Origin: Roseiflexus sp.
Lineage (GTDB): Bacteria; Chloroflexota; Chloroflexia; Chloroflexales; Roseiflexaceae
DNA length: 45,066 bases
Assembly (NCBI GenBank): GCA_025062325.1
Contig: JANXAL010000064.1
Span: 1 to 45,066, forward strand
Direction: 5' to 3'
Each line of letters starts with the position of its first letter. The stretch's first letter is position 1. A model generated the notes under the pieces. That model did no database searches. It was not told the origin of the DNA and worked only from the letters and a program-made list of their open reading frames with translations. Shown one piece after another: positions 1 to 45,066 of this stretch. The position numbers were made by a program, and so were the translations under genes.

Positions 1-131
1 CCCGGCATCGGTTCTCCACTGGTTGTGGACAGGTTGACAGCAGGCGCGCTATCCTCCCCTCGCTCGTCGCGCACAGGAACGACCGCATCCGGGCGCATCA
101 GCACGACAAGGAGGCAGCAAGGACACCGGCC

Positions 132-701
132 ATGAGTTTCAAGGACAGGCGCATTCGATGCAAAGATTGCGGCGGCGAGTTCATCTTCACGGCGGGCGAG
201 CAGGAGTTCTACGCACAGAAGGGGTTCACCAACGATCCGACCCGTTGCCCTGCCGGACGTCGGGCGCGGAAGGAGGGCAGGAGTTTGACCGATATCACTG
301 GCGGACGGGTCTGCCCGCACGATGTCTCCGGCAAGGGGCGCATCACCGACGAGGCGATCGAAGCCAGCAGCGGGGAACGGTCGCGTCGTTCGGATGACTG
401 GTCGCGCTCGTCTGATCATCTACACGGCGAGTCCCGCGATTGGTCAGGCGACCGGCCACGACGCGACCGTGAACCGTACACCGGTCCGCTGCCGTCAGGT
501 CCGGTCAATGCCACAATTGTGCGGATTGATCCTGCCGGACGCTTCCTCTTTGCCCGCGTTGATAATCCACGGTTCGATGTCTACGTCCACGGATCGCTCT
601 TCAGCCAGGTGCGCCGATCGATCCAGGAAGGCGATCGGATCTCGGTGACGGTCGAGGCGAGCGACCGCGGTCCCAGGGCGCGGACGTTTGATCTGGCGTA
701 G
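132..701 (+). CDS. Zinc-ribbon protein with C-terminal cold-shock/OB-like domain
   Basis: The 189-residue protein starts with a zinc-ribbon of the 'probable zinc-binding' type: CKDC at residues 11-14, then the family signature EQEFYAQKGF and a further cysteine in RCPAG near residue 39. The usual last ligand (CPxCR in relatives as I recall them) is Gly here, so the site may be incomplete or use Cys61 (VCPHD). Residues about 65-120 are Arg/Ser/Asp-rich and look disordered. The C-terminal 70 residues (GPVNATIVRI to the end) resemble a cold-shock/S1-like OB fold with FARV and VYVHGS strands. A role in binding RNA or single-stranded DNA is inferred. The ATG at 132 follows AAGGA about 10 bases upstream, with a stronger AAGGAGG further away. 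It appears monocistronic; specific function unknown. Confidence 0.75.
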   Translation: MSFKDRRIRCKDCGGEFIFTAGEQEFYAQKGFTNDPTRCPAGRRARKEGRSLTDITGGRVCPHDVSGKGRITDEAIEASSGERSRRSDDWSRSSDHLHGESRDWSGDRPRRDREPYTGPLPSGPVNATIVRIDPAGRFLFARVDNPRFDVYVHGSLFSQVRRSIQEGDRISVTVEASDRGPRARTFDLA

Positions 702-791
702 CGCCTGGGAGACGAACCAGGCGCAATTTATGTGGTGTGCAGGATGCTCTCGTGCATTGACAGAGTTCGTTGAGCTTACCGCTGCCGAATC

Positions 792-921
792 TGTCATCCC
801 GGATCAGACCCTGTAAGGGTGGGTCGCGGACCCGACAATGGCGCGGAGGTTGCGCGTTGGAGCGCTGCGCTGACATCCAGGATCAGCCGCCGTAAGGGCG
901 GGTCCGAGACCCGCCCTTACG
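792..921. repeat. Two direct copies of a palindrome-bearing intergenic repeat
   Basis: A block of about 42 bases at 792-833 recurs at 871-912 (offset 79) with roughly 80 percent identity by eye. Each copy contains GGATCAG followed by a GTAAGGG(T/C)GGGTC hairpin. The second copy forms a perfect 12-bp stem at 892-920 (GTAAGGGCGGGT, loop CCGAG, then the complement). It lies between convergent genes, so it may act as a transcription stop. No T-run follows it. Confidence 0.6.
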
Positions 922-993
922 CTTCCTTGTTCGGGATCACAGAGGCAGCGCGCCATCCTGGAGCACAAAGCGACGTTCAGATAGACGGTATCC

Positions 994-1317
994 TCATAGT
1001 ACAGTCACTGGACCGTGGTCATCGCAATGATCGCCGTGACGGTGGTGCAGCCTTCCATTGACCAGATAATCGACATGATCACCGTGTGGAACCAGCGGAT
1101 GCCCGCAACCATCGTGGCCGCACTCACATGCGACAGGTGCGCACCCGTCGGGATTCTCGGCGCTCACGGCAATCACGTGCTCGTCGTAATGACCCTCGTG
1201 TGAGTGATGCAGATGTCCGTCGTGAAGATAGTCCACATGCCCATCATGAAGAACGCGCAAATGCCCACAATGCTCGCTATGCACGTGAGGATGCGGGTCG
1301 TGAGTAATACACGCCAA
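994..1317 (-). CDS. Histidine-rich metal-binding protein, two internal repeats
   Basis: The 107-residue protein has 24 histidines and several cysteines (HCGH, CECGHDGCGH). It is two imperfect copies of one unit, LxVxHxxHVDYLxxGxLHHxHxxHxDxH, at about residues 19-46 and 75-101, joined by an acidic Cys-containing linker. No signal peptide or membrane span is visible, so it is probably a cytoplasmic metal buffer or donor; zinc is the likeliest metal given the neighbours, but this is inferred. Similar short His-rich proteins in other bacteria are often labelled as zinc-transporter-like without proof. The start is TTG at 1317, chosen because a full AAAGGAGG (1324-1331) sits 6 bases upstream. It is the third gene of the minus-strand zinc cassette, 106 bases after rpsR. 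Confidence 0.8.
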   Translation of the reverse strand: MACITHDPHPHVHSEHCGHLRVLHDGHVDYLHDGHLHHSHEGHYDEHVIAVSAENPDGCAPVACECGHDGCGHPLVPHGDHVDYLVNGRLHHRHGDHCDDHGPVTVL

Positions 1318-1323
1318 GGAAAG

Positions 1324-1331
1324 CCTCCTTT
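1324..1331 (-). promoter_or_regulatory. Strong Shine-Dalgarno deciding a TTG start
   Basis: The minus strand reads AAAGGAGG, 6 bases before TTG at 1317, and fixes the start of the His-rich gene. Just upstream, CATCAGG and CCTGATG (1332-1362) can pair across a 17-base loop, so the site may be controlled by folding. Confidence 0.7.
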
Positions 1332-1423
1332 CATCAGGTGAGCGCTCCTGATACGCCTGATGTCCTGACGAGGCGCTTCCGGCGAGTCAAGGGATTAGAA
1401 CAGGTGCAGCAGAGATGATGATC

Positions 1424-1690
1424 TCACCGCCGTCGCTCAGTCGCCGAACGCTCCGCAAACGGCAATAGCGCCATATGCCGGGCGCGTTTGATCGCAATAG
1501 TCAACTGCCGCTGCATCTTCGCCGTCAGACCGATGCGACGGCGCGGCAGGATTTTCCCTGTTGGCCCCAGAAACCGCTTAAGCCGCTCCGGATCTTTGTA
1601 ATCTGGCAAAATGCCGAGGCGCGAAAACTCACAGACTTTTTTGTGTTTAACACGTCCACGCACGCGCCGTCCCCCGTCCTGAGATGTCAT
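1424..1690 (-). CDS. rpsR: 30S ribosomal protein S18, zinc-independent (C-minus) type
   Basis: At 88 residues this has the whole S18 core: [21 protein letters not shown], the GKILPRR segment, [24 protein letters not shown]18 belongs to the small-subunit platform and binds S6 and 16S rRNA. Only one Cys (residue 20) is present, so it lacks the paired cysteines of zinc-binding C-plus S18 forms. In many bacteria C-minus ribosomal paralogues are made under zinc starvation to release zinc. The gene overlaps the upstream 49-codon gene by ATGA (1687-1690), indicating translational coupling. It is not beside rpsF/ssb/rplI, the usual place of the main copy, which supports a duplicate, stress-specific copy. 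A second rpsR cannot be checked in this window. Confidence 0.9.
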
Positions 1691-1836
1691 TGTTCGTGCT
1701 CCCTGAGAAACGCTATAATCACAACCATCTCGCGATCATTCATAATGCGCTGCCCGCAGTGGTTGCAGTGCCGATTGGTGACCCGACCGGTCTTGTCGCG
1801 GGCAGTAACGTCGGTTTTAGACTTCTTTTCAGCCAT
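1687..1836 (-). CDS. 49-residue CxxC protein, first gene of the zinc cassette
   Basis: This short frame runs from ATG at 1836 to a TGA overlapping the rpsR start codon (ATGA). It is basic and Lys-rich at the N-terminus ([10 protein letters not shown]), then has one compact motif, RHCNHCGQR, at residues 22-30, and a hydrophobic stretch MVVIIAF near the C-terminus. HCNHCG supplies two Cys and two His and could bind one metal ion alone or as a dimer. Size, basic start and coupling to rpsR suggest a small ribosome-associated protein or a C-minus version of one, but I cannot match it to L28, L31, L33, L36 or S14. The ATG follows GAAGAG at moderate spacing. It lies directly downstream of a near-consensus promoter, so it is probably expressed. 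Confidence 0.7.
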
Positions 1837-1872
1837 CCGTGGAACTCTTCATAAGTGATAGTTTAAATCATT

Positions 1873-1898
1873 GATGATGATCGTACACGATGATCGTC
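1873..1898. promoter_or_regulatory. Operator-like inverted repeat over the -10, possible Zur box
   Basis: Two 12-base arms, GATGATGATCGT (1873-1884) and ACGATGATCGTC (1887-1898), match at 10 of 12 positions around a 2-base centre. The site covers the -10 and most of the spacer, where a repressor would block RNA polymerase. AT-rich GATNATC-type dyads are typical of Fur/Zur-family operators, and the genes controlled suggest Zur. The arm core GATGATGATC recurs at 1414-1423 just before the His-rich gene. The identity of the regulator is inferred. Confidence 0.55.
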
Positions 1899-1908
1899 GT
1901 GCTGTCAA
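1880..1908 (-). promoter_or_regulatory. Sigma-70-type promoter of the zinc cassette
   Basis: On the minus strand TTGACA (1908-1903) is followed after exactly 17 bases by TACGAT (1885-1880), a consensus -35 with a 4/6 -10. The predicted leader before the ATG at 1836 is about 35-40 bases. Confidence 0.75.
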
Positions 1909-1920
1909 GGCGTCTGGAGT

Positions 1921-1948
1921 GTTGAACGTTGAATGTTGAAGGTTGAAC
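1921..1948. repeat. Four tandem GTTGAAN heptamers
   Basis: GTTGAAC, GTTGAAT, GTTGAAG and GTTGAAC follow each other without gaps. No function is evident. Confidence 0.7.
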
Positions 1949-1963
1949 GTTTGCAGGCGGGGG

Positions 1964-1996
1964 AAGCAGAGACGTTGCACCGCAACGTCTCTGCTT
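1964..1996. repeat. Perfect 15-bp hairpin with three-base loop
   Basis: AAGCAGAGACGTTGC (1964-1978) and its exact complement (1982-1996) flank ACC; four T residues end the unit on the plus strand (1995-1998). A partly related palindrome, GACGTTGCGGTGCAACG, starts at 2002. It resembles REP/MITE-like dispersed palindromes more than a terminator, because no plus-strand gene ends upstream. Confidence 0.65.
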
Positions 1997-2270
1997 TTCA
2001 AGACGTTGCGGTGCAACGCCTCGAAAGAGTGCACGTGAAGGGCAAGAATAAAGGCGGGAAGATTGAAGAATACATGACCTTTGCGGTCTCTGCCATGAAT
2101 TCTGATCGCCTCCTGAAGCGCCTCGGTTCGGAACAGTCCGCGACAGCGGCTTGCACGCAGCCCGACCTCAAAGGTCTCTGGCGTAAGTGACCTAACCCCT
2201 AACCCCCGGTCCTCAGTTCTCGGTTCTTGGTTCCTGGCTCTCCCCCAGATATGCTATACTTGAGCGCCCT

Positions 2271-3158
2271 ATGACAAGGATGACGGGTATGGTCTCTGCC
2301 GAAACTGCGGTTGAACAGGCGCCAGCGCAGCGCAGGCCGGTTTCGCTTCCGGCCTGGCGCTGCGTCCTGTACGAAGTTATGCTGAATGGTCTGCGCATTC
2401 TGTGGGAAACGGTCAACGACTTCAGCCTCTGGCGGCTGATCGAGTATCCTTGGGTAACTCACGCGCTCGGCGTCGCGCGGGGCGACACGGTGGTGGACAT
2501 CGGGTCCGGTACCTCGTCATTCCCGCATATGCTGGCGAAAGAAGGCGTGAATGTCGTTGTGGTCGAGATTGAGCAGCGCCGCGTGCGCTGGCAGCGCGAC
2601 AAACGCCGCGCGACAGCGCGCCCCGGCGACGGCGAGTTGCTGCCGCTTGTCGCTGATGCCACCCGACTGCCATTCCGTAATGAGTCGGTACAGCACATTA
2701 GCGCCATCTCGTCGCTCGAGCACATTCCCGACGATACGTCCGTTGGGCGCGAGATTGGGCGAGTGCTGGCGCCAGGCGGGGTTGCGGCGCTGACGCTGCC
2801 GTTCACTAGTTGCGAGCGAACGTCGTTTTTCGCCGGGATCCGCCCGTTCACACGCGTGGCGCGCAACGCCTTCGTGCAGGAGGGGAAACCCGGATCCTTC
2901 TTCCGCTTCTACACTGATGACGACATTCGCCGAACCTATATCGAACCGGCGAACGCCGAGGTTGTCGAACGTCGCGCGTTTGGGCGCAGCATTCTCAACG
3001 GACGGTACCACGAGACGCGCCTGACCAGGTTCTGGCGGCGTTTCGTGCTGAAAGACCTGCTGCTGACGTGGCTGATCCATCCGCTCGAAGAGCGGTTTGA
3101 TCGCTCCGACCCGCTCTATGTTATGCTGGCGCTGCGCAAGCGTCGGGATGGGGCATGA
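2271..3158 (+). CDS. Class I SAM-dependent methyltransferase
   Basis: The 295-residue protein carries a Rossmann-type methyltransferase core. Motif I is VVDIGSG at residues 74-80, an acidic residue closes strand 2 (VVVVEIEQRR), and a later strand reads ISAISSLEHIPDD, like the post-motif III region of the Methyltransf_11 family. The substrate cannot be read from sequence. The first 60 residues contain a hydrophobic, Trp-rich helix (EVMLNGLRILWETV), which may contact lipid or a partner. TATACT at 2255-2260 lies only 10 bases before the ATG and there is no Shine-Dalgarno, so the transcript may be nearly leaderless. No gene partner lies on the same strand nearby. Confidence 0.8.
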   Translation: MTRMTGMVSAETAVEQAPAQRRPVSLPAWRCVLYEVMLNGLRILWETVNDFSLWRLIEYPWVTHALGVARGDTVVDIGSGTSSFPHMLAKEGVNVVVVEIEQRRVRWQRDKRRATARPGDGELLPLVADATRLPFRNESVQHISAISSLEHIPDDTSVGREIGRVLAPGGVAALTLPFTSCERTSFFAGIRPFTRVARNAFVQEGKPGSFFRFYTDDDIRRTYIEPANAEVVERRAFGRSILNGRYHETRLTRFWRRFVLKDLLLTWLIHPLEERFDRSDPLYVMLALRKRRDGA

Positions 3159-3483
3159 TCAGGATTGTTGATCCCAACTTACTGGTCGCTCTGGCAATCT
3201 GCACACTGCCTGGCATCCACTAGCCTGGCCCCAGATGCTGGCAGGAAGATCTTTCTGAGATCAAACAATCTTGCACGCGTTGACCGTCTCGCGGTTGGCG
3301 CTGGCTGATAGGTTCCGCCAATGCAGGTTGAGCCTGTCGAAGCCAACACTATCTGCTCCGCAGGTACAGGCGTGACTGTCCGGGTTTTGGTTGATCACTC
3401 TCCATTTGTTTACACTTGTCGCCTGAGGCGAACAGTGTCTCACAATGCAGAGAACCGCCATCCAACGCATCAGGAGTCGCACC
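3159..3483. other. 325-base spacer with a TTGAGCCTGTCGAAG element
   Basis: No coding frame is convincing. At 3324-3344 the spacer carries the motif GGTTGAGCCTGTCGAAGCC, close to a short palindromic repeat seen between genes in many bacteria. A weak promoter candidate for the downstream PAS gene is TTGGTT (3387-3392), 18 bases, then TACACT (3411-3416). Confidence 0.4.
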
Positions 3484-4799
3484 ATGTCACCAATCGATGA
3501 CCCAACCGCTGAAATCGAACTGTTGCGCCGCCGCGTCGCCGAACTCGAAGCGCAGCTGGAAGAGCGGCGGCACAACGATGAAGTGATGGAACGCCTGCGC
3601 ACGATTATCGAAAATACGCCTGATCTTATCAGCACTGCTGATATAGAAGGGCGGATTGTGTACGCCAATCAGTCGGCGCGGCGTTTGCTCGGCGCGCCCG
3701 CCGATGCTGCGCTCAGCGATCTTCGCGTGCCGCAGTTTCACCCCGACTGGGCGGCGGACCTGATCCTCAACGAAGCCCTGCCGCACGCAGCGCGCGAGGG
3801 GCACTGGAGCGGCGAAACCGCCGTATTTGGTGTGCAGGGGAGAGAGGTGCCGGTTGCGCAGTCATAATTGCGCACAAGAATGCCGCAGGCGAGGTGACGC
3901 ACTTCTCGACCATTCTGCGCGACATCAGCGAGACCAAACGAACTGAAGCAACGCTGCGCGAGAGCGAGCAGCGCTTGCTCCGCTTCCTCGATGCGCTGCC
4001 AGTCGGCGTCTTCGTTGTCGAACCGGATGGTCGTCCCTTCTACGCCAATCGCAGTGCAATGGAACTGCTGGGGAGAGGCATCATACCGGATGCCACTGCC
4101 GATCAGCTTGCCGACGTCTATCGCGCCTTCGTCGCCGGAACCGATCAACTCTATCCTGCGGAGCGCATGCCGCTGGTGCGCGCGCTGCGTGGTGAGGCGT
4201 CATCAGTCGATGATATGGAGGTCGAGCGCCCCGATGGTCGCGTGCTTGTTGAGGTCCACGGCGCGCCAATCTATGATGCCGAGGGACGCATCGCTTATGG
4301 CATGGTCTCATTCACCGACATTACCGTGCGGCGGCGTGCTGAGGAGGCCATTCGCGAACGCGCCCTGCAGCAGCAGGTGATTGAAGCGCAACAGGCGGCG
4401 CTGCGCGAATTGAGCACGCCGCTGATGCCCATCGCAGAGGGCGTGGTTGTTATGCCAATCATCGGCTCAATCGACAACCGCCGCGCCCAGCAGATCATGG
4501 AGACGCTCCTGGAGGGCATTGCCGCGTATAGCGCCGATATCGCCATCCTCGACATCACTGGAGTCCGGGTAGTTGATACGCAGGTCGCTGGGGCGCTAGT
4601 CCGCGCCGCTCAGGCGGCGCGCATGCTCGGCGCGCGCGTTGTGCTCAGCGGGATCAGCGCCGAAATCGCGCAGACACTCGTCCACATTGGGGCGGAGATG
4701 CGCGACATGGTCGCGCTACGGAGCTTGCAACAGGGCATCGCCTACGCGCTCGAACAGCGCAGGTCGCTCTCATCGCTGATCGCTACGTCTTCCCCATAA
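3484..4799 (+). pseudogene. PAS-PAS-STAS signalling protein, one-base frameshift
   Basis: Frame 1 begins at ATG 3484 (AGGAG upstream) with a short coiled coil (ELLRRRVAELEAQLEERR) and a first PAS domain (NTPDLISTADIEGRIVYAN), then stops at 3865-3867. The same domain continues in the next frame as VIIAHKNAAGEVTHF, so adding one base near 3860-3862 restores a single reading. The rest holds a second PAS domain (LDALPVGVFVVEPDGRPFYAN) and a C-terminal STAS domain (PIIGSIDNRRAQQIMETLL, then LDITGV with the likely phospho-acceptor Thr). This resembles RsbR-type stressosome or anti-anti-sigma sensors that answer redox or ligand cues. No slippery heptamer is visible, so a real inactivating deletion or a sequencing error is likelier than programmed shifting. 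The STAS part alone could start at GTG 3894. Confidence 0.8.
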
Positions 4800-4857
4800 T
4801 TGCGCCTTCGTGCCAGCGCGTCAGCTTTGCTGAGCAACTCTCTAGAATTACAGGGCG

Positions 4858-6129
4858 TTACGGCGTTTTTTGCACTGGCGTCTCACGAACCATTTCCAGT
4901 CCGCGTAGCAACTGAACATCGTTGCTGCGCCGGAGTTCTTCCAGGCTGAGCGCCGCCGCCTCAGTCGGGGTCAGCGGCGCCACGCCTGGCGCCAGCGCGA
5001 TCAGTTCGTCGGGTTGAATGCCTACGCCGCGCACCACCTTCCCCTTTGGCGTCAACCATTGCGATGTCCCCAGGCGCACCTGTGCGCCGCCTTCCAGGTC
5101 GAACGGGCGCAGGACCGTCGCTGTGCCAAATGTCGGCTGACCGATGACACGCGCGCGACCGTTCTCCTGCAGTGCGCCAGCAAGAATCTCGGCGGCGCTG
5201 GCGCTATTGGTATTTACTAGCACAACCAGCGGCATGTCGAGCGCCAGTCCGCCTTCACTGGTCGTGTATGGACGTCGTGCACCGCTGCGATCCTGTTCGA
5301 TCAGCACCGTCGTGCCTTCTGGCATGAACTGGCTTGCTACAGCGACCAGTTGCGTCACCAGCCCGCCGGGGTTGTTACGCAGATCGAGAATAATTGCCTG
5401 CATCCCCTGCGCTCGCATCTCAAGCAGCGCCTGTTGCAGTTCCGCTCCAGTGCGCTCGGTGAAGCGGTTGATCTTGATGAACGCAGTCCGGTCAGGCAGC
5501 ATACGCCAGGTTACGCTGGGAACGTTCACCTCCTCGCGTGTGATTGTCACGTCGAACGGCGCTGCCACACCGGGGCGCTGGATAGTCAGGACCACCTGCG
5601 TGCCCTTCGGTCCGCGCACCCGATTGCGTAATTCTTCGACCGTCACCCCGCGCACATCGTACCCGTCAACGCGCAGGATCAGGTCGTCAGGGCGCAACCC
5701 GGCGCGCTCAGCGGGTGATCCTTCAATTGGAGCGACAATCCGCGGTTGACCGTCACGCACGTCGATGTAAGCGCCAATCCCCTCAAACTTGCCCGAAAGC
5801 GCCTCGCGCTCACGGCGCGCCTCCTCGGCATTCAGGTAGCGCGTATGTCCCCGGTCTCCCAGACTGTCGAGCATGCCGTTGATTGCGCCATCGCTCATGC
5901 GTTGCGGGTCGATGGCGGCGGGATCGACGAAATGGTCGCGCGCCAGTTGCCAGACGCGCCAGAAATTGTTCAGCGCGGCGCACTCGTTCGCCTGAAGCGG
6001 GCAGGGGGTGGTCAGGCGCAGCGCCAGCAGATAGCCGCCTCCGGCTCCTAGCGTCAACGTGAACGCCAGCAGCGGCAGCACCAGCCAGATAGGAAGCTGA
6101 AGTCGAAACAGTCGTCGTACAACGTTCAT
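4858..6129 (-). CDS. C-terminal processing peptidase, S41 family, with PDZ domain
   Basis: This 423-residue protein has an N-terminal signal anchor (LPIWLVLPLLAFTLTLGAGG), so the catalytic part lies outside the membrane. A PDZ domain spans roughly residues 110-190 (GIGAYIDV to VVLTIQRPG, with AGLRPDDLILRVDG), and the S41 protease core follows. The serine motif NTNSASAAEILAGAL is intact (Ser311), but the Lys 25 residues later in TFGKG is Thr336 (TFGTATVL). Such enzymes trim or degrade envelope proteins from the C-terminus. I recall other Chloroflexota members with TFGTGTVL, so this may be a clade feature. I chose ATG 6129 because the anchor starts there; a GTG at 6162 is also in frame. TATAAT on the minus strand (6173-6168) is the probable -10. 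Convergent with the PAS-STAS gene. Confidence 0.85.
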   Translation of the reverse strand: MNVVRRLFRLQLPIWLVLPLLAFTLTLGAGGGYLLALRLTTPCPLQANECAALNNFWRVWQLARDHFVDPAAIDPQRMSDGAINGMLDSLGDRGHTRYLNAEEARREREALSGKFEGIGAYIDVRDGQPRIVAPIEGSPAERAGLRPDDLILRVDGYDVRGVTVEELRNRVRGPKGTQVVLTIQRPGVAAPFDVTITREEVNVPSVTWRMLPDRTAFIKINRFTERTGAELQQALLEMRAQGMQAIILDLRNNPGGLVTQLVAVASQFMPEGTTVLIEQDRSGARRPYTTSEGGLALDMPLVVLVNTNSASAAEILAGALQENGRARVIGQPTFGTATVLRPFDLEGGAQVRLGTSQWLTPKGKVVRGVGIQPDELIALAPGVAPLTPTEAAALSLEELRRSNDVQLLRGLEMVRETPVQKTP

Positions 6130-6167
6130 TGACCTGTCGTTTCGTGTAAATGGACCGATCACGTGGT

Positions 6168-6173
6168 ATTATA
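6168..6173 (-). promoter_or_regulatory. TATAAT -10 of the S41 peptidase gene
   Basis: The minus strand reads TATAAT, giving a start of transcription near 6161; no good -35 is visible. This places the mRNA start almost on the alternative GTG (6162) and favours ATG 6129 with a short leader. Confidence 0.45.
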
Positions 6174-6366
6174 CGGCGGGCGGCGTCGCTCTGGAGATCT
6201 CAGACGTGCATTCAGAGCGTTTCTCATCAGGGCCGCTGAAGAGGTGCTGCGCAGGTGCGTCGTCTTCGATTGGACGCCTTGCGCGCCTTCACGTTATAAG
6301 GGTTGATTTGCGCCTTGCGTTTTTGCGCCAACCGAATCATCCAATGCTGCAGAGCACACGTCGCGG

Positions 6367-6372
6367 TATAAT
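6367..6372 (+). promoter_or_regulatory. TATAAT -10 upstream of upp
   Basis: A consensus TATAAT preceded by GCGG lies 115 bases before the upp ATG. No clear -35 was found at 16-18 bases. The long leader to 6487 shows no obvious riboswitch fold. Confidence 0.4.
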
Positions 6373-6487
6373 GTCGTTGGTCAAGTACGAGCAGGCAACT
6401 CCTCACGTAATCGCTCATCACTACTGACGGGCGAGACGTCTCGCTCCCAGGAGAAGCGTGAACACGTGCATGGCAACCGGAGGCGCT

Positions 6488-7114
6488 ATGGAACAGGTCT
6501 TTATCTCCCGGCATCCGCTTGTCCACCACAAACTGACGTTGCTGCGCCGCGCAACGACCGAGCCGAAGAAGTTCCGCGAACTGGTGCGCGAACTCTCGCA
6601 GTTCCTGCTGTATGAGGCCACGCTCGATCTGCCGCTCAAGGAATATCTGGTCGATACGCCGCTCGCGCCATATCATGGTCATGAGATTGCTGTACGCATC
6701 GGTCTGGTGCCGATCCTGCGCGCCGGGCTGGGCATGGTCGATCCCATTCTCGACCTTATCCCCACCGCCCACGTCTGGCACCTGGGTCTCTACCGCGACC
6801 ACGCAACGCTCAAGCCGGTAACGTACTATAACAAGCTACCGCCAGAGGTGGACGTCGATCTCTGCCTGGTGCTCGATCCAATGCTCGCCACCGGCGGTTC
6901 GGCGGTTGCAGCGGTGAGCATTCTGAAAGAGTGGGGCGCCAGCCGGATCAAATTCCTCGGACTGATTGGAGCGCCCGAAGGGGTGCATGCATTGCGCGAG
7001 GCGCATCCCGATGTGCCGATCCATTTGGCAGCGCTCGATGATCATCTGAATAATCGCGGATATATCGTGCCAGGGCTGGGGGATGCAGGCGACCGTCTGT
7101 TCGGCACGGGATGA
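6488..7114 (+). CDS. upp: Uracil phosphoribosyltransferase
   Basis: The enzyme makes UMP from uracil and PRPP in pyrimidine salvage. The 208 residues match the family length of about 209. Signatures include the N-terminal [15 protein letters not shown], the [17 protein letters not shown] region, the PRPP loop [12 protein letters not shown], and the uracil-binding C-terminal segment with [20 protein letters not shown]. Two earlier in-frame starts (GTG 6458, ATG 6470) exist, and the GTG has its own AGGAG. I prefer ATG 6488 because it gives the family length and is preceded by GGAGG. A perfect 7-bp hairpin (7143-7158) separates it from the next gene, which may be cotranscribed. Confidence 0.93.
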
Positions 7115-7142
7115 GCAAGATGCGACCTGGTAGTCATCACTG

Positions 7143-7158
7143 CGCTGCCCTGGCAGCG
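7143..7158 (+). other. Intercistronic hairpin after upp
   Basis: CGCTGCC, loop CT, GGCAGCG form a perfect 7-bp stem 28 bases after the upp stop and 17 before the next ATG. No T-run follows, so it is more likely an mRNA stability or partial-stop element than a full terminator. Confidence 0.4.
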
Positions 7159-7175
7159 TTGTCGTGCAGGATGTT

Positions 7176-8303
7176 ATGTCATTACTGACCATAACGGCGC
7201 TTATCAGCGCCTTTTTGATTGCTTTTGTCGTGACGGCGCTCACCGTTCCTCCAGTCATTCGCCTCTGCGAACGGCGCGGATGGGTTCAACGCCCCGGCGG
7301 TCGCCGCACCCACGCGCGCCCGACGGCGAACGTTGGCGGCATTGCTATCTATGCTGGCTTCGTAACCGCGCTACTTGCCACATTCATCTTCAGCACAATT
7401 GACCCGGCGCTGCGCCGTTCAGAATTCGAGGTCCTGCGCATCGGCTTGCTCCTAACTGGCGGAACGCTCATCTTCCTGGTCATGTGGCTCGATGATGTGA
7501 TCGAACTACCCTGGCTCCCCAAGTTGATTGCGCAGATCGGCGCCGCACTCATTGCGGTCGGTCCATACCTCTGGGACCAGCGGCGCTATCCCGACGCGCT
7601 AGGGTTGCTCACTGAGGCGCGCGGCATTCTGCTCACCGCGTTCAACGCGCCGTTTGTTGGGCAGGTCAGCCTGTGGGACGTCAGCCCGTGGCTGGCAATC
7701 CTGGCAACAGTCTTCTGGCTAGGCTGGATGGCCAATACCATCAACTGGTCAGACGGTCTTGACGGTCTGGCGGCAGGCGTGTCGTTGATTGCAGCGGTCA
7801 TGCTGGCGCTCCACGCACTCCGACTCGACCCGCCGCAAATGACGATTGCGTTGCTGCCGCTGGCGCTCGCCGGGGCATGCGCCGGGTTCCTGATCTTCAA
7901 CCTTCCTCCTGCGCGGATTTTTATGGGCGACAGCGGCGCAGAGTTCCTTGGCTTCATGCTTGGCGTCAGCGCGATCATCGGCGGGGCGAAATTGGCAACC
8001 GTGCTCCTGGTGCTGGGGGTGCCGCTCCTCGATGTCGCCTGGCTGATCGTCGCGCGCACTGCCAGTGGCAAACAACCGATGCACGGCGGACGCGATCACC
8101 TTCACTACCGCCTGCTCGACAGCGGCATGTCGCCACGCCAGGTTCTGGCGCTCTACTGGGGGCTGAGCGCAGGCTTCGGGTTGCTCGGCATCGCCGATAT
8201 CAGCCCCTCTGCCAAACTGGTCGGCCTGGCATTGCTAGTCCTGATTGGCATTGGGTTGATGGCGTATGCTGCGCGCCGGATAACCGTCCGATCTTCGCAG
8301 TAA
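7176..8303 (+). CDS. Polyprenyl-phosphate sugar-1-phosphate transferase (WecA/TagO/MraY family)
   Basis: This 375-residue integral membrane enzyme belongs to glycosyltransferase family 4, which moves a sugar-1-phosphate from a UDP-sugar to undecaprenyl phosphate to start cell-surface glycan synthesis. About ten hydrophobic spans are visible. Family motifs are all present: MWLDDVIELPWLPKLIAQ (Asp pair), NTINWSDGLDGLAAG, ARIFMGDSGAEFLGF, and the late cytoplasmic HGGRDHLHYRLLDSG, matching the His-rich loop of WecA/TagO rather than MraY. ATG 7176 was preferred to the in-frame GTG 7164 because the hydrophobic N-terminus begins there; neither has a strong ribosome site. It ends three bases before the convergent PEBP gene. 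The WecG/TagA enzyme at 41223 could act in the same surface-polymer pathway. Confidence 0.87.
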   Translation: MSLLTITALISAFLIAFVVTALTVPPVIRLCERRGWVQRPGGRRTHARPTANVGGIAIYAGFVTALLATFIFSTIDPALRRSEFEVLRIGLLLTGGTLIFLVMWLDDVIELPWLPKLIAQIGAALIAVGPYLWDQRRYPDALGLLTEARGILLTAFNAPFVGQVSLWDVSPWLAILATVFWLGWMANTINWSDGLDGLAAGVSLIAAVMLALHALRLDPPQMTIALLPLALAGACAGFLIFNLPPARIFMGDSGAEFLGFMLGVSAIIGGAKLATVLLVLGVPLLDVAWLIVARTASGKQPMHGGRDHLHYRLLDSGMSPRQVLALYWGLSAGFGLLGIADISPSAKLVGLALLVLIGIGLMAYAARRITVRSSQ

Positions 8304-8306
8304 TGG

Positions 8307-8756
8307 TCACTTTCGCTCATACCGCCCCATCAAGGTGGCAGTCGCCAGTACATGGCCGCGCATGGCAGCTTCGACATCGCGCCGAGCGGCGCCAGGAGGC
8401 AGATTCAGCGTTGGAATGTCGAGCGCCGAGAGACGGAAGAAGTAGCGATGCGCTCCTCTGCCACGCGGCGGGCACGGTCCGCCATAGCCGCGCCTGCCGA
8501 AATCGTTGCCGCCTGCCAGCCCGACCCCCTGTTCCCCTTCCGCCAGTCCTGTCCGGTCGCCGGGAATATCGTACAGCACCCAGTGCGTGAACGTACCTCC
8601 AGGCGCATCTGGATCGTCCATAATCAGCACATAACTGGCGGCTGGCGGTGCGCCTTCCCACTGCAACGGCGGCGATCGATCCGCGCCGTCGCACGTGTGA
8701 TCGCGCGGAATAAACGCACCTTCCGCAAATGATGCGCTTGTCAGTTTGAATGTCAT
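8307..8756 (-). CDS. YbhB/YbcL family PEBP-like protein
   Basis: At 149 residues this has the compact bacterial phosphatidylethanolamine-binding protein fold. Signatures are FIPRDHTCDGADRSPPLQWEGAP, the anion-pocket strand YVLIMDDPDAPGGTFTHWVLYDIP, and GYGGPCPPRGRGAHRYFFRLSAL. It has no signal peptide, so it should be cytoplasmic. Bacterial members are called Raf-kinase-inhibitor-like by homology only; their physiological ligand is unclear. It lies 17 bases downstream of the RlmI-like gene on the same strand and is probably cotranscribed with it. AGGCG precedes the ATG. Confidence 0.9.
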   Translation of the reverse strand: MTFKLTSASFAEGAFIPRDHTCDGADRSPPLQWEGAPPAASYVLIMDDPDAPGGTFTHWVLYDIPGDRTGLAEGEQGVGLAGGNDFGRRGYGGPCPPRGRGAHRYFFRLSALDIPTLNLPPGAARRDVEAAMRGHVLATATLMGRYERK

Positions 8757-8773
8757 CGTTTCGCCTCCTTCAG

Positions 8774-9958
8774 TTACACTGCCTCTTCCACTCGCCCAAC
8801 CACAAACTTCAAGTATCTGCCCTCTGGGAAATGGGCAGGAACCGGATGATCAAGCGGTTGCCCGGCTTCATGGATAATCCGCAATCGTCGGTCGGCAAGC
8901 ACGCCTGCAGCTGCCAGCGCCTCGCGGAACGCCTCTGGTCCAACCTGCGCGGTGCAACTCGCAGTCGCCAGCAGACCGCCGGGATTCACGCACTGCATAC
9001 CGAGCGCATTCAGTCGGACATAAGCGCGCTGCGCAGCGTATCGGCTTTCCTTGCGCCGCGCGAAGGCAGGCGGGTCAAGAATGACCAGATCGAAACGCTG
9101 CCCTGTCGCAGCATACTGCTCCAGCAACTCGAAGCAATCAGCCGTTTCGAAATGATGTCGTCCGTCGTCGAGGCGGTTAAGCGCCAGATTACGCGCTGTC
9201 GCTGCTGCCAGGCCCTTGCCGATATCAACGCTAATGACCCGCTGCGCACCGCCCCGAAGCGCATAGAGCGAAAACCCGCCAGTGTAAGCAAAGCAGTTCA
9301 GCACGGTGCGCCCGCGAGCGAGTCCTTCGACAAATCGTCGGTTCTCGCGCTGATCGAGGAACAATCCCGTTTTTTGCGCAGCATGGAGCGCAACGGCAAA
9401 ACGGATTCCGTGTTCCACGACTATAACCTCACGCGGCGGCGGCTCGCCGTGGAGTGATCGCAGTCGTTCGTCGCCGTCTCCCTCGTCGTCCTCGTGAGTT
9501 GCCGAACGCATCCCTGCAGTTTTACGGAGCGCCACGCTGCGCACCGTTGGATCGACCCTGCAGAGCGCAGCCGCCACATCATCAACAAGGGTGAGCGTAC
9601 CTGCAGAATACGCCTGGATGATGGCGACATCGTCGTAGCGATCCACAACGATGCCCGGCAGTCCGTCCCCTTCGCCGAAGACCCAGCGATAGGCTGTAAC
9701 GCCCGCAGCGCGCAGCGGCGTACGCAGATCCCACGCAGCGGTCAGCCGCTCGTATAACCAGGCGGTGTCGGGCAGGCGGCGCGTTGAGAAGATCCGCAAC
9801 GCAATCGGACCTTCCGCATCCCACAGCGCATATCCGCGCCAGGCGCTGCAGCGGACGATCACCCAGGCGCCGGACGGCAGCCGCACGTGGGACGGAACAT
9901 GGTCCCGATACACCCAGGGGTGCCCCTGCGCCAGTCGCTCGCGCAGCGATGAGGGCAA
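8774..9958 (-). CDS. RlmI-like 23S rRNA cytosine-5 methyltransferase, copy 1
   Basis: The 394-residue protein has an N-terminal PUA domain (ERLAQGHPWVYRDHV), a central EEHD-like region (YDDVAIIQAYSAG), and a C-terminal Rossmann methyltransferase with motif I NCFAYTGGFSLYALRGG and motif IV LDPPAFARRK. E. coli RlmI makes m5C1962 in 23S rRNA. A paralogue lies at 22285-23475, so the two copies may have different targets. The start is uncertain: TTG 9958 gives the normal N-terminus, but no ATG exists in frame before the upstream TGA, and a CTG a few codons earlier would also fit. It appears to head a two-gene unit with the PEBP gene. Confidence 0.85.
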   Translation of the reverse strand: MPSSLRERLAQGHPWVYRDHVPSHVRLPSGAWVIVRCSAWRGYALWDAEGPIALRIFSTRRLPDTAWLYERLTAAWDLRTPLRAAGVTAYRWVFGEGDGLPGIVVDRYDDVAIIQAYSAGTLTLVDDVAAALCRVDPTVRSVALRKTAGMRSATHEDDEGDGDERLRSLHGEPPPREVIVVEHGIRFAVALHAAQKTGLFLDQRENRRFVEGLARGRTVLNCFAYTGGFSLYALRGGAQRVISVDIGKGLAAATARNLALNRLDDGRHHFETADCFELLEQYAATGQRFDLVILDPPAFARRKESRYAAQRAYVRLNALGMQCVNPGGLLATASCTAQVGPEAFREALAAAGVLADRRLRIIHEAGQPLDHPVPAHFPEGRYLKFVVGRVEEAV

Positions 9959-10361
9959 CGCGATTTCTGCGAGACGAGCCAGAGACGTGCATCAAACTAT
10001 CAGAGGGTTTCGAAAAAGGCTGATACAAAGGTGCGAAGACGCGAAGACGTGTCCCGTTGATTGCGAGGCGCGATCCCTTTGCATCTTTGTATCAATCATG
10101 TCCGGGAAATACTGTAGAACACCACCGTAAAAGGTCGCCCTCGTGCTGCGATTGTCCACAGTTTACCACGTGATGCGGTCCGACGCCTGTCCGCCGGGAC
10201 CGCATAATCCCTTGTGGCGCAGGCCGTATCTCTACGCGCGCCTAAACGATTATTACTTACAGGAGTTGAAACTCAGAGTCGCTTGCCGCGTACATTGAGA
10301 GTGGTGCTGTATCACTGCCAGGTCACAGCAGAGGCTGAAACGCGGAGTGAAAGGGTGAACA
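9959..10361. other. 403-base spacer with an 18-bp inverted repeat
   Basis: This is a divergent promoter region between the RlmI-like gene and the small membrane protein genes. It contains the inverted repeat at 10020-10094, a GCGAAGACGCGAAGACG tandem, and no convincing frame. I see no strong promoter. Confidence 0.5.
10020..10094. repeat. Terminal inverted repeats, 18 bp, enclosing 39 bp
   Basis: TGATACAAAGGTGCGAAG (10020-10037) and CTTTGCATCTTTGTATCA (10077-10094) are complementary at 16 of 18 positions. The unit has the shape of a very small MITE or of a long hairpin. No target-site duplication could be confirmed. Confidence 0.55.
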
Positions 10362-10553
10362 ATGTTCGATGCGCTTCTCATCATTTTATGCTTGATCCTG
10401 GTGCTCGCCGTCGCTGGCGTCACCGGGTTTATCGTAGCGTTGAAACTAGGTGTCATTGTTCATCAGGCTACCAAGCCCACACACCTGGATACCGCGAACT
10501 ACACGCTCGATCAGGGGCGCGAAGTGCGTCCTGAGGAGGAGCGTCGCAACTGA
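10362..10553 (+). CDS. Small single-span membrane protein
   Basis: The 63-residue protein has one long N-terminal hydrophobic helix (about residues 4-33, LLIILCLILVLAVAGVTGF and onward) and a short polar, acidic tail ending VRPEEERRN. I do not recognise a family. The ATG follows AAAGGGTG. The next gene, also a small membrane protein, starts 28 bases downstream, so the two are probably one unit. Function unknown. Confidence 0.65.
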   Translation: MFDALLIILCLILVLAVAGVTGFIVALKLGVIVHQATKPTHLDTANYTLDQGREVRPEEERRN

Positions 10554-10581
10554 GCGCGGATGGCGGAGAGAAGTAACGCGA

Positions 10582-10944
10582 ATGAATAGCGTTCTGAAAA
10601 CGGCGCTCGTGATAGGGATCGTCATTTCGGTCGAAGCCCTTGTGCTGCGGCGTCTCTTTGTTGATGCGCCCTGGAATATCTTCGCCGGAGCATTTTCGGT
10701 TGCCTGCGTCCTTCTCGTTGTTCTCCAATATGCATTATCGAAGCGTCGCTCAGTACGCCTTTCGCGTCGCCGGGGCCGCCAGTCGCAGCGAGAATCCTCT
10801 CCTGCCGTGTGGAATCGGCTTGATCCCTCATTAGCTTCGACAACGCATCCTGAGTCAGATTGCCATAGTGCTCCGCTAAGAGAGCAGACGGACGATCCTG
10901 CACGACCTGATGAAGATGGTATAATAAAGAGGGAGAGTGTGTGA
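10582..10944 (+). CDS. Small membrane protein with two spans and polar tail
   Basis: Starting at ATG 10582 (GGAGAGAAG upstream) gives 120 residues with two hydrophobic helices, TALVIGIVISVEALVL and IFAGAFSVACVLLVVLQYAL, then a basic, Arg/Ser-rich tail probably in the cytoplasm. An earlier in-frame start at 10450 would overlap the preceding gene with unlikely Arg-rich sequence, so I reject it. No domain is recognised. The TATAAT for the next gene lies inside its 3' end. Confidence 0.6.
   Translation: MNSVLKTALVIGIVISVEALVLRRLFVDAPWNIFAGAFSVACVLLVVLQYALSKRRSVRLSRRRGRQSQRESSPAVWNRLDPSLASTTHPESDCHSAPLREQTDDPARPDEDGIIKRESV
10920..10925 (+). promoter_or_regulatory. TATAAT -10 for the uracil-DNA glycosylase gene
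   Basis: The consensus hexamer lies 38 bases before the TTG start at 10963 and inside the end of the upstream gene. The -35 is weak. Confidence 0.4.
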
Positions 10945-10962
10945 CGGGCAGGGAATACATCG

Positions 10963-11604
10963 TTGAGCGCAGCCGAAATCCTTCAGCAGATCGCCGATGA
11001 AGTGCGTGCATGCACCGCGTGCCGACTCTACCAGTCGGCGACGAAAGCTGTTCCTGGCGAAGGTCCGGCAGATGCAAAAATAATGTTCATTGGCGAGGCG
11101 CCCGGTTTTAATGAAGACCGTCAGGGGCGTCCATTCGTCGGCGCTGCCGGTCAATTTCTCGAAGAGCTGCTTGGGCTTGCTGGCTTGCGGCGGAGTGAGG
11201 TATTTATTGCCAACGTCATCAAGCATCGACCGCCGAATAACCGTGACCCGGAGCCGGACGAAATCGCCGCGTGCAGCCAGTTTCTCGACCGGCAGATTGC
11301 AGCGCTAAATCCGCTGGTTATTGTCACGCTTGGTCGCTTCTCGATGGCGCGCTGGTTTCCCGGCGAAAAGATCTCTCGCATTCATGGCCAGCCGCGCTGG
11401 ATCGACGGGCGTATGATTATCCCGATGATGCATCCTGCCGCGGCGCTTCATCAACCGCAATATCGGGCGTTGATCGAAGCTGATTTTCGTAAGTTGCCGG
11501 AATTGATTGCGCAGGCGGAAGCGAAGATTGCTCAGGCTGCATCCGCCGCTGCTGCGCACGACAAACCGGATGAACCTGAAGTTCAACAACTGTCGTTGTT
11601 CTGA
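10963..11604 (+). CDS. Uracil-DNA glycosylase, family 4 (Fe-S) type
   Basis: The enzyme removes uracil from DNA at the start of base-excision repair. The 213 residues show motif A GEAPGFNEDRQGRPFVGAAG, the GEGPADAKIMFIGEAPG strand, and motif B MMHPAAAL. The [4Fe-4S] ligands of family 4 are normally four Cys. Here C17, C20 and C104 are present, but the third ligand in the KCRPP motif is His88 (VIKHRPPNNR). The covalent-binding KRRIH loop of UdgX proteins is absent. The start is TTG 10963 (GCAGGGA upstream). The C-terminal QQLSLF resembles a sliding-clamp binding peptide (QxxLxLF), which would tether it to the replisome; this is inferred. The PH-like membrane protein gene follows after 6 bases. 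Confidence 0.88.
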   Translation: MSAAEILQQIADEVRACTACRLYQSATKAVPGEGPADAKIMFIGEAPGFNEDRQGRPFVGAAGQFLEELLGLAGLRRSEVFIANVIKHRPPNNRDPEPDEIAACSQFLDRQIAALNPLVIVTLGRFSMARWFPGEKISRIHGQPRWIDGRMIIPMMHPAAALHQPQYRALIEADFRKLPELIAQAEAKIAQAASAAAAHDKPDEPEVQQLSLF

Positions 11605-11610
11605 TTTCCC

Positions 11611-12177
11611 ATGAAGACCTATCGTCTTTCCCCGTCAGGACGACGTAGCGCTATTGCGCTGCTGATCGGCGCGCTGCTGATCTGGGTGTTTGCGCTCTGG
11701 ACACTACGCATCTCGCTTGCGACCAGCAGCGATCCCTCTGCCAGTTTCATTCACGCATTGCGCGAGAATCTGGATCGTGGGCTGACCATCGGTCAGATAA
11801 TCCCTGCCTTGTTGATGGTGGTGTTGCTGGTGGCAACGCCACTAACAGCATGGGGCATCCTCGAGGAGTTGGGCGCGCAGTACACGCTGACGGACGCAGG
11901 GCTGCACTTTGCGTCCTTTGGCATTGCGCTTACCTGCCCATGGAGCAGTGTGGTTGGCATTCGCCGTCTTGATGATAACGCGGACGAGCCGTTTGATGAG
12001 GTAGCGCTGAGCGACGATCCCTCGACTCAGATCCGCAATCCGCTGGTGCGCTGGCTGCATCGGCAGGCGTGCGGCGCCCGGCGTTTGATCATCTATTCCG
12101 GTCTTGCGGACCGTGACGATCTGTTGCACGAAATCCGAACACGCGCTGGCTTGAACGATGCACAGCCAGCAGGATGA
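11611..12177 (+). CDS. Two-span membrane protein with PH-like domain, function unknown
   Basis: At 188 residues this has two N-terminal hydrophobic helices (AIALLIGALLIWVFALWTL and IGQIIPALLMVVLLVATPL). A cytoplasmic C-terminal half follows with YTLTDAGLHFASFGIALTCPWSSVVGIRRLD, the pattern of bacterial PH-domain proteins (DUF304/YdbT-like) as I know them. It starts 6 bases after the UDG stop, so cotranscription is likely though a functional link is not obvious. A 9-bp hairpin (12187-12207) lies after its stop. Confidence 0.65.
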   Translation: MKTYRLSPSGRRSAIALLIGALLIWVFALWTLRISLATSSDPSASFIHALRENLDRGLTIGQIIPALLMVVLLVATPLTAWGILEELGAQYTLTDAGLHFASFGIALTCPWSSVVGIRRLDDNADEPFDEVALSDDPSTQIRNPLVRWLHRQACGARRLIIYSGLADRDDLLHEIRTRAGLNDAQPAG

Positions 12178-12186
12178 CAGGCGCAA

Positions 12187-12207
12187 CAGGCTGCAGGCTG
12201 CAGCCTG
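12187..12207. other. Perfect 9-bp hairpin between a membrane gene and RNase J
   Basis: CAGGCTGCA, loop GGC, TGCAGCCTG. No T-run follows. It may define the 3' end of the upstream mRNA, or serve as an element in the rnj leader, which some RNase J genes use for self-control. Confidence 0.4.
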
Positions 12208-12300
12208 AACCATATTCGGTTGTGGCAAGGCTGATCCTGAAGTAGTCGGAAGAGAAAGGAGCGAGGCGGGAACACCATTGTTGCTGCCTCATATGCGTCT

Positions 12301-13986
12301 ATGGCAAAAAACAGATTACGTGCCATACCTTTGGGCGGCGCCGGTGAGGTGGGCCGCAACATGTGGGTGCTGGAACACAATGATGAGATTCTGGTGCTCG
12401 ATTGCGGGGTGATGTTCCCGGAAGCCGACATGCTCGGCGTTGATCTCGTGCTTCCGGATATTACCTACCTGCGTGATCAAAAGGACAAGATCAAAGCCAT
12501 CGTGCTGACCCACGGGCACGAAGACCACATCGGCGCAGTGCCATACCTCGTGCCAGAACTCGATTTCCCGCCGATCTATGGGACGCCGCTGACCCTGGGC
12601 ATGCTAACAGGGAAACTCAAGGAGCATCGCCTGCTTGACCGCGTCAAACTGATAAAGATGCAGGCAGGCGAAGCGTTCACGGTGGGCTCCTTCACGATCG
12701 AACCGTTTAGGGTTGCACATTCAATCCCGGACACGGTCGGTCTGGCCATTGATACGCCTGTCGGTCTGGTGATTTATCTGACCGACTGGAAATTCGACCA
12801 TACGCCGGTCGATGGTCGTCCGACCGACCTGGTCAAAATCTCAGAGCTGGGGCGGCGATCGCCGTTGTTGCTGATTACCGACTGCGTACGCGTCGAGTCG
12901 AAAGGATATACGCCAAGCGAACAGGTTGTGGGCGAGGCGTTCGACTCCATCTTCGCAACTGCGCCCGGTCGGATTATCGTGGCAACCTTTGCATCAAACG
13001 TGTCGCGCGTGCAACAGGTGATCGACTCGGCGGAAGCCTACGGGCGCAAAGTCGTTGTCGCCGGGCGAAGCATGGAGAATACTGTGCGCATCGCAACCGA
13101 ATTAGGCTACCTGCGCGCGCAGCAGGGAACGTTGATCCGTCCGCAGGAGGCGACTGGGCTGGCTGATGATCAGGTGGCGGTGATTTGCACCGGCAGCCAG
13201 GGCGAGCCGATGTCGGCGCTGGCGCGTATGGCCAACCGCGACTATCCACATGTCAAGATTAAAGAAGGCGACACCGTCGTGGTTTCGGCAACCCCCATTC
13301 CCGGCAACGAGGTGTCGGTTAACCGGGTGATCAACAACCTGTTTCGCCTGGGAGCGGAAGTCATCTATGTCGGCAGTCCCTCAGGGCTTGCCGTGCATGT
13401 CTCGGGTCACGCCGCACAGGAAGAGCTCAAAATGGTGCTTGCCCTCCTGCGCCCCGAGTTTGTTGTGCCATTCCATGGCGATTATCGCCACATGATGCTC
13501 TATCGGAAACTCGCGCTCAGCATGGGCGGATTGTTCTCCGAGTCGAATATCATCATTCCCGAAAACGGCGCGGTGATGGAGTTCAGTCGCAACTATGCGC
13601 GCATCACCGGCAAAGTGCCCGTTGGGTACGTCTACGTGGACGGGACAACGGTTGGCGACGTTGGGCAGGTGGTTGTGCGCGACCGTCAACTCCTGGCGCG
13701 CGACGGCATTCTGATGGTGGTTGTCAGTATTGATCGAACAACGGGTGAACTGGTGGCAGGACCAGACGTCGTCTCGCGCGGGTTTGTCCATATGCGACAA
13801 TCGGACGACCTGATCGAGTCGACCAAGAATATCGTGCGGGATGCGCTCTCCAAGCGCAATGGCAGCGGCAAGACAGAGATCGACAGCGCTTTCGTCAATC
13901 GTAAGATCAAGGACGTGGTCAGCGACTATCTCTATGGACAGACCCGCCGCCGTCCGATGGTGCTGCCGGTAGTGATGGAAGTGTAA
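12301..13986 (+). CDS. rnj: Ribonuclease J
   Basis: This 561-residue metallo-beta-lactamase/beta-CASP nuclease acts as a 5'-3' exonuclease and endonuclease in mRNA decay and rRNA maturation. Visible motifs are the zinc site HGHEDHIGAVPY (about residues 74-85), later His ligands in RVAHSIPDT and the Asp in LTDWKFDHTP, the beta-CASP segment with ATFASNVSRVQQVI and CTGSQGEPMSAL, and the C-terminal VSGHAAQEEL and PFHGDYRHM. Length matches the bacterial RNase J range (about 550-560). The ATG has no strong Shine-Dalgarno; the MAKNRLRAIPLGGAGEVGRNM start fits the family exactly. It is convergent with the acetyltransferase, 9 bases away. Confidence 0.95.
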   Translation: MAKNRLRAIPLGGAGEVGRNMWVLEHNDEILVLDCGVMFPEADMLGVDLVLPDITYLRDQKDKIKAIVLTHGHEDHIGAVPYLVPELDFPPIYGTPLTLGMLTGKLKEHRLLDRVKLIKMQAGEAFTVGSFTIEPFRVAHSIPDTVGLAIDTPVGLVIYLTDWKFDHTPVDGRPTDLVKISELGRRSPLLLITDCVRVESKGYTPSEQVVGEAFDSIFATAPGRIIVATFASNVSRVQQVIDSAEAYGRKVVVAGRSMENTVRIATELGYLRAQQGTLIRPQEATGLADDQVAVICTGSQGEPMSALARMANRDYPHVKIKEGDTVVVSATPIPGNEVSVNRVINNLFRLGAEVIYVGSPSGLAVHVSGHAAQEELKMVLALLRPEFVVPFHGDYRHMMLYRKLALSMGGLFSESNIIIPENGAVMEFSRNYARITGKVPVGYVYVDGTTVGDVGQVVVRDRQLLARDGILMVVVSIDRTTGELVAGPDVVSRGFVHMRQSDDLIESTKNIVRDALSKRNGSGKTEIDSAFVNRKIKDVVSDYLYGQTRRRPMVLPVVMEV

Positions 13987-13995
13987 GCGGAGCGG

Positions 13996-14658
13996 TCACT
14001 CTATTCGCGGTTGCAGGTTGTTGTGAAGCGGCGCTGGTTCGTTTGCCTCCTCGCGCAATCGTGCGAACAGACGCTCGCGGAGTTGCCGCAGTTTCTCCTG
14101 GTACGCTGGGCTGCGGATCGGTTCAGTTGACATAATCAAGGCATCTTCGCCATTATCGGTGTAATAACGCAGGCGCCTTCCGGTGGGGCGAAAGCCGTAC
14201 TTCAGGTAGAGTTGTTGAGCGACGATGTTGCTGACGCGCACCTCCAGCGTCAGCACATCGGCATGCATATCCAGCGCCTGATCGATCAACTCATTGAGCA
14301 ACAACTCGCCGATCCCGCGTCCGCGGTATGCTGGCGCTACTGCAATCGTGGTAATGTGCCCTTCGTCAACGCTCAGCCAGACGCCGCCGTAGCCCACGAT
14401 TGGAAAATCGTGCGTCGAGGTCTGCCGCCCGAAGAGCATCGGGATCAGACTTGCGAGCCCACGCCGGGAAGCAGTGCGATCCGTGCGCGGCGGCGGCGGC
14501 GTTGGTGAGGCGCGAGCGACAACATAACGACTCGTCGCTGGCGAACGCAACTCGTGACGATACGTATTGGCAGACCAAAGCGTGCTGAAACTTGCACGCT
14601 CGATCGCCTGCACCTGCTCGATATCGTCCTCGGTCATGCGCTCAACGAAGTAGTACAC
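13996..14658 (-). CDS. rimI: RimI-like GNAT N-acetyltransferase
   Basis: The 220-residue protein has the GNAT fold with acetyl-CoA loop IAVAPAYRGRGIGELLLNELI, substrate strand ISNIVAQQLYLKYGFRPTGRRLRYY and a starting motif RMTEDDIEQVQAIERASFS typical of RimI. RimI acetylates the N-terminus of ribosomal protein S18. It is longer than E. coli RimI (148) because of a poorly conserved insert of about 40 residues (ARASPTPPPPRTDRTASR) and a basic C-terminal tail. The start used is GTG 14658 after GAGG; ATG 14637 would remove seven residues. It is the second gene of a minus-strand pair with the lipoprotein, 15 bases downstream. Confidence 0.8.
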   Translation of the reverse strand: MYYFVERMTEDDIEQVQAIERASFSTLWSANTYRHELRSPATSRYVVARASPTPPPPRTDRTASRRGLASLIPMLFGRQTSTHDFPIVGYGGVWLSVDEGHITTIAVAPAYRGRGIGELLLNELIDQALDMHADVLTLEVRVSNIVAQQLYLKYGFRPTGRRLRYYTDNGEDALIMSTEPIRSPAYQEKLRQLRERLFARLREEANEPAPLHNNLQPRIE

Positions 14659-14673
14659 TGCAGCCTCGTGTTC

Positions 14674-15516
14674 CTATTTTTTCGGGTCGAGCGGGCGCGC
14701 ATTTGCAGGGTTGTTTGGGTCGAGCAGTAGTTGCGCCGGGTAGGCGCCGTCTCTGCCATAGTTTCCTCCGCCCTGGAAGAGGCCTGTCACTTCAACGCGC
14801 CCCCAGACAAAACTATTGTTCGGTCCCAAGTTCAGTTCAGCGGAGACGCTCGGTGGAAACCCTTCCATCCAGATCATCTTGCCGATCGGTTGAGGACTGC
14901 TCCCATCTTCTTCTGTGGAAACCCCTTCAGCCAGCACATAGATCAGCGAGTTCCAGAAATAGTACCCTTGTGTTGTAATGGTCTGACCGTTATAGCGCGC
15001 CGGGTCGGCGACGAGGTCAAACAGGCTGACTTTGCCTTCGCCGAGGGGTCGGTTCTCGATACGATACTCCCGGCGACGCACGCGTTCAATCGGCTCGGCG
15101 GATGTGACGATAATCCGATGACGGTATGCATTTTCAGCGCCGAAAGGCCCGCCGGTTTCAAACCGACCTCGCACGCGCACGAACCCGTAGATGGCATCGC
15201 CAGGACGATGCAGCTCAGTGGTCGCCTCGCGCGGAAATCCTTCGAGCCAGATCGGCTCACCGAGCGGTTGTGCGTCCAGACCGTTATCGAGGGTGCTGAC
15301 GCCTAGCGCCAGCACCTGGCGTCCGTCCCGCTCCAGATAGGCGCCTGACACGGTAATCTCTTTTCCGTTGAACTGCTGAGGACGCTCCAGAAGATCGGGC
15401 ACATAGAGCGACTGACCAGGCACGAGCGAGGGGATGGCGTCAGTGCAGGCAGCCATTGTCGCACTTGCGGCCAAGAGCACAATCAGCCTGACGACATGCT
15501 GAATACGATTAATCAT
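14674..15516 (-). CDS. Lipoprotein with two tandem OB-like domains
   Basis: ATG 15516 gives 280 residues. The N-terminus is a lipoprotein signal, IVLLAASATMAAC, with the modified Cys near residue 24, so the protein should be anchored on the outer face of the membrane. Two repeats of about 110 residues follow: each has DLxxxPxxxNGxxIxxxGxY, GVST, IWxEGFP and a terminal GRxExxGxFxxGG segment. This resembles OB-fold tRNA_anti-like domains found in secreted proteins. The further in-frame start at 15606 is rejected, because the perfect promoter at 15578-15606 (minus strand) would put transcription start near 15571, downstream of it. Function unknown. Confidence 0.75.
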   Translation of the reverse strand: MINRIQHVVRLIVLLAASATMAACTDAIPSLVPGQSLYVPDLLERPQQFNGKEITVSGAYLERDGRQVLALGVSTLDNGLDAQPLGEPIWLEGFPREATTELHRPGDAIYGFVRVRGRFETGGPFGAENAYRHRIIVTSAEPIERVRRREYRIENRPLGEGKVSLFDLVADPARYNGQTITTQGYYFWNSLIYVLAEGVSTEEDGSSPQPIGKMIWMEGFPPSVSAELNLGPNNSFVWGRVEVTGLFQGGGNYGRDGAYPAQLLLDPNNPANARPLDPKK

Positions 15517-15577
15517 CTCGTTATGATCTCTGTGCGCTCTCACGCGCCGCCATTCAGGGAACCTTGCAGCAGAAGGC

Positions 15578-15606
15578 ATTATAGAAGTCGAAACAGAAGT
15601 TGTCAA
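15578..15606 (-). promoter_or_regulatory. Consensus sigma-70 promoter for the lipoprotein gene
   Basis: The minus strand has TTGACA (15606-15601), a 17-base spacer and TATAAT (15583-15578): consensus at all twelve positions. It implies a leader of about 55 bases before ATG 15516. Confidence 0.85.
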
Positions 15607-15648
15607 AGGGTATGTAATCTATGTGTCATCCTGCAACGCCATGAATCG

Positions 15649-15678
15649 TTGACCCTGGTAATGGCATACCCGTATAAT
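15649..15678 (+). promoter_or_regulatory. Strong promoter for the coiled-coil membrane protein
   Basis: TTGACC (15649-15654), 18 bases, TATAAT (15673-15678), 24 bases before ATG 15703. It is divergent from the minus-strand promoter, with the two -35 boxes about 42 bases apart. Confidence 0.75.
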
Positions 15679-15702
15679 GAGCGACAGGAAGGTAGAGGGA
15701 GT

Positions 15703-16353
15703 ATGTCTATGTCTGTGCTCTTGGTTGCGCTCGGCATTATGGTGTTGGCCCTGCTTGCGCTGTTGCTCTGGTTTGTGCCGCATCTCCTCCAGCAGCAATC
15801 GGCGCGGGTCGCTGGCGAAACCGCCCAACTGCGCGAGATGCTGCTCGATTTGCTCAACGAGCAGGAAGCAGTCGCGATGCGCCAGGCACAACTAGGCGCA
15901 TCGCTTTCGGCATTGCAGGGTCGGCTCGAAGCACTGACGCAGAATGGGGGCATCGCCCGGACATCACCGGATCTGCTGACCACGATTGAGCAACTGGAGT
16001 CGCGGTTGAGCGATCTTCAGAACCAGATTCAGTCCTGGCTCGATAGACGACAGCACGGGCTCCAGGTGCGCGACCGGCAGGATAATGAAGCCTGGGCGAA
16101 TCTAATGGGATTGCTGGCAGCGATCCAGGAGCGCCTGGGCGCACTCTCACGCGATCGGGCAAGTGCTATGGCTGCGCTGCAAGCCAGTCAGTTGCTTGAT
16201 GATCTTGAGCGCGAAGTGCAACATCTGCGCGCAATTTCGGAAGATATCGCCAAGCTGCAGAACCGCTTGCGACGGTCGTTGAACGAGCGTGAGCAGCATC
16301 TGCTGCTGGCGCGCACCCGTTTGAACGATACTATTACCATGCGCGGCGCGTAG
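15703..16353 (+). CDS. Membrane-anchored coiled-coil protein
   Basis: From ATG 15703 (AGGGAG upstream) the protein is 216 residues: one N-terminal helix (LLVALGIMVLALLALLLWFV), then almost continuous amphipathic helix rich in Gln, Glu, Arg and Leu with heptad-like spacing (LREMLLDLLNEQEAV, QLESRLSDLQNQIQSWL, LLDDLEREVQHLRAISEDIAKLQNRL). No catalytic motif is seen. Such proteins can act as envelope scaffolds or partners of division or secretion complexes, but no function can be assigned. Earlier in-frame ATGs at 15496 and 15661 lie upstream of the -10 and are excluded. Confidence 0.7.
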   Translation: MSMSVLLVALGIMVLALLALLLWFVPHLLQQQSARVAGETAQLREMLLDLLNEQEAVAMRQAQLGASLSALQGRLEALTQNGGIARTSPDLLTTIEQLESRLSDLQNQIQSWLDRRQHGLQVRDRQDNEAWANLMGLLAAIQERLGALSRDRASAMAALQASQLLDDLEREVQHLRAISEDIAKLQNRLRRSLNEREQHLLLARTRLNDTITMRGA

Positions 16354-16426
16354 CTGTGGTTCTGACGATATAGGATAGGACCAAATTCCTGATGATCAGC
16401 CGTTTAGCAGATGGTACGATATAGCT

Positions 16427-17278
16427 ATGAGCATGATCGTTATTGATAACCAGACGGTGCATTACGAGGTGTTCGGACGTGGCCAGCCGGTTCTCTTTTT
16501 GCATGGCTGGATGGGGAGTTGGCGCTACTGGTTTCCGACGATCAAGCAGGTTGCGGAGAGGTACCGGGCGTATTCGTTCGATTTCTGGGGCTTCGGTGAG
16601 TCACGCCGCAAAAAAACGCCAGAGAGCATCCAGAATTATAGCTATCAGGTCATTCGCTTCCTCGATGCGCTGGGGATCGATAGGGTGTTGCTGGTAGGTC
16701 ATTCGATGGGGGGCATGGTAGCTCTCAAAACGGCGCTTGATTATCCCAGTCGCATTGCAAAAGTCGTCACTGTGGGAGCGCCGATTGCTGGCAGTTCGCT
16801 CTCATGGTTCCTCAAATTGACCTATTACCAGCCGATCGCCAATACGTTCGCGCACACGCCCTGGTTGCGTCGCTTCCTGTTCCGCCATTTTCTGGGAGAA
16901 ACGAACGATCCGGCAGTCCATGAAATCCTGGAGGATAGCCTGAAATCGTCTGCCATCACGTTGCAACGCTCTATCGCTTCGATGCTGCATACCGATCTGC
17001 GTCCGGAACTTGCACGGTTGACGGTTCCGGCATTGGTCGTCCACGGCGGACGTGATGAAATCGTCAACCCCAACCAGGCGAACCTGTTCCAGCACGTACC
17101 ACTGGCTCAGGTCGTCGTGATGCCGAAGAGCCGTCACTTCCCGTTTCTCGATGAGCCAGAACAGTTCAATTCGCTATTACTCGGTTTTCTCGCGCATGAT
17201 TTCGTCGCGCACTCCCATTCCCCAAACCGTGATGCGTCCCTTGCTTCTGCCGTGAATGCGAGGCCGCTGAGACCGTAG
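16427..17278 (+). CDS. Alpha/beta-hydrolase
   Basis: The 283-residue protein has a complete alpha/beta-hydrolase triad: oxyanion region LFLHGWMGSWRYW, nucleophile elbow VGHSMGGMVAL (Ser near residue 94), acid in VVHGGRDEIV, and His in KSRHFPFLDEPEQF. FDFWGFGESRR precedes the cap domain. The substrate (ester, epoxide, haloalkane or acyl-thioester) cannot be read from sequence. There is no signal peptide. TACGAT at 16415-16420 lies 6 bases before ATG 16427 and there is no Shine-Dalgarno, so translation may be leaderless. No cotranscribed partner is evident. Confidence 0.85.
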   Translation: MSMIVIDNQTVHYEVFGRGQPVLFLHGWMGSWRYWFPTIKQVAERYRAYSFDFWGFGESRRKKTPESIQNYSYQVIRFLDALGIDRVLLVGHSMGGMVALKTALDYPSRIAKVVTVGAPIAGSSLSWFLKLTYYQPIANTFAHTPWLRRFLFRHFLGETNDPAVHEILEDSLKSSAITLQRSIASMLHTDLRPELARLTVPALVVHGGRDEIVNPNQANLFQHVPLAQVVVMPKSRHFPFLDEPEQFNSLLLGFLAHDFVAHSHSPNRDASLASAVNARPLRP

Positions 17279-17454
17279 GAGATTGAACGATCCGAGTCCA
17301 TTGCGACATATACACACCTTCCCCATTGATATCGCCAGCCGTGCCGCTGTATCTCGGCGGCCCATGCGCTGTCAGGCAGGGGCGCGCCGCTTCCGATCAA
17401 CGCATCACTGCCGCCTCAATGACCGCTATCTTCACGATAGTTCTGCAATCGTGC

Positions 17455-17460
17455 TATAAT
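17455..17460 (+). promoter_or_regulatory. TATAAT -10 of the FmdB-nucleotidyltransferase unit
   Basis: Consensus -10 with a weak TTCACG -35 (17431-17436) at 18 bases; the leader to ATG 17497 is about 30 bases. Confidence 0.45.
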
Positions 17461-17496
17461 CAATGCGTGTGATTTCCGCTTGAAGTGACAGGTCCT

Positions 17497-17721
17497 ATGC
17501 CGCTCTACGAGTATCAATGCGGCGAATGCGCGCATACATTCGATGCGCTGCGACCACTCCATCGCATCGACGAGCCGGTCAACTGTCCGGCGTGCGGCAG
17601 TCGTCAGGTGCGACGCAAAATGCCCGTTATCGCACTTAGGATGGATCCCACATCAACCCGTTCAGGCAGTGCATGTTGCAGCGGGAGGTGCAGTTGCGCC
17701 TCACATGGTCGCCAGGGTTGA
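17497..17721 (+). CDS. FmdB/CxxC_CxxC_SSSS-type zinc-ribbon protein
   Basis: A 74-residue protein beginning with the family hallmark MPLYEYQCGECAHTFDAL, then CPACGSRQVRRKMPVIAL, so C8/C11 and C29/C32 form one zinc ribbon. The tail CCSGRCSCASHG carries more cysteines as in many FmdB proteins. Members are named after a regulatory protein of amide utilisation, but the general role is unknown. ATG 17497 is chosen because MPLYEY is the conserved start. The nucleotidyltransferase gene begins 27 bases later, suggesting one transcript. Confidence 0.85.
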   Translation: MPLYEYQCGECAHTFDALRPLHRIDEPVNCPACGSRQVRRKMPVIALRMDPTSTRSGSACCSGRCSCASHGRQG

Positions 17722-17748
17722 GGTGGAAGCATCAGGAACAGGACGTCT

Positions 17749-18765
17749 ATGAAAGTCATTATCCCTACCGCCGGGCTTGGGACGCGCCTGCGTCCACATA
17801 CGTACAGTAAGCCCAAGCCACTGGTGTCGGTCGCTGGAAAGCCGGTTCTGGGTCATATTCTCGATACGCTGACCCGATTTCAGATCGATGAGATGATCTT
17901 TATCACCGGCTATCTGGGGAATCAGATCGCCGAGTATGTCACATCGAACTACAAAATCCCGGCGCGATTCATCGAACAAACCGAGCTGAAAGGTCAGGCG
18001 CACGCCGTTTACCTGGCGCGTGAATATGTCAATGGTCCTACGCTTATTTTGTTCGTTGATACGATTTTTGAGGCGGATCTGAGTCGTCTGACCGAGCAGG
18101 ATATCGATGGCGCCATCTTCTGTAAGGAAGTGGATGACCCGCGGCGATTTGGCGTGGCGTTCACCAAAGATGGATTTATTACCAGGCTCGTGGAAAAGCC
18201 GACGACCGATGAGTCGAAGCTGGCGATGATCGGTCTGTACTACATCCGCGATATTCAGTGGTTGATGCGCGCCATTGAAGTGCTCATGCTGCGCAATATT
18301 CAGACGAAAGGCGAGTACTTCCTGACCGATGCCCTGCAGTTGATGGTCGAGAATGGCGCGCGTTTCACGGCGCCGACGGTCGAGGTCTGGGAAGACTGCG
18401 GGAAGCCGGAGACGGTGTTGCGGACGAATCGTTACCTGCTCGATCACGGGCGCGATCATGTCGATCCCAAGAGGCTGGACGGCTCGATCGTCATTCCACC
18501 GGTCTACATTGATGACACAGCGCAGGTGATCAATTCGATCATCGGTCCGTATGTGTCGATTGCCGCAGGCGCCGTTGTCAAGGACTCGATCATTCGCGAC
18601 TCCATCATTAATCGCGATGCGCAGATCGTTTCCGCCACGCTCCAATCGAGTCTGATTGGCGATCATGCCGTTGTTTTGGGCGATTTTCGTGAGCTCAATG
18701 TTGGCGATTCTTCTGAAATTCGGTACGGGCGTCCCGCTCTTTCTTTGACGAATAAAGAGAGCTGA
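17749..18765 (+). CDS. Sugar-1-phosphate nucleotidyltransferase
   Basis: The 338-residue protein opens with the nucleotide-binding motif IPTAGLGTRLRPHTYSKPKPL and has FVDTIFEADL (metal-binding Asp), EVDDPRRFGVA and LVEKPTTDESK, all typical of glucose-1-phosphate thymidylyl/uridylyltransferases. The C-terminal 80 residues (IVIPPVYIDDTAQVINSIIG onward) have hexapeptide-like repeats that would form a left-handed beta-helix cap. It activates a sugar phosphate to an NDP-sugar for cell-surface glycans. Exact sugar and nucleotide are not readable. It probably forms an operon with the FmdB gene. Confidence 0.87.
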   Translation: MKVIIPTAGLGTRLRPHTYSKPKPLVSVAGKPVLGHILDTLTRFQIDEMIFITGYLGNQIAEYVTSNYKIPARFIEQTELKGQAHAVYLAREYVNGPTLILFVDTIFEADLSRLTEQDIDGAIFCKEVDDPRRFGVAFTKDGFITRLVEKPTTDESKLAMIGLYYIRDIQWLMRAIEVLMLRNIQTKGEYFLTDALQLMVENGARFTAPTVEVWEDCGKPETVLRTNRYLLDHGRDHVDPKRLDGSIVIPPVYIDDTAQVINSIIGPYVSIAAGAVVKDSIIRDSIINRDAQIVSATLQSSLIGDHAVVLGDFRELNVGDSSEIRYGRPALSLTNKES

Positions 18766-18976
18766 AGGCGTTGCCGCACTTTTGGGAGAGTGGCCGCAGC
18801 ACTTATCAACGGCGACTCTTCTCGGCTCAAGGCGACAGGGGAGTAGCGCTCATTTCGCTCGTTGTTCAATCACTTCACCTCGCTGCGCTTTCTCGAGCCG
18901 TTGCACGAAGCAGCCCATACTCTCGGCAGTGCAGCAGGTGATCTGGCGGTTGCGGATGCGTCTGATTAGCAGATGC

Positions 18977-20080
18977 TCACGTCTCTAGCGACCGATCACG
19001 GCGAGCAGCGTCCGTGAGCGCGGGCAGAGGAGCGTCTCCGGCATGATTAGATGAGGCTTTCTTACGGGCAGGACGGCGTCGCGGCAGAGCGGCGCCGTCG
19101 CTATTGATGACTCGCTCAATGGTGGCATCTTCGAGTGCAATTGCTGCGGCATACTCGTCGATCTGCACGCTGCGTCGCTGCCGGAGCGCAAGGATGGCAA
19201 CGCTCCGAATATCGTCGATGGTGGCGGTCGCGCGAAAATCAGCGGCAGCGCGGGCGCGCGCCGCTTCAAATAGCGCAATTTCTGCGCGGTGCGACGGAAT
19301 GGCGAGGCGTTGGATGCAGTCGATGGCAAACTGTTCAGCGGCAGGTTCAATCGTCACCTGGGGCAGAATCTCGCGTGCAGCAGCGATTTCCTGTTTGAGT
19401 CTGGCGGTTTCGTCGGCGTATTCAGCACGGAATGCTTCGGGATTCTCGCGGAAGCGGCGCGCGCGACGGTATATTTCCAGTCGCTGCTCGCGATCCATCA
19501 GTGGCGCCACCCACACCCGCAATCCGAAACGATCGAGGATCTGCGGGCGCAACGTCCCTTCCTGGGGATTCATCGACCCTATCAGTACAAATTGCGAGGG
19601 ATAGAGCCGCGTCATCGGTCCACGGCGCACAAAGGTGCGTCCCTGTGCTGCTGCGTCGAGGATAGCATCAACAATCTGCGCATCGAGCAGGTTGACCTCA
19701 TCGATGTAGAGCACGTTCCGATGCGCTCGCGCCAGGACCCCCTCTTCCAGCATAACCCGTTGCTGTTCAAGCGCCACGCGCTCGTTGATGCCGCCAACCA
19801 CGTCTTCCATGCGAGCGTTGAGCGGCAGTTCGATGATGCGCATTGGGCGACGACGCTTGATCACATTGCCGGTCTCATCGGTTTCCTCGATCTCGACTAA
19901 CGGCATGACGTCGAGCAACCCGCGGACGGCTGTCGTCTTCCCAACGCCATAAGGACCAATCAGAAGCACGCCGCCAACCTGCGGGTTGATCAGCGCCAGC
20001 ACGAGCGCTGTCTTCAACTCTGCCTGACCGACAATCGCCAGGAAGGGGTAGGGGAGCACCTCATCCATGCCCGCACTCAC
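18977..20080 (-). CDS. AAA+ ATPase related to magnesium chelatase subunit I (BchI/ChlI)
   Basis: At 367 residues this fits the BchI length. The N-terminus YPFLAIVGQAELKTALVLALINPQVGGVLL is characteristic. Walker A is GPYGVGKT (residues 42-49), Walker B is NVLYIDEVNLLD, and sensor/arginine-finger region reads SMNPQEGTLRPQILDRFGLRV. BchI drives Mg insertion into protoporphyrin IX with BchD and BchH in (bacterio)chlorophyll synthesis. Neither partner is here and the gene sits in a housekeeping operon. GPYGVGKT also differs from the GxRGTGKS form I recall for BchI. It may therefore be a BchI paralogue or an ATPase that works with a von Willebrand-domain partner. GTG 20080 overlaps the previous stop (GTGA); ATG 20068 is an alternative. 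Confidence 0.75.
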   Translation of the reverse strand: MSAGMDEVLPYPFLAIVGQAELKTALVLALINPQVGGVLLIGPYGVGKTTAVRGLLDVMPLVEIEETDETGNVIKRRRPMRIIELPLNARMEDVVGGINERVALEQQRVMLEEGVLARAHRNVLYIDEVNLLDAQIVDAILDAAAQGRTFVRRGPMTRLYPSQFVLIGSMNPQEGTLRPQILDRFGLRVWVAPLMDREQRLEIYRRARRFRENPEAFRAEYADETARLKQEIAAAREILPQVTIEPAAEQFAIDCIQRLAIPSHRAEIALFEAARARAAADFRATATIDDIRSVAILALRQRRSVQIDEYAAAIALEDATIERVINSDGAALPRRRPARKKASSNHAGDAPLPALTDAARRDRSLET

Positions 20081-20361
20081 AACAGTTCAATGTCGGCGGC
20101 CAGAATTTCAAGATCGGGCCGTTCTTCTTCGATCCAGCGTAGCACTGCCTGAATCTGCCCTTCAACATAATCGCCCGACCCGGACACGCATGCAATACCA
20201 ATGACCGCGCGTCCATAGTGGTCATGCGCATCGACTTCGGTGACCGAAACATTGAAGCGGTGGCGCATTTTGCCCAGCAATGATTTCACGATACTCCGTT
20301 TTTCCTTCAATGAGCGAATGCCGGGCAAGCGCAGGGTGACCATGCAGGCTGCAACAATCAT
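20077..20361 (-). CDS. DUF503 (YlxP-like) protein
   Basis: This 94-residue protein matches the DUF503 pattern: CMVTLRLPGIRSLKEKRSIVKSLLGKMRHRFNVSVTEVD, followed by GIACVSGSGDYVEGQIQAVLRWIE. YlxP-type genes often lie in the nusA-infB-rbfA translation operon of Firmicutes, and a role in ribosome maturation has been suggested. Here the gene lies between a Lon-N-domain gene (18 bases upstream) and the ChlI-like ATPase, whose GTG start overlaps its TGA. It is probably cytoplasmic. Confidence 0.87.
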   Translation of the reverse strand: MIVAACMVTLRLPGIRSLKEKRSIVKSLLGKMRHRFNVSVTEVDAHDHYGRAVIGIACVSGSGDYVEGQIQAVLRWIEEERPDLEILAADIELL

Positions 20362-20379
20362 TGCTCGGATGCAATCAGG

Positions 20380-21081
20380 CTAGTTCCACAACCAGGGCCA
20401 GACGTTGCTGCTGCGTCGATGACCGGTACGCGGAAGCATAGCGATCTCCATCTTGAGCATACTGGTCATTTCGCGCAGGCGAGTGGCAACGTCGCTCTCA
20501 AGCCAGCGCTGCTTCCGCTGGTTGTCCACATGTAAGCGATGCGCCAGCCAATAGGAGAGCTCGACAGTATCGACAGGCAGTGCCTCGTAGTCATACTCTC
20601 TCCCGGTGACGCGCGCCATCGTCTTCCAGTAGCGTTCATACGTCTGGCGCAGTTCGGTGATTACGGCGCTTGAAAGTGTTGACGTATCCTCCGACAGTTG
20701 TGTGACTGAAGCGACGAGATACGGTTGGTGCTGAATAATGGACTGCACGCGGAAGCGACGTTGTCCCAGGGCGATGAGGAGGTAGCGCCCGTCGTCAAAG
20801 CGCTGGCTTTCGGTGATGCGCGCGATTGTGCCAATCTCGAAAGGAACGACCGCTTCGCGCACAATCTCATCATCGTCCATATTCAGTTGGCGGCGCAAAC
20901 TGCGAATGAACGGGTCGTCGGGGCTGACTTCGCTGCCAGAGCGGAGCAGGACGACGCCGAACGGTTGGTGTTGCGCCAGACACTGGCCAATCATCAGGCG
21001 ATACCGTTCCTCAAAGATGTGAAGCGAGATCGGCGCGCCCGGAAACAACACAGTATGCAACGGAAATAACGGCAGTTTCAT
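20380..21081 (-). CDS. Lon N-terminal (substrate-binding) domain protein
   Basis: The 233-residue stand-alone LON/PUA-like domain starts MKLPLFPLHTVLFPGAPISLHIFEERYRLMIG and includes VRSGSEVS-like and GTIARITESQRFDDGRYLLIALGQRRFRV segments, as in the first 200 residues of Lon. No ATPase or Ser-Lys protease domain follows, so it is not Lon. Family members may bind peptides or substrates, but no activity is established. Its ATG lies 3 bases after the argJ stop, so translation is probably coupled within the five-gene operon. Confidence 0.88.
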   Translation of the reverse strand: MKLPLFPLHTVLFPGAPISLHIFEERYRLMIGQCLAQHQPFGVVLLRSGSEVSPDDPFIRSLRRQLNMDDDEIVREAVVPFEIGTIARITESQRFDDGRYLLIALGQRRFRVQSIIQHQPYLVASVTQLSEDTSTLSSAVITELRQTYERYWKTMARVTGREYDYEALPVDTVELSYWLAHRLHVDNQRKQRWLESDVATRLREMTSMLKMEIAMLPRTGHRRSSNVWPWLWN

Positions 21082-21084
21082 GGG

Positions 21085-22278
21085 TTATGGCTCCGCGCCG
21101 GTCGTACACGTCCACACAGTCGCAGCGCCAGCGCCTATGTGCAAATCGACGAACAACTCAACCTCTGGTCCAGACAACGCCTGAACCAGTGCCGCCTGGT
21201 CGAAGCGTTGCGATACGCCATTCTCCATCACTGTCACAGCGCCAACTCGCAGTTCGAGCAAATCGGGGCGCAGGTCCACCCCGCTGGCGCCGACAGCGAC
21301 AAGCATTCCCCCCCACTCCGGCAAATTGCGCGCGCACATGCGGCGCACCGCCGTTGATCGCGCAACAGCGCGCGCCACTTGAGAGGCAGCGGCATCGGTA
21401 GATGCGCCGCGCACGGTGATCAGGATATGCTTCCCACCCGATGCTGCATCGCGCAACACCTGTTGCGCCAGGTCGTGACACAACGCATCAAGCGCCTGTT
21501 GCCACACGCCAAGTTCGCGCGAGCCGTCGACAATCGGCGGGCCGCCAGCAGCGCCGTTTGCCAGTATCAGCACAGCATCGTTTGGACTCATGTCACCATC
21601 GATGTACAATCGCCCAAACGAGCGACTCACGCTTCGGTCAAGTGCACGCATCAGCAACCGCGACTCAATCGGCGCATCGGTGGTGATCACGCAGAGTAGC
21701 GTGGCAAGGTGCGGGCTGACCATACGCCCTCCTTTTGCCATACCCGCCAGCGTGACCGTGCGTCCCTCGCGCAGCGACACGCGGAATGCACGCTCTTTTG
21801 GGCGCGTATCGCTTGTCAGAATGGCAAGCGCTGCACGGCGTCCGCCATTGCTGTCGAGTTCGGAGGCTGCGCGCCGGATCCCTTCCCGCATCCGGTCAAG
21901 CGGCGGTGCAACGCCAATCTGCCCTGTCGAAAGCATCAGTACGCTGTCGCGCGGTATTTCAAGTTCGTCAGCAGCGATCTTGGCACACTCCACAACCGTC
22001 GCGAGTCCGGGCTGGCCTGTGCCGGCATTGGCGTGCCCAGCATTGATAACGACAGCGCGAATGGCATCGCGGTTGCGCGCCAGGATCGCCTGGTTGAAGA
22101 AGATCGGCGCAGCAACGATGAGATTCTTTGTGAACAGCGCCCCGACGCGACAGGGCAACTGCGAATACACAATTGCCAGATCGCGCGCCCGAATGTCCTT
22201 CAGCCCGCAGGAGACGCCGGTGGCGCGGAACCCTGCCGGGCTTGAAACATGGCCATCATCAATAATATTGTAACTCAT
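21085..22278 (-). CDS. argJ: Glutamate N-acetyltransferase / amino-acid acetyltransferase (ArgJ)
   Basis: ArgJ moves the acetyl group from N-acetylornithine to glutamate, recycling acetyl in arginine synthesis; some also use acetyl-CoA. The 397 residues include the oxyanion Thr-Gly of MLSTGQIGV, and the self-cleavage site AKGGRMVSPHLATLL with Thr193 as the predicted nucleophile that becomes the N-terminus of the beta chain. GDMSPNDAVLILANGAAG and the C-terminal half are also typical. It starts 6 bases after the RlmI-like gene. No other arg genes are in view. Confidence 0.93.
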   Translation of the reverse strand: MSYNIIDDGHVSSPAGFRATGVSCGLKDIRARDLAIVYSQLPCRVGALFTKNLIVAAPIFFNQAILARNRDAIRAVVINAGHANAGTGQPGLATVVECAKIAADELEIPRDSVLMLSTGQIGVAPPLDRMREGIRRAASELDSNGGRRAALAILTSDTRPKERAFRVSLREGRTVTLAGMAKGGRMVSPHLATLLCVITTDAPIESRLLMRALDRSVSRSFGRLYIDGDMSPNDAVLILANGAAGGPPIVDGSRELGVWQQALDALCHDLAQQVLRDAASGGKHILITVRGASTDAAASQVARAVARSTAVRRMCARNLPEWGGMLVAVGASGVDLRPDLLELRVGAVTVMENGVSQRFDQAALVQALSGPEVELFVDLHIGAGAATVWTCTTGAEP

Positions 22279-22284
22279 AGCGAT

Positions 22285-23475
22285 CTACCAGACACGACAG
22301 ATCAGACCTTTCAGATACTCTCCTTCGGGAAACGTCAGCAGCACCGGATGATCAGGACTTTGCGTCAGACGCTCGATGATCTGGACATCACGGCGTGCAT
22401 CGAGCGCCGCACCAAAGACGACCTTCTGAAACAGATCGCTCGACACCAGACCAGAGCAGGAGAACGTCGCTAGAACACCGCCGGGGCGCAGTAGCTGCAT
22501 CGCCAGCAGGTTGATATCTTTGTATCCGCGGGTTGCTCGCTCGATCTGCGCCTGCGTGTGGGCAAATTTGGGCGGATCGAGCACAATGACGTCGAAACGA
22601 CGGTGTTCATCACGGTAACGCCGTAGCAGTTGGAACACATCCGCAGCGACCGTCTCAACCGGGATGGTGACAGCGTTAAGGGCTAACCCGTCACGTAGCA
22701 TGTTCAGCGCTGCCTCGCTGGTATCGACAGCGATGGCATGGCTGGCGCCAGCGCGTGCTGCCGCGATAGTGAAACCGCCAGTGTAGCAGAAGCAGTCCAG
22801 AAGTTCCGCGCCTGCGCAGTGCACGGCGACGCGCAGCCGGTTGAACGCCTGGTCGAGATAGGCGCCGGTTTTCTGCCCGGTGCAGAGATCGACCGTGTGC
22901 CAGAGATCGCCGGGCAATCGCACTCGCACACGCTCTGGCGGCATTTCGCCCCAGAGGATGCCTGATGCGGGCGGAAGACCTTCCTTATCGCGCACATCAG
23001 CATCGCTGCGCTCATAGATGCCGCGCGGTGCAAGCGTCTCCACTAGTATCCGGGTGATCGCCGCGCTACGCAGCGCCATTGCCTGGGTCAGCAGTTGCAC
23101 TACCAGAAACCCGGCATAGTAATCGACGATCAGACCGGGAATGCCATCGGACTCGGCATAGACCAGGCGACACGCGCCATCCTCGGTGAGCATGCCAAGT
23201 CGGCGTCGACCGTGAATGGCGCGCTCGATGCGGCGTCGGATCAGGGCGTCATCAACTGGCTCATGCGGGTTCCACGTGAACAGGCGGACACGGATCTGCG
23301 ATCCATCGCTCCAGCAACCGCGCGCCAGCCACTCGCCGCTGGCGGACTGCACATCGACCACATCGCCGCGCTCAGGGAATGGTCCCTGAATGCGCGCAAT
23401 CGCTCCAGAAAACACCCATGGGTGACGTTGGACCACAGGTCGTTCTTTGCCGGGCTGCAATGTGACGGTTGCCAT
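22285..23475 (-). CDS. RlmI-like 23S rRNA cytosine-5 methyltransferase, copy 2
   Basis: The 396 residues comprise a PUA domain with LQPGKERPVVQRHPWVFSGAI, a middle domain, and a Rossmann methyltransferase with LLDCFCYTGGFTIAAARAGA (motif I) and VIVLDPPKFAHTQAQ (motif IV). This copy keeps DPPKF and the family N-terminus, so it is the better candidate for the RlmI function (m5C1962 of 23S rRNA). Copy 1 at 8774 has DPPAF. It is the first gene of the operon with argJ, the Lon-N-domain protein, the DUF503 protein and the ChlI-like ATPase. Confidence 0.88.
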   Translation of the reverse strand: MATVTLQPGKERPVVQRHPWVFSGAIARIQGPFPERGDVVDVQSASGEWLARGCWSDGSQIRVRLFTWNPHEPVDDALIRRRIERAIHGRRRLGMLTEDGACRLVYAESDGIPGLIVDYYAGFLVVQLLTQAMALRSAAITRILVETLAPRGIYERSDADVRDKEGLPPASGILWGEMPPERVRVRLPGDLWHTVDLCTGQKTGAYLDQAFNRLRVAVHCAGAELLDCFCYTGGFTIAAARAGASHAIAVDTSEAALNMLRDGLALNAVTIPVETVAADVFQLLRRYRDEHRRFDVIVLDPPKFAHTQAQIERATRGYKDINLLAMQLLRPGGVLATFSCSGLVSSDLFQKVVFGAALDARRDVQIIERLTQSPDHPVLLTFPEGEYLKGLICRVW

Positions 23476-23553
23476 CTGTATGACGCACTGTCATAGATAT
23501 CGGCCTACTGTAACACGCTTATGCGGGATGGTCAAGGTAGTCGCAGGGCTGCT

Positions 23554-24237
23554 TCACCGTAAGATGGAGAACCGCTCATAGTCCGTACAGAGCAGGTAGA
23601 GCGGCGGCTCGTCCTCATCGATGGCCGGGAACCGCCCAATCGGGTGAAGAAAGCGGTTATCAGAGGCATCGTCATTGAGCGACGAAACCTCGCCAACCAG
23701 GACGCGCCCTGTGTCTCCCCAGAAGGCATGGTACAGCCGGGGCGGGAGGGTAATACTCTCGCCAGGTTGAAGCCTTACGATGCTGCCTGCAGCGACGGTG
23801 CGACGAATGCCGTCGATAGAAACGGTGATCGCCTGCGACTCATCGAGCCGTTCGTCGGATGTGGACGCATACAACTGAACGGTGAGCGCGCCGCCGCCGC
23901 GGTTGATGATGTCTTCGGTTTTTCGCCAGTGGAAATGAAGCGGAGTGACCTGTCCCTCTTCAACAACCAGGATCTTTTCCGCATACGGTTTTCTGGCAGG
24001 ATCGCGGGGATTGCCGTTGCGCAGCGTGAACAGCGTCAATCCCGTGTGCGCGAAATCGCCAGTTCCGAAGTCGGTGACATCCCAGCCGAGGCGGTTATCG
24101 ACGATTTCGGCGCATTCGGCTCCGCGCGTGCGCCACTCTTCCAGCGTCCAGTACGCGAACGGCGGCAAATGGAAGCCGCGTTCGCGGATGAACGCACTGG
24201 CAGCGCGCAGGATAGCATTAATGGTTGAACGGTTCAT
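23554..24237 (-). CDS. D-lyxose ketol-isomerase-like cupin
   Basis: At 227 residues the protein matches the YdaE/D-lyxose isomerase family. Metal ligands are visible in PLHFHWRKTEDIINRGGG (His-x-His and Glu) and LPPRLYHAFWGDTG (His); LGWDVTDFGTGDF is another family segment. These Mn-dependent cupins interconvert D-lyxose and D-xylulose or D-mannose and D-fructose. ATG 24237 lies inside the end of the SUMF1 gene (20-base overlap), so the two are translationally linked. The actual sugar is unknown. Confidence 0.82.
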   Translation of the reverse strand: MNRSTINAILRAASAFIRERGFHLPPFAYWTLEEWRTRGAECAEIVDNRLGWDVTDFGTGDFAHTGLTLFTLRNGNPRDPARKPYAEKILVVEEGQVTPLHFHWRKTEDIINRGGGALTVQLYASTSDERLDESQAITVSIDGIRRTVAAGSIVRLQPGESITLPPRLYHAFWGDTGRVLVGEVSSLNDDASDNRFLHPIGRFPAIDEDEPPLYLLCTDYERFSILR

Positions 24238-25000
24238 AGCAGTTTATACTACACGCGAGGCGAAAGCCAAGAAACTCATTTCGCACCGTCGGTGCGAGGC
24301 GGAAGCGACACGCACAGCGCGCAAAGCCGCGTGGATTGGCAAACGAACCGCCGCGCAGGATGCGCCGGCCCGGAGCGCGGGGATCTTCACGTCCATCGTC
24401 AGGTTGGTAGGGATACGGCGCATCGAGCGAGGCGGTCCATTCCCAGACGTTGCCAGCCATATCGAGACAACCAAACGGGCTAGCGCCAGATGGATGCATC
24501 CCAACGGGCGTGATCCTGCCACTTCCGCCGTCGCGGGTATTGGCGCGCGCCGGATCCCAACTATTGCCCCAGGGAAAGCGCCGTCCATCGCTGCCGCGCG
24601 CAGCGTACTCCCATTCAGCCTCGGTCGGCAACCGGTAGCGGGTTGTCGTCGTTTCGCTCAGCCACTGGCAAAACTGCTGCGCCTCCTCCCAGCTCACATC
24701 GGTCACCGGGCAGTCGTACAGGTAGTCGGGAGGAGACGGACCGCGCCATAGAAGCGGCGGGCGGGCGCCTGAGTCGGCGACATACGCTGCGTAGAGTGCA
24801 TTGGTGACGGGTGTGCGCGCGATAGCGAAGGGGGGCAGGGTCAGCATATGCTGGGGCGACTCATCGCGGTACGATTCGCGGGTGCCGCCGAAGGCTTTCG
24901 CCAGGGCGCTGAGTTCGCATTCCGGTGTTCCCATAAGGAATGGCTGCGATGGCACAAGGATGAAATCCGGCAAAAGATCGGCAAGGTCTGTGCAGTTCAT
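24218..25000 (-). CDS. SUMF1/formylglycine-generating-enzyme-like domain protein
   Basis: At 260 residues this is a single SUMF1 fold: FLMGTPECEL, SPQHMLTLPPFAIARTPVTNALYAAYV, PVTDVSWEEAQQFCQWLSE, YRLPTEAEWEYAARG, GNVWEWTAS, RRILRGGSFANPRG and GFRLA. True formylglycine-generating enzymes need two Cys in RGGSxxC...C. Here Asn replaces the first and only CAC is near the second, so the copper site and sulfatase-modifying activity are doubtful. Other members are EgtB-like or ligand-binding scaffolds. The start follows AAGGGGGG. It lies between sbcC (37 bases upstream) and the isomerase. Confidence 0.82.
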   Translation of the reverse strand: MNCTDLADLLPDFILVPSQPFLMGTPECELSALAKAFGGTRESYRDESPQHMLTLPPFAIARTPVTNALYAAYVADSGARPPLLWRGPSPPDYLYDCPVTDVSWEEAQQFCQWLSETTTTRYRLPTEAEWEYAARGSDGRRFPWGNSWDPARANTRDGGSGRITPVGMHPSGASPFGCLDMAGNVWEWTASLDAPYPYQPDDGREDPRAPGRRILRGGSFANPRGFARCACRFRLAPTVRNEFLGFRLACSINCYEPFNH

Positions 25001-25037
25001 CGCCCCCCCTTGACATGACCATCACCTGCACTCGATT

Positions 25038-28000
25038 CTACACGAAATTCCAGGTGCTGCCATTTGGCGTTTTGACGATTTCGATCTGCACCGGAAACAT
25101 ATCCTTCAATTCCTGAATGTGGGTGATCACCAGCACGCGGCGGAAGTCTTGCTGCACCGAGATAATCGCTTCGACCAGACGCTCGCGTCCACGCGCGTCT
25201 TGCGAGCCAAATCCCTCATCGATAATCAGGGTTTCGAGTCGTGCGCCAGCGCGTCGCGCCAGCAATTTTGAGAGAGCGATCCGAATGGCGAAATCGAGGC
25301 GGAACGCTTCACCGCCGCTATAGGCGTCGTAGACGCGTGTACCCAGTGCGTCGGCGATTTTGATTTCCAGCGTTTCGGCGACATCGCCTTTTTTGGTGTC
25401 GCGCTGCGTCTCGAATGTCAGATGCATCTGATTGTCAGTCATCCGGCTGAGCAGGCGGTTGGCTTCACGTTCCAGTTCAGGAAGGGCGGTTTCGATCAGC
25501 ATCGCCTGAACGCCCTTTTTGCCGAACGCCAGCGTCAGTTCATCGAACAGGCTCTTGCGCTCGAGGAGCGCCTGGCGTTGCGCTTCCAGGTCGGCGAGAC
25601 TGCGCGCGGCTTCCTGGGCGCGGCGTAGATCCGCCTGGCGTTCGCCAAGGTCTCGCTGGCGCGCCAGCAGCTCGCGATTGAGGTCATCGAGTCTGGCTCT
25701 GGCTTCGTCGCGCGCGCGCACGGCGGGCGCCAGGGTGCGCAGGCGTTCGTCGAGACGCTGCACCTCTTCCTCGTCGGCAGCGATCTGTGCGTTGAGTTGG
25801 TGCAGGCGATCCGCCCCGCGTGCGATTTCATCTGCGTGCTCGGCGAGCCATTCTTCGGCGCGCTGCAGGCGCGTCAGGTCTTCTTCCCAATGAGCCAGCG
25901 CCTGCACCTCAGCCTGCGCCTGATCGTACCGTTCGCGGTTGTACCCAAGTGCTGCGATCTGCTCGTCGAGCGCTGCCAGCGCCGCGCGCTCAGTGTGGGC
26001 GAAGTCGTTGTGGGCAAGGCGCCTGGTCAACTCCGCAACGATCCGTTCCTGCTCATGCAACGCGGGGTCTTCATCGTCAATCTGCCGGATCTCACGGCGC
26101 AGCGCATCAACCTGCGCCTGAAGCAGCGCCTGTTCGCGACTGCAGTCTTCGAGGCTGGCAATCTGCCGCTCGACGACAGCAATCTCGCGTTCGAGCGTCT
26201 CGACAGCGCCAAGCGCTGTGATCTCAGCATCGATACGCTTTATCTCTTCCCGCGCTGCCATCTCATAGTCGTTCTTCATCAGACGCATCGCCACATCGTC
26301 ATGCAGACGCTGCGCCTCGATCTGTTGCTGGCGAAGCGTCGCGCACCTGTCAAGGTCGTTTTCCAGTCGCGCGATACGTCCCTGGAGATCGGGAAGCGTG
26401 GCGACATGCCTCTCTGCCGCGCGAATGTCGCCGCGCAGCCGTTTGAGCTGCGCTTCGAGCTGATCGGCCTCACGCTTGGCAGCGGCGTACCGCTGGCGCA
26501 GCGCCTGACGTTCGCGCTCGTACTCCGCTTGGATATGCGCAATGCCCTCGTGCCCGAGTTCACTCTTGCACAGCGGGCACACCTGAAGGTCGGGACCAAG
26601 CAGGCGCAGCTTGTCATTGATCTGTTCACCCTGCCGCTGGACCGTCTCGCATTCGGCGCGGATGGCGCCAATGCGCTCAACGAGGGCGTGTTCTTCAGTG
26701 CGGAGCGTTGCAAGACGCGTCGCCTCTGTCTCGAGTCGGGCGCGTTCCGCGAGCGCTTCGGCAAGTTCGGCGCGCCAGCGCGCTTCGTGCTTCAACTGAT
26801 CTGCCAGGGTGCGTAGAATGCGCTTCTGTTCCTCGCGGGTCGCAACCAGCGAGTCGTGCTTCAGTTTGATATCGCCTTCCAGGACGGTACGGCGGCGCAG
26901 CAGCTCATTGACGCGGCGAAGGCGGTCGGTCAGGTCGGTGCGGCGGGTGCGTGCAGCCAACAACACTTCAGCGACTGGCGCCTGCTCCGCCAGTTGTGCC
27001 GACAGGCGTTCCAGTTCCGCAACCAGTTTGGGACGGCGGGCAGCACGTTCGCGTAAGGTCTGCGCCTGCGTTTCAGCGACGCGTAGGTCGGCGCGAAGGG
27101 CGTGCTCGGCGCTGGCAAGCGCCTGCACGAGTGCGGTGCGTTGCGACTGGAGCCGGTCGTATTCGTCGCGCAGCGCGGCGAGGCGGTCACGCTCCGCTTC
27201 GGCGGCGCGCAATGCGCAGACGCCTGCTTCGATCTCGGTACGGCGCACAATCCAGGACTCGGCGCGCCGCCGGATCTCCATCTGCCGATCCAGCCAGTGC
27301 GCCTGCGCATCCCGTTCAGTGCGACGCTGCAGAATCTGCGCCTGGCGGTCGTCGCGGATAGCACGCAGCATTTCAAGTTCCTGCACGCTGGCAGTTGCTG
27401 CGTCAAGCGCCTGGCGCGCCGTCGCAATCTGCTCCATCACATCGGCAATCTGCCGTTCGGCAGCGTGCACCGCTTCTGCCAGCAGATCGCAGCGTTCCGC
27501 CTGACGGCGCAGTTCGCTGATCTGCCCTTCGAGACCGCGGATCTGCCCATCGATAGTGCGCGCACGCTCCTTCGCCCGGCTTTCCAGGTCCTCATATACA
27601 CTCAGCCCAAGAATATCCGCCAGCACCTGTTTGCGTTTCGCCGGTTCTTTGCGCGTGAACTCATTGGCGTGTCCCTGACGGAGATACGCTGAGTTGGCGA
27701 AGATCTCATAATCCATACGCAGCGTCTGGATGATCAGCTGCTGCGTTTCGCGCACGCCGCCGGGGGTGAGTGAGCGCCAGCCGTTCTCATCGCGCACCTG
27801 AAAATCGAGCTGGCTCTGACCGCCGCGCTTACCGCGAATGCGACGGCGGATCACGCGGTAGTCCTGCCCGTCGAGCGTGAACTCCAGGTCGACCATCATC
27901 TCGGTGGCGCCAAGCGCCACCAGGTCATCATCGCTCTTCAGGCGCGCCACGCCCCACAATGCCCATGTGATCGCGTCGAGCAGCGCCGATTTGCCGGCGC

Positions 28001-28106
28001 CATTGTCGCCTGCCAGACACGCAATTGAGATGCCGTCGAATACGAGCGGCGGCACCCCTTCGCGGTAGCACATGAAGTTTTGCAGCGTCAGAGACCGAGG
28101 TATCAT
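25038..28106 (-). CDS. sbcC: SbcC/Rad50-like SMC ATPase
   Basis: The 1022-residue ATPase begins MIPRSLTLQNFMCYR, with Walker A GDNGAGKSALLDAITWALWG near residues 35-45. It continues as two long coiled coils around a zinc hook VCPLCKSEL near residue 509, and ends with signature YSGGEAFRLDFAIRIALSKLL and Walker B ETLIIDEGFGSQD. SbcC with the SbcD nuclease opens hairpins and processes DNA ends. sbcD is not adjacent here, although the two are usually paired, so it is either elsewhere or the partner differs. ATG 28106 is preferred to GTG 28112 because family members start MIP. It heads the unit with the SUMF1 and isomerase genes. Confidence 0.9.
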   Translation of the reverse strand: MIPRSLTLQNFMCYREGVPPLVFDGISIACLAGDNGAGKSALLDAITWALWGVARLKSDDDLVALGATEMMVDLEFTLDGQDYRVIRRRIRGKRGGQSQLDFQVRDENGWRSLTPGGVRETQQLIIQTLRMDYEIFANSAYLRQGHANEFTRKEPAKRKQVLADILGLSVYEDLESRAKERARTIDGQIRGLEGQISELRRQAERCDLLAEAVHAAERQIADVMEQIATARQALDAATASVQELEMLRAIRDDRQAQILQRRTERDAQAHWLDRQMEIRRRAESWIVRRTEIEAGVCALRAAEAERDRLAALRDEYDRLQSQRTALVQALASAEHALRADLRVAETQAQTLRERAARRPKLVAELERLSAQLAEQAPVAEVLLAARTRRTDLTDRLRRVNELLRRRTVLEGDIKLKHDSLVATREEQKRILRTLADQLKHEARWRAELAEALAERARLETEATRLATLRTEEHALVERIGAIRAECETVQRQGEQINDKLRLLGPDLQVCPLCKSELGHEGIAHIQAEYERERQALRQRYAAAKREADQLEAQLKRLRGDIRAAERHVATLPDLQGRIARLENDLDRCATLRQQQIEAQRLHDDVAMRLMKNDYEMAAREEIKRIDAEITALGAVETLEREIAVVERQIASLEDCSREQALLQAQVDALRREIRQIDDEDPALHEQERIVAELTRRLAHNDFAHTERAALAALDEQIAALGYNRERYDQAQAEVQALAHWEEDLTRLQRAEEWLAEHADEIARGADRLHQLNAQIAADEEEVQRLDERLRTLAPAVRARDEARARLDDLNRELLARQRDLGERQADLRRAQEAARSLADLEAQRQALLERKSLFDELTLAFGKKGVQAMLIETALPELEREANRLLSRMTDNQMHLTFETQRDTKKGDVAETLEIKIADALGTRVYDAYSGGEAFRLDFAIRIALSKLLARRAGARLETLIIDEGFGSQDARGRERLVEAIISVQQDFRRVLVITHIQELKDMFPVQIEIVKTPNGSTWNFV

Positions 28107-28275
28107 AGCCACCGTTCCGATGTCGAACAGATGCGCGTGTTAGTGTAGCCGAGGATGGCGGTTTGCGCAAGGGTGCCGCTCGCGAGCGTTTCCGTTGACG
28201 CTGATTTCTGCGGTGCGCACAGCCTGTGATGGAACACGGAGACCGACGGATCAAGACGGATGTGGGCGGATTGGG

Positions 28276-29442
28276 CTACGGTAATAACCGCTGAATCTCC
28301 TGCGCAATCTCGATGACGTGCTCACGATCAGGCGATCTGATCAGATACGCATACGCGCCCATTGCCCGGTGAAACAACGGATGCATTGGCTGGTGGTGGA
28401 TGATGCAATCGCCAAAGCGCATGAGCACTTCCTCGTGGGTCAGGGCATAGGGGCGAAACGGTTTGCGTCCGGCGTAGCAGACATGGTACAGACGCCTCAG
28501 CGGGGCGCTGAAGCGATTGTTGATCAGCACATTCGCCCACTCGTAGTACAGGTCAATATCGCTAGCGTAGTTGAACATATCGACGCTTATTCCCCCCGGC
28601 GGGCGCATGTTGACTTCAAGCGCCACCAGCCGACCCTCGAGGGTGCGGAAGAACTCGAAGTGAAAGAAGCGTTCACGCACATCGAATATCTTGAGAATGC
28701 GGCGCCCTGCCTGCTCGAGATCGGGCGGGATGTCGCGCTCGGTCAGGTAGTAGATGTCGTCGTCGTTGTTGACGATCTCCATGATGCCGTTGCTGTACTG
28801 CATCGACGTGAAAAAGACCGGTTCGCCATTCCGGTCCGTCAGTCCGTCAAAAGTCTGAATCACACCGTGAACGTACTCCTCGATCAGATACCCCTCCGGT
28901 CGGAGCGCCAGGAATGCGTCCAGCTCCGCTTCATTTGTGATTTTGAACGTCTGATTGGCGCCGACGCCAATGTCGGGCTTGGCGACAACCGGGTAGCCGA
29001 CCTCAGCGACGAAGGCGCGCACCTGGGCAGGGGAATTCACCAGGATGCCGCGCGCCACGTCGACCTGTGCGCGGGTGAAAAGGCGCTTCATCTCTGATTT
29101 GCGCTTGATACTGGGCAGATCGGCGATTTTCGGTCCTTCGATGTTGAAATCAGTGCGCAGCCGCGCCTCGGTTTCCAACCAGTGCTCGTTCAGAGAGTCA
29201 ACGCGCTGGATTTTGCCGTAGCGATGCGTAAAATAGCCGAGGGCGCGCAGCACCTCGTCATAGTTGTGCAGATCTGATACCCGATAATACTCGGTCAACG
29301 CCGCACGCAGTTCGGGGCGCAGCAGTTCATACGGCTCGTCGGCGACGCCGAGGACGTTTGCGCCCAGGTTGCGCAGGTGCACGCAAAACAGATGCCAGTT
29401 TGGCGGGAAGTGCGGCGAGAGAAAGACAACGTTCATTGTCAT
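28276..29442 (-). CDS. ATP-grasp family ligase
   Basis: The 388-residue protein begins NVVFLSPHFPPNWHLFCVHLRNLG and has the ATP-grasp core: GYPVVAKPDIGVGANQTFKI (Lys and glycine-rich loop), YLIEEYVHGVIQTFDGLTD, and LVALEVNMRPPGGISVDMFNYA with Glu and Asn metal ligands. ATP-grasp ligases form an acyl-phosphate and join it to an amine or thiol. The substrate is not readable; family relatives are often listed as carboxylate-amine ligases. Two in-frame starts exist, 29442 and 29436. It is separated from sbcC by 163 bases and probably has its own promoter in the 29443-29970 spacer. Confidence 0.82.
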   Translation of the reverse strand: MTMNVVFLSPHFPPNWHLFCVHLRNLGANVLGVADEPYELLRPELRAALTEYYRVSDLHNYDEVLRALGYFTHRYGKIQRVDSLNEHWLETEARLRTDFNIEGPKIADLPSIKRKSEMKRLFTRAQVDVARGILVNSPAQVRAFVAEVGYPVVAKPDIGVGANQTFKITNEAELDAFLALRPEGYLIEEYVHGVIQTFDGLTDRNGEPVFFTSMQYSNGIMEIVNNDDDIYYLTERDIPPDLEQAGRRILKIFDVRERFFHFEFFRTLEGRLVALEVNMRPPGGISVDMFNYASDIDLYYEWANVLINNRFSAPLRRLYHVCYAGRKPFRPYALTHEEVLMRFGDCIIHHQPMHPLFHRAMGAYAYLIRSPDREHVIEIAQEIQRLLP

Positions 29443-29970
29443 AGAATGGGACTGCCAGTGTAGTGAAAGAGATCTCGAAACGTGGACATGATACCAGAGA
29501 TTAGGTCAGGCGCGCCTGTATTGTAACCGGCGTTGAGACTCAGCAGGAATCCTCACACGCGCCGCCACACGCGAGGGGCAGATCTCAGACCTGCCCCCCT
29601 TTTGACACAGCGGCACGCAGGCATGACGCCTACAGTTACATCGGAGCGCCTGTAGCGCCTATGGGGGTTGCCGTCCGGGCGCGCTGCTCGCGGGTGCGAC
29701 CTTGTGGACCTTCAATCAATGCTGCACGCTGTTCCCGCCGTCAACGAATAAGCGAATGGGTGCTGATCACTTAACCGCGAGACCTGCGGGTCTTCCTTCA
29801 CAATCCGCGAGGTCGGGCGCGGCGCCGGGGAGGAGCATAAGAGACTCGTCACGCCTCTTGTTGCAACCGCGCAGCCCGTATCGCGCAGCCCTCTGCCGAG
29901 AATTGCCAGCAGTCGCGTATCACCTGGGTCCCGTTCGTCAAATGTGTCGTGGTCCAGCGTATTTCGACGC
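29443..29970. other. 528-base spacer with palindromes, no convincing gene
   Basis: The stretch holds a hairpin GGGGCAG...CTGCCCC (29575-29597) followed by CCTTTT, a repeated GCGCCTGTAGCGCC-like run (29645-29660) and a short AGACCTGCGGGTCT palindrome near 29780. Both resemble the element at 813-920. An open frame at 29702-30097 has no recognisable protein character and overlaps yggX on the other strand, so I reject it. The region probably carries the ATP-grasp gene promoter and the 3' end of yggX. Confidence 0.5.
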
Positions 29971-30258
29971 TTATCCCTCAGACGAGCCTTCCGGCGTCCA
30001 GCCTTCCGGTTTGACGTCGCTCTCGCCGAAGAAGAAGAGTTCTGCCTGCCGCATCATCAGCTCAGTCGCGCGGGGATCGATCATGCTCAGTCCATAGTGG
30101 TTGATGATCAGCAATGCCTGATCCATCCACATGTTCCACGCCTGCTGCGAAACATTCTCATAAATGCGCTTCCCTAGCTCACCCGGATAGGGTGGTCGGG
30201 GCAGCCCGGGCAATTCGCGGCCAAGTTTGACGCATTTGACCATTCGTGGTGCGCTCAT
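29971..30258 (-). CDS. yggX: Fe(2+)-trafficking protein, YggX family
   Basis: The 95 residues match YggX along almost the whole length: MVKCVKLGRELPGLPRPPYPGELGKRIYENVSQQAWNMWMDQALLIINHYGLSM, then MMRQAELFFFGE and a GWTPEG tail. The single conserved Cys (residue 9) is present. YggX protects Fe-S clusters from oxidation and may carry iron, in the cytoplasm. It is divergent from the alanine-dehydrogenase-like gene; the 129-base region between them contains TACCACATGGTA (30320-30331) and GTTACGCGGTGTAAC (30280-30294) palindromes that could be regulatory. Confidence 0.88.
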   Translation of the reverse strand: MSAPRMVKCVKLGRELPGLPRPPYPGELGKRIYENVSQQAWNMWMDQALLIINHYGLSMIDPRATELMMRQAELFFFGESDVKPEGWTPEGSSEG

Positions 30259-30319
30259 GAGAATCTCCAGTTGGTAAATTGTTACGCGGTGTAACTCACC
30301 TTTTCCTACGATAGTATAC

Positions 30320-30331
30320 TACCACATGGTA
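30320..30331. promoter_or_regulatory. Palindrome in the yggX / alanine-dehydrogenase-like divergent region
   Basis: TACCA and TGGTA flank CA, a perfect 12-bp dyad next to GTATAC (30314-30319). A second imperfect dyad, GTTAC GCGGT GTAAC, lies at 30280-30294. Either could bind a dimeric regulator. Confidence 0.35.
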
Positions 30332-30387
30332 TGCTCACCGTATGATGGTAGGTTTGGGCGAAGGAGCGGCGGCAGAGGAGTGCGCAT

Positions 30388-31479
30388 ATGGACATTGCTA
30401 TTCCGCGCGCCCATGCGCCCGACGAGTACCGAGTTGCGCTGACGCCAGCCGGAGTACATTCGCTGGTCGTCGCCGGGCACACGGTGTTTGTCGAAAGCGG
30501 CGCAGGCGCAGGCGCAGGATTTACCGATGCGTCTTACAGTGCGGTGGGGGCGCACATCGCCTACGGTCCTGAAGAGATCTATGCGCGCGGCGATCTATTG
30601 CTAACGGTTGATGGCGTGCCGGAGCACGCCTTGCCAATGGTGCGCCGTGGTCAGGTCGTAGCTGGTTTTTTGCATCTCTCGGTTATGCCTCGCCGCATGA
30701 TTGAGGCGCTGGCAGCGGCAGGGGCGTCAACGCTCAGCTATGAGGCAATTCAACGCGATGACGGGGTTGCGCCAGTGCTGTTACCAATGAGCGAGATAGG
30801 CGGTCGTTTGATGCCGCAGTTGGCAGCGCATCTCCTGGAAACGCCAAGCGGCGGGCGCGGCACCCTGCTGGCGCCAATTCCTGGCGTTCCATCAGCGGAA
30901 GTCGTGATTCTAGGGGCTGGTCGGGTCGGCAGCAATGCAGCGTATGGTTTCAGCTCCTGGGGGGTGCAGACGACGGTGCTCGATCAGGATATGGATCGAT
31001 TGCGCGCTGTGGAACAGATCTGTCGCGGGCATGTGACGACCCGGCTTGCGACCGAGAGCGCACTGGCGCATGTGCTGCCTTTTGCCGACGTGGTGATCGG
31101 CGCCGTGAAGGCGCCGCACGGTCGGGCGCCCAAACTGGTGAGCGCCGCTATGGTTGCAACCATGAAACCGCGCAGCGTGATCATCGATGTTGCAATTGAC
31201 GAGGGCGGATGTATTGAGACCAGCCGCCCGACGACGCACAGCAACCCCACGTATCTGGCTTCTGGCGTCCTGCACTACGCCGTGCCCAACATTCCAAGCG
31301 CTGTCGCACGCACTGCTGCTCATGCGTTAAACAACGCGCTCCTGCCCTTTGCGCTGCGGATTGCGGCACAGGGCCTCGAACGGGCAGCAGAGCAGGATCG
31401 CGCTATTGCGCGCGGAATCGGTCTCTACCACGGGCAGCCATACACATCATACATCGAGCAGGCGCTTGAACGCTCGTGA
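30388..31479 (+). CDS. Alanine dehydrogenase-like protein, substrate Lys absent
   Basis: The 363 residues align with alanine dehydrogenase/PntA domains: EYRVALTPAGVHSLVVAGH (Arg15), NAD loop VILGAGRVGSNAAYGF, the late VIIDVAIDEGGCIETSRPTTH (Asp) and LHYAVPNIPSAVARTAAHALNNALLPF. The enzyme family converts L-alanine to pyruvate with NAD. However, the usual KVKEP segment is TVDGV (residues 73-77), so the substrate-binding Lys (Lys75 in the mycobacterial enzyme) is Asp75, while His96 is kept. It may be a divergent dehydrogenase or an NAD-binding protein with another job. The ATG has AGAGGAG upstream. Confidence 0.8.
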   Translation: MDIAIPRAHAPDEYRVALTPAGVHSLVVAGHTVFVESGAGAGAGFTDASYSAVGAHIAYGPEEIYARGDLLLTVDGVPEHALPMVRRGQVVAGFLHLSVMPRRMIEALAAAGASTLSYEAIQRDDGVAPVLLPMSEIGGRLMPQLAAHLLETPSGGRGTLLAPIPGVPSAEVVILGAGRVGSNAAYGFSSWGVQTTVLDQDMDRLRAVEQICRGHVTTRLATESALAHVLPFADVVIGAVKAPHGRAPKLVSAAMVATMKPRSVIIDVAIDEGGCIETSRPTTHSNPTYLASGVLHYAVPNIPSAVARTAAHALNNALLPFALRIAAQGLERAAEQDRAIARGIGLYHGQPYTSYIEQALERS

Positions 31480-31702
31480 GCCTCGTGCCTGTGCAGTTTG
31501 AGGTTGCCCGAGCGCTTCCCCTTTCTTTTCCGTGAAGACACCTTCCGCAGCGTTTGCGGAGTACGGGTCTGCGCGACGGAACCCTGTGCGCCTCGGCGCG
31601 TAACTCGCCCTCCTATCATGCGGACGGGCAAAGAGACCGGAGTGGGGGCATAACAGGACGCAGTAGCGCATCGCTGTAGACCAGGAATGTGGAGAGAGGG
31701 TT

Positions 31703-32998
31703 ATGCCACGCTCGCTAACAGTCGGAAGGCGTGAGATGACCGCTGAGGAAGCGGTGGAACTGATAGAGTCGAATCATCGGGTCTATATCGGCGGCGGATG
31801 TGGTGTACCGACGCCGCTGTTGCACGCGCTTGTTGCGCGCGCTCACGAGTTGCGCAACGTTGAGATCATTCACATCCTGACAGCAGGCGAGGATCCGACA
31901 ACAGCGCCGGAACTGGCATCGTCATTTCGTCACAATGCACTTTTTATCGGGCACAATACCCGGCGCGCGGTCAACGAAGGGCGCGCCGATTTTACGCCAG
32001 TCTTCCTGAGCGAGATTCCAAAATTGTTCCGAAAGGGCATTCTTCCGATCGATGTAGCAATGATCCAGGTCTCACCGCCGGATCGCCATGGGTTCTGTTC
32101 GCTCGGGGTTGAGGTGGGATGCACCCTGCCAGCCGCACGGACGGCGAAGATCGTTATTGCGGAAGTTAACGCACGGATGCCGCGCACCCTTGGCGACAGT
32201 TTTATCCATATATCGCGCCTGACAGCGCTGGTCGAAAGCGACCGTCCGCTGTTAGAGCTGCCGCAGGGTGAGACAAACAGCGTCGCACAGGCGATTGGTC
32301 GCCACATTGCAGAACTGATCCCCGACGGCGCCACATTGCAACTTGGCATAGGTGCAATACCGGACGCGGTGTTGGCACATCTGTATGGCAAGCGGCACCT
32401 GGGCATCCACACCGAGTTGTTCTCAGATGGCGTCATCGATCTGGTGGAAGCCGGGGTGATTGACGGCGAAATGAAGACCATCCATCAGGGGAAAGTCGTT
32501 GCTGGCTTTGTTCTCGGCAGTCAACGCTGTTTCGATTGGGTGCACAACAACGCCATGGTGGAAATGCATCCCACCGACTATGTCAACGATCCGTTCGTCA
32601 TCGCGCAACACAAAAATATGGTCGCCATCAATTCGGCGCTCCAGGTAGATCTGACTGGTCAGGTCTGCGCCGATAGCATCGGCACGCGGCTATACAGCGG
32701 CGTTGGCGGGCAGGTTGACTTCATTCGCGGTGCGTCGCGCTCGGAAGGGGGCATGCCAATCATTGCCCTTCCGTCGACTGCACGTGACGGCACGGTGTCG
32801 CGGATTGTGCCGACGCTCGATGTCGGCGCTGGCGTAGTCACCAGCCGCTACGATGTGCATTTTGTAGTGACCGAGTACGGCGTAGCGGACCTCTACGGCC
32901 GCACGCTGGCGCAACGCGCGCGCGCCCTGATCAGCATTGCCCATCCGGCATTTCGCGATCAGTTGACCGAAGCTGCCAAAAAACTGCGCTACATCTGA
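31703..32998 (+). CDS. Acetyl-CoA hydrolase / 4-hydroxybutyrate CoA-transferase family protein
   Basis: The 431-residue protein has the whole CoA-transferase family I fold: YIGGGCGVPTPLLHALV near the start, VSPPDRHGFCSLGVEVG, LQLGIGAIPDAVLAHL, GIHTELFSDGVIDL with the catalytic Glu238 that forms the glutamyl-CoA thioester, and the late VTEYGVADLYGRTLAQRA. It exchanges CoA between acetate, butyrate, 4-hydroxybutyrate or succinate, or hydrolyses acyl-CoA. The exact acid is unknown. ATG 31703 follows GGAGAGAGGGTT. It lies 223 bases after the previous gene and is convergent with the UspA gene (3 bases). Confidence 0.9.
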   Translation: MPRSLTVGRREMTAEEAVELIESNHRVYIGGGCGVPTPLLHALVARAHELRNVEIIHILTAGEDPTTAPELASSFRHNALFIGHNTRRAVNEGRADFTPVFLSEIPKLFRKGILPIDVAMIQVSPPDRHGFCSLGVEVGCTLPAARTAKIVIAEVNARMPRTLGDSFIHISRLTALVESDRPLLELPQGETNSVAQAIGRHIAELIPDGATLQLGIGAIPDAVLAHLYGKRHLGIHTELFSDGVIDLVEAGVIDGEMKTIHQGKVVAGFVLGSQRCFDWVHNNAMVEMHPTDYVNDPFVIAQHKNMVAINSALQVDLTGQVCADSIGTRLYSGVGGQVDFIRGASRSEGGMPIIALPSTARDGTVSRIVPTLDVGAGVVTSRYDVHFVVTEYGVADLYGRTLAQRARALISIAHPAFRDQLTEAAKKLRYI

Positions 32999-33001
32999 CC
33001 C

Positions 33002-33955
33002 CTACTCACTGACGCGCACCAGGATGAGCGGCGTTGTGGTGGCGTGCAGCACCTTATCCGCTACACTGCCGAGCGCCCAACGGCGCAATCCGCTGTACCC
33101 GTGCGTCGCCATCACGATCAGGTCGACCTCCATCTCACGCGCTTCATCCACAATAACCTCCGCGGGATACCCAATCATGACTTGCGTGGTGACCCGCGGA
33201 ACCTCAGCGCGCAGCGACGCTGCTTCCGCTTTCAGATTCTCCAGGGCGTACTCGCGTAGTGCGCCCAAAGCTTCATTGTTTTCAGCGATGGGACGTCCTA
33301 GCATTGGTGCACCGACGTATGCCTCGAGCAGGGGCACGACGGCGCGGAGCAGGATTAGTTCGGCGTGTGCGGCGCGAGCAATCTCGCTCGCCAGCGGCAA
33401 CGCCTGTCGTGCTAGCCCGGAGCCGTCGAGCGGCGTGAGAATACGGCGCGGCGGTCGCACAATTGGTTGCGCCTGCCCGCGCACCACCAACACCGGCACG
33501 GTAGTCGCATGGATGACCTTATCGGCGACGCTGCCGAGCGCCCAGCGGCGCAGCCCGCTATAGCCATGGGTCGCCATGGCAATTAGTGCGCCAGGAGCAT
33601 ATCTGGCGGCAACTTCGACGATCACTTCTGCTGGGGAACCCCAGCGCACTTCATTGGTAACGTCGAGCCCTGCGTCTTCAAGCGCCTGCGCCTGCGCGTG
33701 GAGGTACGCCTGCACACGCTGGCGAAGCGCGTCCATCGACTCTTCGTAGTGGTTGCGCTGCAGCGCCTCACTCTCTGGAACGCCGTAGACTGACATCAGC
33801 ACCTGCGCCCACGACTCACTGCCGCTCACGTGAGTCTCCTGAATGACGCGCAGCAAATGCACCTTTGCGCCTAACAATGGCGCCAGCATCCGAACATAGG
33901 GCAGCACCTGGGCAGACAGTTCGGAGCCATCGAGCGGTACAACAATAGTGTGCAT
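33002..33955 (-). CDS. Universal stress protein with two UspA domains
   Basis: The 317 residues are two full UspA domains. Each starts with a strand and Asp (VVPLDGSELS, LTPLDGSGLA) and ends with the ATP-binding loop (A)THGYSGLRRWALGSV, close to the G-2x-G-9x-G(S/T) motif with Ala in the first position. The two loops are almost identical over 26 residues (33500-33577 and 33035-33112 on the plus strand), while the rest of the domains diverge. UspA proteins respond to starvation, oxygen limitation and growth arrest. GAGGAGG lies before the ATG. It is divergent from the single-domain UspA gene at 34174 and may share control with it. Confidence 0.9.
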   Translation of the reverse strand: MHTIVVPLDGSELSAQVLPYVRMLAPLLGAKVHLLRVIQETHVSGSESWAQVLMSVYGVPESEALQRNHYEESMDALRQRVQAYLHAQAQALEDAGLDVTNEVRWGSPAEVIVEVAARYAPGALIAMATHGYSGLRRWALGSVADKVIHATTVPVLVVRGQAQPIVRPPRRILTPLDGSGLARQALPLASEIARAAHAELILLRAVVPLLEAYVGAPMLGRPIAENNEALGALREYALENLKAEAASLRAEVPRVTTQVMIGYPAEVIVDEAREMEVDLIVMATHGYSGLRRWALGSVADKVLHATTTPLILVRVSE

Positions 33956-34125
33956 GTATTGTCCTCCTCGTTGAGGCTGGTTCTATATGCAGCATACCAT
34001 ACTGCGTGCGCCCCTTTGGAAGAAGATGTTTACCGGGGGTAGCGCGCTCGCAACCCACTGAGACGACGTTGTGATACCTTTACGCACTGTACTGGCATCT
34101 TTCCTGCCCTTTACTGAAGATCACG

Positions 34126-34131
34126 TATAGT
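34126..34131 (+). promoter_or_regulatory. Possible -10 (TATAGT) of the UspA pair
   Basis: TATAGT lies 42 bases before ATG 34174; no convincing -35 was seen. AGGGAGAGGTGA precedes the start codon. Confidence 0.3.
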
Positions 34132-34173
34132 ATGGGATGAACATGTCAGCGTCTGATCGCGCTCAAGGGAGAG

Positions 34174-34599
34174 GTGATCAACATGTTTCGCAAAATACTC
34201 GTCGCTGTTGATGGTTCGCCGACGTCGTCGCGAGCAATCGACGTCGCCGTCGATATTGCAAAGCATTACAATGCAAAATTGTGCCTGCTCCATGCGTTCC
34301 CGCATGTCTCCGATCTTCTTGGCACGCCTGAATACGAGCGTCTGCTGGAAACACGGATGCTGATTGGCCAGTCGCTGATTGAGGCCGCGCGCACTCAGGT
34401 CGGCGATCAGGTAGATGTTGATGTGCAATTGCTTGAGGGGCCGCCAGCGCAGGCTATTCTGCGTGTTGCAGAAGAGGAGCGCTTCGACCTGATCGTAATG
34501 GGGTCGCGGGGGCATGGCGGGCTGGTTGGTCTGCTCCTGGGCAGTGTGAGCAATACCGTCGTACAGCGCGCCCACTGCCCGGTGCTGGTCGTTCACTAG
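34174..34599 (+). CDS. Universal stress protein, single UspA domain
   Basis: The 141 residues form one UspA domain with N-terminal LVAVDGSPTSSRAID and the complete ATP motif MGSRGHGGLVGLLLGSV, followed by CPVLVV. A nucleotide-binding UspA of this size usually works as a dimer. It sits 48 bases ahead of the next UspA gene on the same strand, likely cotranscribed. It is the only one of the three Usp proteins here with the exact glycine at the first motif position. Confidence 0.9.
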   Translation: MINMFRKILVAVDGSPTSSRAIDVAVDIAKHYNAKLCLLHAFPHVSDLLGTPEYERLLETRMLIGQSLIEAARTQVGDQVDVDVQLLEGPPAQAILRVAEEERFDLIVMGSRGHGGLVGLLLGSVSNTVVQRAHCPVLVVH

Positions 34600-34647
34600 G
34601 TGCTGCTACCAGATAGCAATCTGGCGTGGCGCGGTAAGGAGTTGCGC

Positions 34648-35541
34648 ATGTGCCGATCCATCCTGGTGCCGCTTGATGGCTCGGCGTTCAGTGAGCATGC
34701 GTTGCCGCTGGCGCTCGCGGTTGCGCGGCGATCAGGCGCACAGCTGTATCTTGCCCATGTGCTGTCCGGGCGCGGCGGCCTGACCGATGCAGCAGAACGC
34801 GCCACGGCAGCGAGTCGAACCGCCTATCTGGAACGGGTGGCGCAGCAGATCGAGAAGCAATCGGTGCGTGCGCCAATTACATCGATCCTCACCGGACCGG
34901 TCGCTGAGACGCTCCTGGAATACGCCCGATCTGTCAGGTGTGATCTGATTGTGCTCACGACCCATGGTCGGGGTGCGCTCTCACGTCTCTGGCTTGGCAG
35001 CGTTGCCGATACTATTGTACGGCGCTCGCCCGTGCCAGTGATGCTAGTGCGCCCTCATCAACCAACCGTGACCTTCGATGTGAAAGACTCCAGGCGTTTC
35101 CTGCGCCGCATTCTGATTCCGCTTGATGGTTCTCCGCTGGCGGAAGCAATTATCGAGCATAGCGTCCATCTCGGACGCATTATGGACGCAGAGTACACCC
35201 TGCTGCGCGTCGTTGATCCCACAGCGCTGGGTCTGTCGGTGCATAATGAGGATGTCGTCGCCTCCGCAGCGCTGCAATCGCTCAAAGATCGAGCACAGAC
35301 ATATCTGGAACGGCAGGCGGAGGAGTTGCGCGCCCTGGGGTTACAGATCGAGACGGTTGTGGTTGTGGGAGAGCCAGCGGCAAGTATTCTTGAGTATGCA
35401 CGGGCGCATAGCATTGACCTGATCGCAATGGCGACCCACGGACGCGGCGGTTTCTCCCTTCTGCTCCTCGGCAGCGTCGCCGATAAGGTCCTGCGCGGGT
35501 CGTCGCTGCCATTGTTGCTGTACAGCCCTGGGGTCAAGTGA
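34648..35541 (+). CDS. Universal stress protein with two UspA domains
   Basis: From ATG 34648 (AAGGAG upstream) the protein is 297 residues. Domain 1 starts ILVPLDGSAFSEHALPLA and ends LTTHGRGALSRLWLGSVADTIV; domain 2 starts ILIPLDGSPLAEAII and ends MATHGRGGFSLLLLGSVADKVL. The first Gly of the ATP loop is Thr or Ala, as in the other double-domain protein. An earlier in-frame start at 34600 directly abuts the previous stop and is less likely. Together with the CBS and phosphoribosyltransferase genes it forms a stress-type cluster. Confidence 0.9.
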   Translation: MCRSILVPLDGSAFSEHALPLALAVARRSGAQLYLAHVLSGRGGLTDAAERATAASRTAYLERVAQQIEKQSVRAPITSILTGPVAETLLEYARSVRCDLIVLTTHGRGALSRLWLGSVADTIVRRSPVPVMLVRPHQPTVTFDVKDSRRFLRRILIPLDGSPLAEAIIEHSVHLGRIMDAEYTLLRVVDPTALGLSVHNEDVVASAALQSLKDRAQTYLERQAEELRALGLQIETVVVVGEPAASILEYARAHSIDLIAMATHGRGGFSLLLLGSVADKVLRGSSLPLLLYSPGVK

Positions 35542-35699
35542 GCAAATTTGAGGGTGGGAAGGCGGCAGAGGGACAGAGCGTTGTTCCTTAGTTGAGAATA
35601 CGGCGCCATAATAACCGCTCCGGTTGTGCCGACCGGTTGCCCCATCGCCTCGTCTCCGAGAAGGCTCTCAAGGGAAGAGTTGTTCAAGCGCACAGATCC

Positions 35700-36401
35700 T
35701 TACGGCGCAACATGGAGCCGGTAGCGCTCCAGCAAGATAGCGGCGTCCTCATCACTCAGCGGCAAACGCCAGCCATCGGCAGTGTTAGTGGGACCATCGG
35801 CGGAGAGAAGGTTGAGCACAATGACGTCATCCGCCCATGGTCTCGTCATCCGCAAGGTGCGCTCATCAGCGCGCGGCGTTACGAGCAGGCACGCCACTGG
35901 ATGGTAGCGCCGCAGCGCCTGGATTGCCGCCAGTTGCGCCAGACCGCTGCTCAGACCGTCATCGACCAGGATGACCGGTCGTCGAATGTTGAACGGCAGA
36001 GGACGACAATGACGGTAGAGCGCAATCAGTTCTGGAAGGATCGCCTGCTCAGCTCTAACCGCCTCCCAGAGGACGGTTGGGGTCACACCCGGCAACCGTA
36101 GGATGGCGCCGTTCAGACACAACCCGCCTGACTCGCTGATGCCGCCAGCAGCAATCACAGGATAGGCGCGCACGCGAAACTCGCGAGCAACGATGACATC
36201 AACCGGAAGACGAAGGGAACGCGCCAGCTCGCCCGCGACAGCCACGCCTCCCGGCGGAATTGCAAGCACGACGGCGTGCGTCCCGCGGAAACGCCCCAGG
36301 AAGGACGCGAGTCGCCGCCCTGCTGCAGCGCGATCTTCATACCGATCATCGCACCCAATCAGTGGCGCTCCGTATATCGGCTCAATTGGAGAGGCTTTCA
36401 T
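35700..36401 (-). CDS. Phosphoribosyltransferase-domain protein
   Basis: This 233-residue protein has the type I phosphoribosyltransferase fold: AIPPGGVAVAGELARSLRLPVDVIVAREF for the first half and the PRPP loop VILVDDGLSSGLAQLAAIQAL. Homologues often lie with stress genes, and their substrate is not known. It overlaps the CBS gene by ATGA (36401-36398), so the two are translationally coupled; I therefore start at ATG 36401, although MRVMKA at 36410 is possible. The C-terminal part (DGWRLPLSDEDAAILLERYR) may be a partner surface. Confidence 0.8.
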   Translation of the reverse strand: MKASPIEPIYGAPLIGCDDRYEDRAAAGRRLASFLGRFRGTHAVVLAIPPGGVAVAGELARSLRLPVDVIVAREFRVRAYPVIAAGGISESGGLCLNGAILRLPGVTPTVLWEAVRAEQAILPELIALYRHCRPLPFNIRRPVILVDDGLSSGLAQLAAIQALRRYHPVACLLVTPRADERTLRMTRPWADDVIVLNLLSADGPTNTADGWRLPLSDEDAAILLERYRLHVAP

Positions 36402-37093
36402 GACTCGCATGATCCCTGCCGCTCCGCACCCTGTTCCTGCGTCACCAGGTAAACGAAGCAAGGACAATCCCGCCCAGGAATCGCGGTGTGGCGTTCGGGC
36501 CGATCCAGCATACAGCCGATGCCGTCGAAGTAGCGGCAGTTGTCGCAACGGTGGAGATGGTAGTGACAACGCCAGCACTGATCATCGCGGCTGATCGTTT
36601 CAAGCGACCGTCCGCGCAGGACTGTCCCACAGTGATGACATCTCAGAGTTGGTCGGACGGTGTCGCGCGGTTCACTCCCGGTCGCCAGAGCGATCTGGAG
36701 GCGGAAAAGATCGCTCTCAGTGATCATGCCGATAACCCGTCCCTCGTCATCAACAACCGGCAGCCCGCCAATCTTGAACTTCAACATCAACCTGGCAGCA
36801 TCGAGCGTCGATGCGTCGGGAGAAATAGTAATAACGTGGCGCGTCATACACTCCTCGACCGTCACCCGATCCAGCAACGCACGCCACTCATAGTAAGTGA
36901 GCGTTGTATCGGCTGGCTGGGCAGCGCGCAGATCGCCACGCGTGATAATGCCTATCAGTTTGCCGTTCTCTACAACCGGCAACCGACGAATACGTCGTTG
37001 TTCCATCAGACGTTGCGCATCGGCAAGCGTCGTTGTCGGAGCGATGACAATTGCGGGGGTGCTCATCCAGTCAGCAACTCGTTGATCTTTCAT
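36398..37093 (-). CDS. CBS-pair protein with C-terminal cysteine-rich zinc-binding domain
   Basis: From ATG 37093 (CTGGAGG upstream) the protein is 231 residues. Two CBS domains, VADWMSTPAIVIAP to ITRGDLR and VEECMTRHVITISPD to ITESDLF, form a Bateman module that usually senses adenine nucleotides. The tail has nine Cys: C152/C155, C173/C176, C183/C186, C194, C210 and C212, grouped as CHHC, CWRC, CDNC and a CPC end, so one or two zinc (or iron-sulfur) sites are likely. It is coupled to the phosphoribosyltransferase gene (ATGA). The first in-frame start (37150) would add an Arg-rich leader and is rejected. It is divergent from the other CBS gene at 37401. Confidence 0.85.
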   Translation of the reverse strand: MKDQRVADWMSTPAIVIAPTTTLADAQRLMEQRRIRRLPVVENGKLIGIITRGDLRAAQPADTTLTYYEWRALLDRVTVEECMTRHVITISPDASTLDAARLMLKFKIGGLPVVDDEGRVIGMITESDLFRLQIALATGSEPRDTVRPTLRCHHCGTVLRGRSLETISRDDQCWRCHYHLHRCDNCRYFDGIGCMLDRPERHTAIPGRDCPCFVYLVTQEQGAERQGSCES

Positions 37094-37400
37094 AACATGC
37101 CTCCAGCGCGCGGCGGGTCTGTGGCGCCTGAGCGTACTGTAGCATGCCACACTGCGTCAGAAAGAAAAGAAACCATTACATACGGAGAGTATGCGTTTAC
37201 ACGTCATGCGTTGAGTGGAGATCCGGATCCTTCCAGGTGGCGGATCCATCACTGCAGGTAATAACCTGTTACGCCACATACAGGATATGATGGGCTACAA
37301 TTGTTAAGAAATCGAGTCAGATGTTCAGGTTGCCGTGCTGCCAGCGCCGTCCTGTCGGGCGGTCGCAGAGTGTGGCATTATTCCAGAAAGGAGAACTTCG
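37094..37400. promoter_or_regulatory. 307-base divergent control region of two CBS genes
   Basis: The spacer separates two divergently read CBS genes. It contains the perfect palindrome CAGGT AATA ACCTG at 37255-37268 and a possible plus-strand TACAAT at 37296-37301, without a clear -35. No coding frame is convincing. The palindrome is a reasonable operator for a factor controlling both units. Confidence 0.4.
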
Positions 37401-37886
37401 ATGGAGAAGACATCTGCATCTTCCAGGCGACGCTCAGTGCCTGCTGAGGAGGAGATCCGCTTCTGGATGCGCGCTCCGGTGGTCACGGTCAACCTGGCGG
37501 CGCCGGTCAGCGAGGCGCTGGCGCTCATGCGAGAGCATAACGTCCGTCGTTTGCCGGTGGTCATCGATACAGGCGAACTACGCGGCATTATTACGCAAGG
37601 CGACATTCGCGGCGCCGATCTCCTGCGGGTTGCAGGGATGGATCCGTTCGACATCGCCGACGCGCTCCGACGGATCAAGGTGTATGAGGTAATGTCGGAG
37701 GATCCGATCACCGTGACACCGGAGACGAGCCTGCGTGAGGCAGCGCTGCTCATGATCGAAAACAAGATTGGCGGCTTGCCAGTGGTGGACGAGCATAATA
37801 TGGTAATCGGCATTATCACCGAGAGTGACCTGTTCGAGGCGTTGGTGCATATTCTCGAGCGCAGGGAGATGGAGGAAGAGGGGTAG
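37401..37886 (+). CDS. CBS-pair protein
   Basis: The 161 residues hold two CBS domains: IRFWMRAPVVTVNLAAPVSEAL with LRGIITQGDIRGADLL, and VYEVMSEDPITVTPETSLREAA with IGIITESDLFEAL. It is a stand-alone Bateman module likely to bind ATP, AMP or NAD. The second domain is strongly similar to the CBS protein at 36398 (KIGGLPVVDxxxxVIGxITESDLF). ATG 37401 has AAAGGAG upstream. It is followed by the 57-base hairpin shared with the R2lox gene. Confidence 0.88.
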   Translation: MEKTSASSRRRSVPAEEEIRFWMRAPVVTVNLAAPVSEALALMREHNVRRLPVVIDTGELRGIITQGDIRGADLLRVAGMDPFDIADALRRIKVYEVMSEDPITVTPETSLREAALLMIENKIGGLPVVDEHNMVIGIITESDLFEALVHILERREMEEEG

Positions 37887-37897
37887 GGAGCAAGGCG

Positions 37898-37954
37898 CCG
37901 CCATTGCCAGAGAAGAGCCATTGCAATGCAACGGCTCTTTTCTAGCGATGGCGG
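37898..37954. terminator. 57-base two-way hairpin between convergent genes
   Basis: Two 27-base arms around AAT are complementary at 23 positions, with wobble pairs among the differences. The inner part GAGCCATTGC/GCAACGGCTC is followed by TTTT on the plus strand and AAAGAG in the other direction. It lies exactly between the CBS stop (37886) and the R2lox stop (37960). Confidence 0.7.
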
Positions 37955-37959
37955 TTTCT

Positions 37960-38844
37960 TCACAGCGTCTCCGCCATCTCCTCCTCAATTGCCTCTGGGG
38001 CCTGGTTGCGCGCGCGTTCGATGCGGTCTAGGCGACGCTGGAATTGCCCCATCGCAAAATGTACGAAATCGTCGTGGCTTAATCCGAAGGGTACAATCTC
38101 ATAGCATGCGAAGGCGTCGTCGATAACCCCTACTGCATAGACGACGAGTTCATTCATACGCTCAACGACCACATCCCATAGACGCGGTTCGGCGTTGATC
38201 AGTCGTGACAGGAGATACACGCCATAGGCGATATGGCGCGACTCGTCCTGTTTTAGCAACCCGATTCCTTTGCGCGTGCCGGGCATCAGATTGCGCCGCT
38301 CAAGCATGGTGAAGAAGGCGTGATAGCCAGTTTCCGCCAGAACGCCTTCGACGATCATGTTGTAGGTCAACGACGCGATCGCCTGCGCTTCCGGCGAGGG
38401 ATCGTCACGCAGACGCTCCATAGCAGCAGGCAGCGCTTCGTGAATAAGGGCGCGGTAATGAGGCGTGTGGTAGTGGCTTAGGTCGCCTGTCACCCCAGCG
38501 ACTTCGGTCAGAAAGCGGTTGAAGAAGTCGGTATGCTTGGCCTCTTCCCACAAGAAACTGGTCAAGAACAGCTCTTCTTCAACGCGCCCTTCGGCTGCAA
38601 TGGCGGCGATCAGGGGCAGCAGATCGAGGGTGACCGCCTCTTCGCCCGCCTGAAAGAGCGAAGTCAGGCGCAACACCAAATCGCGTTCGTCATCCGTCAG
38701 CGTTCTCCAATCGTGAATGTCCTGGCTGAAATCGATGTCACTCGGGTTCCAGATCCCCAGCCGTTTGGCTTTCTCAAAAAGTCGCATCGGCACGGTATTG
38801 CGGCGCAGGCCGCGACTGGTTGTCACAAATGCTGAGTGGCTCAT
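37960..38844 (-). CDS. R2-like ligand-binding oxidase (R2lox)
   Basis: From ATG 38844 the protein is 294 residues, the size of R2lox (Mycobacterium Rv0233, Geobacillus R2lox). All metal ligands are present: Glu68 and Val71 (GEEAVTLD), Glu101 and His104 (EEAKHTDFF), Tyr161 and Glu166 (YNMIVEGVL), Glu201 and His204 (DESRHIAYG). The Val71/Tyr161 pair forms a Tyr-Val ether cross-link in characterised R2lox enzymes, which use a Mn/Fe site and bind a fatty-acid-like ligand. It is thus not the radical-storing subunit of ribonucleotide reductase. The physiological substrate is unknown. Its ATG overlaps the stop of a LysR regulator (ATGA). Confidence 0.93.
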   Translation of the reverse strand: MSHSAFVTTSRGLRRNTVPMRLFEKAKRLGIWNPSDIDFSQDIHDWRTLTDDERDLVLRLTSLFQAGEEAVTLDLLPLIAAIAAEGRVEEELFLTSFLWEEAKHTDFFNRFLTEVAGVTGDLSHYHTPHYRALIHEALPAAMERLRDDPSPEAQAIASLTYNMIVEGVLAETGYHAFFTMLERRNLMPGTRKGIGLLKQDESRHIAYGVYLLSRLINAEPRLWDVVVERMNELVVYAVGVIDDAFACYEIVPFGLSHDDFVHFAMGQFQRRLDRIERARNQAPEAIEEEMAETL

Positions 38845-39818
38845 GATTGTCTCCTTCTTTCCATTTTCGGCGTCTTTCCCAATGTCTTGCTCTCTAATGG
38901 GGATCGGACGCCAGCCTGGTGCAGGATAGCGCGCACGTCCTCTCCTGTGAGAAATGCAAACACCTCCTGCACAGCGCGTGAGATAGTATGCTCGCGCGAA
39001 CGCAACGCAAACCATTCCTGGTGCAGATTCAGTTCAGCAGGAACGATACTGACATCCTTGTGACTCGCCAGGCACGATTGCGGCACGAATGCCAGCCCGA
39101 TTCCGCTGCGAACCGCCTCAATCGCAACGGTTGCACTGTCGGTTTCAAGCGCAACGTGTATGTCGGCAGGCGCCAATCCGCTGGTGCGTAAGCCCTCGTC
39201 AATGATACGTCGAGCAGTGCTTCCGATGCGTGGCATAATCATCGGCGCATGCCGCAGCGCATCGGTCGTAATGAAGCCGCTCTGCGCCAGTTCATGGTCA
39301 CGCGGCGCAATCAGCACGAGCGGATCGCTGCCCAGCAGTTGCACAACCCAGTTTCGCGGACTCTGCTTGTCTTCAAGGAGGGCAATGTGGATCTGCTGGC
39401 GTGCTAGCTGTTCTAGCAGAATCTCGGGCAAGGCAACGCTAACGGAGAGATGCACTGCTGGATGGCGACTCCGAAAAGCCCGGAGTATTTGAACAAGCAC
39501 GGTCTCACTTCCTGATGGAGTACAACCAAGCGTGACACGACCGCTCACTTGACCTCGCAGACTGCGAATGTGCTCTTCTGCACGCGCTGCCAGTTCCAGC
39601 ATTTCGCGCGCCATCGCTATCAGTTCCTCGCCAGCCTGCGTGGGCAGCATCTGCTGCCCGACCCGTCGAAACAGCCGCACTTGATCGAGCTGGGCTTCGA
39701 GCGCCCGGATGTGGTTGCTAACTGCCGGTTGCGACAAATGGAGACGTTCGGCTGCGGCGCTGTAACTGCCAGTTTCCACTACAGCGAGAAATGTTTGCAG
39801 GTGAATGGTGTTGAGCAT
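38841..39818 (-). CDS. LysR-family transcriptional regulator
   Basis: The 325-residue protein has the N-terminal winged helix-turn-helix (LQTFLAVVETGSYSAAAERLHLSQPAVSNHIRALEAQL), then a LysR substrate-binding domain from SGRVTLGCTPSGSETVL to EHTISRAVQEVFAFL. It probably binds a small molecule and controls the downstream R2lox gene, to which it is translationally coupled. LysR regulators are usually divergent from their targets; here the two are in series. The effector is not known. The truncated antiporter lies 66 bases upstream on the same strand. Confidence 0.92.
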   Translation of the reverse strand: MLNTIHLQTFLAVVETGSYSAAAERLHLSQPAVSNHIRALEAQLDQVRLFRRVGQQMLPTQAGEELIAMAREMLELAARAEEHIRSLRGQVSGRVTLGCTPSGSETVLVQILRAFRSRHPAVHLSVSVALPEILLEQLARQQIHIALLEDKQSPRNWVVQLLGSDPLVLIAPRDHELAQSGFITTDALRHAPMIMPRIGSTARRIIDEGLRTSGLAPADIHVALETDSATVAIEAVRSGIGLAFVPQSCLASHKDVSIVPAELNLHQEWFALRSREHTISRAVQEVFAFLTGEDVRAILHQAGVRSPLESKTLGKTPKMERRRQS

Positions 39819-39884
39819 AACATTCGCCTATGTGATGCACGCGCCTGGTGCGGAAGGTTGAGCCGCTGCGGGCGCCTGGCGTTG

Positions 39885-40589
39885 CTACATAAAAGAACCT
39901 AAAATAGACGACCAAATACACCTGCTGGTTGGAACGCCGATGCCGCGTTCCGGTTTCTGAAACGAGAAGATCAGGCTCAGCATGTAGCGCGCTATCAGGA
40001 CGGCTGCAACTCCTAGGCTGAGCGCGTCGAGCGCTAGGTCGCGCACGTCGGTGTCGAAGACGTTCGCCCTCCCACTCTGCACTTCACGAAGTAACTCGAA
40101 CAGCGTTGGGATCATCATACCAACGATAGAAAGCATCATCATCGTTGCAGCAACGCCAGGCAGATTATGGTCGAACTTCTGGATGCCTCGGCGGATGCCG
40201 CCAAACAGCAGGCTGAGGCCGAGGATAAGGAGCAGATTGTCCAGACCAGCGCCGGTCATCGAGACTTTGACCAGTTCGATCTTGCCTTCGCGCGATGCAA
40301 CGATGGCGATAATCAGTTCGGCGGCGTTCCCCAGCATGGCGTTCAGCAACCCGCCAAATTTGGGTCCAGTGTGAATGACAAACTCTTTGGTCGCTTCACC
40401 GAGGAGACCGGCGGGGGGGACAAGCGCCGCACAGGAGAGCGCAAACACGAGTAGCATGTTGGGGAAGAACGTTTCGGCCAGAAACGCTAGGAAAATCGGC
40501 GTGCAGCGCAGGACGTTCACCGAATGCCCCCTTTCGGTCGGATCGAAGATGAGAACCGGGTGAGTCATCATACCATACGTGCGACTCAT
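39885..40589 (-). pseudogene. Truncated Ca2+/H+ antiporter (CAX family), N-terminal half
   Basis: The frame reads LVFALSCAALVPPAGLLGEATKEFVIHTGPKFGGLLNAMLGNAAELIIAIVASREG and LSLLFGGIRRGIQKF, typical of the first half of a cation/proton exchanger, with the GNAAELI ion motif and at least four membrane helices. A whole CAX protein is about 350-400 residues and has a second mirror-repeat half; here the reading ends after LSLIFSFQ with about 20 unrelated residues. No second half follows before the LysR gene. So it is likely a C-terminal truncation. The best-placed starts are ATGs at 40589, 40571 or 40568. Confidence 0.75.
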
Positions 40590-40674
40590 TCCGGTTGCAC
40601 AACGCCTGCTTTCGACATACGATGATAGGGAGAGCGCGGTTGAGTCGCCGCGCGTCAGTACGAAGGAGGGAACT

Positions 40675-41103
40675 GTGTTAACCACCGACCAGGAGATCCG
40701 CGATCTGCTCACTACTGCCCGCACTGTCGCGGTTGTCGGCATCAGCGACGATCCCGAACGCGACTCGTACATGGTTGCCGAGTTCTTGCAGCGCCAAGGG
40801 TACCGGGTCATCCCGGTGAACCCGCGCTTGGCGACGTTGAACATTCAGGTGCTTGGTGAGAAGGCATATGCCACTCTGCGGGATGTTCCCGAGAAGATTG
40901 ACATTGTGGACATCTTTCGCCGACCTGAAACAGTCATGCCCGTAGTGGAGGACGCAATTGCGGTCGGTGCAGGCGCTGTATGGATGCAACTGTCGATCGT
41001 AAACGAGGAAGCCGCGGCGCGAGCCGAAGAAGCAGGGTTGAAGGTCGTGATGAATCGCTGCATGGCTGTTGAACATCGGCGGTTGATCCCTAAACAGACA
41101 TAA
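40675..41103 (+). CDS. CoA-binding protein, YccU family
   Basis: The 142 residues fit the CoA_binding_2 (YccU) family: TVAVVGISDDPERDSYMVAEFLQRQGYRVIPVNP gives the Rossmann CoA-binding loop, followed by GEKAYATLRDVPEKIDIVDIFRRP, WMQLSIVNEEAA and VMNRCMAVEHRRL. It is a cytoplasmic single-domain protein of unknown function. The GTG start at 40675 has AAGGAGGG 5 bases upstream; the longer frame from 40579 would run into the control region of the divergent antiporter remnant. Confidence 0.88.
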   Translation: MLTTDQEIRDLLTTARTVAVVGISDDPERDSYMVAEFLQRQGYRVIPVNPRLATLNIQVLGEKAYATLRDVPEKIDIVDIFRRPETVMPVVEDAIAVGAGAVWMQLSIVNEEAAARAEEAGLKVVMNRCMAVEHRRLIPKQT

Positions 41104-41222
41104 TGTGCATGGGGCAGGGCGGGCGAATGACGGGGCGAGAGCTTGCTCCCATCGTGTACGGCGCGCTATCATGCCAACTTGGAGGAGTCGGTCATTTCAA
41201 GGGGTCTTCAAAGCGCCGCGCG

Positions 41223-41978
41223 CTATTCTTGAGCGTGCGACTCATTGAAGCTGCGTCTCTCGCGGAGAGCCGTCCATAAGAAGAGCGGCACCGCCGTCAT
41301 GATTCGCCGCCAGCGCCAGGGTTGCACCAGCAATCGATAGAGCCATTTCAGCCCCAACCGCTGCACAAGGGCTGGCGCACGCGGCACGACGCCAGCCAAT
41401 TCATCGAACGTTCCGCCAACCCCCATGGCAACCGGAACGCGCAGGATCGGCTGATTGCGCGCAATCCACAGGTCCTGCGCCGGGTGCCCGTATGCTACCA
41501 GGAGCACGTCCGGTTTGGCAGCAAGGATCCGTTCACGGATCGCCGGTTCATCGTCGGGGTGGGGCGATCCGGCATAACAGCCAGCAATGCGCAGTCCGGG
41601 GTTTGCCCGCTGAAGCGCTGCCGCAGCGCGTTCCGCCACACCGGGAGCGGCGCCGAGGAGAAAGAGCGACCAGCCGCGCTGTGCGGCTTCTGCGGCAATG
41701 CGCTCCGTCAGCGCAACGCCGGTCACGCGACCGCGCAATGGCGTTCCACGCCAGCGCGCAGCCAGAATGATGCCGAAACCGTCGGGAGTCGCCAGATCAG
41801 CAGCCGCTAGAACCTGCCGGAAGGCGCAGTTGCGTCGCGCCTCCATAATGAACTCCGGGTTGATGGTGACGATCTGATGCGGTCCGCCGTCGGCGATAAA
41901 CCTGGCAACGGCGGCGATGGCATCGTCCATCAGCACATCGTCGACGGCGACTCCCAGAATAGTAACACGTTTGCGCAT
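41223..41978 (-). CDS. WecG/TagA/CpsF family glycosyltransferase
   Basis: The 251-residue enzyme has the WecG/TagA signature TINPEFIMEARRN and ATPDGFGIILAARWRGTPL, then GAAPGVAERAA, KPDVLLVAYGHPAQDLWIARN and VAMGVGGTFDELAG. TagA transfers N-acetylmannosamine to lipid-linked GlcNAc and WecG a mannosaminuronic acid, so a second-sugar step in surface glycan synthesis is likely. The C-terminal VPRAPALVQRLGLKWLYRLLVQPWRWRRI is a membrane-association tail of the family. It would follow the polyprenyl-phosphate transferase (7176-8303), although not genetically linked. It is divergent from aspS. Confidence 0.88.
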   Translation of the reverse strand: MRKRVTILGVAVDDVLMDDAIAAVARFIADGGPHQIVTINPEFIMEARRNCAFRQVLAAADLATPDGFGIILAARWRGTPLRGRVTGVALTERIAAEAAQRGWSLFLLGAAPGVAERAAAALQRANPGLRIAGCYAGSPHPDDEPAIRERILAAKPDVLLVAYGHPAQDLWIARNQPILRVPVAMGVGGTFDELAGVVPRAPALVQRLGLKWLYRLLVQPWRWRRIMTAVPLFLWTALRERRSFNESHAQE

Positions 41979-41983
41979 AGTAT

Positions 41984-42012
41984 TGGACAGCCCCTTCTCA
42001 TGCGGCTATAAT
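41984..42012 (+). promoter_or_regulatory. Promoter of aspS
   Basis: TGGACA (41984-41989), 17 bases, TATAAT (42007-42012). This gives a leader of about 70 bases before ATG 42091, whose ribosome site is AAAGGAG. Confidence 0.7.
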
Positions 42013-42090
42013 GGCGTTCTCTGAGAGCGCAAAGCGTTGGAAACGCCAGCTCACGACTTTGTATTCTGCGATTATAAAAGGAGTGATGGT

Positions 42091-43860
<1,770 letters not shown>

Positions 43861-43874
43861 AGAGAGGTGTCTCG

Positions 43875-44441
43875 ATGAAAATCTACACACGCACGGGGGA
43901 TAAAGGCGAAACCGGCTTGTGGGGCGGATTGCGCGTTCCGAAGGACGCTCCCCGCGTCCAGGCATACGGCACGGTCGATGAATGCAACGCCGCCATCGGC
44001 GTGGCGCGTGCGGCGGGGCTTGATGCTGACCTCGATGCGCTGCTGGCGCGAGTCCAGAACGATCTTTTTGTCGTTGGCGCCGACCTGGCGACCCCCGGCG
44101 AGGCGGCGAATATTCCGCGCATTGGCGCAGATGCGGTGCATGCGCTCGAACAGGCGATCGACGAACTGGAAGCGCAACTAGAGCCGCTGCGCCAGTTCAT
44201 CCTGCCTGGCGGCGCGCCGTCTGCCGCCTATCTCCATCTGGCGCGCACCATCTGTCGCCGCGCCGAACGCTGGGTTGTGACGCTCAGTCGGAGCGAACCG
44301 GTCAACCCGCAGATTATCGTCTATCTAAACCGTCTCTCGGACCTGCTGTTCGTCGCGGCGCGCCGCGCCAACGCGAGCGCTGGCGTGTCTGATGTGCCAT
44401 GGGAAAGCCCGCGGGTGCGCAAAGCTTCGGAGGGCGGTTGA
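43875..44441 (+). CDS. ATP:cob(I)alamin adenosyltransferase, PduO type
   Basis: The 188-residue enzyme makes adenosylcobalamin from cob(I)alamin and ATP. Motifs: MKIYTRTGDKGETGLWGG (ATP site), VQAYGTVDECNAAIGVA, RTICRRAERWVV and NRLSDLLFVAARRAN. This is the PduO/EutT/MMAB-like fold of homotrimers. It overlaps no gene but follows aspS with GAGAGGTGTC before the ATG, so the two are probably cotranscribed. No other B12 gene is near. Confidence 0.92.
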   Translation: MKIYTRTGDKGETGLWGGLRVPKDAPRVQAYGTVDECNAAIGVARAAGLDADLDALLARVQNDLFVVGADLATPGEAANIPRIGADAVHALEQAIDELEAQLEPLRQFILPGGAPSAAYLHLARTICRRAERWVVTLSRSEPVNPQIIVYLNRLSDLLFVAARRANASAGVSDVPWESPRVRKASEGG

Positions 44442-44503
44442 CGAGGGGGACGGCGATGAGCTGCCCACAGGTCAAAAACCCGTATATTCGGATTGCCCTG
44501 CGG

Positions 44504-44541
44504 CGAGCCAGAGCTGGCACTGGCTCGTCGCCCGTCTTTTT
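44504..44541 (+). terminator. Rho-independent-like terminator after the PduO gene
   Basis: CGAGCCAG (44504-44511) and CTGGCTCG (44520-44527) form an 8-bp stem; CCGTC and a run of T (44536-44541) follow at a slightly longer distance than usual. The stop lies 62 bases upstream. Confidence 0.5.
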
Positions 44542-44631
44542 GAACCAGAGAATGGCAGTGCAGCAACTCCCCAACTCATTGTGCTACAATGATCAAAGGC
44601 AATGCCGACAGTTCACCTCACAGGCGCGCCT

Positions 44632-45066
44632 ATGACGGTCGATATTCTTCCTGTCGCAGGAACAGTCTCCCATCTGCCGCCGCCTCCCGGCGGTCGCTGG
44701 ACAGTGGCGGATTATGAGCGCCTGCCAGACGATGGGCAACGCTACGAACTGATCGAGGGAGACCTGCGTATGGCGCCTGCTCCGAACCCCGACCATCAAC
44801 ACGTCAGCGGTTTGATTTTCTACTATCTGATGCAGTATGTTCAGATGGCCGGGCACAGACGGGTGTTCACGGCGCCGATCGATGTGGAACTCAGCCCGGT
44901 CACGATAGTGCAGCCCGATGTGGTGGTGCTGTTGCGCGGCGGCGCGGCGACGATCACCGCGCAACGCATTGTCGGCCCGCCAGACCTGGTGGTGGAGGTG
45001 GTGTCTCCCGGCACCGCCAGTTACGACCGGCGCGAGAAGCGCGACCTGTACGCCGCTGCCGGGGTG
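44632..45066 (+). CDS. Uma2 (DUF820) family protein, partial at window end
   Basis: The frame is open from ATG 44632 to the last base (145 codons) and has no stop. The protein begins MTVDILPVAGTVSHLPPPPG and reads WTVADYERLPDDGQRYELIEGDLRMAP, then VQPDVVVLLRG and GPPDLVVEVVSPGTASYDRREKRDLYAAAGV. This is the Uma2 fold with a PD-(D/E)xK nuclease-like core, in which QPDVVV and LVVEVVSP supply the acidic residues. The family is expanded in Chloroflexota and cyanobacteria; activity is unproved. A TACAAT (44585-44590) may be its -10. Confidence 0.88.
   Translation, partial: MTVDILPVAGTVSHLPPPPGGRWTVADYERLPDDGQRYELIEGDLRMAPAPNPDHQHVSGLIFYYLMQYVQMAGHRRVFTAPIDVELSPVTIVQPDVVVLLRGGAATITAQRIVGPPDLVVEVVSPGTASYDRREKRDLYAAAGV

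Follow-up and report, generated by a model that had tools for sequence, protein, structure and literature searches.

Locus organization

The window, the whole 45,066 bp stretch of DNA that was analysed, is one contig (C39) of a Roseiflexus sp. genome of 4.7 Mb in 143 contigs. Two neighboring genes on its reverse strand encode a 231 aa CBS-CBS-8Cys protein (P0001; 36398..37093), consisting of two PF00571 domains and a Cys-rich tail, and a 233 aa divergent phosphoribosyltransferase (PRTase)-fold protein (P0002; 35700..36401). The TGA stop codon of the P0001 gene and the ATG of the P0002 gene share the sequence ATGA, and P0002 could also start at another ATG in the same frame, three codons further upstream (M-R-V-M). 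This stop/start overlap had been taken as a sign of coupling in the original prediction; it is present in the window but occurred at only 3/7 paired loci (the window, L028/L055, and L029/L054). Gaps of ~17, 20, 21, and 147 bp separated the genes at the remaining four, the longest in G308, another member of the family. Across four pairs of loci, dN/dS was 0.07–0.09 for the CBS protein and 0.15–0.19 for the PRTase, with dS >1 in three of the four, and both genes were under purifying selection in the pairs compared. Because dN/dS was low and the genes were adjacent in 7 Roseiflexaceae loci, the two-gene arrangement goes beyond chance.

Two Usp-type genes (34174-34599 and 34600-35541, spanning 34174..35541 on the forward strand; PF00582 for the second) converge on the PRTase gene, and their order was kept in L028-L033. 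On the other side of the pair, a second Bateman protein without the tail is divergently transcribed (37401..37886, forward strand). Beyond it lies an R2-like ligand-binding oxidase (R2lox; 37960-39015, reverse strand; NF006202, 599 bits); an R2lox-like gene sits in the same place in G308 (L096) and other genes do in G166 (L095). No defence genes were matched by PADLOC at E up to 0.01.

A 5' element upstream of the CBS-tail gene (GTGTAAACGCATACTCTCC...; 37155..37203, reverse strand) was conserved in the alignment of all 7 loci, within an otherwise divergent intergenic stretch, and is a possible promoter or operator. Its 16-base core had no other genome site with <3 mismatches. A search with this core gave no sign of a regulon: it returned 9 further sites in the genome, each at 3 mismatches, vs 16 for the reversed control. 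RNA elements in 33000-40000 were also considered and rejected, as the four Rfam matches were all microRNA models far below the gathering score (E 0.018–0.89).

CBS module

The predicted fusion of a Bateman module to CHHC, CWRC, and CDNC clusters was borne out. The first and second CBS domains of P0001 (PF00571; 36920..37078 and 36698..36859, reverse strand) together scored 130.2 bits in two stretches (Pfam, E 3.3e-38), and all three clusters lie in the tail that follows. Both domains contain a TxxD motif (T51/D54 and T125/D128) that was invariant in 7/7 sequences; T/S-x-x-D is the adenosine-site motif of CBS domains. Among the best 50 of 594 fold matches to P0001, CBS pairs ranked on top, several of them solved with AMP, ADP, ATP, or Ap4A (AcuB, CBSX2). 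The 12-row model used for this search had a mean pLDDT of 58.8, with residues 11-130 at ~67–85, and is good only for the CBS part. The tail was mostly below pLDDT 50 in the same model, and a single-sequence model of the tail (pLDDT 45.4) was useless.

P0001 resembles the nucleotide-binding proteins AcuB, CBSX, and MJ0100 in its Bateman fold and TxxD motifs, but the fold matches span ~130–140 columns, equivalent to the CBS part, and there was no counterpart of the tail among the matches listed. Likewise, the best 25 of 31 NCBIfam matches of P0001 fell on the CBS part or slightly beyond it, and P0001 had no Pfam match to an HPF/RaiA domain at E up to 1. Judging from the invariant motifs, the Bateman module is likely an energy sensor, as originally proposed, and would bind adenylates.

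The 8-Cys tail

The tail of P0001 (residues 152-213; 36455..36640, reverse strand) contains CHHC, CWRC, CDNC, and three more Cys, making nine within residues 152-212, with a tenth Cys at 229. Eight of the nine clustered Cys (C152, C155, C173, C176, C183, C186, C194, and C210) were invariant in 7/7 sequences, window included. Of the nine tail Cys of the original prediction, only eight are conserved. The ninth (C212, in CPCF) is variable: CKQF or CSSF replaced CPCF in 3/7 sequences, and an eighth, more distant sequence had CPAF.

The tail reached no cut-off in Pfam or NCBIfam, where a single sub-cut-off zinc-finger match was obtained from the tail alone (E 0.019), and it had no PDB match below E 1. 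A relationship to XPA was rejected because the matches (E 1.4 and 1.8) were at chance level. Ta0289-type CBS proteins have a C-terminal Zn ribbon (PDB 1pvm and 2qh1; Proudfoot et al. 2008, as cited in PMC2447174) and resemble P0001 in carrying a metal-ribbon-like module C-terminal to the Bateman module. However, 1pvm and 2qh1 matched P0001 in the CBS part only, and the sequence relatives of the P0001 tail are 8-Cys proteins. A Ta0289-type zinc ribbon was rejected, as the tail profile missed both structures at E up to 10, a comparison by sequence only, the tail model being poor.

With a hand-written 8-Cys query we searched 200 Pseudomonadota genomes and found stand-alone 8-Cys proteins in 43/200 (E ≤0.001), including two weak cases. 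Twenty-four loci with such proteins were fetched, 15 of which gave a protein matching the strict Cys pattern, and an HMM was built from these 15. The CBS tails scored 25.5–29.2 bits against this HMM, above every Cys-preserving shuffle (maximum 19.9 bits in 3000 shuffles of three tails with every Cys kept in place). When 4462 ORFs of the collected loci were scanned, only the 24 stand-alone proteins and the 8 CBS-tail proteins (22.6–26.7 bits) were above the inclusion line.

The tail and the Pseudomonadota family share the order CxxC-x-CxxC-x6-CxxC-x-C-x-C..F, and the tail has the eight Cys in order with the CG..L and C..F landmarks of the 8-Cys domain. The two differ in other respects: identity in the alignment was 23–28%, the spacing near the last two Cys is not the same, and the Pseudomonadota proteins are stand-alone (~96–180 aa) whereas the Roseiflexus tail is fused to CBS domains. 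The match was firm at the first six Cys and looser at the last two. Seven Cys plus G, L, and F formed the invariant columns of the joint alignment (A4), in which the remaining Cys was shifted by the alignment. Four stand-alone members reached no cut-off in Pfam or NCBIfam, with a double zinc ribbon as the best match (19.5 of 25 bits). The stand-alone proteins (L114-L137) often had a C-terminal A-x-x-LF motif, and their neighbors varied in the seven loci viewed.

By its sequence, the tail is a divergent member of this unnamed 8-Cys domain family. A TPR protein of the family relative G305 (L146 1009-1689) also ends in a tail-like 8-Cys domain (E 4.4e-4). Since the domain occurs in the CBS protein, in stand-alone Pseudomonadota proteins, and in a TPR protein, it probably represents a mobile module, not one invented locally. 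The predicted metal binding is probable given the eight invariant Cys and the membership in an 8-Cys family, zinc being the probable metal.

Further candidate relatives fell away. Sixteen more Chloroflexota genomes had weak single-sequence tail matches (E 1.8e-4 to 0.0085), and only G224 recurred when the tail profile was searched against 301 phylum genomes. The G224 match in that search (0.0019) had a stop inside, and a new match in G280 (0.0053) had two; no tail-like protein was found at the G224 site. Weak matches to a mixed profile in G088, G235, and G634 had no tail-like reading frame. The tail matches in L060-L062 were LeuRS and PriA (named by eye), other zinc-binding proteins, and L059 contained no tail-like protein. 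On plasmids, three tail matches were at E 3–6, the level of chance, and the hand-written 8-Cys query found none.

The PRTase-fold protein and its clade

The neighbor of the CBS-tail gene was a PRTase-fold gene as predicted, linked to it in 7 loci. P0002 scored 34.6 bits against PF00156 (Pribosyltran), above the cut-off of 26.3, and has the type I PRTase fold by this measure. TT1426 (PDB 1wd5), also of the PF00156 family, was the nearest solved structure by sequence (E 2.8e-15) and places P0002 in the same fold family. In a quick tree of 45 PRTase sequences (44 different), for which the program warned of long branches, the window gene belonged to a clade of 10 separated from the other sequences by a branch of SH-aLRT 100, with long branches meeting at the clade base. 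The clade consists of six Roseiflexus sequences plus G308, G310, G343, and G342.

Three positions separate the clade from the canonical Chloroflexota sequences that were read, which number 35 rows, two being the same protein and one coming from the Roseiflexus sp. host genome. Position 50 (P50 in P0002; 36252..36254, reverse strand) was P in 9/10 and A in 1/10 of the clade vs R in 35/35 canonical sequences. Position 74 (E74; 36180..36182, reverse strand) was E in 10/10 vs K in 35/35. Position 155, the last T of the phosphate loop, was A in 9/10 and H in 1/10 vs T in 35/35. Among 20 Pseudomonadota relatives (from 22 genomes with a match, two of them without a locus, and with a stop codon in four of the 20 matched stretches), K was found in 20/20, T/S in 20/20, and R in 17/20; the three without R keep K and T. 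Because R was kept in only 17/20 of these relatives, it is, on this comparison, the weakest of the three diagnostic positions and not essential everywhere.

P0002 departs from the pattern of PRPP-using enzymes of the TT1426 group: it has P50 and E74 at the R of PRGG and the K of RKL/RKI, and its phosphate-loop region (residues 147-156; 35934..35963, reverse strand) reads DDGLSSGLAQ where the canonical Chloroflexota sequences read have DDGxATGxT. The DD and both G are kept in P0002, with S for the first T and A for the last. Across the clade, D147, G149, and G153 were kept in 10/10, D148 in 9/10, and S152 stood for T in 10/10, so some phosphate binding may survive. The exception at D148 is G342, which has additionally lost this second Asp of the DD pair. 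Aligned with E. coli OPRT, the conserved R and K correspond to pyrophosphate contacts and the T falls in the 5'-phosphate loop. E. coli OPRT itself also has Ala at the last phosphate-loop position. With R, K, and the last loop T replaced in 10/10 clade members, the original proposal that the CBS protein regulates a PRPP-using PRTase is weakened.

Distribution and gene neighborhoods

The tail profile matched 8/158 class genomes, own genome included: six of the genus, G308, and G342, a genome from a different family within the order. Among the named loci, those nearest to the tail came from metagenome-assembled genomes, three of Roseiflexus and two of other Chloroflexota. All 8 tail-bearing class genomes contained the clade PRTase, and the two genes were adjacent in 7/8, which include all 7 Roseiflexaceae loci with a PRTase ≥65% identical (window included). 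In G342 the CBS-tail protein (229 aa) is on a contig other than that of the PRTase, near a gene that is Usp-like by eye. Some PRTase match was present in 85/158 class genomes, with motifs read only where the locus was available, and the count of 10/158 genomes with the clade PRTase was derived from a gap in bit scores (from 179.6 to 145.6) together with motif reading in the fetched loci. The PRTase clade is independent of the tail protein, which is missing from G310 and G343 although both encode the PRTase.

CBS or Usp genes were found within ~1.5 kb at 9/10 clade loci vs 1/35 canonical loci, using a Usp model built from the window's genes and a CBS model built from eight CBS domains of its own genome; with narrower models and the window left out, the counts were 8/9 vs 1/35. 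The exception was G342, where the PRTase gene is cut by the contig end and the readable side has no CBS or Usp gene. These counts overstate the independent evidence, as 7/10 clade loci are from Roseiflexus or G308, which are close relatives. The CBS/Usp setting occurs in about three independent lineages: Roseiflexus together with G308; G310, with Usp alone; and G343, with CBS alone. The G343 genome has no tail match, and its PRTase gene is transcribed divergently from a gene resembling the second CBS gene, the tail gene being absent from between them. This arrangement suggests that the PRTase and CBS genes were neighbors first, and that the tail protein was a later addition or has been lost from G343.

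Interpretation

The observation behind the original prediction is real and its interpretation half right; the PRTase, which had been taken as an ordinary enzyme, is the more interesting part. Domain make-up, conserved Cys, adjacency, co-occurrence, purifying selection, the three residue replacements, and the CBS/Usp setting are all read from sequence, and from them we infer adenylate binding, zinc, physical interaction, a loss or change of PRPP chemistry, and a function in stress. Our preferred reading, which falls a little short of probable, is that the two proteins form a lineage-specific stress pair composed of an adenylate sensor with an 8-Cys tail and a partner of lost or altered PRPP chemistry. 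The CBS protein would be the sensor, and its C-terminal 8-Cys domain, probably with two Cys4 zinc sites, would be a docking or nucleic-acid-binding module. P0002 would keep the TT1426-type PRTase fold with PRPP transfer lost or altered, and would probably be a binding protein or effector. Under low-energy stress, AMP/ATP on the Bateman module would alter the contact of the tail with the partner or with a target that both share. The literature covered (titles and abstract openings, with most subscription papers outside) contained nothing on a CBS-8Cys/PRTase pair.

A more specific and fairly unlikely form of this reading is that P0002 is a PRTase-fold pseudoenzyme co-opted to act as effector for a zinc-bearing CBS protein that senses adenylates, giving a two-part stress switch with the mobile 8-Cys domain as its connector. 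If true, a former PRPP enzyme would read or relay nucleotide status without transferring phosphoribose. To our knowledge, PRTase folds without enzymatic function are few (PurR-type regulators).

The genes may instead be neighbors without direct contact, merely co-expressed within a general-stress cluster of Usp, CBS, and R2lox genes. The Usp and CBS genes around the pair, the separation of the two genes in G342, and the PRTase without tail protein in G310 and G343 fit such a cluster. We consider it rather unlikely, as a rare PRTase clade accompanies the tail in 8/8 tail-bearing genomes (7/8 being close relatives) and translational overlap occurs at 3/7 loci.

P0002 could also be active as a PRPP-dependent phosphoribosyltransferase, possibly on a new acceptor, and be tuned by the CBS protein through AMP/ATP. 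The PF00156 score above cut-off, the TT1426 homology, D147 and D148 kept in the Roseiflexus sp. host genome, adjacency in 7/7 pairs, and purifying selection on the PRTase are all compatible with activity, as is the absence of R from 3/20 Pseudomonadota relatives that keep K and T. Replacement of R50, K74, and T155, each found in 35/35 canonical Chloroflexota sequences read, in 10/10 clade members makes a working enzyme unlikely, as does the loss of the second Asp of the DD pair in G342.

Some structure matches of P0001 concern the ribosome: 9zng, a ribosome complex by title, was among the best 50 of 594 fold matches, and 9e6q, 9znf, 9zng, and 9zni, which beside 9zng are presumably ribosome entries too, matched the CBS part by sequence. 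According to PMC13324472, CBS modules function in archaeal ribosome hibernation, with a role in stress, and the CBS module of HibA binds AMP; HibA has four CBS domains plus HPF/RaiA and Dri has two CBS modules, unlike the single Bateman module of P0001. A role for the CBS-tail protein as a stress factor that binds ribosomes or RNA in the manner of Dri and HibA, with its zinc tail on RNA and the PRTase incidental, is nevertheless very improbable, as only the common CBS fold is shared, P0001 has one Bateman module and no HPF/RaiA match, no PDB entry matched the tail below E 1, and the HibA authors found no clear effect of AMP/ATP on ribosome binding of HibA (PMC13324472).

To return to the stress pair, its PRTase clade has switched cleanly at three positions that are conserved elsewhere, in company with a CBS/Usp setting that nearly all canonical loci lack. 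The CBS fusion offers a handle on the possible role of the 8-Cys domain, which is common in Pseudomonadota and whose scanned members fall below all cut-offs. The host genome also contains a canonical PRTase paralogue (L043 1468-2196; C30:24927-25463), which is a built-in control. The gene after this paralogue is a release-factor-like one of the baeRF family (PF18849; L043 2193-3410), and a gene of like size and start (388–409 aa) follows the canonical PRTase in L042, L045, and L046.
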